From: Coprinopsis marcescibilis
Taxonomy: Eukaryota; Basidiomycota; Agaricomycetes; Agaricales; Psathyrellaceae
Direction: 5' to 3'
DNA length: 64,000 nt
Assembly: GCA_004369085.1 (NCBI GenBank)
Contig: ML210175.1
Location: forward strand, 63,128-127,127
The notes under the pieces were generated by a model. That model saw nothing but the letters and a program-made list of their open reading frames with translations. It was not told where the DNA came from and did not search any database. Below, piece after piece: positions 1-64,000 of the stretch (positions are counted from its first letter, which is position 1; every line of letters starts with the position of its first letter). The translations under genes were made by a program, and so were the position numbers.

Positions 1-1931
1 CCATCCTAGCGACTACCCGGTCGAACAACGGGACAAGCTCGAATCGTTCTCCAAAGCCGTGACGTCCAACCTCTTTGGTGGTGTTGGATACTTCTATGGC
101 ACTTCCATGGTCGACAAGAAATTCTCCTACGAATGGGATGAAGAGGAGTCCACCGACGGCGATGTTCCCACAGAGAGCGGTGCAAAACTCACCGAACCCA
201 AAGCACTCCTGACTGCAACCCCTAGCAGGAGCTTCTTCCCTCGAGGATTCTATTGGTGAATTAAATTTATATCACCTTTGACGCGTCTAATACATGTTTA
301 AGGGATGAGGGTTTTCATCTCTTGCATATTGGTCAAATCGACAACGACTTCAGGTATTGTCACAATGCCTACCGCGCCATGAATGCCTTATTAACAGCAT
401 CGGTTACAGCCTTGAAATCCTCAAACATTGGGTCGATCTCATCGACGACAATGGCTGGGTCGCACGCGAACAGATCCTCGGCGAGGAAGCCCGCAGCAAG
501 GTCAGTCATAGGCCCACCTCACCGCTCTGCACACCAGTCATTTCCTATCTACCCCGCCCTTGCTAAACACATACATTTCAGGTTCCAGCCGAATTCCAGA
601 CACAGGTTCCCAACTACGCCAACCCACCAACCCTCGCGATGGCCGTTACAGCCTTCATTGATAGATTTAAATCAGCTGCCTCCAAGGACAGTCTTTCCGC
701 ACAGGACCTGGGAATGGATACAGGCATGGGTGGAGCACAGGTCCCGCTGGGTATTCCGGACGAGGTTGTGCCTGATAGCGGAAGCAAGCACGTTCATGAC
801 AAGGAGCTCGCCTTTGACTACCTCAAATCCATTTACGCTCCACTCAAGAGACACTACGAATGGTTCAGGAAGTCCCAACGCGGACTTATCAAGCAGTATT
901 CTCGCAAGGCTCGCTCGAGGACTGAAGGTTACCGATGGCGTGGACGCACTGAACAACATGTCCTGACCAGTGGAATGGACGATTACCCGCGAGGACGTCC
1001 TGACGCTGGTGAACTTCATCTCGACCTGCTGGCATGGGTGGGCTTCTTCTCCCGTACCATGAAGGACATCGCTGCTTTTATCGGGGAGACAGAGGATGAA
1101 GCCGTCTTTGCCAAAAACGAACAGGCTATCCTTGGCAACATCGAAGGCCCGTTGAAACCCCTTTTGTCCCGCAACCTATCGCTGACGGACTCGTATCTAG
1201 ACCTTCACTGGAATGAAGAAGAGAAGATGTACTGCGATCTTGGCGTCAACGAGGATGGTTCGTCTTGCAATCAATCCTCCTGTCGTCTTTGCGTGTGCTA
1301 AGCCCCCACAGATGAATCAATCTACATATGCCATAGGGGCTACCTATCTCTATTCCCATTCTTGCTCTCTCTTCTTCCGCCAGATTCGCCTCATCTCGGT
1401 TCAATCCTTGAGCTTCTCAGAGACCCAGAACACCTCTGGTCAATGTACGGTCTCCGAAGTCTCTCGGCCTCACATCCGGAGTTCGGACAAGGCGAAAACT
1501 ACTGGAAAGGCCCTATCTGGATTCAGATGAACTACCTCGCGCTCAGTGCATTGCACAAGGTCCGTAACTCTCAGTCACAAGCGAATATGTTTGCTAATCC
1601 GCTTTGCTCCAACTAGACCTATGCCAAACAACCTGGTCCCTACCAACAACGGGCTCAAGAGATTTACAAGGAACTCCGCAAAAATGTTGTAGACAACGTT
1701 GTAAAAGAATACGAACGTACCGGCTACGTTTGGGAACAATACGACGCGTTGACAGGCGAGGGTCGGAGAAGGTGTGTACGACACACATTCATTTGATTGA
1801 TCACGCTAAAGTATCTTGCCAGTCACCCGTTTACCGGATGGACTTCATTAACTGCTTTGAGTAAGTCCATCCTTCGTGCCCCCGATTGAAAGTACTAACA
1901 AGCCCCCGCAGTTCTAGCGGAAAAGTACTAG
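1..1931 (+). CDS. CWH41: Mannosyl-oligosaccharide glucosidase (ER glucosidase I, GH63), 3' part
   Basis: This is the C-terminal catalytic part of ER processing alpha-glucosidase I, which removes the terminal alpha-1,2-glucose from Glc3Man9GlcNAc2 on new N-glycoproteins. The gene runs off the left edge. Family landmarks in order are PSRSFFPRGFYW followed after an intron by DEGFHLLHIG, DDNGWVAREQILGEEARSK, SGMDDYPRG, ELHLDLLAWVGFF, GENYWKGPIWIQMNYLAL, and a C-terminal SHPFTGWTSLTALILAEKY. Acidic residues in the DDYPR and GENYWKGPIW segments belong to the conserved catalytic area. Several short GT-AG introns interrupt the frame (near 257-304, 353-396, 499-581, 1259-1311, 1560-1616, 1774-1819, 1861-1911); the penultimate one contains a tactaac-like branch point. 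The stop is TAG at 1929-1931. The gene is convergent with the next one, with only ~50 bp between stops. Confidence 0.93.
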
Positions 1932-1984
1932 TCACGATCAACAGCCTGGGACATTGTAATATCACAACACAGTCACGAATCACA

Positions 1985-4900
1985 TTATTTGTTGGCTTTG
2001 AACGAAAATGGCTTTGAAAAGAGCGTAGGCGGCAGCTTCTTCGACAAACCAGCCTGACCATGATCCTTGAGGATAGATTTGACCGACTTTGTGACATGTT
2101 GCGTAGAGTCGTGATATGCTGACATGCCAGTGGAGATTCTTTTCCTGTGGCTGCCATATTCTGCTTCCAGATCGACGAGGTTATTGAAGTGTCGTACACT
2201 TGACAAATCTTTAGTACACGTTTACAAGCTACAAAGTGCAGCACACTTACCCCTCAATCCGCATTTGTTCCATCGACTCGGCCGCCGCTCGCAATATTGA
2301 CCTTTTCCCTTGATCCACCTGGTGGGATGCCTCCTCGAATTTGCCGAAAACGCGCTTGACAAGCTCCTAGGGCGTAAATAAAACTGGTAAGCGAATCTAA
2401 TACAACATTCCAACAAGGCCTGCTGCAACTCACATCGTGCATGGTGTTGAGGACCTGAAGAACAGCGCGATCCACTTGGTTATTATCCAGTTGATTCCGA
2501 TTAGCGGTTGATTCCCAGCCATTTCGCTGCGGTTCCTGCGGCTTGGAACGAGTCGGAAGCACATGGTGTCGATCCTCGCGAGGCTTTGTGGATTCATCCT
2601 CAATAATACTCGCCCGGTGCTTTGGAGCTTCTGGTGTCTTGAATTGCGGAGGCGTTTCTGTGAACACCAGCTTTGAGACTTTTTCGACTGGTTTCGGTTT
2701 CTCCTGCGACCTTGTCCCTGATGGTATTTCTGCGGGTTTTTGGGAGACCAGAAGGGGTCGAGACGGTATGGTCTGAATTGCCTTGTCGCTGCATATTTTC
2801 ACCCGTGGCATGAGATTTGGAGGCTCAGTCGACGGATGCGAAGCCGCCAAATCAATCATTGTAGCGTCGCAAGGTGTTCTGGGTATGATCTTGATAGGGG
2901 ACGATTCGGGGGATACTGGCTGTACGGTCCTGAGTAAATCGGATAGCAATCAAGACAACAAAGCACACCTTGACAGGAACAGTATACTCTTCAATGAACG
3001 TTTTAGACACGTCTTGGGGTTCTTCTGTGTCCATCTCTGGAAATCCTTCTATCTCTTCAATCGATGGAGAAGAGGGGCGAATATCCAGGGCTTTGAAGCT
3101 GTCCATTGCAAGCCCTGGTGGCGTTCCTGGCGAAGACTGGGCAGTCGGGTTCATCGTTTGCAAGAATGAGCTCGTCTCCCATGGCGCCTTCTTCTTCTTT
3201 GCCGACACCTGTACCTTAATTTCATCCTTCCTGGAAGAAAGAGGAGTACGAGGACGGATTGGCTGTCAAGGTAGGGTAAGGCGAGGACTATACGTGCCGT
3301 CAGCTAGACCTTACATTTTTATCCCTGCCCGATCCAGAAAGAAAAGATCGATTTCCTCCCTGTGCGTCGAACTTGACTATAGGCTGTAGTTCTTCTTCAA
3401 CAACCAGCTTCCTTTTCACGCTCTCGTTTCCGGGGGTTTCGGAAGGCTGTCGTCGAGGTTGTTTCTCTGGCGCTGTCCTTTGACCTGACTTATTCCTCAT
3501 GCCTGCTTTTGCAGAAATAATCGACGCGGGTGTACTCGCCCTACTCTTATCATTCTTCGCAACCACTGGTTTCAAAAAGTCGGAAGGCACGGTAGCATCT
3601 GGTACAGTCACGAGGTGGACAGGTGGGTCCTTCTTGAACGCACGAGTCGAACGCAGTGCTCTGGCCGGAGGCTTAACCTCAATCTTCACATCCGGAGTGG
3701 CTGAACGACGCGCGCGCTTGAGCGGAGTTTGCGGTATTTCCGACCTTTCTTCTTCCTTCGATTGTCGTTTCTGACCCACCGGTGGCGGAGAGGATGTTAT
3801 GACAAGCGGGGCTAAGGAGATATAGAGATGAGTCGCCACGAAACAATGAATCATTCGGATAAATAACCATCCGAGGTTCCGGCGTCTTGCAGGGACTCTT
3901 TCTTGTCTTGCGCAGTTTTCCTCCTTGTTTGGCGAGTCTTTCGTTCGCTCGACACTATTGATGAGGTAGTAATCAATCCATAGACATGAGCGAATGGGAG
4001 GATCACACGAACATTTTAACGGCTTCGTTTTCTTCGGACTCGGTGTACGCATAAAGTCGCTACCTGTGTCATCCTCTGACCCGGATAAGACGACAGCTCT
4101 CGCCCGTTTGAACGTGCGTCGGGGTTGCACATCATCATCCCTGTCTTGAGTAGGTTTTATCAGCTTAAAGACAACCTGGTCCGGTTTCGTTCCTTCAACA
4201 GCTCGGACAGCTTTGCTTTGTTCATGACTGTTGTCTGGCTGTGCATAAAGATCCCCATTACCGTCAATGAAGACTGTTTCCGGCGTCTTGTTGCACAGAG
4301 CATCTTCCATAACATCTTCAGAAGCTGGTGGAAAGATGGAGGTTATTGGAGGCGATGATATGACGATACCACCTCGCGATGAAGGCAGCGGAGTCGATTG
4401 TCCCCAGACTATGAATTGATAGATCAGTGAAAAAGCAGAGAGTCCAGAGGAAAGTTCCAGCTTACGTTTAGCAATGGTGCAGACTTTTTCCTGGAATACG
4501 AATCAGACAAAAAACTCCGGCTCTGGTCGTAAGATGTACCTGAGTTGTTCGGGGCGGGGATTTGTTTGCATCAAGTTCGATTTGGCCCTCAGCGATTGAT
4601 AACTTTCTTCCGAAGCGCTTATCCGTCTTTACGGACTAAACAATACGCCCTGCATTGAGAAAATATACGACACAGCATGAAAGTCAATCCTCACCAGATT
4701 CCGTTTCGTTAGACTCTTTGTGAACCGTTCAACGTCTGAATGTGTTATTACCCACTTCGCAAACGACTTGCTTGGTTCAAGGGAAATAGGATCTTTTCCT
4801 ATTACCGGGGGTCCGGACAGAGAGACGGTGACTGTCGCGTCATCATCCGCTTGAGAGATCCGGATATCTTTGACGATTTCATAAGGAATTGCCAAAGTTT

Positions 4901-6275
4901 CAACCTTGTCGACCTGTTCGGAAGTGTAGTGAGCATTCTCGTCTGATTGTCAATAAAATCGATGTACTTGATCAAAACTTGCGAGGAACGCTAATTTGTC
5001 CGCATATATGCGCGCAACTCTTCTCTCGTCGCTGGCACCAATCGTTATACAAGAGGTAACAAACGGCTGTGGGCTATATACGCAAAGTTGTCAATGAATG
5101 GCATAAAGGCAAATACTTGAAGCACACACAATGCTAGATCAAACGCAGCGAAGAGGTCGATTACTTGGCAGCCGATGACGTCCCAACGCTTTCCAGAATT
5201 AACTAGATTAACCAAATTCGTTGCGCATGGAAAGACGGCGGGATCGAAAACTTCTTGGATGAATTGCGTTCTACTTTCCTTGTGCTTAGGGTGTGGGATC
5301 ATGTTGGCGAACAACTCCAGCAACGCTTCCAAGGGAAGAAAGTCTCCGCGAAGGTGAACCGTTGACCGAAATCGCAGAAAGGTCGAGAAGCTTTACCTCT
5401 GGTGTTCCACAAAGTGAAGCCCAATCGTGCTCTGAGGAACAGTCTTGAGATGTTGTGTCACAACCGGTGTTTTAAGCTGAAAGACGCACCCTCCAATTTG
5501 TGTTCGCAACTTGGCGATAATATCGTTTTGACCAATCAAGGACTCGGATAGAAGCATATAAACCTTTCAGCCAAGCTCAGTCAGAGCAAAGTACGGATAA
5601 TATGGGCAGCTCGAGTCAATTCACAGTAGTGACAAGGTCTTTATGTCCAGGTACGCGTTCGTATGCCGTTTCGGAAAAATATTGGCGGCAAAGAGCTTCG
5701 TAAAACGTGTCTCCTATAGCTGCTTTGACCTTGCCTGCGTAACCTTAAGATGGGCAAGGACAAGCAAATAAGGCGGACAAAACTTACTGCTCGGATTGTC
5801 TTCCATGTAATCCTTTAGAAAATCAGTAATCAGAGTGCGGGACGCGCTATTCAGAAATCGAAGAAACCAGTATTCCAGCAAACAGCGCCGTGACAGCCAT
5901 TTCCCATCCTTCCTTCACGTCATTGCTCTCATAATCGTTTCTTTCGTGGACGTTAGAGTTGGAAATCGTTTCGAACACGACCAGGGCAAGACGAAGGGTA
6001 AGCTGCATATTTTGCTTATAAAGCGGCTGTATCCCGCATCTAAGAATCTCTGCAAGTCTCCTAAAGGTCAGCGGAGAGACAGATGAAAGATTCTAGCAGA
6101 AAAGGATGACGTTAGTAAATCAGATCTTTTGGAAGGTCAGTTGGGCTCTGAATACAAAGATGGTCTCCAGGGTCGACAGATGGCTAATTGACGCGTCGAT
6201 TTCTGCACTCCTTCGCGTCCTTGCCCTGGGCAGAGCGGTCTCAATAGCTTTGATTGCAGCTTTGACATTTTCCAT
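1985..6275 (-). CDS. Candidate SYCP2/Red1-like meiotic chromosome axis protein
   Basis: A long multi-exon gene read right to left. The N-terminal third (start MENVKAAIKAIE at 6275) is an all-helical ARM-like region containing RRLAEILRCGIQPLYKQN, DFLPLEALLELFANMIPHP and LVNLVNSGKRWDVIGCQVID. It is followed by a compact beta-rich segment around 4700-4900 (VETLAIPYEIVKDIRISQ, ATVTVSLSGPP, SFAKWVITHSDVERF) that looks like an Spt16M-type PH fold. A long disordered Ser/Pro/Lys-rich middle (about 2450-4500) leads to a C-terminal helical, coiled-coil-like tail (MEQMRIEGVRHFNNLVDLEAE, stop 1985). ARM + PH + disorder + coiled coil is the plan of animal SYCP2 and plant/fungal axis cores, which load HORMA-domain proteins and organise meiotic loops. 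The assignment rests on domain order plus weak motif likeness. One exon junction near 5390 is unresolved. It could instead be an unrelated scaffold. Confidence 0.5.
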
Positions 6276-6670
6276 TGTCAAAGCAGACTGTTGATTAAGG
6301 ATTGGGATATGGAACCCTGGCGATGATGGTGGTCGGAAGCAAAAGGGAATTATCACACAGCCACATGCAATTGCCACCGCTATCGGTTACCCTCCCGGTG
6401 AATCTACATTTCAGTGGCAACACATGAACATGCACTCTCCAATTATCAACGAGAAGCCAGGGAACCCGGTTCAGAACGAAAGTAACCAATATCGACTAAA
6501 TTGGATAGAAGGAAATGAACATTGGTCATGGAGTCACGGTCTGCTGGAGACAACCATCACGGAACAAAGTCCGAAACGTTATAAAGCGTTCCAGCCCGGC
6601 GTTTGGGGCCTCTATCAGAAACTCCTTTATGACCTCCTAAGTGGAGTACGGTGCGTTAGGGCAGCGAAGA
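6276..6670. promoter_or_regulatory. Divergent intergenic region
   Basis: This region separates the start of the SYCP2-like gene (minus) from the probable start of the bestrophin-like gene (plus), so it should hold both promoters. I see no clear TATA box. An open frame begins at 6424 on the plus strand and could be a 5' extension of the bestrophin gene, but it lacks recognisable conservation. Confidence 0.4.
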
Positions 6671-8648
6671 TGTCAGCGATAACTGGAACCGTTAAGAGTG
6701 GCATACATTCCATCCTTCCAAGGCTCTCTGTAAGTTCAGGTTCAGACTCGGACAAGACCGCCTGGATTGACATACATTAAGCCCTCGAAAATCAAGCGAA
6801 AGCATCTGAGAAAAGTATGGACTTTTCTACAGAACCCATCGGACTTTGGGTCTTTACTGACTAGGGACCAAGTATTCCTGGCTTCCAGATGTCTTTCGAA
6901 TCAAGGGCAGCGTAAGTGACGCTCTTGTATCCTGCATTCAGAAAGCGCTTTGGCTGATACTACAACACAGATCATTGCAAGAATCATTGGGCCGGTGTTG
7001 ACTGTCACCCTATTCGCCGTCCTCGTTGCATACTCTTCACACAGGGGATACACAGTGGTTTGGACCAACTCGATTGTGCCTCTACTTTCCGTCGTTGTAA
7101 GTTGGAGCCTCAGATAGTTAAATAGGGCCTTTTTGATGTTGGTTCCCTCCAGGTTGGCTTAATTTTAGTGTTCAGGTGAGTGCGACCAAGTTGGGCTCAC
7201 ACGGAATGCGATTCGATCACAGGGGCAAACAGGAATGGAACATCATACGAACGTTATTGGGAAGGCAGAAAGGCATTCGCAGCGGTCACGACGCTTACAC
7301 GCAACCTTTCACGCCAAGTCTGGGTCTGCGTCAACTTACCACCCGCCGATCAGCCAGCATTTGGGAAGACACCGACCACCCCATTAACCTTGAGTCAGCT
7401 CCGACGCAAGAAGGTCGACTGCTTGCATCTAGTACTCTCCTTCGCTTTTGCAACAAAGCATTACCTTCGCGGTGAAGACGGCATCGATTACCCAGACTAT
7501 GCCGGAATCTTGCCCAAATCGTTTCTCCGCAGGGAGGACATTGCATATGGAGCTCGAGGGACGGCCTCTCCTTCGCAACTGTTCAGCTACCTCAGAGATA
7601 GCTCTGCCGACCTTACCACCTACAAAAGCCGAGACAACAGCGTTCCTCGTAGCGGAACTCAGACCCCTGATACTCTCAGCCTTAGACCGGATGCGACGAA
7701 GCGTGTTCGAGCGAAGAGAAGCAAAACCCGCATTTCTGCAGATGCGGGAACACCTCTCCTCGCAGAGCATAGAGCTGTTGATTTTGCGTCGTACGAAGAT
7801 GCATCCATGCCTCTGCCTCTGATGTGAGTCTGTGTTCTCTCTCAGGAATCGAACCCTCACGAAGGCTACTTCTAGCATTGCCCACGAATTAACACGGATT
7901 ATATATGGATTCCGTCGCGACGGACTGCTTGAAACTATTGGCCCTGCTGGTTAGTCCGTACGTCACTCCGAAGGATAACCTCACTGACATCAACCACCAG
8001 GAATGAACGGAATGACCGGAATGTAGATATTCACAACTTGTTGCCCTGAACGATGCCCTCACCATCTACTTCGTACAGGATTCAAGGTCTGGTCGACCAA
8101 CTTGGCGCCATGGAACGCGTCGCTAATACCCCTATACCCCCTTCATGTGTGCACATCGTACTCTTCGCAATTTCTGTTATACTGACACGACTTTCTGCAA
8201 GACGGTATCCACCTGAAGCAATGCGTAACCTTGTACTTGTTCGCTCTCCCACTCACACTCGTCAACGAGATGGGATGGGCAATCGTGCCGATTGTGACTG
8301 TTGTAGCTTTCACTTTCATGGGTATTGAAGGTATCGCAGAAGAAATCGAGATGCCCTTCGGTAAGTTCACAAACCAAGGAAAATTATGCGTAGCTTATCC
8401 TTGCTAGGGACCGACGAACGAGATCTACCATTGGGTACGTGGGTCCGTTTCTACTACCCGCCTATTGACTTTTAAATTTGCCTTTTTAGAACGTTACTGC
8501 AACGATCTCAAGGAAGAGGTTTTGTAAGTCTTTCATCTTTTCTACCCGCCAGCCCATGTTGACCAAGTAACATAGCTACATCATCGATAGGTTGCCCGAA
8601 GGTGGTGCCAATATGCACGGTTACGACGACGGAGAAGGGGACGATTGA
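6671..8648 (+). CDS. Bestrophin-like (RFP-TM/UPF0187) anion channel
   Basis: A membrane protein of the bestrophin/UPF0187 family, whose members form anion-selective pores in cellular membranes. Recognisable blocks are WLPDVFRIKGS, a membrane stretch IARIIGPVLTVTLFAVLVAY, SSHRGYTVVWTNSIVPLLSVVVGLILVFR, then NGTSYERYWEGRKAFAAVTT, which is the family signature (FRNxxSYxRYWEGR). The C-terminal half gives ITRIIYGFRRDGLLE-type sequence, VDQLGAMERVANTPIPPSYGIHL, a second membrane region LYLFALPLTLVNEMGWAIVP and the acidic motif GIEGIAEEIEMPFGTDERDLPLE. The last residues are EGGANMHGYDDGEGDD before TGA at 8646-8648. Introns are short GT-AG. The 5' end is uncertain: an ATG at 6671 (MSAITGTVKSGIHS) is chosen, but the first splice junctions (6730-6870) do not resolve cleanly. 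The gene is convergent with the complex I gene. Confidence 0.82.
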
Positions 8649-8764
8649 ACACTTCGCATACTTTACGAACACACGCGCATTTCTTCCTAGATGAACCAGA
8701 CTCGACGCTATAATGAATTCCATGATATGTCTATTAGTGATAATGATACTCATACACGATGGCT

Positions 8765-9776
8765 CTACTGGAACTCGGGTGTGCAGAACTCTCCTGGACC
8801 GTAAGGCTGCGTCTTTTGTCAGAACCTCCATCGTTCGTCTTGAGAAGAGCCGAACTCACCTTGGTGTTCAAAGCAGTCAGTCCAGCTGAGTTTTCGCTTG
8901 TCTGCCTGCTGCTTTGAGGACCGGGTTTTGGCTTTTCGCCCTTTGCAAAGGCATCGAGAATCTTCTTGGTCGATGCCGGCGTGAGATCCTCCTGCAGCGC
9001 CAGAGACTGCGTTAATAATTGCATATAATCGAAGAGAGTAATCACGCACGTAAAAGTCATCTCCGACAACAACCATAGGTGCATTACTGCACGCACCCTG
9101 GCACTCTACCTCGACAACAGTAAATTTGCCGTCCTTCGTCGTTTCTCCTGGCTTGATACCTCCAAGGTGATCGCAAACGGTGGCGAGAATTTCGCTGCCG
9201 CCGCAAAGCATACATGGCGTAGTCGTGCAGACTTGGACAAAGTGTTGGCCAACTGGTTCACTATGCATTGACCTCTCTGTTAGTAACTGTCTTTCGGGGG
9301 AACAGGGTACCCACACACCGGTTGAACATGGTGTAGAAGGTCGCGACCTCATACACCCGCATAGCTGGCATACCCAGAAATTTTGCAACATAGTTCATTA
9401 CGCTAATGCTCGTCCAACCCTTGTTCTGTCGCTGACCGAGGTCGAGAAGAGGAATGACGGCGGCTTTCCTGTACTGGGGAGGATACCGCGCAATGATTTC
9501 TTCTGCACGTTTCATGTTCGCCGCGTCGAATTCGAAGGGGAGCTAGAGGCCCTGTTCACTTCCGTATTTCCAGTGATAGTTTCAGGCAAACCGACCTTGG
9601 GGTTATTGTACGAAGTATCCCGGTGCTGCACATGAGATTAGGACACTCCCAAGTCCAACTGACAGCAGGCTACATACCACAAACAGGGAATCGGAACGAC
9701 GTGCAGGCGTTGTAGAGATAAAGCGCTTCCTGGGCAGCGCCCGGGGAACTGCACGTCGTGCCAGTGAGGAGAGCAT
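8765..9776 (-). CDS. NDUFV2: NADH:ubiquinone oxidoreductase 24-kDa flavoprotein subunit (NDUFV2/NUO-24)
   Basis: A peripheral matrix-arm subunit of respiratory complex I that carries the N1a [2Fe-2S] cluster. The N-terminus [19 protein letters not shown] is an arginine-rich mitochondrial presequence. The thioredoxin-like domain follows: [61 protein letters not shown] and [15 protein letters not shown]. The four cluster cysteines are visible as CTTTPC (Cx4C) and later CQGAC (Cx3C). After [13 protein letters not shown] a last intron joins the terminal exon [15 protein letters not shown] and a TAG stop at 8765-8767; the short GEFC..PEFQ ending is usual for fungal orthologues. Length (about 260 residues) is normal. 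The gene lies head-to-tail with TEL2, about 230 bp downstream of its stop. Confidence 0.95.
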
Positions 9777-10007
9777 TGCGATAATGGGCGGAGAACAGTT
9801 ACGATGAGGAAAGCTTCGTTGTCGTCGTTGGCGAAACTCCCGAAATCCACGTGACACCGACCAATCACGAACGCCAAATTTGGCCCTGTCTCTCGAGGCT
9901 TGAGTCTTGGCTCTTTGCATTTGGTCTTCTACCCAGTTTCTACCCTTGGATTCAGATTCACAATTCTGCTATATATCGTACAATCAACTTGTCCTACACT
10001 CTCGATC

Positions 10008-13000
10008 TCATCTCCAATCGAGCATCGAACGCCTCCATTTCCCGGTTATTTCGTCAATTTTGAGCAGAACACCAGCAGATGTGCTTCGAACTTTTACTTC
10101 CTGGGCCCCACCTCCTCCCGAAACCTTCAAACCCTGTTCCAGAGTCTCAAAGATTTTCAAAGCCCACTCCTGAACTCCAAGAAGTAGCGTAGTATGGTCT
10201 AATCCCAATGTCCTTCCTCCATCGACGTTAATTGATCCACCCAGAACGATCAAAGAAAGCTCCAAGGCCGAGGATAAAACTGAGGCCTCTTTCTCGTTCC
10301 GCGTCCCGTCTTCATCGTCCTCGGCGTCGCTTTGGCCCATCGGGTGAGACCCAATACTAATTGCAAGTTCCAATGCATCCGGAGCGATAATTGCTGGCCA
10401 TTCTGCCGAGTTCTGGGATGCATGGACGAGGATCGCTAACGTCCGAAGGAAATGGGCCAAAATCAGCGGATTCAAAATCAACCCCGTACCAGCTCCCCGG
10501 TATCTCTGTCTTCCTCCCAAATGTGATGTTCGCTCCTCGCGAGTTTGTTCTTCTCGGAGGAACAGCCAGAAACGATTGATCAATGGTGCAATGAAGTATT
10601 CAGCCGCCACCTCTGTAAATGTTGTTTTCTTGGACCCTGGATTATTATTCTGGATTGAGTTCTGGGGAACCACTTCCGAGATCTTTGATGTTTTCTTGAC
10701 CTTCAGCGCCTTCTCGCGTAAAAGGGTAGGATTTTTGTCCACCGGCGCGGATTCTTTTTGATGTTCCAGTGCATTTCTCGTGATGTCGTCCATCAGTAAT
10801 GGGACGAGCTCCTTATTCGCCTGGCCAGCTGCAATATATCTCTGATGCAAAGCCGGAGGTAGTGTTTTACTTGGGAAGTTTAACCGTGAAAGAGGTGCTT
10901 TCGATTCTGCAACAGGAAGCGAAGCGAGCTCGCGCGCTCCCATCGCAAGAGCATTGAGCACAACATATCTCTGATCAGCCGAGTATTGATTCTTGAAGAA
11001 TTCTTCGATAAGCGCTCTGATTTAGGGTTGAGCTAGATCCTAGACGAAGCGATGAAACGGACATACGGGGCGGTTTGACGAGGTGCACAGGCAACCAAAG
11101 CGTTTAATGCAGCCTGGCGCTTATCCGAAAATCCAGGAAGCTCAAAGTTATTGTTCAGCGAAAGCAATGCATATTCAAGGTTTACCGCGTTTTCGGCTTC
11201 CAGTCCGTCAGTTTGAGCCCCAACCGACAAAACCAAATTAGGCTCACCAAGCTCTGTGCCATAGTTAGCCTTTCTTCGTATCAACTCTTCTGCACAGTCA
11301 AGCCCCATCTCCAACTTATCAGCTTCGTGAGGATCGTCAGGACTCGTTTTATTGCCACCCCCTCGCAACAAATCTCCCAACTGCTTGAGATAGACAGGGC
11401 GAGCAACCTTCTTTACACCGACGTTCAAGGATGGGTCCTTTTCAATTTCAGCCAGTTGTTCGGGCGTCGGCGAGGCGGAACGCGATGAGCTCGATGAAGC
11501 ATACCCAGTCAATGAATCATCAGAATCGTAGCCCTCAACCGAGGGTTTGAACTGCGCTTTCGTCGGCTGGGCCGCTAAAACCGCATCTTTGGCCCCAGGC
11601 GTCGAGATCTCTTCAACTGGAATGCCATCGGTCGTTGCGTCCTTGTCGGGCTGCTCCACTTCTGCATCGACATCCCTCCCTCTAATCAATTGACGAAGGG
11701 TCTTCGCCCAAGGCTTCCCAGCATCTTCACCTTCCCAACCACCAAAGTCCAACTTTTTGTTGGTCATTCTGGCGATTTCCTCGGCGGCCAGCATCCCACA
11801 GTGGCGTACCGAACTGTCTTGATGAGACAGGTACTTCGTGATACCTTCTATAAACGATGTAGAAAATGCTATTTTTTGCAGAGGAGGAGAATCTGGGAGG
11901 AAGTATGACGCTGTGATGAGTAGCAAGGATGTCACATCTAAACGACGGAAGTCAGCCTATAGATTGCGAATAACAGTCGGTCATTGCACTGACATTGGTG
12001 TTGTGACAGCAACGAGAACTTGATATGATCCGTTGAAGACCAGTGGTTCAAAACGCTCTCCAGAAACGATTCAAGCGCTGTGAAACACTCAGATATCAAG
12101 GTACAGTTTTGACAAAATCAAGCAAACCTTTGACATGCAATACACCTCCCATCGAGGCTCCTGATATCCAGCAAACAAATGTCCTCGCATAACTGGGATT
12201 CCAGTTCCGCGAGATAATCTGACTCGTCGCCGTATCCCACAATTCAGTCGATGAAGGAGCCGGCGTCCCAAGAATGCACGTAAGAAGGATGGCCTCTCCA
12301 CGCACCTTGCCTCTCTGCACGAAGGAGTCGTCCAAAGGCGATGGAAGTCCTTCCAACGAGGCAAACAACGAAAGGAGAATAGACTGAAGCGACAGGCTTG
12401 ATGGGAGCTTGTCGAAAAGGTCGTTCCAGTACGAGAAATACTCCTTCTGACTGGGATCGTAGACTTTTGTACGAATTATCGGGAGGATGGCTTGGAAAAA
12501 GGATGGCTGCGTCCTGGAAGGCGGAGGGCTGGATGGAAACAGGCCAACCTTGACGAATTTATCGAGGAGCAATGAAAGCGTGTTGATGGAATCTACAACA
12601 TTATTATAAGATGGATTCAATGGAACGGTATCAAAGACATACCAATTCTCCCTTTCTTCTGCTTTGACAGGGTTGAGATCAGTGCCTCTACTCTCTCAGC
12701 CAGTCGGTTGAAATACACTCCATTCTCCAAGCCCTCTGGAACCGTCCCATCAGCTCCAACCGCATTCGCGACTTTTGAAGGAACCTTAACCAGATTCCTG
12801 ACATAGTCATTCCACGCAAGCTCCCTCACCTGCGTGTCCCCGGGTCTTGAGGTCACAGCCGCGAACACTCGGTCAATAGGATACTCTGTCACCAAGCGCT
12901 CCAAGATTCTAATCGCGTACGCGGTCAATCTCGACGAGAGTAAAGTAGAAAAGGCAACAATGGCAACTTCAGCGGCGACGGGAAACGCGTTTGAGAAGAG

Positions 13001-13294
13001 GTCGGGGCAGAAGTACTGGTCTAGGAGTATTCCAGCCTTGTGCTGCTGTAAAGTGCTTCCCCATGTCGGTTGAATGTGGTCCAGGATAGCTCGTTGAAAC
13101 TGCGATAGATGTCGCGAGAGTTTGAATGATCCAGGCGGCAGCGGTTGTCCGATGTATTTCCTGAACAGTGGAGGTAGGAGCCCCAGGTTCTCCAGCGGCA
13201 AGGTTAGATAGGCAAAGAGTGTTTCAATATCTGAGACCGGCGCTTGTAGCTTGTTGAGCAAGTCCTGCAAGTCATCGGAATGGCTCGAGGTCAT
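10008..13294 (-). CDS. TEL2: Telomere length regulation protein TEL2 (TELO2), TTT complex scaffold
   Basis: An alpha-helical repeat protein that, with TTI1 and TTI2, helps newly made PIKK kinases (TOR, ATM, ATR, DNA-PK) to mature via HSP90. It has about 1,000 residues in at least four coding exons. The start MTSSHSDDLQDLLNKLQAP (13294) opens a helical N-terminal half (LFAYLTLPLENLGLLPPLF, LSRHLSQFQRAILDHIQPTW). The diagnostic central segment is SVRHCGMLAAEEIARMTNKK followed by LDFGGWEGEDAGKPWAKTL. A Ser/acidic linker containing SDDSLTGYASSSSSRS, a region where CK2 phosphosites occur in other TEL2 proteins, precedes the conserved C-terminal block RPVYLKQLGDLL. The C-terminal helices end in GKWRRSMLDWR. 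The Ser-rich SDDS site is a plausible regulatory site by family analogy (inference). Confidence 0.9.
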
Positions 13295-13561
13295 CGGTGT
13301 TTGAAGTAAAGGAAGGTTGTCATATCGGCACACGCCTGAGTTCAAAGTACATATTACAGGGGCAGTTCTGGAAACGATAGCACAACACCACAAAATAAGG
13401 ATATAGAGGCTAAATGTAATGAAAGATACAAGTACAAGCCAGAAGGCCAAGGAGATTAATGTTACTTAGCGAAACATTACCCAGAATAAGAAACGACGAA
13501 TCATACGGGGGTGAGATCCAGACGAAAAGATGATACAATGAGCAAGATTCCAAAGATCCAT

Positions 13562-14669
13562 TCAAGAAGACTTGGTCTTGGACGCGGGCTTGGGTCTAGA
13601 GGAAGGCTTTGACGCAGGCTTAGCGGAAGCAGGCTTCGCCTTGGTCCTGGAGACAGGCTTGGGTTTAACAGTCGCAGCGGGCTTCTTCGCACCTGCAGGC
13701 TTGGTAGCAGACTTTGGTTTGGCAGATGGCTTCTTTGTCTCTCCAGTGACGGCCTGAACAAGTAGTTCAGTTGTGTCCTACAGACTCGACGTGCAAGGGT
13801 ATAGCTACCTTCTTTGCAGTTGCGGACTTCTTCACGGTAGGCTTTTTCGCAGCGGCTACTTTCTTGGTGGTAGTTGCCTTCTTCGCAGTCGCACTAGCCT
13901 TGGGAGTAGTGATAGCTTTCTTGGTGGTAGCAGCCTTCTTGGTAGTTGCAGCTTTTGCCACAGGCTTGGGCTTAGCAGTGTCCGCCTTTGCCTTAGTAGC
14001 TGGAACAGGTTTCTTGACGACAGGTGCTCTGGTAGAGGTAACCTTGGCCTTGGTGGCTGCGGGTTTCTTGATGGTGGGTTTGGTATTCTTTCAGACATGC
14101 ACGATGAGCATCTTCAAGACCACGAAAGAACATACCCCAACCTCTTTGGCAGCATCTGCCTTTGCCTTGGCAGCAAGTTTAACTTTACCGGAGGGACCTG
14201 TGATGGTCGACATAAGTCTCGTCTACAAGGTGATGAGTCATCGCCTCGACGTACCCTTGGGAAGATTGAAGATTCCCTTCTCGCTACCAGACGCAATGGC
14301 CCGATTCAACTGGCTAGCAGTGGTAGCATTGGCTGCGATATGATAATTGGTCTCGACAAACTGCGAAACAGAGGTCAGCACCGAGATAGGCGACGGAACA
14401 TGTGTTGGGCGGCACCTTCTTGATCGTGGGGCGAGATACACCAGTACGAGCCTCGTCGGGATGTGCAATGATACACTCCTGCAGGTTGGATAAGGATCAG
14501 CTATGGCCTGAAGAGCCTTACAGAGTGGCAGCTGAGGACAACGTGGGCTGCAGCGACCTACCTTGATCATATCCACCCAGCTGGGGTGCGAAGCAGCATT
14601 CGATTTGGAGGCTGTCACAGAAGCCTTGGAACCTGCCTTTGGGGTCGATTTCTTGACAGCGGTCGGCAT
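13562..14669 (-). CDS. Linker histone H1 (copy 1)
   Basis: A nuclear linker histone that binds nucleosome entry-exit DNA. MPTAVKKSTPKAGSKASVTA is a short basic N-tail. The H15 globular winged-helix domain begins HPSWVDMIKECIIAHPDEAR, continues GVSRPTIKKFVETNYHIAAN and LNRAIASGSEKGIFNLPKGP, and ends SGKVKLAAKAK. The long C-terminal tail is built from Lys/Ala/Pro/Thr repeats (KKA, KPA, TTKKA) and ends KPKPASKTKSS with TGA at 13562-13564. Five short introns are present, and three cut the globular domain after MIK, after TIKK and after LPKG. The reverse strand of the tail gives a long false hydrophobic reading frame. A paralogue lies at 17670-18823 on the other strand, so the two H1 genes flank one gene and point away from each other. 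Confidence 0.95.
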
Positions 14670-15320
14670 AATTGAACGCAGTGGGGTGGACGCAGGTAAA
14701 GCGCAGTGAAAGAAAGGCAAAAGGGGGGGAAGAGCAGGGAAACGGAGCTGGTCCATTTGTTCATACAAGACCCAAGGCTGAACATCACGTGTCGGAAGAG
14801 GTCGCGCACGGACGCATATTCTGGAAGCCAGCTGAGGCCCAGTGCCACTGACGCTATGCCACAGGAGAGAGGCTAGGTATGTTGCCAGGGATACGTCCAA
14901 TTGAAGTCCAATTTTGTGCAAGGATAATAGGCCAGAACGGTTAGAAATCGGGGAAACATTTGAAGACGTCCTGTGAGGGCGAGCAGAGGAGGAAACTAGA
15001 GCATGCCAGCAGATCTTAACGTGTTTTTAATGTCGCCATTCCAAAAGGCCAGCATTTCGGGATACCACAGGGCCAAAGATGCAGCAAAATACGCGTCGAT
15101 GCTGGCAGAGACGATGAGCAAGGGAGAAAAGACAACGAGCAAGGATGAGCTCGAATACTATTCACGCCCTCGGCAAACTCCAGGAAATCTGATGGTGACC
15201 TAAGCAGTACTTGGCGTCTGCCGATTCCAACTCGTCAGCAACTTTAGCTTGCACAATACTTTATTACTGACTTGCTAGTCATCGTCGTAGGGCAACGACG
15301 ACGACCTTCTTTTGCCCAAA
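14670..15320. promoter_or_regulatory. Divergent intergenic region between H1 copy 1 and the ACS-like gene
   Basis: About 650 bp between two divergent start codons, expected to carry both promoters. An open frame at 15003-15203 has no recognisable content and is not called. A G-run (ggggggg near 14726) lies just upstream of the H1 start. Confidence 0.4.
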
Positions 15321-17336
15321 ATGTCCCTCAGTTTCGCAGAGTACCTGGTCACAGATGACCTCACAATTCTTCTAGGTCTCATCGCTGCGACTGTCTTTCT
15401 CGTCAACAACCTCTACAAGCCGCAGCCGCTCGTCCACCCAATTCTTCTTGGGCGCCAGAGCGATGTCGGGCGTGCGCGCAATCCCGGGGAAAGCGCAGTC
15501 TACAGAAACTACAGCACCGGTCTGATGGGAAGGGTGTGTACTTTAGTGTAGAGATCCACCGGTAACGCTCACAGCGATTTCCCTAGTTTCCCATCCGACC
15601 TGCAAAGGATGTCCATATTATTCTGGACTTCTTGCGCTCCGAGACAGAAGGGCCTAGAACGCTGTGGAAAACCAAGGTATTATTTATACTCTTATTCCAT
15701 GAACTCACAGCCTACAGCTTTGCCGTAGATTGCCAACAACGTTCTTCAAGACCGAATCGCTGCGGTCGGCACAGGGTTACTTCGTCTCGCCAAGTTGAAG
15801 CCTGCAGAATCAACTGTTCTTCTCCTGCTTAATGACGGGATAGGTAATTCATATCACATACACACACAAGTCTACAACATAGGGCTAATCTGCAATGTAG
15901 AATTTGTCCTCACTGATCTCGCACTGGCGACACACTCCATCGTCTCGTATACACTGGCACAGGCAACGCTGTTATCCGCGGTATTGGATTCACATAGCCC
16001 ATCAGCCATTGTAACCCATGGATTTATGCTTCCCGCTCTCCTCGAGTTGATCTACGACTCCGGAGACAGAAACCAACAGCACACAATCATTTTGGTCGAC
16101 GATGCATCTCCGCAGGCTATCGCCAGCTCCGCAAGTAACATTAACATTCTCCGCTTTGCGGATATCGAACGTGAAGGTGTCCGTGTCCAAAAGATACTCA
16201 GCCCCGTACCAAGTAAGCATGGTCATGTACTTCAGTGAATGTTAGCTAATTTTCGTAAAGAACCGAGTGACGTCTACACAATCTCGTTCTATGAAGGCCA
16301 GAACGGGCTTATCCAGGGTGCTCAGTTGACGCATGAAAATATGACTGCCGGTGTTGCAGCGATTCATGCCCTATTACCAGCATCGCATGTCTTCTCGACA
16401 CTCGATACCATTGCTTCTGCGCACAACTTGGGAGCTGCATTTGGCCGAGCTATCGCATATACTGCATTATACGAGGGGACCAGCTTCGCGACATTGGCTA
16501 GTTCACAGGTTTACTCTGCTTCCGAGGAAGTTTCTAATGTGCACAAAGACGGTAAGTTCTTTACAGATCCTCAGCTGACTGGAGCTAATCTCTTTCCAGT
16601 CAAAGATTTAGCAGGATGCATGAGCTACCCCATTCCATTCCCAACGGTGCTTTTCGTCAAGCCAGACCATCTCAGATCCGCCACGAAGGAGATTTTGAAA
16701 CACGCGGCAAAGGCCTCGCTGCTTTATCGATTCGGCTGGAGGCACAAGTTGGCCGGAGTGACGGACGGGTTCTTGACGCGAGAGAGTCTTTGGGACCGCA
16801 TGTTGTTTGATACTGCACGAGCCAAGGTTTTGGGTAACATCTCTGCAACAGCACGAGCTGTCATCGTTAGTGGGGGTAAGTACAAGTTTGTTCGAACTTC
16901 AAGTCTGAGTTTTGACGCATGACATACAGGCACAATCGAGGCATCCCTCATGACCCCGGCACGAATTGCATTCTCCGTCCCTGTGATCAACTGCTTGTCC
17001 CACCCGCTGGTGACGGCACCCGTCCTCGCTTCGCATGCGTTCGACCTACAGGACTTTACATTGGACAAGACGAATGTAAGCGTCGAGTTCCCTGCACACA
17101 CCGGACCGCCTGGAGTGAACGTGGAGGTGAAGTTAGTTGGAGTTGATGACGAAGCCGTGGAGTCTGGCAGTGATCCTGTAGGAGTCATGCTTGTGCGAGG
17201 CCCGCCTGTAGCCAAACTTGTCAATGTCGAAGGCTATGTGGAGGTTCCACCAACCAATGACGATGAAGGATGGACGGGACTTGGGATCCGTGCTCGAATG
17301 CAAACCAATGGATCTATGGTGGAGTTGATTGACTAG
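15321..17336 (+). CDS. Acyl-CoA synthetase-like protein (ANL superfamily) with degenerate active-site motifs
   Basis: About 600 residues over several exons. MSLSFAEYLVTDDLTILLGL plus the following hydrophobic stretch IAATVFLVNN is an N-terminal membrane anchor, as in ER long-chain acyl-CoA synthetases. Family-like blocks follow: YRNYSTGLMGRFPIRPAKDV, AAVGTGLLRLAKLKPAESTV, and THENMTAGVAAIHALLP. In active enzymes the ATP-binding P-loop before THxN reads like TSGTTGxPKG; here the same place reads ISFYEGQNGLIQGAQLTHEN, losing most of the signature. The adenylate region (VINCLSHPLVTAPVLASHAF) lacks the YGxTE pattern, and the protein stops (NGSMVELID, TAG 17334-17336) soon after DEGWTGLGI, where active enzymes have GWxxTGD and then a C-terminal domain with a catalytic Lys. 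I infer a non-catalytic or specialised homologue. Introns are intact, so it does not look like a dead gene. Confidence 0.75.
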
Positions 17337-17669
17337 AAATGGATCCTATGTGTGGTTGATGCTGTAATATTATAATCTGCTTTGCTATGCACAAACGCTG
17401 TGAACTAAGATCACTTTCCGCGGATACTGTCTACGGTTTATTTGGCGGAGCATTCACGTGAGATCGGACGCGTCTACATACGCGTTTGGCGCGCGATCAA
17501 CAAGCATAAAAGCAGCACAGCCACCAATAGCAATGACAGACACACACGTGATCTCTGCAGACGCGGCGCGTGAATCCATAAATAGAGCGGGAGTTCGTTG
17601 AGTGTAATTTCCAACTTTTGACCCTCCACTTACCGACCGCCCCAAGCTCATTGCCCATCATCAGCAAAA
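17337..17669. promoter_or_regulatory. Promoter region of H1 copy 2
   Basis: About 330 bp between the ACS-like stop and the H1 start. It contains a TATA-like CATAAATAG at 17577-17585, about 85 bp before the start codon, followed by a pyrimidine-rich leader. No gene is seen. Confidence 0.4.
17577..17585 (+). promoter_or_regulatory. Possible TATA element of H1 copy 2
   Basis: The sequence CATAAATAG lies about 85 bp upstream of the H1 start codon, a usual distance for a fungal TATA box plus short leader. This rests on sequence and position only. Confidence 0.3.
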
Positions 17670-18823
17670 ATGTCGACCGTCGAAGCACCTACTGCACCCT
17701 CTCCCGTCGTTGCCTCCACGACCAAGCCCAGGTCTGCTGCAAAGAGGACTGCTAACACTACCAAGAAGGTTGTGGCTGCTGCACCCAAAGCCAAGGCCGC
17801 TGCTCCTGCTAAGCCCAAGGTCGCCGCTGTTGTTCGCCCCTCATGGAAGGAGATTATCACTGTCAGTGTGGTTACTGTCGTGAGTCGTCGAACGTACCTG
17901 ACGTTTTCATTATAGGAATGCATAATCGAGAACAAGGACGAAATTCGTCAAGGTGTTTCGCGAGCCACTATTAAGAAGGTAAGTACCTTGACACTCGACA
18001 ACCGTCCCGAGGCTAATGTCATGTGCAGTACGCCGAGGAAAAGTACAAGGTCGACGTCAGCGGCGCCAACCTTTACCAGCTCAACCGAGCCATCACAACT
18101 GGCGCAGAGGCTGGCACATTTACCCTTCCCAAGGGTCCCTCAGGAAAGGTCAAACTCGCATCGAAGGCCAAGTCGAGTGCTTCGAAGGAGGTAAGAGGCT
18201 CTCCTGTTGTGATGTTAATCACATCTAACGTACTATCGCAGAACTCCAAGCCTGCTTCCAAGGTGGTCGCCACCAAGGCCCCAGTCATTAAGAAGCCCGT
18301 AGCAAAAGCTGCACCTGCCAAAGTTGCCAAAGCTACTAACACCAGCACCAAGAAGGCAACTCCAGCGAAGAAAGTCCTTGCCGGCAAGCCCAAAGCATCA
18401 TCATCGTCAACAAAGAAGACCGTCACTGCTACCAAGCGCGGAACCGCAAAGAAGGTATTAAAGAGTCGATTACAGTTGACATAAACCGTTTCTGATTTGA
18501 TTTCCTTTTTTGTCCAGGCCGTGACTGGAACCACACCCGCAGCCAAGGCCAAGGCCGCCGCCACCAAGAAGACGCCAGCTAAGAAGACCGCTGCGACCAA
18601 GCCTGCATCAGCAAAGAAGGTGCGTTTTTTTCTGTGTGGTGCGATAAGCCGCGAAACTTAATTTTCTTGTCGGCGAAACACACAGGCCCCAACATCACGA
18701 TCTAAGCCCGCGTCCAAGCCGACATCAAAGCCTAGCTCAAAGGCAAAGAAGGTTGGTCATGTTTCTTCCGTAATAAAGCAACAGCACTGACGACATTGCC
18801 CCGGATAGGCTACGACGGCTTGA
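17670..18823 (+). CDS. Linker histone H1 (copy 2)
   Basis: A second H1 gene. The N-tail is longer than in copy 1 (MSTVEAPTAPSPVVASTTKP and a Lys/Ala run). The H15 domain has VRPSWKEIITECIIENKDEI, RQGVSRATIKKYAEEKYKVD, LYQLNRAITTGAEAGTFTLP and KGPSGKVKLASKAK. The C-tail is again Lys/Ala/Pro/Ser repeats, ending SSKAKKATTA with TGA at 18821-18823. At least six coding exons are split by short GT-AG introns, several placed within the basic tail exactly after AAG (Lys) codons. Intron positions after EIIT/MIK-E and TIKK match copy 1, showing common descent, but the LPKG intron of copy 1 is missing here. Confidence 0.94.
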
Positions 18824-19349
18824 TGGGTGAAGCTGTAGATATGGAGTTGTAACTTTTTAGGTATTGGGGTTATTTGTGCTGCTTGTTTTGCTATTCTATC
18901 TCTCATCTAGTTGCTGCATTGCATTTGTTGTTTGTATATAGTGTATTTTTATTGCTATTTGATATCCATTGAAGGAAGATGCACGGAACGATGAGAAGAA
19001 TGTTTTATGTTTTTTTTTCGTTGAGATCGACATAAGGGGCAGGATGACTCGAATGGGATATAGCCGAGACACGAGCCAGACTTGATTTAGAACGGAGGCT
19101 TTAGGCAAACAGCGACAGATCATGTGTTCTCGCTGAATGGGGCAGAATGGATCAAAAAGACCCCGGACAGTGCTGGGAAATGCCTAATTTGGGCGTGGGA
19201 AAGGGACCTTTGAGGGGGGTGGCAGAAGTCTGGTGACTGGGGGGCCACTGTTGCTCGCTGTGTAATTTGGGCAGGCGTCCATTTCGGTTTTCCCATTCCT
19301 TTCTTTCTTTCCCTCCTCGCTGGTCGACAACACCCCTCACCGTCGTCGA
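18824..19349. other. Intergenic region
   Basis: About 525 bp holding the H1 copy 2 3' UTR (AT-rich, T-runs near 19010) and the promoter of the GDS1-APSES gene, with a CTTTC-rich tract near 19295-19320. No further feature is seen. Confidence 0.5.
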
Positions 19350-22300
19350 ATGGATGCTGCTCGCTGTCAACAACAGTCTGCATCACACTCTTACACCACC
19401 AGAATACGCCAGAACATCTCCATCAAGCCCGCTCCTCGTCTCCGGCACTCGCCAGATCCAACACCAAGCACTAGTACTTCCACCATTCACAACGACAGCA
19501 ACGGCACCCAGGTTGGGCCTCGGAAACAGCATTCAGTTACTCCCTGTCGCCCAGAGGACATCCCAGAGTTTCCGCCGCCCCATGTAATCCTTCACAAGGA
19601 CGATTCAGGCAGCAAGGTCTTTCTCGCCCTCGCGCGTTCTCTCCTCTCAGTCGTAAGTGGTTTATCAACCATTGTTTTCTTGTTGATTGACCCCGGTCTA
19701 TATCAGGACAATCGTGCCACGACTGTCAAGGACCTGGCTGATCTTGCTGTGCACAACGGCCTTGGGTGCCAGAAGTGCGTGTTTTCATTTATCAGTCACG
19801 TCCTGAACTTAATTCTTGTCATCTAGTTCCTCGGCCGCAACTCAAGCCATAACAACATATCTGCGATTACACAATGAACGCTGCGAAGCTGATCACGATC
19901 AACCCCTGCTTCTTTCTCACAATATGTCCGGGACAGATGCGGACGACGACTTGATTCCCGCCCTGTACTCTCTCCAGGGAGGCAACCCTCGCAAGCTTTC
20001 ACCCAACAGACAAACAAACTTCCGCAAGAATACCGCCGTTTGGTATCTCAGCCGAGCTACTGGCGCGCCCTGCCCATTCGCCCGTGCCGGCATTCGATTG
20101 TGCGACTATGATGATTTTAATGAAGAAGAACACGAGAGGGAAAGCAAGCGCCGCCGTCTAAAGCATCAAATCGTACCCCCCGCTGGTCACAAGCGTAAAC
20201 GCCCACTTCGGAGCTGTGTGGCAAAGGGTGCCTCTGACACGGAGTCAGAACACGAAGAGGACGCACGCCCACAGAAGAAACTCACGCTGCGTATCAAAAT
20301 CAACACCGCATTTACCAACAGGGCTAGTGCCTCCCAGCCCCCAGTTGATTCCGAAAATAGCTCAGACGACAGCTCAGCAGAGGAGTACGAAGAAGAGCCC
20401 ATGGCAGTTGACCAGTCGGACCCTGAACCAGAACCCGAAGAGAGCAAGAATGAAGAGGAGGAAGAATGGAGACTGCCTCCTTATCCTAGACGCTCTATAT
20501 CCATCCCATGCTATACGCCTTCGTACGAAGGTTCTTACCCCCAGTTCCCCCTGTATGCTGACGACTTCCGCCGCTCACCGTCCGTTGGTTCTCCTCCGCC
20601 TGAGTCGGAAGATGAAGCAAACGACTTCCACATCTCAATGACCCGCACCACCCTTCCAGATTACTCCAGCGAAGATTCAGAGAGCGAAGGCGAAACTCAA
20701 TTTGAAAGCCCGGGGCCACGATCACCTTCAGCACCCTTCATTCCAGCCTCTGCTTCCATCACCGTGAAGGAAGAACCTCGCGACCTTCAAAGCATGCTTG
20801 ATGCGTGGGATGATATTGACTCTGGGTTGATGGAACCAAATGTCGTGCAGGTTGAGCCGCATCCCCTTGTGTTCAAGTCTGAACCCTCGGACGTATGGGA
20901 TTGGGATTCCGAGCCCACTACTCGGATAAAGCAAGAAGATCTTAGCTTTGACTCTTTGTTCCCTTCAAGCTCCCCCCTTTCGACACCATCACTATCATCG
21001 ACTTCGAGGCTAACTCCGGATCCATTTCTTTCGTCCTCGTCTTCAACAAGTGACGAACTCGATGCCAGCGTGCACTTGTTTCCAAGCCGCGCCAGCACCG
21101 TGCGCGTGCGTTCAAACACTGTGCCCGTGATTTCGTCCCAGCAACAAACACCGACCCCCATCGCCTCCTCTTCGTCCTCCGTTCCGCCGCCGCCAGCCCT
21201 CAGCACACGAAACAATAGCATTTCGGGAACCTCACCCGAAAGTGCGACTATTCAACCTTTTTTTTCCGCAGACATTCCGCCCTCAATTACCACCCTGATC
21301 CAGTCCATGAATTCGCTCTGTACCTCCGCCGTCCCACCATCATCTCTGCTTCTCAACCCTATCTCTTCATCAAGCGCCAATGCTGTGGTTGTCCACACTT
21401 GTCCTCCGTGCAGTCCCCCCATCAGTGCAACACAAATCGAGGGTGAGTTCTTTTATTGTGCTTTCCATTTCTAGGTTGATATCTTATTTTCCATTTGATT
21501 AGATATCTCCGTGTATCAGATGGTTCTCGGCAGCTTCCATTTCCTCAGACGCATTGACACCGACTTTGTTAACCTCTCCCCAATCGTGGCATATACGAGA
21601 TCGCCGTTACCAGTCATCACGACCATCCCGAATGCAACTGTCGTAGCAAAGGGATCACATTCAGTTTCGGGTGTGTGGATTCCTCTGCCGGCAGCTCAAG
21701 CCTACATCAAAGACCACCCAGCCAAGGATGGTGAATTTGATCAATTTCTGTCGCATCGCCTACACGAGCGGTTCCCGAGTGCATTGCAAGACTTTGTGAA
21801 AAGTAATGCGTCAGCTCGGGCTCTGAACCAGTTTGGCAGGGATTTCACGAGTACTTTGCAGGCGTCGCAACAGCCGCTGCCGCCTGTGCCTCTGTCTGCG
21901 GCGGAGATGCTGGCTCGACAGCCGCCACAGCTCCAGCTGCAGCAGTTGCAGAGCATGATGAACCTGCATTCGCCGGCTTCTGACGTGTTTTCGCTGTCTG
22001 CAGCCCTCAGCATTGCTGAACGGCAGCACGATGAGCTGGCGGAGCCGCCCTTGAGTGCAACCGAACAGGAGATATTTGAACTGTGCGTTGTGCCCGATTG
22101 GGAGAAGGAGAGCGGTCCTGGGTTGTCGGAGGCCCCTGACGGTGAGCCACGAGGATCAATAGGAGATGTGGAAATGAAGGAGGAGGAGCAAGAGGAGGAC
22201 GATGGAGGCGACGTTTCTGACACTTCGTCTCTGACTTCGCTCGAGTCTTCGCCAGATGTGAGTTTGATGAAGGAAGAAGAGCCAGCAGCTTCTTGCAGTG

Positions 22301-22569
22301 TGCCACCGCCGCCACCGCAAGAGACGAGGACAAGCTGTGCTGTTTCACTTTCTGCGGGTGACGAGGGAGGTGGCAAGAACGCGATGGAAGAGGATAACTC
22401 GACTGTTGCGCCGCTGGGGAAGCGAAAGGGAGGTTCGACGCGAGGTGAACGGGTTCTGCGCCGTTCGAAACGCGTAGCTGACCTGAGTGCGCAGCCTGTG
22501 ACGAGTACGAGTAATTCTAGTGTAAACACGAGGAGCAGACGACGAGGGTCTCGTAATTCGCTTTCTTGA
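19350..22569 (+). CDS. Putative transcription regulator with GDS1-type winged helix and APSES/KilA-N-like domain
   Basis: About 1,020 residues in four exons. MDAARCQQQSASHSY starts the protein. A GDS1-type winged-helix domain spans exons 1-3: HKDDSGSKVFLALARSLLSV, NRATTVKDLADLAVHNGL, AATQAITTYLRLHNERCE, then IPALYSLQGGNPRKLSPNRQ and TAVWYLSRATGAPCPFARAG. A bipartite-type basic stretch (ESKRRRLKH, GHKRKRPLR) is a likely nuclear signal. A long acidic and Ser/Pro-rich linker follows. The last exon opens with an APSES/KilA-N-like fold: DISVYQMVLGSFHFLRRIDT, DFVNLSPIVAYTR, AKGSHSVSGVWIPLPAAQAY, FLSHRLHERFPSALQDF. The tail is Gln- and acidic-rich and ends with a basic cluster (GKRKGGSTRGERVLRRSKRV). 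The GDS1 family is linked to nuclear-mitochondrial control in yeast; APSES proteins control cell cycle and development. Its target is unknown. Confidence 0.8.
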
Positions 22570-23078
22570 GGATAGATTAATAGCTTTGTATTTCTAATGT
22601 TTCTTGTAGCAGTATAATATGATGATGTTGATAGCAGTGACCTGGCAATTGGGCGTGGGAAAATCTGACTAGCGATAATGGTTGTGTGATTTGGTCTGAG
22701 AGTTTTGTGCGTTTTGGCTTTTTACTTTTCCCAACGACTATTACTTAGTATCTTCCTTCTCCTCTATCCTATATCTGTGACCTATCCTCCTTCTTGACCT
22801 CTTTACAGGCTATTCTAATACCTTTTGTTTTCCTATTCTATAGGTCTATTGCCCAGAGGGAGAGCCGCATTCTCAGGAGATCGACGTGCTCATCGGTTTC
22901 CCTCTCAAAAGCGTTTGAGGGCTCCTTTTTGTCGCTTTCGTTCAGGTCACCTAATTCCCCCCAAAATACACTCTTCGTCCTCAAAACTACGTACTCTACT
23001 CCAGCAAAAGCCAAATCGTACACCACAAGACCAACCGCCACTACGGCTACACCCTAATCTGTATTCGTACCCTCTATA
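22570..23078. promoter_or_regulatory. Intergenic region with CT-rich leader
   Basis: About 500 bp between two same-strand genes. The right half (22740-22840) is pyrimidine-rich (ccttctcctctatcc, tcctccttcttg), typical of basidiomycete core promoters and 5' leaders. No gene is seen. Confidence 0.4.
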
Positions 23079-26000
23079 ATGTCTTTATCGGCCAACGACC
23101 ACAACGGTTCCTATTCGAGGGTTCCTCCAAGTGGCAAAACTCCGCCCCCAGCACCGTCTGCTGCTTTTGCAAAGAGGTCAGTCGTCACTCCATGCTGCCG
23201 TCGACATGTTTTTCTCATCAGAAGCCATCATCACCTTGCTTTTATTGCGTAAAACTCCGAGCAGGGCCCGTGAACTCCAGCAGGCAGAGACACAGTTGGC
23301 GCAGCGGTACAGGCCTCCTGCCTTGCGTGCCCTCGCTTCCGGCGGTTCTCCACCCAACGAGGCAGCGCAGCAACCCTCTGTGACGTCTAATGCTGGAGAT
23401 GCGTCCACGTTACCCCCTACTAATTACCCACCTGGGTATAGGAGGCCAAGGGCAGGGACCTTGCCTTCTAATGTTCACCTCGCCGCTCAGCGCTTTGCAG
23501 CGACCTCGAACACTTTGGGCAGCTCCATCCCTTCCACGAACACGAATGCCAACACCACGTCAAATACCTCGGCCGTCTCCACGCTCGCGGAGCGCCAGCT
23601 TCCCGTGCCTGCTCCTGCATCCAACCTGGGACCCAGTCCCATTCGTCCGGCCTTGCGTCACGCTGCTTCGATTGCCACCGCAGTCCCCAGCAATGCCACC
23701 AGTCGTTTGAGGTCTGGTTCCCTCACCCTTCCCTCCGGCGGCCTGTCCAACGCGTTTGGCGGTTCTATTTTTTCCTCCAACTGGTTGCCCTCTACAACCA
23801 ATGGAAACGGGAACGGATATTCAGTCCTTGATGAATTGCGTTCCGTCAATTCCGTCGAATCGGGCGCAGAAGATTTTAGCGTTCACACCCTCGACTACCT
23901 CGGTCTCGACGATCCGCACAATAGGCCTCCTGCCACTCTCACAGAGCTTCGCAATCAAGCTCAGGCAGCCATCGCAAACAATTTGACGAACCCTAACAGG
24001 AACCGCGCCAACACCGTTTCCACATACCGCACTCGTCCCACCGTCGGCGGTGGATCTCTCCTCACGAACCCCGCTGCTGAGGAGGATGAAGAGTACCTCG
24101 AGGCCTACGACGATTACACTCGCCAGACCTTGGGCGGATACGACATGTCGCAGGAATATGGAGCCTCGGAATATCTTCCGCCCAGAGGATATAAACATTC
24201 CGAGCACCTCGCTCCGGCGACGAGGCCTCGCGCTATCTCCGTCGGCATCCTTGACGATCCCGTCCGTACCTACCAGCGACGTGGCACGACCACGGACATT
24301 CCTTCGTATCTCAGCGAATTGCAACACCCCAATTCCAATGTCGGAAACCATTCGGTCGTGCTGAAGTCGGACAAGATCACGCACAGCAGGAGCTCCCCGG
24401 GTGTAAACTACAATGGAACCACAGATTTGCCTATTGGAAAGGGGGCCTCCGCGTACCTTTTGGCTCCGTCCGCTCAGCAGAACAGATCTCTGTCACCCAA
24501 GTCGGAGAACCAGAACAACCAGGCCCAGACTCCCACGCGCTCCCTTTGGATTGGCAACCTCGACAGTTCTGTCACGAGCGAACAGCTCATTCACATCTTT
24601 GCACCGTATGGGGCCATCGAGAGCCTGCGTCTGTTGCCGGAAAAGGTACGATTCCCTGTCATCGTCTCAATCTAAAGCTTAGACTGACGTTTCATTGCAG
24701 GAATGTGGCTTCGTCAATTTTGTGGATCAATCGGACGCTATTCGTGCCAAGGAAGACGTCCTTAATCGCCTTGGAGGGAACATTGGTATGCCCAACGGTC
24801 AAACCGTCCGCATTGGATTTGGCAAGGCAGATAGCGCACCTGTCGCACCTGCCAAAGGCAGCAACGCTAGCCCTGGACCGACTTCGCCCAATTCAGCATC
24901 TAAAACAGCGAACATCGGCGGACCGAACGGCATGGATGCCCAGCTGCAGTCGACTCCCACCAGAGCACTTTGGATTGGTTCCATCCCCTCGACCACCACT
25001 CCCGCTACCATCTTGAGCGTCTTCAGTCCTTATGGTCCTATCGAGTCTGCCCGTGTGCTCACCCACAAGAATTGCGGTTTCATCAACTTTGAACGCTTGG
25101 ACGACGCAGTTCGTGCTCGCAAGGCTCTCAATGGTCGTGACGTTTTGGGAAGTGATGTTGGCGCTATCCGCATTGGCTTTGCCAAGGTCCCAACCAAGAA
25201 TAGCCCGGATGCCACTGGTACCGAAGACGGTGGTAACATTGCTGTCCAAGGAGTCGGCGACTTGAGCGTTGGAGCAACTATCCACGCTCTGCGTGGCATC
25301 AAGGGAGCCTCTACGATTCCTTCTGATCAACAGGTCTTGGGCGGTGCGGTCGAGAACTACCGCTCCAACCTCTTGTTGAGTATGATCGGGAATGGCCTGC
25401 ACTCCAACTCGTACATGTCATCTCCATCGGTCACGGAACAACAGATGATCATGCGCGAGTTGAGTGGTGGAGCTCCAGATGCTGAGCCAGAAATTTACGC
25501 CCTTGCTGGTACGTGGTTGACTGTTTGGATGAGCAAATGTACTGATGTCGCTTTACAGATTTCCGACCTCCGACTATGTACTATACAACCATTCCCCTCG
25601 TTTCCGAGAGGCAGCACAACAGACGTTGGGACGCGTCCAAACTACGGGAGCTCAGGAAGAGGCTGGACTCGGGTACAATGTCCACCGAGGAAGTTGATCA
25701 AGTCGCTGCCGATTTCTTGGATGGAGAAATCGTTGATTTAGCATCCGACTGGCTTGGAAATACGGCAAGTTGTCTCAGCGTGTCTCCTTAAAATCGGTCT
25801 CCTTACCCTCTGCTTAGGTGGTCCAAAAGTTGTTCGAGAAATGTTCTCCCGAACCCCGACTTGCAATGCTCGAACGTATTTGCCCAAGTCTCGCGATGAT
25901 TGGCATTCACAAGAACGGCACCTGGGCAGCACAGAAGATCATAGATTGTGCCACGCGCCCCGAGGAAATCGCCCTCATTACTCAAAATCTCAGGGCTTAC

Positions 26001-27267
26001 GCCCCTCCTTTGTTATTGGATCAGTTTGGAAATTACGTTGTTCAGTAAGCAGTAGATATCTTTTCTTATGCACTCTTTCTAACAGATCGGTTGTAGATGC
26101 TGCTTGCGCTTCGGTGCTCCTTCTAATGATTTCATTTTCGACGCCATTGTCGACCGCATGTGGGAGGTAGCTCAAGGCCGTTTCGGAGCTCGAAGCATGA
26201 GAGCCTGCCTCGAAAGCCCTCAAATTACGATCAACCAACAGCGCCGCATCGCCACGGCAGTTATTCTTAATTCGATACCCCTCGCGACAAACCCCAACGG
26301 CGCATTGCTGTTGACTTGGTTGCTCGATACCTCTGGCTTCCCTTCGCGCTACAACTTGTTGGCGCCTCGATTCACTCCCCATCTGTCGCATCTCTGCACT
26401 CACAAGTTGGCTTCTTTGACTGTGCTTAGGATCGTCAACCAGAAGATTGAGCCTGACGCATCTCGCCAAATCGTCGAGGCTCTGTTCTCGTCCCCTGGAG
26501 ACCATGTCTTGACTGACGTCCTGGGCGATCAAGTTAACGGCGTTGCTGTGGTCCACAAGATCCTTACCAGCCCCTTCATCGATCCTTCCGACAAGCAGCA
26601 GTACATGGAGGCCACCAAGCGGGTTTTAATCGAGTTGAAGGTTATCGCCACTCAAGCCTACCGCCGCTTGATCGAGGAAGTTGGACTGCCTGTTCCCAAC
26701 TTCCAGCCTGCCTACTCGTCCAACCTCCCTACCTCCGGAAAGCCTGGAAAGACCAATCACACATATGGTGTCCCTGGATTGCCTCAAGGATACCCGAGCA
26801 ACGATCAAGGCCTTGCATCGATGATGGCTGCCCTTCAGATGGGGGGTCAGAATCCTCAGGCAGGACCTCCTCAGCCTCCCGCTCACGCTGAGCCTCAGTA
26901 TAATGCTCAGCCACAACCACCTCGTCGCCAAGCGCCACCTATGAACATGATGAATAACTATTCGCAGGGTGATCAATTCAACCCTTTCGGTATGCATTCT
27001 CCTCAGGCCGGGAACTCTCGCCCTCTCCCAGGAAGCGGCGTTCGTAGGAACATTCCTCCTGCTGTTCCCGTCAACAACTACGGCACTCAGTCTCCCAACA
27101 TGGGACAAGGAAGCAACCTGATGGGCCACGGCCAACCTCACCCTCAACCCGTCTATGGTGGAATTCCTCCCCAGCAGCAGGCCGTCCCGCCCCACATGTA
27201 TCATCAGCAATACATGTACCCAGCATACCAGCAAACTCCTCCAAGCATGGGCAACTACCACGCGTAA
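23079..27267 (+). CDS. RRM + Pumilio (PUF) RNA-binding protein, JSN1/PUF1-PUF2 type
   Basis: About 1,290 residues. The start is MSLSANDHNGSYSRVPPSGK, with a first intron after AAFAK. A long Ser/Asn/Pro-rich N-terminal half includes the repeated motif RPRAGTLPS / RARAISVG / RANTVSTYR, a common phosphosite-like pattern. Two RRMs follow: RSLWIGNLDSSVTSEQLIHI...CGFVNFVD near 24540-24830 and RALWIGSIPSTTTPATILSV...CGFINFERL near 24960-25180. PUF repeats begin near 25750 with VVQKLFEKCSPEPRLAMLER, IGIHKNGTWAAQKIIDCATR and LLLDQFGNYVVQCCLRFGAP. RFGARSMRACLE and a Gln/Pro/Met-rich tail complete the protein. This RRM-then-PUF order is that of yeast Jsn1/Puf1 and Puf2, which bind mRNAs for membrane and mitochondrial proteins. 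The degenerate repeats suggest fewer base-contacting repeats than classical Puf3. The stop is TAA at 27265-27267. Confidence 0.9.
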
Positions 27268-27986
27268 TTAAGACCCTGCACGATCTCCACGACCTTTCAT
27301 GACTACAAACTTTTTTTTTCTTTTTTGATCTATGGTTTCTTTTTTTCAGGTTGTTCACACTCCTTTTTGTGCCAGCTTTCCTTTTTCCCTGCCCGCTTTT
27401 GTCTTGGCTTCCTCAAAACGTCTTGTATGCTTGGTTTACGCTATGCCCGCTGGACCATAACCTTTCTATACCCCGTCTCATTGTATATACATGGCTCCTT
27501 CGACGCTCATTTAGCACTGACAGAACGACCTAACTACCTACCCAAATTCCTACATACCTGCTTCAGGGGCTTTGGTGCCGGAACCGAATTCCCTGTTCAT
27601 TTTTCTATTTTCACACCTATTTCTCCTATATTCTTTCTCGACGCTTCAACGTGTTCCTCCGAAACCCCTGCTGCTGCTATTGTTGTGCCTTTTAACTCAT
27701 ATAAACTACTGACACACCTGTAACAACAACAACGACGGATCTGGCTGTTAAACGAAGGCTCAGTAAAATCTATAGAACTTAAGTAGTACCTTGTCTTTTT
27801 TCCTCCTTCCCATCTTTTTTATATTGTGATTTCTTGTGTCCTGCAATGAACGAGTTCCCATTCTAATGCCTAGATGTAACAACTGTCATTACAAGAACTG
27901 GTGCTTTCAATAAATCTGTTTCCTCTAGAGATATGGGACCGAGATGACGTATGTAGCAAAGCAAGCCATCTTTGTCTCTGCCCGTC
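27268..27986. other. Intergenic region
   Basis: About 720 bp that includes the 3' UTR of the PUF gene and the promoter of the small downstream gene. It has T-rich runs (27310-27345, 27795-27825) and a short (aac)n stretch at about 27722-27735. No coding sequence is supported. Confidence 0.5.
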
Positions 27987-28736
27987 ATGGGCAACTCTGC
28001 GTCGAAAGCAGCGCGCAAGCTTCCTTTGCGTCCATCACCAACATGGGCCGGTGCTCGAACACCTCAAGCTGACCCTGCCGCCCCTGCTGCTGCCAATGCT
28101 AACCGGGCCAGCGAGCAACGAACGGCAGGTGAGTCGCTCAGTTGAACGACGTCACCGCCGCTAACACCCGACCTCTTAGAAATCGAACAGGACGCGACGG
28201 ACCCAGATTTTTTGGCCAATTTGACCAAGCTAGGGCCCGTGCGCGTCAACCACGGCGCTGGAATCCAAACGACGGGAAGCCTAGGTGGCCAGCAGAGGGA
28301 ACCCAGAGAGGTAAGGTTTGCCCTCTCCTGCAGGTCGCGTACGGTTCTGACCGTACACAGGACCCCCAAATCTCCAAAACATCTCGACTCTTCCAATCAC
28401 GGCTCGCCTCGGAAGAAGAAGCCTCTTCCCTAAAACCTGCGCACAACCACCTCTACTCTGGCTCTCTCCACGCGCTTCTTGACGAACGCAAGTCCGCCAA
28501 GACACCCAGGGACCTGCAGAGGCTCGCTGAAAAGTATGGCGTGGACGTGGACAAGCTAGAGAACCTGGCAAAGTACCTGAACGCACCGAGTGTGGATAAG
28601 AGTGGGGGCGTGAAGACTGTGGACAAGGACGGGAATGAGACTGTTAGTTATACGGTGAGCTTTTTGACCTTGGTGTGGACATGGAGCACTAAACACGTTA
28701 TAGGCTTTGTGGGTTCAGCCACGGATAAAAAGTTAA
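27987..28736 (+). CDS. Small protein with N-myristoylation-type start, function unknown
   Basis: Four coding exons yield about 200 residues. The start is MGNSASKAARKLPLRPSPTW; MGNSASK is a consensus N-myristoylation signal (Gly2, Ser6), so membrane attachment is likely (inference). Exon 2 reads EIEQDATDPDFLANLTKLGP and VRVNHGAGIQTTG. Exon 3 holds DPQISKTSRLFQSRLASEEE, HLYSGSLHALLDERKSAKTP, a helical stretch DLQRLAEKYGVDVDKLENLA and KYLNAPS. The last exon is ALWVQPRIKS with TAA at 28734-28736. All introns are ~45-55 nt GT-AG and keep frame, which supports a real gene. I do not recognise a named family. It has the look of a conserved mitochondrial or membrane assembly-type factor, but no function can be assigned from the sequence. 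Confidence 0.75.
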
Positions 28737-29232
28737 CTACCTTCAGACGCGGAGTCGTGACTTTCAATGATCATTGCTGCACAGACAACAACAGCTATTA
28801 TATCTTGTACAATCCAAAGTAAAAGGTACACGCAAGCATATGCTTGGAACAAGAGGCCCATCCGGAAATCAAGAGACTACATAGTAAGCAACGACATGGG
28901 GAAGAGGAAGCGAGAACAAGTACTATGTGGAACATCCGGTAAAAGGCGATGGCCTAGCCACGGGGGGAATCATAAGAGGTCGTAGAGTTTGAAAAGAACG
29001 CAACTACATATATATTTGATAAATAGTCGTGAAAGTCGAGCATGGCAGACGGGCTATGGGTAATGACTGGGATATAAAATGAGGGGCATACACACATTAC
29101 AATGAGCCAACCAACGGATGAATTGCATATGAAAAGACGTGAAATGCAGATGCTGATCGGGAGTACTATGGAGAGAAAGAAGACAGAGAGCATAAAAGCT
29201 GCCAGTCAAAATATACACGGGAAGAAAGAGTC
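28737..29232. other. Convergent 3' intergenic region
   Basis: About 500 bp between two convergent stop codons, presumably both 3' UTRs. It is AT-rich near 29005-29025 (tatatatatttgataaata). No gene is seen. Confidence 0.5.
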
Positions 29233-31017
29233 TCAACGACCATCCAGAACTCCATCTAAAATGAACCTATCTGCGTCAAAGGAAATGTCGTCAAAATGCA
29301 GTGAATCCAACCGCATTTCAAAGCTAACATCATCCTTTCCGCCGGTCTCTACACCAGAATCATCTACTTCATCCACAGATGGCCGCTGCTCCGGCTGTCG
29401 CTTGACAAAGGAAGCAAGGGGCGCAGTAAACGACCGCGTAGGTACGATCTGTTTAACAGATGTCGAGCTCTCCATCGACGACCGGAAACTGCTGCTTGAG
29501 AACCGACGGTAAAAAGGCTGTTTTGCCGGTGTCGGTGCAGGTGGCGTTTGCTGTGTTTGGGACAGTTGGGAGCTGGAAGAGCTTTCTGACGGGAGGATAC
29601 CGAGCCCCCTGCCAAAGCCGTCGTCGAAAGTGAGATGCGAGATCCCCTGTGAAGTTGACTGGACAAGAATGGACGATCGTTTCGTCACGAGCCGCAAGTC
29701 TGGTTGCGTTCCATCCTCGGCACTGGTCGGTGTGTGAGGCCCAGATGCTGATGACTCCGAGGAAGTAGAGGGCAAGCTCGAAGATTTGCGTTTTAGAGTT
29801 GGCGTGCTTCTCCCAGAATCTAAATCTGTTGCCGTTGCCGGTACTGGCTCTTTGTCCTCGCCTTGCTGCGTGGACGAGAATGTGAAGAGGTTTTGAAGAT
29901 TAATCTTAGAGAACCGGCGAGTGGTGGATCTGCTGGAATGGTTGGGAGATGGAGAGCGGGGTTGCGGCTCAGGTGCAGAAGTTGGTGTATCCTGATACAC
30001 CAGCGGCGGATTTGAGGGTGGGAGATGGGTGTGGGAGCTGTAGGCTGGCTGGCTAGGCCTAGAGTAGGACGATGAAAGGGTAGGTTCTGAAGGGCACGAA
30101 ACAGCAGACTTTTCTTTGGGGTCGTGAAATGAAGCGGAGGAACTTCGAGCTCTGATTGACTGTGCGGTGAACATTTGGGAGAGACGGCGGCTGACCTTGG
30201 CCGCGGGAGTGTGAGGACGAGATGCTGTTGTAGGCTGCTGGGGTGCTTCCTTGGGGGCGTCATCCTCCGAGAGACGACAGCTGGTCCTGGAAGAGGGTCG
30301 AGAAGGGAAAACATCCTGGACACGAGGCTTCGAAGATTTGAATGCACTGCTAATTGAACGGAGTGCCTTGGAAGCTTTTGCTCTGAGAGTAGCCGTTCTA
30401 TTGATGGCAGGAGGTGGTGGGACCTGGTAGTCGTGGCCGTTTTCATTATGGTGTCTGCTTCGGCTGACTTTGACAACTTCGATGACATCTGAATCTTCTG
30501 CAGCATCCCGTTCTGTCCTCGGAGAGGAAATGGTGGGCTGTGGTCTTGACCGATGAGGGTCGCGGTCGTCTTCGTATTCGGATTCGTAGTCCAGGTCCGA
30601 ATCCGAGTCCCCGGTCGCATGCTCGCCGTAATAGTCTCCGCTCATCAGCGAGTCGACCACGGACTGTGCGTCAGGGCTTCGCTGCAGCTGACCAAAGGGA
30701 GCTGCTCTGCGAAAAACATCTTCGTCGCCGTCGTCCTCGTGGTCAAAGACACGTATTTCGGGAACCAAGTCCTCGGTGGGGTTGCTATGTTCTCCTAGGG
30801 GTTCTGCAGCGTTGAAGCAGAGCCAAGCTGGAACTTGGTCTTCCTCGGGTGGGACTACAAAGACATCTGGCATCTGCAGTGCATGGGTCATTTGGAACAA
30901 AGGATTGACAGTACGCGGAGAGCGCAGTAGTAGGAAATTAGGAGAACGAGTTGGCAGGTAGAGAACCGAATTCTGTGCCTGAACGCTGCTCACTCGAACG
31001 GTCAGCCAACCCTCCAC
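29233..31017 (-). CDS. Large Ser-rich, mostly disordered protein, function unknown
   Basis: A single uninterrupted frame of 594 codons with no apparent intron, unusual next to the intron-rich neighbours. The N-terminus (MEGWLTVRVSSVQAQNSVLY, MPDVFVVPPEEDQVPAWLCF) is the most ordered-looking part. An internal Met (FQMTHALQMPDVF, near 30890) could be the true start. The rest is Ser/Pro/Asp-rich, with an acidic stretch (DSDSDLDYESEYEDDRD), basic-Ser motifs of kinase-substrate type (RRLSQMF, RRFSKINLQNLF, RRFSSSSFRSS, LKRKSSSLPS) and an acidic C-terminal segment with short helical repeats (FEMRLDSLHFDDISFDADRF). R-x-x-S sites followed by F are reminiscent of docking or 14-3-3-type regulatory proteins, but no named domain is visible. 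It is divergent with tRNase Z, only ~70 bp between starts. Confidence 0.7.
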   Translation of the reverse strand: MEGWLTVRVSSVQAQNSVLYLPTRSPNFLLLRSPRTVNPLFQMTHALQMPDVFVVPPEEDQVPAWLCFNAAEPLGEHSNPTEDLVPEIRVFDHEDDGDEDVFRRAAPFGQLQRSPDAQSVVDSLMSGDYYGEHATGDSDSDLDYESEYEDDRDPHRSRPQPTISSPRTERDAAEDSDVIEVVKVSRSRHHNENGHDYQVPPPPAINRTATLRAKASKALRSISSAFKSSKPRVQDVFPSRPSSRTSCRLSEDDAPKEAPQQPTTASRPHTPAAKVSRRLSQMFTAQSIRARSSSASFHDPKEKSAVSCPSEPTLSSSYSRPSQPAYSSHTHLPPSNPPLVYQDTPTSAPEPQPRSPSPNHSSRSTTRRFSKINLQNLFTFSSTQQGEDKEPVPATATDLDSGRSTPTLKRKSSSLPSTSSESSASGPHTPTSAEDGTQPDLRLVTKRSSILVQSTSQGISHLTFDDGFGRGLGILPSESSSSSQLSQTQQTPPAPTPAKQPFYRRFSSSSFRSSMESSTSVKQIVPTRSFTAPLASFVKRQPEQRPSVDEVDDSGVETGGKDDVSFEMRLDSLHFDDISFDADRFILDGVLDGR

Positions 31018-31088
31018 GTGACCGCGAAATTCCCAAAATCTAATTTATTTTTATTTATACTCCTTTGACAGTGACTACTACAATTACC

Positions 31089-33012
31089 ATGGCTTTCAAG
31101 CAGAACATGTCCATTATGTTCCTAGGCACTGCCAGCGGTGGCGGGCCCTCAGAGTCCAGAAATTGCTCCTCGCTGGCCTGCGATTTTATGGACGATCTGT
31201 CGCTCTGGCGTACGCATCACATTCAGGTTCAATGAACTGCTCCAATCTGATGTCCTTGGCTTCAGTGGTTGACTGTGCCGAAGGAACACAGCGTCAGTTC
31301 CAGCTCCAGCCGCAGGAAGGCTTTAAATATCGAGTTAACAAGGTTACCAAGATATTCATAACCCATATGCATGGTACGCAGGTCCAATTGCTGAATGCAG
31401 GACATCAACCTTCATTAGAGCCTATCCAACAGCGGACCATATCATGGGCATAGTTCCTCTTCTTCGAAATCTGCTTTGTGCTCCAGAACTAGGGCTGGCT
31501 CCGGCCTACAGTCCCACTCCGAAATCCGTACGCCCCATAACATCCACGTTTTTCATTCAAGATGCTGATCTATCTGCTTTGTCCCAGCCCAGTGTGGAGC
31601 TATACGGCCCAGCAGGCCTGCGTCTCTACGTTCGTCAGATCATGAAAATGACCTTGACATTTACCGCATCTACGTATGCCGTGCATGAGCTTCTGACCCA
31701 AGACGATCCAGTCACTCCCTGTGACCTACCTAATGACCAATCTGGCTTTGACCATAACACAGCGAACCAAAACGTTATGCATGTTAGGGAAGCGCCCGGC
31801 TCCGATATTCGAGCAGATGAGGATGGCTTCTGGAAAGCATTTGTGTCAGGCCGTGGACGCGCTCACGAAATTGTCGTCGACGCCGGGTCCATCCAACACC
31901 GCGGTATGCTTAATCAACCTTTTGTTCTCGCCCTTCTGATACTGACCCCAACTCTAAGATCCATGTCTCGGTTTTGTTTTCAACGAAATGGGCCCTCCCA
32001 ACCGCAAGATCGTCATTTTGGGAGATACATATGACGCTTCACAGATCATACCTCTCTGCATAAATCCAGCTCCGACGTTACTGATCCACGAAGCCACCGA
32101 CGCCGCTATACCTGCTGCCGTCGATAAGGAGGGAAAACTTTCGAAGCGAATACCAGAAGAAGTCACCCAGAAAATCATTAAACGCGGACATTCTATTCCA
32201 ACCATGGCAGGTGATTTTGCCAAGCAAGTGAACACCTCAAATCTTGTCCTAAACCACATCAGTGCTCGGTACGTGTTCACCTAAGCCTTGCAGACCAATC
32301 GCACTTTTCAAAAAGTCAAAAATCTTGCTCCATTCATCCTTCCAATTCGAGCAAGACACAGGACTCGCCTTTCATTGATCTTACACTTCTCACCACCCTG
32401 GTTGGCTTGGCTGAGAACCCGCATCTCGTCCCTTTTTTCTACAGATTCCCTGCACCGCGTCCTGGACAACCTTGGGAACAACGCGCCACCATCATGAAGG
32501 AAATCGAAAGACAGGCCACAGAAGCCTGGGGCTCAACCACTCAATCCGCGGTTGCTGCTCAGGATTTCCTCCGTATCACCATTCCCATGTCAGGTCGCGC
32601 AAGCTTTGTTATGCCACCCCCAGCCTCCCAGGCTCGCAATACCCAAAAGAGGCCAGCACCATCATCTTCCTCCGGTTTTGTACCTGTGACTGGCATGCAT
32701 CATATGCATGTTTCTGGCAACAGTAATTCGAGGCCCCCTGCCGGGCCTACTAGTGCCCAACTTGGTGGTCAAAATGCTGCTCCACAACAGCAACCGCAAG
32801 ATTCATCCAAGGCTGGTCATAGCAATCCGCAACCTCCTCGAGGGACGCCGACAGCTCCTGCAGCGATGCTCACGTCTTCACGTGAACCTCCCACAGGTCC
32901 TAGATCTCAAGGACATGGCCCTCGACCAAACCAGACCGGACAGCAAAATCCACAAGCTGCACCGGGCAGTGTGGCTAGCGATCGCGATCGTCCTCAAAAG
33001 CGCCGGCGGTGA
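31089..33012 (+). CDS. TRZ1: tRNase Z (ribonuclease Z, short ELAC1-like form) with Pro/Gln-rich tail
   Basis: A zinc-dependent endonuclease of the metallo-beta-lactamase fold that cuts the 3' trailer of pre-tRNAs. The start is MAFKQNMSIMFLGTASGGGP. The first intron joins DDLSLW to LVDCAEGTQRQFQ. The catalytic HxHxDH motif is split by an intron: ITHMH ends one exon and ADHIMGIVPLLRN opens the next, giving HMHADH. Later ligand-bearing segments are VVDAGSIQHR, KIVILGDTYDA, TLLIHEATDA and LVLNHISARF. The folded domain is of the short (ELAC1/bacterial) size, but about 150 extra C-terminal residues are Gln/Pro/Ser-rich and end in a basic DRDRPQKRRR, a plausible nuclear signal. The stop is TGA at 33010-33012. 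An insertion rich in Asp/Asn (about 31735-31850) replaces the usual exosite region. Confidence 0.92.
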
Positions 33013-33774
33013 TTCCTGCGCGTCTGCCTCCTGTACATATCTAGTCATACCTACTCCTGTTTTCCTTTCATCCCTTCATATCTATAACGATACTGCCTAG
33101 CTCTGTTTGTACTTGATTGTTTTATTTTTTCTGTTTGGACCACTTTCTTCATTCCTTTGATACGGTTTCTGAGACTTCTCGCACTAGCTCTGGTCCACTG
33201 CAGGGCCAGTGTGTCAGTCAAGGCTTATTACACCCCTCTTCCCGTCGCACCGCTCTATCTGGGACCTGCTGTTATCGCAGTTTAGCGTGCTCACCTTTGC
33301 CTTTTCTTCTTCCAACATGTACTTTCTAGCAAGTTACAATGGTATCGTACACGCGGAAATTTCCCAAGTCTGTTGTGGGCAACGCCGAAATATATTTCCT
33401 CAATTCCTGGATGCCGTAGCGAAGCAAGGCGGTTCTTGTTCTTGTATAATGATGATAGGGAGGAATCACTATCTATATTGCATGTACATATACATACCAT
33501 CCATGACAATGTACTTGGTATCATGTTGTCTATGACAGTGTCTATAGCATTGCTAGAATTACAGTTGTAGTAATGATCGTGGTCGTGATAAAAATGCGAG
33601 TATGAAATGGGACAAAAGTAATTAGCAGTTGAAGGCGAACAAGTCTGGATGGTCCGGATAGAACGAAACGAAATAAAAGGAGCAAGCCAAGGTACGCAGC
33701 TCCAGGTTATGGACGGCGTGTAAGAGCGACATCACACAACTTCTATATTCTCGTCAAAGGTCAACAGCCCTGGC
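33013..33774. other. Convergent 3' intergenic region
   Basis: About 760 bp between the tRNase Z and MFS stops. Short open frames here show no recognisable protein features. The region is AT-rich near 33380-33560 with tatac-type repeats. No feature is supported. Confidence 0.5.
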
Positions 33775-36300
33775 TCACGCGGGGACAATAAACGTTTTAG
33801 GCCAAGGCATAGGCCGTTTCTTTGGAGGGGTGGGCGTGGCGACTTGAGTCGAATGATTTGAATCAGAGTTGACAATCCCAACACCAACCGCACCCCGTTC
33901 ACACATCGTATGTCCTGTCTGCGAAGAAACAAAGGTAGTATCGCCTCTTGCCGCCGACAAATCATCTTCAAAGAACGCATGCCGCGATTTGCTCCGGATG
34001 CGCGGTCCATATTTCTAGATCCAACAACCGAGAATCAGAACTCCCCGTACAGAGCCAGACAGCGCAGGCCCACTCACCCAAAACAGTATGGGGATGGGCA
34101 TGCACACGGTAAGCAAAGCCGCAAACACGCTCATCGCCCACTGGTCTCCGAGGGACTTGAACAGCGCGGGGCTGAACAACGGGAACACAGCGCCACAGAT
34201 CGAGCGGAGGACGACTGTGGCAGAGATGGCGCTCGCAAAGTATATCGTATAGGTGTCCATCAGATAGGTTGTGAGGCTCTGGAGGATCTGGGAGATGCCC
34301 GTGCCAAAGGGGATCCCCGCTACGATGGGCGCTGCCCAGTGGATCGAAGGTTGGCTGGTCCTGTGAGTTTACACAATCATTAAGGGGAGGAATGTCAAAA
34401 AGCCAGAATGATAGCAAAAGAGTTATGAGTTTGAGATGTCATGGAAGGAAAGGGCACGTACCAGGCAAACCACCACAGGCCAATCGGGGATAGGACTGCT
34501 CCTACAATAGCCATATGCAGCCGTCTGGATACGAGAGGGCAACGTTAGATTTATGCACCAGCAGATGGGCAGAGGATACATACGCCTCTGGCGGAGCCCT
34601 CCCAGTCTCGCTGTTGTCCATGATTCTCCAATAGATCTTATTCTGCAGCGTCTGCGAAGCAGTGCCCATGAATATGCCCAAGCCAACACCTACAAAGGCA
34701 AGTCCGCCCTGTCCAGGCGTAAAGCCTCGGTGAAGCTGAAAAACAATGGGGAAGGCTGAGAAGAGCGCATAAAGCGTGCCATACATGATCGAGCTGTAGA
34801 TAGCCACGAGAAGGACGATGGGCTCGGTGGCAATGAACACTGTTCGAAAGGACGCGTCAGTCCGAGGCAATGTGTGGAGGAAGAGGGTTGACGAAAAAGA
34901 AAAATGATGACGGTGATAATTCATATCTAGATGGCACCAACGGGAGAAGGACTGCAAGATAAACGAGTTCTTTGAGAGAACGCACCGAATGGTCTGCTCA
35001 AGTTCTTTCGCATCAGCCCTGCCAAGGTTTTGGCCTCCTTTTTCTGGTCGTGCAGCGAAACGAAATGCACGGTTTTGTTCGACTCTCGGTAGAGCCTGCC
35101 TGCGCGTTTCCGCAGGAGCACTGGTGCATACTGTTAGTTGCCAAAAGCATCAGTACTGTTCACCACAGTTCGTGACGGTTGACTCTTTACTGTTTCAGGG
35201 GTGATAAAGTAGCCGGCGAATAGGCTAACAGTTGAGAAAATGAACATCAGCCAAAAGTTGAAGTGCCAGCCCAGACGAGGGTTTTCTGCTACGAAACCCC
35301 CTACAATCGGGCCGATCACTAGTAATAGAAGGGTGGATGATATCAGGAATGAGAGATAAATGTCGCGAGTAGTCACTCACCTGGCCCAAGGAATGGTACT
35401 GTCGCATAGATAGCCGAGGCTAGCCCGCGTTCTCTAAAGTTGAAGATGTCGCCAATTGTTCCTCCTGAGTTGGTCAAAGCTAGCCGGCAACAGGTGATCA
35501 GAATCAGTTGCTTCGCTGCAGAAAGTTATGGCGTACGTGATGCACCAAAGATGCCCGTCAGGAGTCTGCAAGAGAGAAGAGTTGCAATGTTCCGACTGAG
35601 CGCTCCTTGGAGCTGGAAAGCCGCATAAAGGAACGAAGTAACCAAAAAGACTGGTCGCTAGCCGGTGGGATCCAAGTCAATTGTGCCAGTGGCTTTGGAT
35701 CGCAGAAATAAACTCACTCTGCCATACATCTTGATAAAGTGGGGTGAGTCAGTCGAGCCTGAAACTGATGGTACCGAGCGAACAAACACACTTCACCCAT
35801 GGCTGCCCAGACCAACGGACTAAGAATGGAAATTTGAGTAACCACAGAGGTTCGAGTTTGAATTGAGCGAACCCACCCCAATGCAAATCCGAGCACGTAT
35901 AGGGATATACCGAGCGTAGCGACACTGTCTGAAATGCCAAAATCGCGAATGGTATAAAATATGCCACCTGCATATGCACTACTACCAAAAGAGACCGTGA
36001 AGGTACATAGGGCGAGCTAGTTACGACGGTTAGCCATCAAAAGTCGTAAAAACGTCAACAACCCACTTGAGCGGTGATTATCCATTTGAACGTTGATGGC
36101 CAGTTGTAAGGGTCTTCTGGATCGTTGAGGTCCCAGTCGACAACATACGGGTCGTCAGCGGTCCCTGAACCCAGATATGTTCTTTCAGCTTCGCAGCGGA
36201 CGTCAGACTGAGCGGCGGCCGCCTTCTCCACATCGACTCGGCACTCCGGGTTCACGCTAACCGGAGGCGCAAGAGAGGAAGCAGAGGAAGTGGGGGGCAT
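33775..36300 (-). CDS. MFS transporter, DHA1 (polyamine/multidrug) type
   Basis: A 12-span proton antiporter of the major facilitator superfamily, drug:H+ antiporter-1 type, in plasma or organelle membrane. The cytosolic N-tail ([17 protein letters not shown]) leads to the DHA1 signature [20 protein letters not shown] just before span 1. The next exons carry [20 protein letters not shown] and [13 protein letters not shown], which is the TPO-like LGxSLxVLGFAxGP pattern. Further on come [40 protein letters not shown] (motif C area), [20 protein letters not shown] and the late [18 protein letters not shown] segment ([20 protein letters not shown]), which typifies polyamine transporters. The C-tail ends [19 protein letters not shown] at 33775-33777. 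Introns are numerous and short. The substrate cannot be read from sequence. Confidence 0.88.
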
Positions 36301-37590
36301 TGTAAAGCGAAACAGACTGGCAAGCCAGCAAAAGAGGAACGAGGATCTTATAAGGGGGGGCGAGACAATCCGGATAGGATATTGAGGATTGGTGTTTTGT
36401 CGGTAAAGGATAATGGATTGCCGCCTCTCGGCTGGCTGTCCGAAATGGAAAGGGCCAACGCAACGAGGATCTGGAGAACGAAAAGAGTTTTGCTGGAGGA
36501 GGTTCTATGATGGCCAACAGAGATCCAAATCCCAATTGCCAAATCTTAAAAAGAAATGCTGTCGAGCATCGAATCGCAAGAAGGAAAACAGGAGAGAAAC
36601 GAAACCCGATTTACGGGGGCCGGGTTGCATTAGTGCAGATGGTAGTGGCTATCACATGAACACGAACATGTATAAGAAAAGACGAGGCTAGATTTGAGAT
36701 AAATGTTGCAAGAGAGAGCCGTGAAAGCTAATCAGCGTTCAGGAATCAAACTCACCAGAGCTTGATTTGAGTAAATAAAGTGACGATGTTCGGGTGGACA
36801 CATGAGCTAACAGTCTGGTCGTTCTTCGGGACCTCGAAACAGTGTTTTATGGTGTTGCCGATGGTTCTGGTGGACAGCCTGAGGACATCGAGCACTCCAA
36901 GAAACTTTTGGTGGAGGAATGCGCATAGAATTCTTTAGGCTATTGTGCTCTTTCTCACCGAAGCCATTCCCGAATACGTATCTAGAGTGGACACGAGGCT
37001 GAGGCAGGTCTTCGAGCTTGGCCTCGATCTGCATTTGGATTGACAAGCAGACAGTCCGCCAGAATCGCGTCCGTCCACGGTCGCAAGAAAGAGATCTCCC
37101 CCTGCCGTCGGCGGTGGAGCACGGTGGACATGGCGCAGTAAATATCGCAGCAGATCGAGTGCAGATGATCTGTTGACGTAGGATCTGTCGCGCTGAATCT
37201 AGCAGACGGGGCAGATCTGGAGGAACATGGATGGAGGACGAGGAAGACAGCGAGCTCGTCGTGCAGTGGCAGGGGTGATGGGTGGGAGTTGTTGTGGGTT
37301 GTTTGGGATGTGGTGGAGAAAATGGTCAAGTGATCATTGGCGTGTGGTTGTTCTGTGGTTGTCCCTGTTCCCAGCACGCTTTATCGCCTCTCTCCCTCCT
37401 TGTCCTTCACCACCACCATCCCCTCCCTTTTCCACTTTTCTCTTTCTTTCTTTTCTCCCAGTCGTCGCCACCGTCGTTCTCCACGACCACCACCTCCAAA
37501 GGCCCTTCCAGCTCATCGACAAGTCTCATTTCAACGACCCTTACGCAGCTTCCCAGACGTCCATAATTTCTTCTCTCTTTCTCATTCAAT
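36301..37590. promoter_or_regulatory. Long divergent intergenic region with pyrimidine tract
   Basis: About 1.3 kb between the MFS start (minus) and the GSK3 start (plus). The right end (37379-37500) is a long C/T-rich stretch, probably the GSK3 core promoter and 5' leader. Open frames on either strand (for example 36982-37377 minus) have no recognisable domains and are not called. Confidence 0.45.
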
Positions 37591-39278
37591 ATGGCTAGCA
37601 ATGGTCCAATCAACGGTGTAAAGATTTCTCGTATGTCTCTTCACTCGTTTCTAGCTTCCTTTCTGAGCAATCTATTATTCCTATTTACTTGGTCATATTC
37701 CGCCAACTCGAAATCCCAAACCCAATCACGATCATATCCATCTTCGTACCACCCCTTGCTCCCCGGTAATCGTATCCAATCCACCCCCGTTTCTCCCGAT
37801 GTTCCTTTCCTCAGCGATCGACGACCCTCAGAAAGTTGTCAGGGTAATTGCTTCCGACGGCAAGACGGGCGAGACACGAGAGCTATCCTACACCAACTGC
37901 AAGGTCATTGGCAATGGCTCTTTTGGCGTCGTCTTCCAGGCTAGGCTCGTTGCTGTCCCCAGGGATCAGGAGGACATTGCAATCAAGAAGGTTTTGCAGG
38001 ACAAGCGTTTCAAGGTTCGTCAAGCTCCGGATCTTTCCAAACGCACACCCCCCAGCGCGCATTCCCCCAACGCTCCACACATTCTAATTCGTCCTTCTAG
38101 AATCGGGAACTCCAAATCATGAGACTTGTATCTCATCCCAACGTCGTCGATCTCAAAGCCTTCTTCTATTCGAACGGTGACAAGGTTGGTTGAAACACTC
38201 GGGTTGCCAGGTGGAAGTTTGACAGTCTCATCCAACAGAAAGACGAGGTCTATCTCAATCTTGTCCTGGAATACGTCCCAGAGACGGTCTATCGGGCCAG
38301 TCGTCACTATTCCAAGCTGAAGCAACCGATGCCAATGCTCCAAATCAAGCTTTACATGTACCAACTCTTGCGCTCTCTGGCATACATCCACTCTGTTGGC
38401 ATCTGCCATCGGGACATCAAACCACAGAACTTGCTGCTCAACCCGTCCACTGGTGTCCTGAAGCTGTGCGATTTTGGGTCAGCAAAGATCCTGGTCGCAG
38501 GAGAGCCGAATGTTAGTTACATCTGCTCGAGGTACTATCGAGCGCCTGAATTGATTTTCGGCGCTACTAATTACACCACGAATATCGGTAAGAAGTTTAA
38601 CGTTTTGTTCCGCGCCTTATCCCCTTTCCAACAATACATGCAGATATTTGGTCAACCGGATGTGTCATGGCCGAGCTCATGCTGGGGCAACCACTCTTCC
38701 CTGGTGAGAGTGGGATCGACCAACTGGTGGAAATCATAAAGGTACTCGGGACGCCTTCACGCGAGCAGATCAAGACTATGAATCCGAACTATATGGAGCA
38801 CAAATTTCCCCAAATCAAACCCCACCCTTTCTCCAAAGTGAGCGCCCGCCGGATATCACACCTTCCAGCGTGCTCGCTGACGATTTTGCTTATTTTTTTA
38901 TCTAGGTGTTCAGACCACGCACGTCACCTGAGGCGATTGATCTGGTTTCCAAGCTGCTGGAATACACACCCGGAGCACGACTGAGCTCCGTTGAGGCCAT
39001 GGTTCACCCCTTCTTTGACGAATTGCGAGGAGAAGGCGCGAAAATGCCGAATGGGAAAGAGTTCCCGCGGCTGTTTGACTTTACACGCGAAGGTAAGCTA
39101 TTGCGTGTTTGTTGAGAAGGAACAGGGACTGACCGTGTCTGCAGAACTCTCTGTGCGACCGGACTTGATCCGGAAGCTGGTGCCCGCACACGTTGAACCT
39201 GAGCTGGCCTCAAGGTCGATTGTGCTGGACTCGTTTGTGCCCATACCATTGGAACAAATGAAGATCACGCTGGACTGA
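37591..39278 (+). CDS. GSK3: Glycogen synthase kinase 3 (GSK3/shaggy-type Ser/Thr kinase)
   Basis: A CMGC-group protein kinase of about 395 residues, complete. [13 protein letters not shown] opens a short exon, then a ~200 nt first intron. The kinase landmarks are [13 protein letters not shown] (P-loop), [15 protein letters not shown] (beta-3 Lys), [35 protein letters not shown] (HRD), [12 protein letters not shown] (DFG), and [20 protein letters not shown] with the activating Tyr of the [12 protein letters not shown] loop. [20 protein letters not shown] and the Arg residues for primed substrates (R in the VxR region) are in place. It ends [12 protein letters not shown] at 39276-39278. GSK3 works in stress, nutrient and developmental signalling and phosphorylates substrates already primed at S/T-x-x-x-pS. 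Introns are short GT-AG; the acceptor before DIWSTG is atgcag. Confidence 0.97.
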
Positions 39279-39597
39279 GGAGAGGCAGCTTTTTTATGAT
39301 GCATTGCTTGGCGCTCTGTTTCGCTTCTATTCCTTGTATATATCTTGAATTGAATTCCGCGCACCCGATGTATAATTTGTTGTAGTTGTCACGATGATGA
39401 AGGAAATAGCACACGAATTGCTGGACCTAAAAGCACGAATTGGGAAATTGATCGAGGAAGGATTGCGACATGTGGCGTGAACTAGGCGCAACTCACAGAC
39501 TTGGCCAATTATTCCTCATTCCTTGGATGTCATACAAAATTCCAGACTTGCTCAATTCTACCAGAATACTACCGGAGAACCCTAAAGCCTATACAAA
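39279..39597. other. Intergenic region
   Basis: About 320 bp between same-strand genes, taking in the GSK3 3' UTR and the MET30-like promoter. No other feature is seen. Confidence 0.5.
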
Positions 39598-41742
39598 ATG
39601 GCATCAGACCCAAAGCCTTACGTCTGTGATACAATTCCTCCTGCTCGCTTAGCCCAACCACCTGCACAATCTATGGGCTTTGAACACTCTCACTACGAAC
39701 GCGAGACCACGGCGGAGCACGACGACGACGACGACCACCATGACCATCACCACCACCACAGCGACCGAGTGCTTGACCCAGGTTCGCCAGGAGGAACGCC
39801 CCAGCCACCGCCTCGCAAGCTCTGCGTCAGACACCAGCGCATGGCCGACGAAGGCATGAATCTGAAGCTGCAGCAGGCAAGTCTACCGTTTCCTTATAGT
39901 CGAGGATGCCGGCTGACAGGTATACAGTCGCTAGATGCCCTGTCCATCGAGGAGAGAGAGGCCGTCAATGCCGTCTGGAGCAACTTTTCGTCGTCGTCGC
40001 ATCCCAGGCGGGCCCTCATCCTGCAGGGCCTTTTGACGATGTGCTGCTTCTCCCAGCTGTCTCTGCTCACCGAGCAACTCGCACACCTGATACGCATCGA
40101 CCCCTTCCTCGTCCTGCCCCGCGAAATCGCCCTCAAAATTCTCTCGCATCTCGACGCAACCTCGCTCTGCCGTGCAGCCCAGGTCAGCACTCGGTGGCGG
40201 GCTCTCGCAGACGACAACGTTCTCTGGATGGGCATCTGCGAGCAACACATCGGCCAAAAGTGTCACAAGTGTGGCTGGGGTCTGCCCGTGCTCGAGAAGA
40301 AGCGAGTGAACTACCCCGCCACGCAGTCAGCATCACACTCGCCCTCGTCGTCTTCCGGTCTTCCGCTGCCAGCTGTATCCACCGTACCATCACCCTCGAT
40401 ATCCCCACAGCCCTCTTCCACAGCTTCTCTCAAACGGCCAGCCGTTGATTCTTCGGACCTCCTTTTTCCCCCTGTTAAAAGACAGCGATCAGACGACGAG
40501 CCTTCTTCATCACGCTCATTTAATCCCCTTAACACCTCACCTTTCACCCCCATCTCCACTGACCACATACCCCGCGACCCCACACCCACAACCCGTCCCT
40601 GGAAAGCCGTTTACAGCGAACGGATGACTATTGAGCGCAATTGGCGGCGTGGCCGGTGTACGGTCCGAACGCTCAAAGGACACACAGATGGTGTAATGTG
40701 CCTTCAGTTCGACGAGACATTCTCCCATCCAGCCTTCCCCGTACTCATCACCGGGTCATACGACCGCACCGCCAGAGTCTGGAACCTCGAAACAGGCGAA
40801 GAGCTCCATTGCCTCAAAGGCCACACAAGAGCCGTCCGCGCACTCCAGTTTGACGAAGCAAAGCTTATCACTGGAAGCATGGACAACACCATTAAAGTGT
40901 GGGACTGGCGGAGAGGCAAGTGCATACGGACCCTCACCGGCCATACCGAAGGCGTCGTCTGCCTCAACTTTGACTCGAACGTGCTGGCGAGCGGGAGCGT
41001 GGACGCGACCATCAAGGTGTGGAACATGAGGACAGGAAGAGCGTTCACGCTGCGGGGCCACACCGACTGGGTAAATTCCGTTCAGCTCTGGGATTCCCAG
41101 CCCAGCGGAACACGCGTGCAGGCTGATTCATCCTCCTTACTCGATATGTCTGGTGCCAAATCTCCCAACCCCAACAGCAACGCCGCATGCCTAAACATTG
41201 ACCCCGGCAAGATGCTATTCTCAGCGTCTGATGACGGAACTATCAAGCTCTGGGACCTGACCCTCAGGACATGTGTTCGAGTCTTTACCGGTCATGTTGG
41301 ACAGGTTCAGAGCATGAAGCTTCTTGTCGACAACCAGTGTGACACTGAAGAAGAGAAGCTGGCGCCTGCGGATGATGACAGTGCCTCGACATCATCAACG
41401 ACCTCGACTACCACCGAGAATCCCGAAAGCAAACGAAAGAAACCGCTCCTCATCTCTGGCAGTCTCGACAATACCATCCGTCTCTGGGATATCGAAACCG
41501 GCAAGGCCACTGGTGCTCTCTTTGGCCATATTGAAGGCGTCTGGTCTGTTGCGGCCGACAAGCTTCGTGTCGTTAGCGGAAGCCACGACAGAACGATCAA
41601 AGTCTGGAGCCGGGAGGATGGTAAATGTATTGCGACCCTTGTTGGCCACCAGGCTGCGGTCAGTTGCCTTGCTCTCGGTGAAGATAAGATCGTCTCTGGC
41701 AGCGACGATAACGATATTAAAGTTTGGAGCTTCAGCCAGTAG
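39598..41742 (+). CDS. MET30: F-box/WD40 protein of MET30/sconB (sulfur controller) type
   Basis: The substrate receptor of an SCF ubiquitin ligase that in ascomycetes restrains sulfur-assimilation activators and acts in the cell cycle. Reading through gives 714 codons; splicing the apparent GC-AG intron (39877-39927) gives 697. The start is MASDPKPYVCDTIPPARLAQ. A His/Asp run (HDDDDDHHDHHHHHSD) follows, then RRALILQGLLTMCCFSQLSL (MET30 family block before the F-box), the F-box FLVLPREIALKILSHLDATS, and CEQHIGQKCHKCGWGLPVLE, a Cys-rich motif diagnostic of this subfamily. A Ser/Pro-rich linker leads to WKAVYSERMTIERNWRRGRC. Seven WD40 repeats follow (for example LKGHTDGVMCLQF, ITGSYDRTARVWNLETG, ASGSVDATIKVWNMRTG, VSGSHDRTIKVWSREDG). 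The protein ends SGSDDNDIKVWSFSQ. Confidence 0.93.
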   Translation: MASDPKPYVCDTIPPARLAQPPAQSMGFEHSHYERETTAEHDDDDDHHDHHHHHSDRVLDPGSPGGTPQPPPRKLCVRHQRMADEGMNLKLQQASLPFPYSRGCRLTGIQSLDALSIEEREAVNAVWSNFSSSSHPRRALILQGLLTMCCFSQLSLLTEQLAHLIRIDPFLVLPREIALKILSHLDATSLCRAAQVSTRWRALADDNVLWMGICEQHIGQKCHKCGWGLPVLEKKRVNYPATQSASHSPSSSSGLPLPAVSTVPSPSISPQPSSTASLKRPAVDSSDLLFPPVKRQRSDDEPSSSRSFNPLNTSPFTPISTDHIPRDPTPTTRPWKAVYSERMTIERNWRRGRCTVRTLKGHTDGVMCLQFDETFSHPAFPVLITGSYDRTARVWNLETGEELHCLKGHTRAVRALQFDEAKLITGSMDNTIKVWDWRRGKCIRTLTGHTEGVVCLNFDSNVLASGSVDATIKVWNMRTGRAFTLRGHTDWVNSVQLWDSQPSGTRVQADSSSLLDMSGAKSPNPNSNAACLNIDPGKMLFSASDDGTIKLWDLTLRTCVRVFTGHVGQVQSMKLLVDNQCDTEEEKLAPADDDSASTSSTTSTTTENPESKRKKPLLISGSLDNTIRLWDIETGKATGALFGHIEGVWSVAADKLRVVSGSHDRTIKVWSREDGKCIATLVGHQAAVSCLALGEDKIVSGSDDNDIKVWSFSQ
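39877..39927 (+). other. Apparent GC-AG intron in the MET30-like gene (51 nt, in frame)
   Basis: After codons for LKLQQ the sequence reads gcaagt, the standard donor of GC-AG introns, and 51 nt later ends ggtatacag before SLDALSIEERE. A ctgac branch-point-like motif lies 7 nt upstream of the acceptor. It contains no stop and its length is a multiple of three, so retention would insert 17 residues. Confidence 0.6.
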
Positions 41743-42462
41743 TCACAATTTCTTGTTCATCACGTCAGCATATTCTTTCTTTCTCTCTCGCTTATTGTCA
41801 TGTAGAATCATAATCAATCTGTAATTTAGAACCAACAACGCTTTGCATCCTCATGTTTTCTTCACGCTGTGTATTAGTTTTACCCTTATAGCACCATACT
41901 AGATTCACCCTTATATCATCCCGACACCCGCACAAGAGACTCGCGGTCCTTTTACCCAAAAGCTTCATATTAATCACAATCCAAAAACCCATTCTCAAAT
42001 AATTTTACCCGTATTGTACAAAAACTGTCTAGGTTACACACTCCGGAGGAATTCAATGAAAGGTATCAAGATAACAACCATGTCAGAAATAAAAAGAATC
42101 GAAATAACGATAGAATGATCAAATACGCAATGAGTAGTACTAGATAGATTCAGATGCATACACGTAAAAAAGGGGCGCACAAGACGTCGAGACGTCCATC
42201 GAAACGAGAAGCCAAAGAAAAAAAGAAAGGAGGAGCATTGTGTTCCACAAGGGAAGCCCTTCTAATCTCGGCACACGAGGCAAATGGGGAGGACCGATCC
42301 TGGGACTAGATTTCGCAACTGAGAAGCCTATTCGCGTCTTCCCGCCCTCGAGTTGCGTGTTCGTGGTTTCCACAGCCCGGAAATAACAGCGTTGTCACCG
42401 ACCACAAAAAAAGTTTCCGCCAACGAGGCAAACGACGGATAGTCGTGTGGGATCAATGCCCC
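41743..42462. other. Convergent 3' intergenic region
   Basis: About 720 bp between the MET30-like stop and the RasGEF gene stop. It is A/T-rich with several aaaaa runs (42090-42230). I see no gene, repeat or RNA in it. Confidence 0.5.
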
Positions 42463-45400
42463 CTATCTGGTCGTCCGAAATTTCTTCGGTGTGCCCATTC
42501 CTAGAGTCTGCTTTTCCAATACCCGTTGTCGCACGAGCTGGGTTTCCCCGGCCTCGAGAGCTATACTTCGGGCCATCAGCTCGTCATCCGCCGAATCGCT
42601 CACAGTGACATTTGCGAGCTGATGTTCAAGATAGGCAAGCTGACCCTGGTCCCGATATTGCTCAAGATCTGGTGGCTTAAAGGCCAAAACGTCGTTGAAC
42701 TGATCCACAAACTTGACGTAACGTTGAAAGTTGATCAAGTGACGGCGTTCGACTTCCACCACTCTCGGGTTTTCGACCAGGACGGTGTGAAGCTGCTTGA
42801 GATGAACAGCTGTCACGAGTTCGTAAACTATTAATATCCAAACCAAGGGGGTCATGTGGATATGGATCCTCACCTAGCCAAGGGATGCAGTACTCTGAGT
42901 ACTCGGGGTCTACCACAGTTTCCAGCTCTTGTCGATATGCAGAATGATTGCCATGAGGCTGTATAACAGACACGATGTTAGCTAAGGCCTCTGTCATCTT
43001 CGCAGGTAACAGGTCCTTCGTCAGCGCCAATCGTTCCACCGGGGTTGAATTTAGTGCGATAGCAATGGCGACAAGAGAGCTGTAATTTCGCAATTTGCGA
43101 CATTCCTGTTCCACCCGGCAGCGTTAGTAAAAGATGCACATCTCCTCTAGGAAGGCAGCAAGATGCTCACCAGCGCAGTATGGATGTAAAACTTGATAAC
43201 TCCCATTCGGAACTTGACATCATCGGAGACGAGCACCGAGTGCTTTATCCAGTGGATGAGTTTATTGTTGACTGTGCATGCTATATCGATGTGATTCTGA
43301 TAACCACTAATAGGTTGTCGAAGTTGATAGGCAAGATAGTCGCACGGCATGATCTTGCGGTACTTGTCGCCCTCTAACAGAGTGAGACCAATGGCGAGAT
43401 CCCGAGGGTTCGTCATGGCTTTCATCTCCATCATTCTCCGTTCTGGCGACATAAACGATGTAGATTCCAGTTCTTCCGCTTGTCTCTCCTCCTCCGTCTG
43501 TGGGGCCAAGTTAGCCACAAGGAGCTAAACGCTGTTAACCTTAGATAGGCTTACCCTCTCTTGGATCAATTGCAACAGATCATTGGCTTTATCCACCATC
43601 GTTGACGATGTCTTGAGCCGAACAGCAGCTTCCACGAAAGTTCTCATTTGCCAGAGCAGTTCATCATTGACAGGGAGATGACGACTGGACAGCCAGTGGA
43701 TGATAACCATGAAAATTCTGTGTGAAGGTTCGGTCAGAATCATGAAAAGTTGAAGTCAATCAAGTGCTAGAGAAACTGACGTGTACTGGAGCCCAACACG
43801 ATCTTCGGGGCGTCGACTCTGCGATGATACAGTTGAAGCTTTCTCTTCCTCGTCAAATCGGCGAGTTAAAATAGCAAACAAGTCTTCCGGTGTGATGAAA
43901 TCGATACATGCTGTAAGCATTACGTCTCGATACTCCAGGTCCTTTCGAAGATCTATCAAATAGTTATGAAACTCATTCGTGCGCAGCAATTCGAAGAACT
44001 CACTGAAGTTGTTGATGAGTCGCTCTATCAAGCCTTCCAGTGTCCCAGCCATGACCATACCCCGAGTATTCGTGTACACAATCAAGTCTGGATTGAGTAT
44101 AGCTTCTCTGAGCGGTCCAGCCATATGTATCCCGGATTCAGTGGAGAACACGCTAAGAGCGGGCCTGATCGCAGCTGTATCAACAGATAGTGTTCTTCCA
44201 GTCTTTGGAAGTGTTGGTGGCATACCGTTCCGCATAGAAGGCGGGGAAGAGGACAAGTGAGATATCTCGAGACGAGGGGCGCTCGGATATTCAATGCGAA
44301 GGGAGCTGTCGATGTTGTTAAAAGATGAGCTGGGGGAGGGCGACGGTCGGATAGCGCTTGACGGTTCCAGGAAACCGTTTCCATTGCTGTTCCGGCGAAT
44401 TGTATCCCCCCTGTTCGGTAGTCGGCCGGGTGACTGCGGGGAGTACCTAGCGGAAGGAGGGGAGGATGAGAACCCATTTAGAGGAGATATCACGTCGTCC
44501 TCATCAATTTTGCCTTTATTAGCAATCGGAATGGTGACCTTGGGCCTTGCAGTTGCAGAAGACCCGCTGTTGCTGCTCCCGCTAGTTGAAGGTCGTTCAC
44601 TGGAACGAGTGGTTTTCACAGAGAATATAGAGAAAGCTTTCCGAGTTCCGCCAGTTGTGGACGTCGATCCTTTAAAAGAACCTGATTCTGCCGCAAATTA
44701 TTAGGAACGCGTACAAATCAGGATGAAACGAAGCTTACTTGGAGAAGGTCCGCCCCTGATCTCATCCAGCTGAATCCGGATATCCTGGATCGTAGGACGC
44801 GACTCTGGCTTCTTCCAACATCTCTTGATCAACGACCACATGGGGTCATTCAGCCCATTGTTCAAATAAACTGTACCGAGTGGACGTTTGGGGGTTTCTC
44901 CTTTGTCGAGTTCTCTCATCACATTGATGTCCCGAGGAACGCCAGCGAAGGGCTGCTCTCCCGTTAGAAGCTCGAGGAAGGTCATGGCAGTGGACCATAT
45001 GTCGGATTTCTTCGAAACAGTTCCTGTCTGTCGAATGAGTTCCGGCGCGAACCATCGCGGATTGATGTTGGGCGATGACGTCATTCCTCGTCCACACTGA
45101 CGGCGTTATGTTAGTCGAAGCTAGTACGCAATTCTCGGCTTGAAGCTTGCTCACATCTTCAAGAAACTTTGAAAGCCCAAAATCAGACAGGCGCGCAACG
45201 CCATTCGCTGATATCAAAACATTGGCCTAAATATATGTGTGAATAATGTCCAGGCACCATCGAATCGGAACTACTCACCCCACGCAAGTCACCGTGGACT
45301 ATGTCTTGCGAGTGCAAATACTCCAAGCCTACCGATAATCGATAAGCATTTCGGTCGAGAAGAATGGTTCATGTTTACCTATCACGATTTCAGATAACAG

Positions 45401-46915
45401 CTTCAAACGGTTGCAAGCGGGGTTCTCTTGGACATAATTGATGGCGGTCCCGCCCTCCATCCAGGGACTAACCTACGGACCTATGAGCTTGAAACCAACA
45501 TCGGTAAAGCAGCCAAACTCACGGAGAACACGTGGTCTCCGACATACGCGATGCCGAATAATGGGAGGATGTTCGGATGGTCGAATTTTCGCCAGATGGA
45601 AACCTCGCGCTTGAAATGCTATACATGATTGATCGTAATTATGCTTTTCAGACGCCAAAGAGCATGCGAGCTTACGCGTTGAACATTTGGGTTGTTTGGG
45701 AGGGCCCTCGGCAGACGAAGTGCGACCTTAACAGAAGCTACAGCAATGATGATAAAAGACCAGGGTTTGACCCACCTTCTCTTTCCCCAGCCAACGTCCT
45801 GATATGGCGATGAAGTCATAGTCAGTAAGACTCATACATCATTGAACCGGCAGTATCGCCTTACCCTTGAATACGTCGTTGTACGTCCCGATGAACACAG
45901 CATGTTCACTCTCCTTCGTGACTTGACCAGTGACTAACGGTATTGTGCTATCAATTGCTGTATCTGTGGAAGAGTGACGTCCCACTTACGGTCGGTGAGA
46001 GGGGGAAGCTTGGATGTTCTGGAATGCAGGAACCAGAGACCTTCGCGAAAACTTTCCTTCTGCTGTACCGGTATCGTACGATCCATGAGTTCCTGTAAGT
46101 AGGTAATGACGTTAGAATATGCGGGAAGGTTTTGGGGCAGGAGAAACTCGCTGTTTGAAGCTGCTCCATGACCTCTTCAACGGGGTGTGGAGAGGTCATG
46201 CTTAAAAGGTTTTGCATCTGTGCGTGGTTCTGGACAATTGTTTCGAGTAATCCGCGGATTTCCACCCTATCTCTTTCTTGTGCGGCCAAGGAATCGTTGA
46301 ATCCTTTGCGAAACTCCAAGCTCGCTTGAATCTGCAAATCGCCTGAATAGCCGTGGTTGCTGCTAGCACAGCTAAAACTCACACTGTACTTCATCATGGC
46401 CCCATCTATCTCCCGCTGAAACCGATCAATAGCCTCTTTGATCTCGGTCTGCTGAAGGAATGCCTTTAAGGGGGGTAGCAGTGCCCACTCTTTGACTTTG
46501 CTGTCGATGCTCAGAAGTAAGCTAGAAGGAACCTGGTTAGTCATCTCCGAGGGCGAGGATAAAGTTGCTCATCCTACTTACTCCTCCAGCTCACTGGCGA
46601 AGTCGTTCGGATGCTGATCGTGCATCCCCTCCCTCAACGCAAGAACCAGCTTCACACAGCGGGCACTCAGATCGCCGCATTGTTGCTGTGAAGATACTCA
46701 TGTTCAGCAGGGTCGCAAATTGTGACAGATAACAGATATACCTTGTACACCTTCACATGCTGCACGCTCTGATAAGTAGATGTTACTAGGGACAGACGAG
46801 AAACCAACGAACGTCGGTGGTGTGCACTCAATCCATGCAATTGATACTCACAGACGGTTACAAGGACATCAAGAGCTGGGACTGGGGCGAGACTGAGCAG
46901 ATCCTTCAGGCTCAT
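42463..46915 (-). CDS. MLKL-NTD-like helical bundle - degenerate TKL-type kinase - RasGEF fusion protein
   Basis: A many-exon gene of roughly 1,150 residues. The start MSLKDLLSLAPVPALDVLVT opens a helical bundle (SVQHVKVYKQQCGDLSARCV, KLVLALREGMHDQHPNDFAS, AFLQQTEIKEAIDRFQREID, RKGFNDSLAAQERDRVEIRG) with the pattern of fungal MLKL-NTD/HeLo-like domains. A TKL-like kinase follows at about 44720-45930. The ATP loop reads SEHAVFIGTYNDVFKGRW, keeping one of three glycines, and the beta-3 Lys is Arg (EKVALRLPRA). The C-lobe is well kept: GLEYLHSQDIVHGDLRGANV, RLSDFGLSKFLED, NPRWFAPELIRQTG. A Ser-rich linker leads to RasGEF-N (GTLEGLIERLINNFSEFFEL) and the catalytic RasGEF domain (NPRDLAIGLTLLEGDKYRKI, KFRMGVIKFYIHTALECRKL, NSTPVERLALTKDLLP, NFQRYVKFVDQFND). 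It ends GMGTPKKFRTTR, TGA at 42463-42465. I infer that the bundle and kinase regulate Ras activation. Confidence 0.82.
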
Positions 46916-47304
46916 GAAAGCAGAAGGGAGGAAGGGCAGGGGCTATATGGTGGGAGAAGGCAAGAGCATAATCAAACCGCCAGCGTCTATACAACCCCTT
47001 CACTTGTTCATGGGACTGTCTGCGGCGCGGTCCCGTGTATTGTATTGAGATCACCACCCAAAGCCGAATGCAGTGTTCTGCGCCAATTAGGGATGCTCAG
47101 GAACAGGTTCCTGACAGAGATTGTTTGCTGCGGAGACATAAAAGGATATAATGCCCTATAATGCCATTCTGGAAGCAGTATATGTTGGACATTTAATCAA
47201 GAACTTATGATTCTGAGAAAGAGAAGAATTGTATTGGAGGGCAGTGTCTGCGATCAAGGGCCACGCTCAGTATGTGTGGGACAACTTGCTGTCAACACCC
47301 TGCT
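46916..47304. other. Intergenic region between the RasGEF gene start and tRNA-Leu
   Basis: About 390 bp expected to carry the promoter of the bundle-kinase-RasGEF gene. No coding sequence is supported on either strand. Confidence 0.45.
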
Positions 47305-47400
47305 GGTAGCGTGGCCGAGTTGGTCTAAGGCGTTGGATTTAAGTTATTCTTGATTCCCAATGGGCGCAAGTCCGCGCGAGTTCGAACCTCGCCGCTACCA
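47305..47400 (+). tRNA. tRNA-Leu(UAA) with short intron
   Basis: The acceptor arm GGTAGCG (47305-47311) pairs with CGCTACC (47393-47399), followed by discriminator A. The A box TGGCCGAGTTGG and B box GAGTTCGAACC (47378-47388) are present. The anticodon TAA lies at 47340-47342 in the loop TTTAAG. The long variable arm (GGGC-GCAA-GTCC) is a class II feature fitting Leu. An 11 nt insert (47344-47354), placed just after the base 3' of the anticodon, fits a canonical tRNA intron; its removal leaves 85 nt. With this fold the last anticodon-stem pair is A-C. A T-run follows as Pol III terminator. Confidence 0.93.
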
Positions 47401-47409
47401 TTTCTATCC

Positions 47410-47416
47410 TTTTTTT
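47410..47416 (+). terminator. Pol III terminator of tRNA-Leu
   Basis: A run of seven T residues starts 10 nt after the tRNA 3' end, the usual RNA polymerase III stop signal. Confidence 0.75.
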
Positions 47417-47529
47417 GTCATCGAGCATATATATTACAGATCGTTGAATTTCATTTGGGAGCACAACATCCAATTCGAAACAAAATTCGCTTCCCTCAAA
47501 ACAGCTTTTTTGAGCGCGGTGGATCAGGT

Positions 47530-48598
47530 TTACAGTTTAGGAACAGGTTGACAAGCACATACCCCACTGATGTTGTCGCGTCCTCCGGGCGCGTCCCTGA
47601 CCCTAGAATAAATGTGAGTAGTTTGTTCAAATATCAGACATCAGTTATTTTTCAAACCTTCGAGTAGGCTTGAATTCGGGTTCATCACCGGGGCCACCGA
47701 AGATATTTGAAAGGGAGTCCTTTCCACCAGGTTGTTCTCGAACACGCCTAACCATCTGTGAGTGCACCGTACCCCACTAAACGACTCGACCATACCTGCT
47801 GGGCTTCACACTGGAAGTGAACGCGATACCTTGATGTTCAGGGTCTTCATATACGGGTTGCGGAGCGGGTGGTGGAGGCTTTCTCTGAAGATGACTGTTA
47901 AGGTGGGACACATCGTAGCGTTCTGCCTACTCACGTCGGCCGGTGCAGGAGGGGCAGCAGCGAGAGCACCTTCGTCGTCAGCGGCAAAAATGTCGGTGTG
48001 GTCGCCTCCAGGGGCAGTTCGAACGCGTCGGCTTGGTTTGAATGCATCCTGTTCAGCGGCAGCATCTGACCGTCCCAAGCCTCTTAGTATGACCGCAGTC
48101 GATATCGATCAGGAACACGCACTGGACTCGGGTTGCTGTTGAGCGCTAGCAATAGGGATTTCTGCCGACAGCTTTCCGAATTTCGCATATTCTACCCCGC
48201 TCATCAACATTCATGCACCGCCAATGTGTCAAACTCGAACAACAGGACTTACTCGGCAGTTTGGAAATGTTTCCAAAGTTCGTGTCAACCGTAGTACCTG
48301 TGTATCTTGTCATCATTTAAACTCTCGCGGTGCAATGGCCTCTATGGGCAAACGAACTTTAAGAATTCGATCAAGGATCGTTTGGTGAACACGATGCTGG
48401 TTGAGTCCCAGTCGAGCAATCCTGTGGTACAGCAGTTCAGAGACTTTGGGACACAAGGGATATCTGAATATACCGCACCAATGTCGCCCGCCCATTGTTT
48501 TTCCTTTGAGAGGTCGATAGCGTTAGATGGAGTGAAACTAGAGACGCGTTAGTGTCCAGTACTCGGGAAAGTGGGCAGAGAGCTCACGTCGAGGACAT
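47530..48598 (-). CDS. PGG-repeat protein (SPIRAL1/Jupiter-HN1-like motif), N-terminus uncertain
   Basis: The clearer part carries three copies of a short motif, Arg-Val-Arg-x-x-PGG followed by D/S/N-rich residues and often IFG: FKPSRRVRTAPGGDHTDIFA, then VRRVREQPGGKDSLSNIFGG, then VRDAPGGRDNISG near the end. Between repeats 1 and 2 lies a Pro-rich linker (RKPPPPAPQPVYEDPEHQGI, AFTSSVKPSR). The repeats resemble the PGG motifs of plant SPIRAL1 and animal Jupiter/HN1 small microtubule-associated proteins, so a cytoskeletal role is possible (inference). The last codons read GVCACQPVPKL with TAA at 47530-47532, though another intron could alter the end. Upstream, MSSTFTPSNAIDLSKEKQWA starts at 48598 and can be joined in frame (phase 1) via KLPS to LGRSDAAAEQDAF, but that intron is ~180 nt and the exon may belong to another gene. 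Confidence 0.55.
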
Positions 48599-48963
48599 GT
48601 TGGTTTCGAGGGCGCTTTCCGTGAGCTGGGTGAGAGTAAGAAGGTAAGAGAGTGAGTAATGAAGCTGTAGTGGTCGTCAAGGCTTCATATATAATTTTGA
48701 TTTCAACCCCACTGGTCACGAGGCCGCGCAAACGGTACAATAGGGGCTAATTGAAATCTGAGCTTGACAACGACTACATTGAGCTGAAACGATCCATATA
48801 ACCAAGACTTTCACTCTAGAATATTAATCGTGAAGGTAGGTCATTTGCATTATTTCCACAGCTAACAGAGCTTGTGTAGGCTACGAAACCACCAGGATAT
48901 AATATTATTAGGGGCTGCATGCGGCTCCCTTTGGAAGCCAGTCAAATCCTTCTCTACAGGCGA
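48599..48963. other. Intergenic region
   Basis: About 365 bp between the PGG-repeat gene start and the stop of the first tandem membrane gene. No feature is seen. Confidence 0.4.
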
Positions 48964-49929
48964 CTACTCTCGATACGTCGGTGGACTTTTGTGGCCGGAT
49001 CTGACTGTTTGCGCACTCTCTTCTTGGACATACCCCGGGAATGGGCTCGGGGTATCGACGCAGCCAGCAGTCAGTTCCGGCTTCATAACACATCCTGGAA
49101 AAGTAAGCCTAGCCGACGCTCTTGTAGATTGGAAATCTGCTGACGGACGTGGAAGGATGCTTAAAAAAACCCTGTAGCTGAGCAAAACTCGTACTCACTG
49201 GCTGTGCTGTCGAAGGGCTGTATAGATGATTCCCTGGCCTCTCGTCGTCTTCTTTTCCGACGTCGAGTCAGAAATATCACGAACCCAGCTATGGCCAAGA
49301 GCGCGATACCTATGAGGCCAGCTCCAGCAGCGATAACTGTTGAGCTGACGCCACGGTCAAGGGATGACGGACTCCCTTCACCCCTTGCTCTGCCATTCGT
49401 TGAAGATGGTATGGAGCAAGGGATCGTGACCGTCTCAGTGCGAGTGACAATCTTGTTGCGGCTCGTCGTCGGGAGCTCCACCAGAAGATAATCCAGCCAT
49501 AATGCGTTCTCGGTCCCCAAGTTTGTGATATTCAGGGTATGCATCCCGTCTGACAGTGTCGGCGATTCGAAGAAACGTTGGTGATAGATATTGTCGTAGA
49601 CAGGTTGCACCAGCGGATTATGACCCGTAAACTGAATAGGCTCGCCCTCGTCGATGGTGTATATGAATTTTGGTGGGTCATTGCGGACGGAGATGGTTCC
49701 GAATACCGATATACGGGTCCCTATACAAGGTTCAACGTTCAACATCAGTTATTTCCCGTTCTCCGCTCATTCGTTTGCACAACTTGCCTATAAAATTCAG
49801 CCGAGCAGTCGCTCCTGCCGCTCTTGTCGAAGTGGTAGTGTGCATGAACTCTGATATACTTCCAGCAGTAAACCAACTTCCTGAATACTGGATGCTTGGA
49901 TCGCGGTCGTCAACCACTATGGTCTGCAT
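48964..49929 (-). CDS. Lectin-like single-span membrane protein (tandem copy 1)
   Basis: The ectodomain starts at once with MQTIVVDDRDPSIQYSGSWF, then GATARLNFIG, an intron, TRISVFGTISV, YTIDEGEPIQFTG, YHQRFFESPTLSDGMHTLNI and LWLDYLLVELP. This order of strands, with V/I-DD at the front and xGxHTLxI and LDYxLV at the end, is a very common Agaricomycete ectodomain that resembles a carbohydrate-binding jelly-roll. A Ser/Thr linker precedes the membrane span (VIAAGAGLIGIALLAIAGFV) and the stop-transfer RRRKRRRREARE. After one more intron the cytosolic tail ends RSGHKSPPTYRE (TAG 48964-48966), with the PPxY-like element usual at this family's end. No cleavable signal peptide is visible. The first intron uses an apparent GC donor. 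Confidence 0.78.
49721..49787 (-). other. Apparent GC-AG intron in tandem copy 1 (67 nt)
   Basis: Reading the minus strand, the exon ends with codons for LNFI plus G, then gcaagttg, and the acceptor is cttgtatag before GACCCGTATATC coding. Paralogues 2 and 3 have GT donors at the same place and phase. Confidence 0.6.
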
Positions 49930-51001
49930 GGCGCAAAGAGGTTTCGCGTGGAAGTGAGGGTCATTTAACGCTGTAAACCTCGTGGACAGGCAGCCTATCT
50001 ATACATTTGTCAAAGGACGAACGGGGAAGAATCACTAGCTACTCCGTTGCCGGTAGATGCTAGTCTAACAGCCGACGGCAGTCATTATTCGCGGATAAGT
50101 TGGTTTGTGATGTCCGGAGCTGAGGAACTATGTATACATTTGTTCGTTGTCCGTGAACTTTGTTGAAAGTTCCAGTCACCTAGGGCCAGAACCTCGAGGA
50201 ACTTTAAATAAGGACACTCCATTGCGATAACTGCACTCATAGCGAGATGTGCAAGACGGGTGTGTTGAACTGGCACTCACAACGACAATCGCATAAGTGC
50301 GCGCTGACTCAAAAGGTATCCATTGTCAGAGCAGTTGCTATCCGTTTAACCTAATTAAGAGCTCGTTTAAGTCCGCATGCATTTTCACAGGATTGATTTG
50401 TATATATGGGCCTACTTACGCCCAATGTCATGCTGCGGGCGGTAAATGGTATGATCAACGTTGAATTCAGATGGAATGGATCGTGCCAGATGAGTGCCCC
50501 GGGCTTTCAAATGGAAGAAGTAGGGCGGCCAATCGCTTTTCTGGTCGCTTTCAGGTCTGAAATGAGCAGGGGGAGGGTGAATCAAGCTCAAAATGGTCGT
50601 ATAGCGTTGGAAGCGTACTAGCAACTGGATGTCCGGATATCCCGCAATGATATCGATCGATATCGACGGTCTCCTAGATCATGAACCACGAGGCGTTAGT
50701 ACCAAGCGTGTACTGCAGCCACATAAAGCTGGCGTTTAGCTCAAACACCAGCAGTATCCGGATTGCCCGAACTGTGACAGAACGGATACCACAGCCCCCG
50801 ACCAACCATTCTAACTCTGATAGCAGCCGAACATTCAACATTCAGCGCTCAGCGCTCATCTGCCCACGGGAGTAGGGCTGTATGCGTCCTGGGAACTGAG
50901 AGCATTAATTTAACACCTGAAACATCTGATGATGTGCATTGTCATACAATATCGGGGGTGAACTGCAACTTGCAAAACAGGACGAAATAGCAGAGTCAAT
51001 G
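49930..51001. other. Intergenic region between tandem copies 1 and 2
   Basis: About 1.07 kb with no supported gene. Short frames (50412-50624 minus, 50406-50621 plus) have no family likeness. It should contain the promoter of copy 1 and the 3' UTR of copy 2; I saw no relic of a fourth copy. Confidence 0.45.
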
Positions 51002-51928
51002 CTACCTATGGGGTGAGCGGAATCCGCTTGAACCAGACAAGCTCGCTTGACTCATATGCATGCTAGGCGCTGGCCCAAAGCCCCCAAACGGACTAGCGTT
51101 TCCCTGACGCGAGAAAGATTCTGGTGGCACTGCGATACAACCGGGCGAATGCATCAATGCGACGAACTAACCCAGATAATGGACTGAAACTCACATATCA
51201 CAGTTCCGAGCGGTGGTCCGGCGTACGCATTCGTTGGTCTCCGCAAACGCCGGTTAATCATGCAAATGGCAAGGAAAGCAAGCAACACAAAGCAAATCGC
51301 CCCAATCACGCCCCCAGCAATCACGCCAGCATTGGCGGAGGAGCTGCCTTGGGCTGCCAACTTCGCCGCTTCACTAGTACCCTCTGGTATGGAAACTGTG
51401 ATCACAGACAGTGAGGTCGCCACCACTGTCTCCCGAGGTCGTGCAGAGGTAACTGTGATGGTCGCAGTTGCCAGTCTCCCGCGGTCGGCCTCAGGAAGTT
51501 CTACCAAGAAGTAGTCCAACCACAGGACGTTCTCCGTTCCTATGTTCGTAACGGTCAAGATATGAGGTCCATCGGACAACTCGGGTGACCGAAAGAATAG
51601 CTGGTGGTATGTATCGGGTCCCTGTGCAGTCGTAGCTCCCTGGAACGTTACAGGATCGCCATCGTCGATAGAATACTGGGATTCTGCAACCTCAGGGCGA
51701 ATGCTGATAGTGCCGAACACAGAGATACGAGTCCCTTGAGGATCAGTTTCATTAGCCCAATTCTCGTCGTTTGAATGTGGGGCACTCACCCAAAAACGCC
51801 AATCTCGCCGTAGCGCCTTGAGTAGACGATGCAGTCGTCGTGTGGTTGAATTCACGATCGCTCCCTGCTCGTTCCCAGCCTGACGAGTACTGGATGCTTT
51901 GGTCTTGGTCGTCAATTATCAAACTCAT
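51002..51928 (-). CDS. Lectin-like single-span membrane protein (tandem copy 2)
   Basis: A paralogue of copy 1. MSLIIDDQDQSIQYSSGWER begins with the same first strand, continuing GATARLAFLG, TRISVFGTISI, YSIDDGDPVTFQG, YHQLFFRSPELSDGPHILTV and LWLDYFLVELPE. A Thr/Ser/Ala linker is followed by the span NAGVIAGGVIGAICFVLLAF and the stop-transfer INRRLRRP. A last intron (donor gtgagt after GTVI) joins a tail reading PPESFSRQGNASPFGGFGPA and ending GFRSPHR, TAG at 51002-51004; without that intron the frame ends at 51154. The start is chosen at 51928 because conservation with the paralogues begins there. It lacks an N-terminal signal peptide like its paralogues. Confidence 0.75.
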
Positions 51929-52566
51929 AACCGGCCCAGCGGCAGTGAAGATACTCCAGGGTTCGGAAAAAGAGTGCGACGCAAAGAACGCAGAACTTTG
52001 CGGAAGAAGGGGGATGCCAAGGGAGCTCAAGAAAGTCGTCTAATATATGTACGTGTCTCCAGATTAATAGAATCTGCCAAGGACAAACATTCAGATCTCA
52101 AACTTCTTGACACACCGGGTTATTACTTGATGAAAGTTGGTGATTATCCGAACTGCATTGTATATATTGCATGAGATGATCAAACCCATTCTCGCGAATC
52201 TTCTGACAATGATACAGTGTCGGTCCTGAGAGAATCTGAGTTATCCGACGTGGAGAAGTGCTCACCTCACCCCACATAATGGTATAGGTCTTTGTCTACA
52301 TACCTGAAGGTCAATACGCAGACCAGGTGTAAAAATATACAGGGTTGATGAACAGCGGTAACGGTTTAAGGCTTGGATTTGATTATCAGCTACGATTGCA
52401 ACGGGTGATCGAATAAGATCACCTCAGAGTCAATGATTCTGTTTCGGAACGTCAAGGCGGTGTGAAGTAAGTTCTGTGGTACAGCAAGTGGGAAAATAGG
52501 AGCTGCACAGTGAGCAACACATCACGACATTCAATGATATCATTCACTTATTCTAAACACAGGAGT
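51929..52566. other. Intergenic region between tandem copies 2 and 3
   Basis: About 640 bp with no supported gene, containing the promoter of copy 2 and 3' UTR of copy 3. Confidence 0.45.
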
Positions 52567-53258
52567 TCACCTACTTTTCCGGTCATTGGCACAGAAGGAT
52601 CGGGGTAGCAGTAATAATAGTAGCGTGAGCCCCCCAAGCACCCCACCGAGAACTGCGCCAACTTCCACTAATCGACCAGTACTTCCGCTACTTGAGCCCA
52701 AATTTGTGGCCTGTGGAGCTCTATCAAGCCCGGCGGTCACTATAATGGTCTGTCCAGGGAGAGCAACTGTGGATGTGACGGTCGCTGTGACCGTGCTAGC
52801 CACAAGAGCCGCTGGAGGAGTAACCAAGAAATAATCCAGCCACAAAGGGTTTTCTTCTCCAATATTGGTGATGGTGATGGTATGGGTTCCGTCAGACAGC
52901 AAGGGTGATTCGAAGTAGATCTGATTATATGCCGCGAGGCCAGGGGCGACGGTTGTTGTCCCTATAAACTGAACAGGAGGGCCACCGTCGATCGAGTACT
53001 CTGAGACTGACGGCAACGTTTGTCCAGAGATGCTGATGGTCCCATACACGGCTATATGAGTGCCTAGTTCGACGAGGTTAGTGTTGTGACTTGAGCGTAT
53101 GTCCTTTCATGTGTACCTAAGAAGGCCAACTCTGCCGTCGCACCTACCGACGTGGTTGTCGTTGTCGTGTGGTTGAATTCACGATCACTTCCTGCCCTGG
53201 ACCACCCTGCAGAGTACCGGATTCTGGAGTCGACGTCGTCGATGATAATAGTCGCCAT
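52567..53258 (-). CDS. Lectin-like single-span membrane protein (tandem copy 3)
   Basis: The third paralogue, the shortest. MATIIIDDVDSRIRYSAGWS, GATAELAFLG, an intron, THIAVYGTISISGQT, YSIDGGPPVQFIG, YNQIYFESPLLSDGTHTITI and LWLDYFLVTPPA give the same ectodomain. The linker is Thr/Val-rich. The span is VEVGAVLGGVLGGLTLLLLL. It ends almost at once with SFCANDRKSR and TGA at 52567-52569, so the cytosolic tail is about a dozen residues, unlike copies 1 and 2. A downstream donor (gtgaac) could in principle splice to more sequence. Ectodomain similarity to copy 2 (both have AGSDREFNHTTT) is greater than to copy 1. Confidence 0.75.
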
Positions 53259-54041
53259 GATACCACGGTGTAGGCACTTTATAAACGGAGTACAAAGGGT
53301 CGGTCTTGTGAATCGCAAGAACAGCGGGATAACTGTTGTCCGAAGGCATATGGGGGGTGACACTATTATATAGCCGTCATGACCCGTTGTGCGGTGCCAA
53401 GATCATGAAAGCCCAAAAGATTCAGGTCCCGGGTAGGTGGAAAGGGCTGACTTCTGTTTCGTTCTCTGCAGGAGATTTTGCTCCGGGTTGACGGGGTCGT
53501 TCATGTAGTATTGAGTTAAATAGGTAGAAACTTTCTTCTCTTTGTATTCCTGGAGTAGGAGGGGGTTCCAGAGTGTGTTGTATACCATCCGCACATCCTT
53601 CCCCACCGATGAGGATGAGGTAGGTTTCGTGACTTGTATTGAATCCAGTCGAAATTTCAAGCGGCTTTCTCGGATGACAGGCGCGCCTCAGCGCTCCCGA
53701 ACTGACGTGGGATTGTTGCCAGTGAAAGTTATCGTAAAGCAAAGTTTTAATTCTAGCGGCAATGTCAGTATGTATTGATGATTGGGGGCATTGTTTGGGG
53801 CGTTGTCGTGGGGATCGGTTGAATACTGTGTTAGTATGTAGTGGTTGAGGAAGAAGTGAAACATGCTAGTTAACCCAAAGTTAACCGCCAGTGTTCTGGA
53901 TCACAGGTCGGGAATTCCCACGGGGTAATCCTAAGTCGGACCAGCGCGGCGACCGGGCCTGTGTTCTCAGCTAGCCTTGATACATCCGAGCTTATGAAAG
54001 AGTATAGACAAACAGGTTCTTGAAAGTTGACGACGAACACG
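53259..54041. other. Divergent intergenic region
   Basis: About 780 bp between the start of copy 3 (minus) and COQ7 (plus). Two overlapping minus-strand frames at 53403-53742 show no recognisable domain or splicing support and are not called. Confidence 0.45.
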
Positions 54042-54819
54042 ATGTTGAGAGCTGTTACGCGTCCACCGCGTTCAAAGGCACTACAACTCGTCCGAAGTCT
54101 CGCATCGACGGCGTATACCGACCCGCGCAGGGCCAACGAACCAGCTGTTACAACCACACCCGGAGACATTACGCCAGAACAACGTCGGATGTTGGAGGAC
54201 GCATTGCGAGTGGACCAAGCTGGCGAAATCGCTGCAAATTGGATTTACAGAGGTCAATATGCTGTACTAGGACACGACAAACATACCGGACCGCTAATCC
54301 AGGCAAACTCCAATTTGTTTTCATCCTTGCGTGAACTGATAATGGTTTGGTAGGATATGTGGGACCAAGAGAAGAAGCACCTAGCGGTCATGGATAAACT
54401 ACAGCTTCAACATCACGTTCGACCAACTTTGCTCACTGACTTTGCGAAAGTGGCAGGATTCGGATTGGGCGCAGTCACGGCTCTAATGAGCAAGGAAGCC
54501 GCCATGGCATGCACAGAGGCGGTTGAAACAGTAATTGGAGAACACTACGACGAGTGCGTTGCGGTGTGGTCTTTTCTCCCTTCTACGCTCTGACGCAGGC
54601 ACGTTTCACAGCCAACTCAAGGAACTGGACGAAATGTCGACAAATCATCCTAGTATTCCGCTTCTCAAAGACGTCATTCGTGAATTCAGGGACGATGAAC
54701 TTGAACACCTTGACATTGCCGTCGAAAACCATTCACAACAAGCACCTGCGCATGCCCTACTGAGTGCTGTAGTCGGTGCGGGCTGTATGGTCGCCATTGA
54801 ACTGTGCAAGCGAATCTAG
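54042..54819 (+). CDS. COQ7: COQ7/CAT5 5-demethoxyubiquinone hydroxylase
   Basis: A di-iron hydroxylase of the inner mitochondrial membrane that converts demethoxyubiquinone to hydroxy form near the end of coenzyme Q synthesis. [20 protein letters not shown] is a mitochondrial presequence (Arg/Lys/Ser, no acids). The ferritin-like core carries the iron ligands: [20 protein letters not shown] (Glu), [15 protein letters not shown] (ExxH), [14 protein letters not shown] (Glu with EHY), and [16 protein letters not shown] (ExxH). It ends VAIELCKRI with TAG at 54817-54819. Two introns occur. The first (54303-54353) has an apparent GC donor after GPLIQ; the second joins HYDD to QLKELDEM by the acceptor ttcacag. 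ATG 54042 is the only in-frame ATG before the presequence. Its stop faces that of the B15-like gene 49 bp away. Confidence 0.95.
54303..54353 (+). other. Apparent GC-AG intron in COQ7 (51 nt)
   Basis: After codons for TGPLIQ comes gcaaac, and the intron closes with gtttggtag before [12 protein letters not shown]. No GT donor nearby keeps the highly conserved protein sequence on both sides, so a GC donor is the simplest reading. Confidence 0.65.
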
Positions 54820-54868
54820 AATAGCTCTAATATCCAACAATTTTAATCATTTTTGCCTAGCTGTGTGA

Positions 54869-55300
54869 TTAAGGGTTGATGGCCAATGGTTCTCCCTTGC
54901 GCTTGCCGGTCCAGTTCCAGCGATTCTAAGGAATACTTGGGTCAGTATACATTGAGCAGTGAACCGAGTTGGAGTAGCGCACATGTGTCCGGGCAGTCAT
55001 ATAGTAGAGAGCAGTAGGGAAAACGATGAAACCAATCACCGCTGTCGTCACTGTCTTCCTTGTCCACTTGAAGTTCAAGTATGCACCTTCACGCTATAAT
55101 GCAGAACATAAACCTCACATAAAATGCTCACGACTGTTGACAACGTACCATGGCGTTGAACCGGTCAATTGCGGGATCATGCTACGGCGACGTCAACAGG
55201 CAGAATAAGCATTCATACATGTATATATACCTTAAAGGATTCTGTAAACCCGTCAGCATGTAGTTATGTGCCCAGGAAACACGAACTTACCGTTCGCCAT
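54869..55300 (-). CDS. Complex I subunit B15-like (NDUFB4-type) protein
   Basis: A small membrane-arm accessory protein of about 73 residues, assembled from five exons. It reads MANESFKHDPAIDRFNAMRE, AYLNFKWTRKTVTTAVIGFI, VFPTALYYMTARTH and NRWNWTGKRKGEPLAINP. The pattern (DPAIxRFNxMRE, Y-F-W basic motif, one membrane span, WxWxGKRKGE end) is that of fungal NDUFB4/B15-like subunits. The first coding exon is 10 nt (55291-55300) and the second 11 nt (55231-55241), each flanked by 49 nt introns with gtaagt/gtatat donors, so the gene is easily missed by gene callers. The stop is TAA at 54869-54871. It shares a 125 bp divergent promoter region with the RBM5-like gene. Confidence 0.8.
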
Positions 55301-55425
55301 CGCTGTTCACGTCGAGGTCAAGAGCGAAGGGTTTTGTTTGGTCAGGTTTACGCTGCTCTTGCTTTCGACCACCATCTCCCACACAGACACGTTCCCTCCC
55401 GCAATTTCTACCCCTTATCCCTTCC

Positions 55426-58230
55426 ATGGCGTATAATCGCGACTGGGACAGAGGAAAAGACAACAGGGTCGATAATCAGGGCTCCTGGGGAGCCGACGCC
55501 AGACCCCATGTCAGACACAGAGACGAAGACTATACAGCAGACCCCAAGCGACGAAAATTCAATAACGGCGTGAGTACCCCATAGCCATGAATTGCACACT
55601 ATACTCACACCGTTTCTCATAAAGGGATACCAGGGCTATGATAACCCACAAGGCTACGATGACGGCCACCATGGCGGCCAAAGCCATAACCGACATTCGG
55701 ACTACAATCACCAGCAATACCAGGAACATGGCTACGAGGACCGGTCTCGTGGCGGCGGCGGGGGCGCTGGGTTCCCAAAGAAGCGCCTACAGCCCTCAGA
55801 ACCCAGTCCTCACGTCATATTCCTTGGTTTGGACCCAGACTTCACAGAGGCCGATGTCTGTCGACTCTCATGTTCTTTGCATCATTAAACAGATGAACTG
55901 AAGTGTCCTTCCCTACCCAGCTTCAGGCATTCCTCACCTCCCACGGCTGCAACCCCGAAAGCGTCACAATTATACGAGACAGATCATCAGGCACTTGCAT
56001 GTTTACATTTGGTTTTGGGCATTCATTGACGTTCCTTCGGCGTTGAATTCTCAAGGTACTTCAAAAGGCTTTGGCTTTGCGCAATTCGCAAGCACAGAAC
56101 ACGCAAAAGCTTTCGTGGACCCACAGTTCCCATTCATGCAGGTGCCTCCACCAGCATCCCATGGCGCTTCGGCCACCGCTACGTTTTACAAGGCAATCGA
56201 AAGCGGCGCGCAGCACAACGGGAGACGAGTCAAGATTGATTACTCGCAAAGTGCAGCTTTTCACGACAAAGGTCGCGTGAAAGCGAACACTAACGACGGG
56301 ACGCGGGATATCGGGAATACCCAAAGTCCAGTCCTATTGTTTCGCGGCCTCGACCCGTTGTCCGGACCACAGGCGATATACCAGGCGATGCTCAACTCTT
56401 CTGGTCCAGGGAAGCAAGGGGCCAAAGGAATGAGGCGCATAATTCTCATCAAGGACAAGGTTACAATGGCTAGTTTTGGGTTTGCGTTTGTAGAATTCGT
56501 GGATGTACAGGTATGTGCAAGTTTCGAGTCGACTCGTATCCGTCAAATTTAAACTTCTCTTAGTCCGCTTCCGCTGTGCTTGCGGCGACGATGTCACCAC
56601 AGATTCATCCCAACGGTTTCCGGATCTCGGACAGACCTGTTGCCGCCTCGTTCGCCCACCCTTACTCATTCCAACCTGTAACAGATTTTCTACAGCGAGA
56701 CGAATCCTGTTTACAAGGAACATCAAGTTTGGGTGGCGCTGAAACCCCATGGGTACGCTATTGGGACGAGTCTTCAACCGTTTCGGTGCTGGAATTCAAG
56801 GTTGAAGAACCTGCGAAGCCTGTGGAGAAAGCTAAGGAGAAGAAAGAGAAGAAGAAAAAAGGTGTTTTCATTCATTCAAACCACATCGACATGTTGACTG
56901 ACTGCGTTTTTTGCTCTAGACGAAACGAAACACACAATTCCGACTGCCTCACTTCTCCCGATTTTAACCAAACCCGTCACGCTGAGCTTAAACAAAGGAC
57001 CGGTCAAAATTGGTCTAGGTATGATAGTTTTAACCCTGTCAATACTTTGATTTAATACTTGCTTGCCTACAGGTTCTTCTAATGCCCCCAAAACACTGGC
57101 TTCCGGAGTGTTACTGGACGATTCCGCCGACGATCCCGAGGAGCCTCATACAGAACCGAATAAACGTATGATATATTTTGCCAATTGACTCAGATCCGGT
57201 CGCTAATCCTCTACAGCCATCGCTGTTAAGAGAGTTGCCCCACTGATTTCGAGCAAGAAGGTTCATAACCTTTCAAATCCACTTAATGACAACGATACTA
57301 ATCTATCTTGAATTTTAGACAGTCAACAACATAACAAAGTGGAATCAAGTGCAAGAAGAACTGCACGTTGACCCATACGCAACCCCTGTGTCTGATGCAG
57401 CGCTTGCCGCAAAAGTTGCGGACAAGGCAGAAAAGCCAGTTTCGACTGAACCATCACCGGCTCCAGAAGACGTGTTGGAGTTCGCGGATATCAACGCTCT
57501 CACATGCTTGCTTTGTTCACGGCAGCTCAAGTCTCTAGACTTGCTGACAAGGCACAGCCTATCATCAGATCTCCACAAGGTTCGTCTTGACGCGTTCTCC
57601 ACGTCAGGCATTCCTGAGAAACTTTTACAACAGAAAAACCTTCGAGACAAGAACCTTCAAGAAGTTGCCAGGCAGAAACTGGTGGCGAGGAAAGCCATGG
57701 CATCGTCTTCCAAGGAACAAGACGAAGCTCCCAAGTATCGCGACCGGGCTTCCGAGCGAAGGACACTGTTCAACCAGCCGGACGCACCTGTTCCAGAAGC
57801 ATCCTCTACATCCGCCTCTGCGAAACGCAAGTTTGCTGACGCACCTCCGAGACCACCGTCACCACCACCTCCCCCCGTGAATCCTGGTCGGGACGAGAGT
57901 AATGTCGGCAATAAATTGCTGAAAATGATGGGCTGGAAAGTCGGGACAGGCCTCGGTGCAGATGGAGAGGGACGTACAGATCCAATGTAGGTGTTTTGCG
58001 GTGACCTCTCAACGTATGGGCTTAAACCCATGTCATTTTTACAGAGAGACCGCTGTTTATGCACAGGGTGTTGGCCTTGGTGCGAGCAAAGGCAAGGATA
58101 TCGGCAAGTACACAGAGGGTTACTCTGGATACATTCAAATGGCACAAGAATCGGTGAGTGCCCACTCTTAACCTCTCGTTTGTCACCCTTCTCATTGTGT
58201 TGTTAGGCCAGGGAACGCTACGGCGACTAA
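55426..58230 (+). CDS. RBM5/RBM10-like splicing factor (two RRMs, C2H2 finger, G-patch)
   Basis: A nuclear RNA-binding protein, by family a regulator of spliceosome assembly and alternative splicing. MAYNRDWDRGKDNRVDNQGS opens an Arg/Asp/Gly/Tyr-rich low-complexity N-terminus. RRM1 is HVIFLGLDPDFTEAD ... SVTIIRDRSSG, then SKGFGFAQFASTEHAKAF. RRM2 follows at about 56320-56620 (LLFRGLDPLSGPQAIYQAML, SFGFAFVEFVDVQSASA). A Lys/Glu-rich linker (KEKKEKKKK) and a long disordered part precede the C2H2 finger (LTCLLCSRQLKSLDLLTRHS, LSSDLHK) and the G-patch (NVGNKLLKMMGWKVGTGLGA, DGEGRTDPIE). It ends MAQESARERYGD, TAA at 58228-58230. No RanBP2-type zinc finger or OCRE domain is visible, which are present in human RBM5. 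Confidence 0.88.
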
Positions 58231-58580
58231 GTACATTCATTTCGTACTCCATTTATGTTCGACGTCTTGTCAGGACACTTTCTTGACCTGCTATTACTTA
58301 TATATATTGATCTTTTGGTCTATTCACATTTGCATTCTTTCTATCGTACTTCCATCATTACATTGTTTTGAATACCTACAGCTGTTCTAATTTTATCTGG
58401 AGCTTAACGCTGCCACTACTCAATTCAGAAAAATGTTGTGGAGCCAATTTTGGTTTGGTGAAGGGAATGTTTATGTATTAAAGCATGATTATATTGGTGG
58501 TATAAACGAGTGGACGGTATCAGAGTACAAGATCAGTAGAAGATGCTTGTAAAGATCAAATTGGTTGTTGATAATCTCGA
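58231..58580. other. Convergent 3' intergenic region
   Basis: About 350 bp of AT-rich sequence between the RBM5-like and PEBP-like stops, including a tatatatatt run near 58293. No feature is seen. Confidence 0.5.
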
Positions 58581-59640
58581 TTAGAGAGCGAGGAAAGCGG
58601 CGGCGCCGAGGAGGGCGGCAGCGGGGACAGCCAACTTGCTAGCACCGCTGGTGGGCCTGGGGGTGTCAACGACTGAGCTGCCTGAAGGGTTGCTGCTGGG
58701 GCGAGGGGCTCCGGCAGAGTTGGAAGCGCCGGGAGCACCAGCAGTGGGGGCGACGACAGGGGAGGTGGGGATAGCGGTTCCAGTGTAGGTTCCTTCCTCA
58801 ACATTGATGTAGTTGGCCTGGAGGGAACATTGTCAGATCAGGATATAAATAGATTCGTTGGAATGATCGACTTACAGCAACGAGGTCACCGAGGTTGCTG
58901 GCCTCGACGTATGCGAGCCAATCCATGGCGGCGATCGGGAGAGGGCCAGTGAAGCCTTCAGGAGCGGCAAACTCGGCGGGTTGCTCGTAGAGGGCAACGA
59001 TGTAACTGGAAGAGCAAATTCATAAGTAAAATTGAGGGGTACCGAAAGCGGGCAAGACTAACCGGTGAGCGCCAGAGCCAGCAGCAGGGCCAGGTCCTCC
59101 GTATGGGGTGATCACGGTAGCGCCCTCGAGGCTGACAACGTTGTCTGTGGAAAAGAATCAGTTCTAGACATTGGGGAACAGAGGCGTTCAAACTTACTCT
59201 GGAGGGTAGCACCGTTGACCAACCAGTGACGAGTGACACCAGCAGCCAGGTCAGCACCGACAACGTCGACATCGATCATGGCAATGGTGAATGTGCCATT
59301 GAGAGTCTCGCCCTCAGCGGGAGTGATGGTGACAGCAGGGGTGGGTCCGACCTCTGAAATGACAGAATCAAAGTTGGTCAGCATCCCTTGCGGTTTGGGT
59401 ACGGCGAATTGACAACGCACGGGCAGCGGCCAACGACTGGCCAGGGGTGATCTCTCCAACACCCTCGTAGTTCAAGGTGAGCAGAGCGCTTGGGTCGAAT
59501 TCGCGCAAGTAGTCCTCAGTGATGTGGGACTGCTCGAAGTGGGCTTCGATGTTTGCGATGGACGCCTCGGTGGCCTGAGCGGCGACGAAAGGAACTGCGA
59601 GGAGCGAAAGAAGGACAGCGACCTTGGACAACTGGAACAT
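58581..59640 (-). CDS. Secreted PEBP-like protein with GPI-anchor signal
   Basis: A phosphatidylethanolamine-binding-protein-like fold at the cell surface. MFQLSKVAVLLSLLAVPFVA is a signal peptide (cleavage after AQA likely). The PEBP blocks are VTITPAEGETLNGTFTIAMI, DVDVVGADLAAGVTRHWLVN, VITPYGGPGPAAGSGAHRYI and VALYEQPAEFAAPEGFTGPL. The central DPDAPS-like ligand motif is altered to DVDVVG, but the HRYI signature is kept. A Ser/Pro/Thr-rich stalk (TAIPTSPVVAPTAGAPGASN) leads to the C-terminal hydrophobic ASKLAVPAAALLGAAAFLAL, a GPI-attachment signal. TAA at 58581-58583. Four introns are short GT-AG. Same direction as HID1, about 190 bp downstream of it. Fungal secreted PEBP-like proteins are mostly uncharacterised. 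Confidence 0.85.
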
Positions 59641-59832
59641 TTTCGTAGTAGAATAAATCGAGAAAATTAGAGAAATGTTTTGGGAGGAAAGAAGGGATAG
59701 AGCAAAGCAAAGATTCTTGGTTGCCATTTTATCCACCGGCCCCTGCTTGGCATCGCAGCAAGTTCACACAGCTTTGATCGCAACGCCCGCAATATATTGA
59801 TTCCGGTAAATAGTACTATCTTACATTTTCTA

Positions 59833-62800
59833 TCAACGAGGTCGCGTTTGAGGGCTATCCGGCGCCCGTCTGCCCAAAATTCCACCAACAACATTGCTAA
59901 CAGTCTCGCTGATTTGCCGGGCCTGTGCTTGAGAATGCTTCACATAGAACAATCGCACATTCGTCGCGTTCCACACCCCGAGCGGAGTCATCCCGCGGAC
60001 GTAAACTTCACCCCATATCAGCGATGTAAGCCATGCTAATGACGCGTCGGTCCACTGACGGAACAATCGTAAGCATAAAATGCACCCTGTTTATACAAAT
60101 AGAGTTACGGACCACAAATTTCCTCGGCGCATGAGGCTGACTGGCCGGAAGCACGTCTTTCAAAGAGGCGTGTGCGATAAAGTCCAGAATGAAGTTGAGG
60201 CTGTTGTGGTTCCCCTTCTTCGAGGACTGGATGTTTTGGACCTTGGGTAGCAGCTCCGAAATGAGAATCATCACAGGGTCCAGCGGCAGCCTATGCAAGG
60301 TTATTCAGGAAAGGCACTGCATCAAAGGTCAAAAGTACTCACCCTTGCTGCCAAGATGTGACCCAATCCTGTGTCGGAATGAAGCCATTGCGGCCAACAC
60401 TGGTTGCTAGCAAGTCCAGGTTGATGTTCACGCTCGCATCAACAGACATAGTCCGCCTTTCCCTCAATTTACCTCTCGCTTTCTCAGACAATGGCGACGT
60501 CATTGATTCGTCTTCATCCGGGCTCCTTGCCCGCCCCTGGTCAAAGCTATCGGAGCGATGGGGGCTGCTCGGAGCCGCTTCTTCTAAACTTCCAGCTCGA
60601 TTCCAGGTTTCACTTTGCAGCAGCATAGCCTTCTCGGCCACAGGGTCCCCAGCGTCCGTCTCGTTTGCAGCGCCTTTTCCGTTCCCAGGCGAGGAGTTAT
60701 TTGAATTGACCGTCCTCTTCGCAAGTTCTTCTTTCGCCTGCTGGATCCTCTTGACTTCCCGCAGTCCGCTGACGAGGGTGAAACTTCCGAGATCTTCGAA
60801 TACTTTGTGTGAGGATAGGATGTCGTAGATGAGTGCAGGGTTTTCGCTCATGTTGGTCTGAATAACAGAGTTGAAGGTTTCGAGTCTATACAAACGTCAC
60901 TGTCAGCAATTCCCGTAAATCGTTTGAAAACAGCTTACAAAAAGAAGAGCAAGCGGGGATGTCCCTCATCCGCGAGCAAAAACATAGGATTCGCGAAAGA
61001 GGTGAAGAGTTGGATTAATCGAGCTGACGCCGTGACGCTGAGTTTCTTGAAGTGTGGAGCAGAATTAGATATAGAGATAATGAGTGCCGGATAGAGTGCA
61101 GTTAAAGTCCCAGAAGTCGTCGCCACAATAGAATGAACAGCCTGTTATCGTTTAAGTTTGCGTTACACCTGACAAAAGCGACAGATACCCACATGTACAA
61201 GGAAATCACCAACAGTCGAGACGCCATTCCAGTTTGTTGGAACAGGCGCAGTCATTGGCTGCCCCAACCGGGGTCCAAAGCCTGGTTCCCCAGAAAGAGT
61301 CTGGATGATATATGAAATTGCTCGACATACTCCATGTTGCTCTGCTGATGTCAGATGAAGCTCAGTTGAATAATGGAGGTTGCTTACGAGGTTTGTCTTT
61401 GATCTCCACACAGTGGCACAAAAGGTACGAAAGCAAGTCTATCGACTTGTCCGACTCCAAAAAGTGCGTGCGGAATTTCTTGTTCAGTTCAAGAACCTTC
61501 CAGAAGAAAATGACTGCAAGCGTTGTCTTTCAGTCACAACTTGAGAATCTAGAAACGAATGAACGCACTGGTCTCAGAAATATATGGCACGGGCTTCCTC
61601 GAACCAGGCAGCAGCTTATTCACAGAGTTGAGTTGCTGCAGGAGAATTCCATTCACCCCGTTGATAAGGAAGTCAAAGTCTTGTGTCCTGTGCTGGAAGG
61701 CGGTCGGTCAGCCATTCCGTTCACAACAATACAGATACAGAAAGCTCACAAGTTTCATCAAAAAATACCTAAACGCGTTCGTGCGTGCAGTAGGCGTAGA
61801 TTTCGAATCATCCACAGCATCAATATGATCCCTCGCAGTCCCACTCTGGAAATCCAGCAAGACGCATAAGGCCTGCAAGCACATCCCTGTCAGGACTGCA
61901 CGAGGATCCTCCCCCTTGAACACGAGATGGTTATAGGGTAGCTTGCCAGCCATAGCTCCAATGGATGCCATCGAGCTCTCTGGTGGGGCAGTCGAGTTCA
62001 TGGCAGTGTTGATCAACGAGCAAAGCACCGTCAGGACGTCCCTTCGAGGGATCTTTTGCACAAAGTGAAGTGTATACAACGACGGCTTGGTGAAGAGAGA
62101 TTGCGACGGGACATAGATCTGTCGTGAAAACAACACAAGCAATAGCCGGAGAACCTCGATCTTGTTATTGTCGTACGCCGAATTCGAGGGCGCGTCTGAA
62201 GTTGAACCAATCCCCTTCTCCCTAATCCACAGTTCGTTATTGATCCTGAAAAGAATGAAATGACGACGGCGTACCAAATGACATATTGAATCTTGTGGTG
62301 GTCAACCTGGACTTTTGGAGAAATCGTAAATCCACAGCAATACATCAAGTCAATAAGGGAAGTGAACAGCTTCTCCCCAATGGACGGTAATCGTTTCTTG
62401 GGTTTAGGCTGCGACGCCGACTGCTGAGACCTCGAACCCCCCTCTCCCTCACTCTCATCCTCATCATCATCAATCACAAATTGCGCCTCCCCCGAGTCCG
62501 GGTCAGGGTAAACCTCCACCTCCTCCGACTTCCATAGCAACTCCAACTCAAAAGCGCTCGACTCTCCTTGGATGTCAAAGATAACTGGAAGGACTCGTTG
62601 CAGAACCCGGATACAATTCAGCACTTCTTTCGTTGGGTTCCTGTCTGACGCCCCTGGTTTCATGATCGAGGAGGCAAAGGCCGCCACTGTTGCTGACGCT
62701 GATCCGCTGGAGGGTGTCGGGAAGGTGTGGTCGGTCATTAGATCGAATAGACGACTGCAGGTAACACGTATGAGTGTCGCGACATTCTCCGGTGCTTCTA

Positions 62801-63184
62801 TGAGTGCTCTGCGGACTAAAATCGAGGATGTTAGGTACTGATAACAAGGGCGCTAATGCAGTCCGTACTGTGGTGCGGAGTAACCAAGGAGAACACGTCA
62901 GAAGCAGAGTCGAAGAGCACATAATACTGTGTGGCATTCAGAATCCACGTCATAGAAGAGCATCCATGTCGTCACCCACCTGTTCCCAGTAGGAATCACT
63001 AGGAGGAATATTCTGCAAAGGGACGATGTTTAACACCAGCAACAATGTGGATATTATGGGTTTTACGCACTCTTGTAGTCCATAGCTTAGGTATGCCACC
63101 AGGTTGATTTGGAAATGCCAACTTTGCCTCGTCTCCTAATAGACCAAATGGTGCACTGAACTTTTGGGGGAGATTGGAAAACAT
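59833..63184 (-). CDS. HID1: HID1-family protein (Golgi/dense-core trafficking factor)
   Basis: A large helical protein (roughly 900-1,000 residues) of the HID1/dymeclin family, peripheral on Golgi membranes. The start MFSNLPQKFSAPFGLLGDEA (63184) is followed by KLAFPNQPGGIPKLWTTRVR, a small exon NIPPSDSYWEQ, and ASDVFSLVTPH. Conserved blocks are EVLNCIRVLQRVLPVIFDIQ, KRLPSIGEKLFTSLIDLMYC, CGFTISPKVQVDHHKIQYVI, EVLRLLLVLFSRQIYVPSQS, RRDVLTVLCSLINTAMNS, and later SRLETFNSVIQTNMSENPAL, YDILSSHKVFEDLGSFTL. An acidic insert (DDDEDESEGEGGSR) and a Ser/Glu-rich insert (SMTSPLSEKARGKLRERR) are variable loops. The end is VSNVVGGILGRRAPDSPQTR and a TGA/TAA near 59833. An upstream Met in the same frame (63256, MLRGCARV) is possible but less likely. 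Confidence 0.88.
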
Positions 63185-63451
63185 TGAGAGGTCAAGAGTG
63201 CGCACTCTGTCTCCGCTGATGGGACTGTCAATAACTCGAGCACAGCCACGCAGCAACCCCTATTAGCCTTGAGGGAAAGGGACCGTTCAAGCTCGCATTC
63301 TAGCATTTTTTATATACATATACATCGTTTAAGAGCGAATAATGCAGTCCGAAAGGCGTGAGTGTTCATAACAGGAGTACGTGGACATAAATTCGAGTCA
63401 TCAAGACACTCATGAGTGCGATATTTTATCCTAAGTCATTCATTAAACCCT

Positions 63452-64000
63452 TCACAGAAGCCAAAGGAAGAGCATGCCAGTTGCGACTTCGGAGATAGAA
63501 GGAAGGCCGCTGGCAAACCTGGAGGATAACCCCTCGGCGTTGTTGGTGGTACTGGCAGGAGAAGGATCACCCATCCCAATAGCACTAACTCCGCCTGCAA
63601 TTGGACCTCCGCTGGGTTGCTAGAGAAGCGAATGTCAGAAGAGGTGACAGGAGATCCTAATGACACCAAGACGTACCTGCGACACTTCAGCCTCTCTTGC
63701 AGCCGCTTGGAAATCATCGAAACGCGGCGAGTTGATAACGCCCACCATTCCTTGCGAACAGTGATCTGCTGACTTGCAGTAGAAGTAGATTGCTAGACAA
63801 TGCAGTCAGAGGCCGAGCAGTACTAACGCAATGAGGAGCGAGACTTACGATCAGTGCTGGTGATATTAATAGTGTACTTCATGCCGGCGGTTTGGAGGCC
63901 AGAGTCGAAACCTCCAGGGTTTCCAGAGGCAGCCGCGAGATAGGTACACGGGGCAGCAAATGTGGATTGAGTGACAGAATGGACAGAGCCACTGCATAAA
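63452..64000 (-). CDS. Cupredoxin-like GPI-anchored cell-surface protein, C-terminal part
   Basis: Runs off the right edge. The visible protein reads FDSGLQTAGMKYTINITSTD, an intron, then SIYFYCKSADHCSQGMVGVI, NSPRFDDFQAAAREAEVSQ, an intron, QPSGGPIAGGVSAIGMGDPS, and ends SGLPSISEVATGMLFLWLL (TGA 63452-63454). YFYCKS..HCSQGMVGVIN is the C-terminal copper-site segment (Cys, His, Met spacing) of fungal blue-copper-like extracellular Ser-rich proteins. The Ser/Asn-rich stalk plus the final hydrophobic stretch suggest a GPI signal. Likely a secreted wall-associated protein; whether copper is bound cannot be told without the N-terminal ligand. Confidence 0.75.

Follow-up and report, generated by a model that had tools for sequence, protein, structure and literature searches.

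MLKL, the animal necroptosis effector, has a basic N-terminal helical bundle, and its kinase-like domain has kept the beta-3 Lys but neither the HRD nor the DFG residues. Basidiomycete MLKL-like (BaMLKL), HeLo and HeLo-like (HELL) bundles are carried by fungal NLRs and cell-death proteins according to the accessible text of PMC9815663. MLKL-related bundles acting in fungal cell death, and HELL proteins with kinase or pseudokinase domains, are described in the accessible text of PMC12881547, in which no RasGEF is mentioned ("rasgef" occurred 0 times). Our literature search found no paper on a combination of MLKL-like bundle, kinase and RasGEF.

Such a combination was encoded by one gene of Coprinopsis marcescibilis in the window, the whole 64,000-nt stretch of DNA analysed here. 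By exon model and sequence matches, the chain runs from a predicted N-terminal bundle with a probable brace through a TKL-type kinase and a Ser/Pro-rich linker to RasGEF_N and RasGEF (Table 1). As in MLKL (PDB 4btf, 6lk5), a predicted bundle and a probable brace came before the kinase-like domain, with a collinear alignment over profile positions 20-180; MLKL, however, stops behind the kinase-like domain and has no RasGEF, whereas linker, RasGEF_N and RasGEF follow here. The fungal BaMLKL, HeLo and HELL bundles are MLKL-related and N-terminal too, but differ in context, being placed on NLRs in the accessible text of PMC9815663 and not on a kinase and RasGEF chain. Cdc25 and SOS (7nzz, 1bkd) shared the order of REM and CDC25 domains over about 360 aligned residues, but here the RasGEF is fused behind a kinase. 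The preliminary description had placed the three modules in one polypeptide; its span was right, and the strand, which it left unstated, was minus.

Table 1. Coordinates in the window of the gene and its predicted parts
Feature	Coordinates	Strand	Basis
Whole gene, 20 exons, single 1,123-aa product	42463..46915	-	Exon model and translation
Exons 1-6, aa 1-211: predicted MLKL-like helical bundle with probable brace	45991..46915	-	Family profile vs PDB; Pfam MLKL_N
Kinase domain, aa about 212-480	44746..45990	-	PF00069 134.8 bits, PF07714 134.6 bits, aa 227-472
Degenerate glycine loop IGTYND, aa 226-231, exon 7	45875..45892	-	Translation
Exon 9, 51 nt, beta-3 strand VALRLPR	45676..45726	-	Exon model; residue could be read in 42 of the 54 top proteins
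Intron between the kinase and linker exons, 51 nt, splicing in frame	44688..44738	-	Exon model
Ser/Pro-rich linker, aa about 483-676	44107..44739	-	Poorly conserved; length varies among relatives
RasGEF_N (REM), aa 694-781	43678..44055	-	PF00618 36.8 bits (cut-off 28.3)
RasGEF (CDC25 homology), aa 856-1039	42718..43398	-	PF00617 126.6 bits (cut-off 23.1)

The translation bore out the kinase features first described: HGDLRGAN (aa 334), DFG (aa 354) and APE (aa 380) were present, the glycine loop (FIGTYNDV) had one Gly of three, and Arg246 in VALR (codon at 45717-45715) occupied the site of the beta-3 Lys. Measured against a competent kinase, the catalytic Asp and Asn, DFG and APE were retained, and the beta-3 Lys and GxGxxG were missing. 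These losses were roughly the reverse of those in MLKL; the earlier comparison with MLKL fitted the bundle and probable brace and not the pattern of kinase loss. Among the 54 top listed proteins, one of which (P0001) is the NCBI model of this gene, the beta-3 residue was Arg in 37, Lys in 3, Gly in 1 and Trp in 1; it was unread in 12, including P0001. The beta-3 Arg is a family trait, and a misread or sequencing slip was rejected with Arg in 37/42 readable rows. Of the 177 readable domains of other kinases in the same searches, 168 carried the beta-3 Lys. Across the 54 rows the first loop Gly was found in 0 (5 unread), the second in 48 and the third in 2 (3 unread); HGD and APE-Glu were kept in all 54 and the catalytic-loop Asn in 52, while DFG-Asp was kept in 43 and replaced in 10 of the 53 readable rows. 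WNK kinases have a relocated Lys, and a relocation of this style was rejected, Lys standing at the third-glycine position in 0/54. Little beyond generic kinase matches came from the NCBIfam and PADLOC scans, and kinases overwhelmed the comparison of a full-length profile with the PDB.

The beta-3 comparison covered 63 family proteins, 9 of them added by bundle match, with a kinase match in 62. Lys was found in seven relatives, from Coniferiporia, Phellinidium, Punctularia, Tulasnella, Ceratobasidium and, within the Agaricales, two Mycena (P0122 and P0128). With these, four relatives with Lys are added to the three among the 54 rows, and Lys is probably the ancestral state. The two Mycena contradicted a confinement of Lys to early-branching orders and, together with Arg in three kinases of other architecture (P0123, P0125, P0227), indicated that the site is labile. 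Apart from these Mycena and Fistulina, which had Gly, Arg was uniform among the Agaricales in our tree. In the Lys lineages kinase function may persist, while Arg prevails among the Agaricales sampled. The preliminary description took orthologues in which VAxK and GxGxxG are normal as a sign of misreading; these appeared in part, in that seven relatives have the Lys, but across the 54 rows the first loop Gly was absent and the third rare.

The Arg246 domain is likely a pseudokinase. It is possible, though rather unlikely, that it instead remains active as a Ser/Thr kinase, with the linker or the RasGEF as its substrate, and is only slowed by the Arg and the short loop. The retained HGD, Asn, APE-Glu and (mostly) DFG, the Lys persisting in seven relatives and the Ser-rich linker directly behind the kinase would fit such an enzyme; however, Arg for the beta-3 Lys is a standard kinase-dead change, DFG-Asp is replaced in a number of rows, and no substitute Lys stands at the third-glycine position. 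We consider it improbable that the RasGEF is the sole functional output, with bundle and kinase a decayed scaffold and the Arg a result of drift. Replacement of DFG-Asp in several rows and the variable beta-3 residue in Mycena and Fistulina are consistent with decay, but the otherwise uniform Arg, the HGD and APE-Glu conserved throughout, and Cys39, Trp83 and PP207-208 of the bundle and brace, invariant in 19/19 aligned members, argue against it.

The seven best PDB matches of the N-terminal family profile were all MLKL (best E 1.7e-6), and the next protein had an E of 0.05. In the best match, profile positions 20-180 were aligned with residues 14-188 of the chain, and the alignment with 4btf reached the brace (chain to 188), where it was weak. 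Pfam MLKL_N was matched at E<=1 by all 19 aligned members (best 3.8e-8). The window protein alone stayed below the 27-bit cut-off: the full-length chain scored 12.5 bits (E 0.11), and aa 1-211 by themselves scored 16.1 bits (E 0.008). SesA was matched by one of the 19 members (0.035), no HeLo family was among the best 25 of 46 Pfam families matched by N-bundle members, and the 12 chains that the bundle profile matched in the PDB included none of HET-S type. Among the top 54 in the protein list the profile matched 52, of which 18 had gone into the profile; among the 66 listed proteins ranked lower it matched none. A word-based search with residues 1-215 of P0005 retrieved family members only (10, including the query). 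By sequence profile, the N-terminus is predicted to be a four-helix bundle of the MLKL type, in line with the MLKL-NTD-like helical bundle of the preliminary description. The resemblance of bundle and brace to MLKL, a hydrophobic N-terminal segment (11 of 19 rows read) and the part of MLKL-related bundles in fungal cell death (accessible text of PMC12881547) would suit a membrane-permeabilizing death effector, mainly a fungal MLKL with the RasGEF as its regulator or sensor. This is distinctly improbable: over aa 1-120 the net charge of the bundle was close to neutral, ranging from -3 to +2 in the 11/19 rows read (-3 in the window protein), in contrast to the basic bundle of MLKL, and a gene found as a single copy with a largely species-like tree would be unlike a polymorphic allorecognition locus.

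The architecture and the degenerate kinase were conserved across species. Of the top 54 proteins in the list, 53 had a kinase Pfam match together with PF00617, and the remaining one had a kinase with PF00618; since the same architecture runs through the family, chance is excluded. The relatives came from many Agaricales and from Plicaturopsis, Peniophora, Auriscalpium, Coniferiporia, Phellinidium and Punctularia, taken together five orders, and a partial Tulasnella protein (Cantharellales) had bundle, kinase and RasGEF_N. With relatives in so many genera and this partial protein, a recent species-specific fusion was rejected. A tree of 42 of the 55 rows (the window protein, 40 of the 42 rows readable at beta-3, without P0021 and P0049, and P0052, unreadable there), built by a quick method without bootstrap and with the beta-3 column masked, was broadly as expected for vertical descent given the taxonomy of the species; the branches of P0054 and P0050 were very long, and no single branch set the named outgroup apart from the other rows. 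A further gene with this architecture was not found in the C. marcescibilis genome. P0005 of Coprinopsis cinerea, labelled "TKL/TKL-ccin protein kinase", is a relative with the same modules and the beta-3 Arg; its label refers to the kinase alone, and a portion of the RasGEF is apparently missing from its model. The accessible literature on TKL-ccin names a class, not demonstrably this gene. We regard the product as a predicted conserved signalling protein of Agaricomycetes.

RasGEF_N and the catalytic RasGEF followed each other as first described, both above cut-off, and the RasGEF half is a putative Ras exchange factor. Its best PDB sequence matches were Cell division control protein 25 (8.6e-17) and SOS1 (1.6e-14). 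At the positions of T935, L938 and E942, which we take to be the catalytic-hairpin residues of SOS, the window protein has K, H and V; because these residues are not kept, exchange activity is not to be taken for granted. A text pattern for linker length fitted only 32/55 rows and was not used as a count. The 19 introns were 49-66 nt long, 18 of them GT-AG and one GC-AG (46151-46093). An intron at 44003-43953 was recognized from relatives, and its removal raised the RasGEF_N score from 29.0 bits to that in Table 1. The NCBI annotation of the gene ("ras GEF", P0001) lacks the 51-nt beta-3 exon and was 95% identical to the exon model, compared in a version still retaining 44003-43953. Five intron-free reading frames of relatives, from short contigs, crossed the kinase-RasGEF junction, although alignment is poor for the linker residues next to it; we read these frames as spliced transcripts, which leans against the two separate transcripts that would have refuted the preliminary description. 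That neighbouring MLKL-like kinase and RasGEF genes were read as one is barely credible and was rejected: no RasGEF Pfam is listed for P0121, P0122, P0124, P0126, P0128 and P0140 and no kinase Pfam for P0150, among nine added bundle proteins that came from a search limited to chains of about 270-850 aa and include several evidently incomplete models, but fusion in the relatives, the junction-spanning frames and the short in-frame joining intron all stand against it.

The reading we favour, at a probability of about 0.42, is that the kinase domain serves mostly as a switch, that the bundle self-associates or contacts membranes, and that the bundle-pseudokinase half controls the RasGEF within a conserved fusion chain. 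The kinase domain would be sensitive to ligand or phosphorylation rather than an enzyme, and the bundle would act as in MLKL-type proteins. When the bundle-pseudokinase half changes state, the RasGEF would reach Ras on the membrane or be freed from autoinhibition, with Ras-GTP as output instead of, or besides, membrane damage. The single chain, the MLKL-like bundle, the family-wide degenerate kinase and the Cdc25/SOS-like RasGEF with its REM domain speak for this reading. Against it stand the HGD, catalytic Asn and APE-Glu, more than a pure scaffold requires, the seven relatives with Lys (two of them Mycena within the Agaricales), the near-neutral bundle, the altered hairpin and, among the nine added bundle proteins, the six without a RasGEF Pfam and the one without a kinase Pfam. 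The fused chain, with its relatives in many mushroom fungi, suggests a putative Ras switch built from necroptosis-type parts; bundle-gated Ras activation is what we infer, as the preliminary description did. A bolder version appears doubtful: a necroptosis-type device would have become a membrane-gated Ras activator in which the Arg-beta-3 pseudokinase releases bundle oligomerization at the membrane, acting in development or non-self response and not in killing, with Lys-to-Arg as the step from kinase to switch and the Lys lineages as living intermediates.

Related genes with Lys and with Arg in living species offer a clean test of pseudokinase origin, and C. cinerea, a tractable model mushroom, has an Arg-bearing relative in P0005. 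MLKL-type bundles are discussed as cell-death executioners in the accessible parts of the papers; a conserved RasGEF fusion would show the same module controlling growth signalling.

Pkinase_Tyr, RasGEF_N and RasGEF, which the preliminary description had placed in one polypeptide, were all matched above the Pfam cut-off in the spliced window protein. Its introns were 49-66 nt long; 18 had GT-AG borders and one (46151-46093) was GC-AG. A 1,140-aa model retaining intron 44003-43953 was ruled out by the relatives, and excision of this intron raised the RasGEF_N score from 29.0 to 36.8 bits. The closest database protein was the NCBI 'ras GEF' of Coprinopsis marcescibilis (P0001, a model of the same gene), with 95% identity over 100% of the query. 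Arg246, at the ATP-site Lys position of the kinase, is invisible in P0001 because the 51-nt beta-3 exon (45676-45726) was left out of that model; nearly all residues encoded by the 44-nt second exon (46742-46785) were also absent. Both exons were present in the window DNA with usable splice sites.

Features of the gene and its surroundings (nt, window positions; aa, window protein)
Feature	Position	Strand	Remarks
Whole gene	46915 to 42463	minus	20 exons, 19 introns, 1,123 residues
MLKL_N	aa 22-114		Pfam, below cut-off (window protein alone)
PF00069 and PF07714	aa 227-472		Pfam, above cut-off
PF00618	aa 694-781		Pfam, above cut-off
PF00617	aa 856-1039		Pfam, above cut-off
718-aa open reading frame	39586-41742	plus	Pfam: F-box-like and WD40; lies downstream of the gene
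tRNA-Leu (AAG)	47304-47401	plus	98 nt; just upstream of the gene
Upstream neighbour gene	about 48542-47566	minus	repeated FKP[ST]RRVR..PGG motifs

For five relatives the source was labelled 'lgn' and the contigs were 3.6-5.8 kb long. Four (P0002, P0026, P0028 and P0037) were unbroken frames of 1,053-1,247 aa that ran across every one of the window gene's 19 intron positions; the 792-aa frame of P0024, with 19 member sequences, spanned the last ten. Inserts near these positions were at most 6 residues in all five, and linker residues beside the kinase-linker junction were only partly alignable. Since DNA with such introns could not keep the frames open, we take the five to be assemblies of spliced transcripts, the sense of 'lgn' itself being our interpretation.

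Sequence comparison gave good support for a bundle of the MLKL type at the N-terminus. A profile of this region (A1; the window protein plus 18 relatives) gave 12 PDB matches at E<=5, and MLKL took the first seven places (1.7e-6 for 4btf and 0.0015-0.006 for the remaining six); the first non-MLKL match was a respiratory-chain subunit (E 0.05). The 4btf alignment placed profile positions 20-180 on chain positions 14-188, reaching from the bundle into the brace. MLKL_N was matched by 19/19 profile members at E<=1, the next families by 6/19. Three other MLKL_N matches in this genome passed the Pfam cut-off (L021, L022 and L023); two of these lie in long reading frames on C52, separated by 3.7 kb.

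The family was taken as the first 54 proteins (P0001-P0054, the window gene's own model included) among the best 120 of 349 passing the relative search. The anticipated three-module order recurred in other Agaricomycetes: PF00617 and a kinase Pfam were found together in 53/54 (P0043 had PF00618 and the kinase), and A1 matched 52/54, missing P0024 (N-terminus absent) and P0049, versus 0/66 lower-ranked listed proteins. Going by protein names, the family includes Plicaturopsis, Peniophora, Auriscalpium, Coniferiporia, Phellinidium, Punctularia and many Agaricales. At least nine further bundle proteins were added by a second search confined to chains of ~270-850 aa (best 120 of 1,934 passing); one of them, from Tulasnella (Cantharellales), is a partial protein that has the bundle, a kinase and RasGEF_N. 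RasGEF Pfam was absent from 6/9 and kinase Pfam from 1/9; most look like incomplete models, and some may be genuinely shorter forms. The model of P0035 (Leucoagaricus) carries the bundle twice (3-196 and 296-494), by either duplication or annotation error. In this genome, searches scoring the best candidates only did not turn up the architecture a second time; the kinase match nearest any other RasGEF match was ~22 kb off (C149).

The beta-3 residue in the 54 proteins was R in 37, K in 3, G in 1 and W in 1, with no residue in 12, P0001 among them. In a wider set (62 proteins, 66 domains) the counts were R 40, K 7, G 1, W 1 and gap 17, versus K 168, R 3, other 6 and gap 30 in 207 domains of 173 other kinases from the same searches (Fisher test of R against non-R, ignoring relatedness, 5e-32). 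The preliminary description held that relatives with a normal VAxK and GxGxxG would point to a misreading; Lys did occur, in 7 of the wider set, but no row that could be read had the full loop, its first Gly being present in 0/54 (5 unread) and its third in 2/54 (3 unread). The second Gly was kept in 48 (3 unread). Because the first Gly is usually absent from the other kinases too (present in 30/130 readable) and the third mostly kept (100/153), third-Gly loss and beta-3 Arg are the family hallmarks. HGD Asp and APE Glu were each present in 54/54, the catalytic-loop Asn in 52/54, alpha-C Glu in 45/54 and DFG-Asp in 43/54 (ten others G, E, N, H, Y or S; one gap). On a 42-row tree with the beta-3 column masked, which excluded the later-found Mycena K rows P0122 and P0128, four state changes were required. 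Lys was carried by Coniferiporia, Phellinidium and Punctularia, Arg by Plicaturopsis and the Agaricales shown save Fistulina (G), and W by Peniophora; beta-3 Lys is most simply the ancestral state. Beta-3 Arg was also seen in kinases of other architecture, namely P0227 (Tulasnella; RhoGAP and kinase in one chain), P0125 (Ceratobasidium) and P0123 (Rickenella), a double kinase with the Arg and a family-type LTGQV start on its second copy.

The top PDB sequence relatives of the RasGEF were Cell division control protein 25 (7nzz, 8.6e-17) and SOS1 (1.6e-14), aligned over ~360 residues including REM (RasGEF_N). The PWL Trp was retained in 52/55 rows, the window included. At the sites of SOS T935, L938 and E942 the family is variable, and the window reads K, H and V; at the N879 site the window has N, but only 7/55 rows do. 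Ras-type nucleotide exchange by this half is likely.

The upstream neighbour gave no Pfam match in the one reading frame tested. It matched the additional N-terminal parts of P0017 and P0040 and, as short segments, the central part of P0035; in each of these models, annotation has seemingly run two adjacent genes together. Judged from these matches, the two genes have stayed adjacent in Candolleomyces and Panaeolus, and perhaps in Leucoagaricus. The tRNA-Leu probably has an intron, given its length.

A role of MLKL-related bundles in the death of fungal cells is described in reviews, one of which gives a sentence to HELL domains on kinase/pseudokinase proteins (PMC12881547); basidiomycete NLRs carry MLKL-like bundles (PMC9815663). 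The bundle-kinase-RasGEF combination was not mentioned in the portions available of PMC10197012, PMC3937382 ('rasgef' 0, 'mlkl' 0 occurrences), a Trichoderma paper (PMC10204303) or the Wolfiporia genome paper, which counts RasGEF with the signalling genes upregulated in sclerotia (PMC8242266). No published account of the combination was found, a weak absence as subscription literature was thinly covered.

The module order, conservation and degeneracy of the protein are established, and the fusion is old within Agaricomycetes. The family protein shares the layout of MLKL, yet it is no MLKL itself, since the kinase residues lost differ from MLKL's own losses. With HGD and APE retained, the domain could still have some residual catalytic activity, or could bind ATP as a switch signal. 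The bundle would mediate self-association or contact with a membrane, the kinase domain would serve as the switch, and the RasGEF would be the output of the protein.
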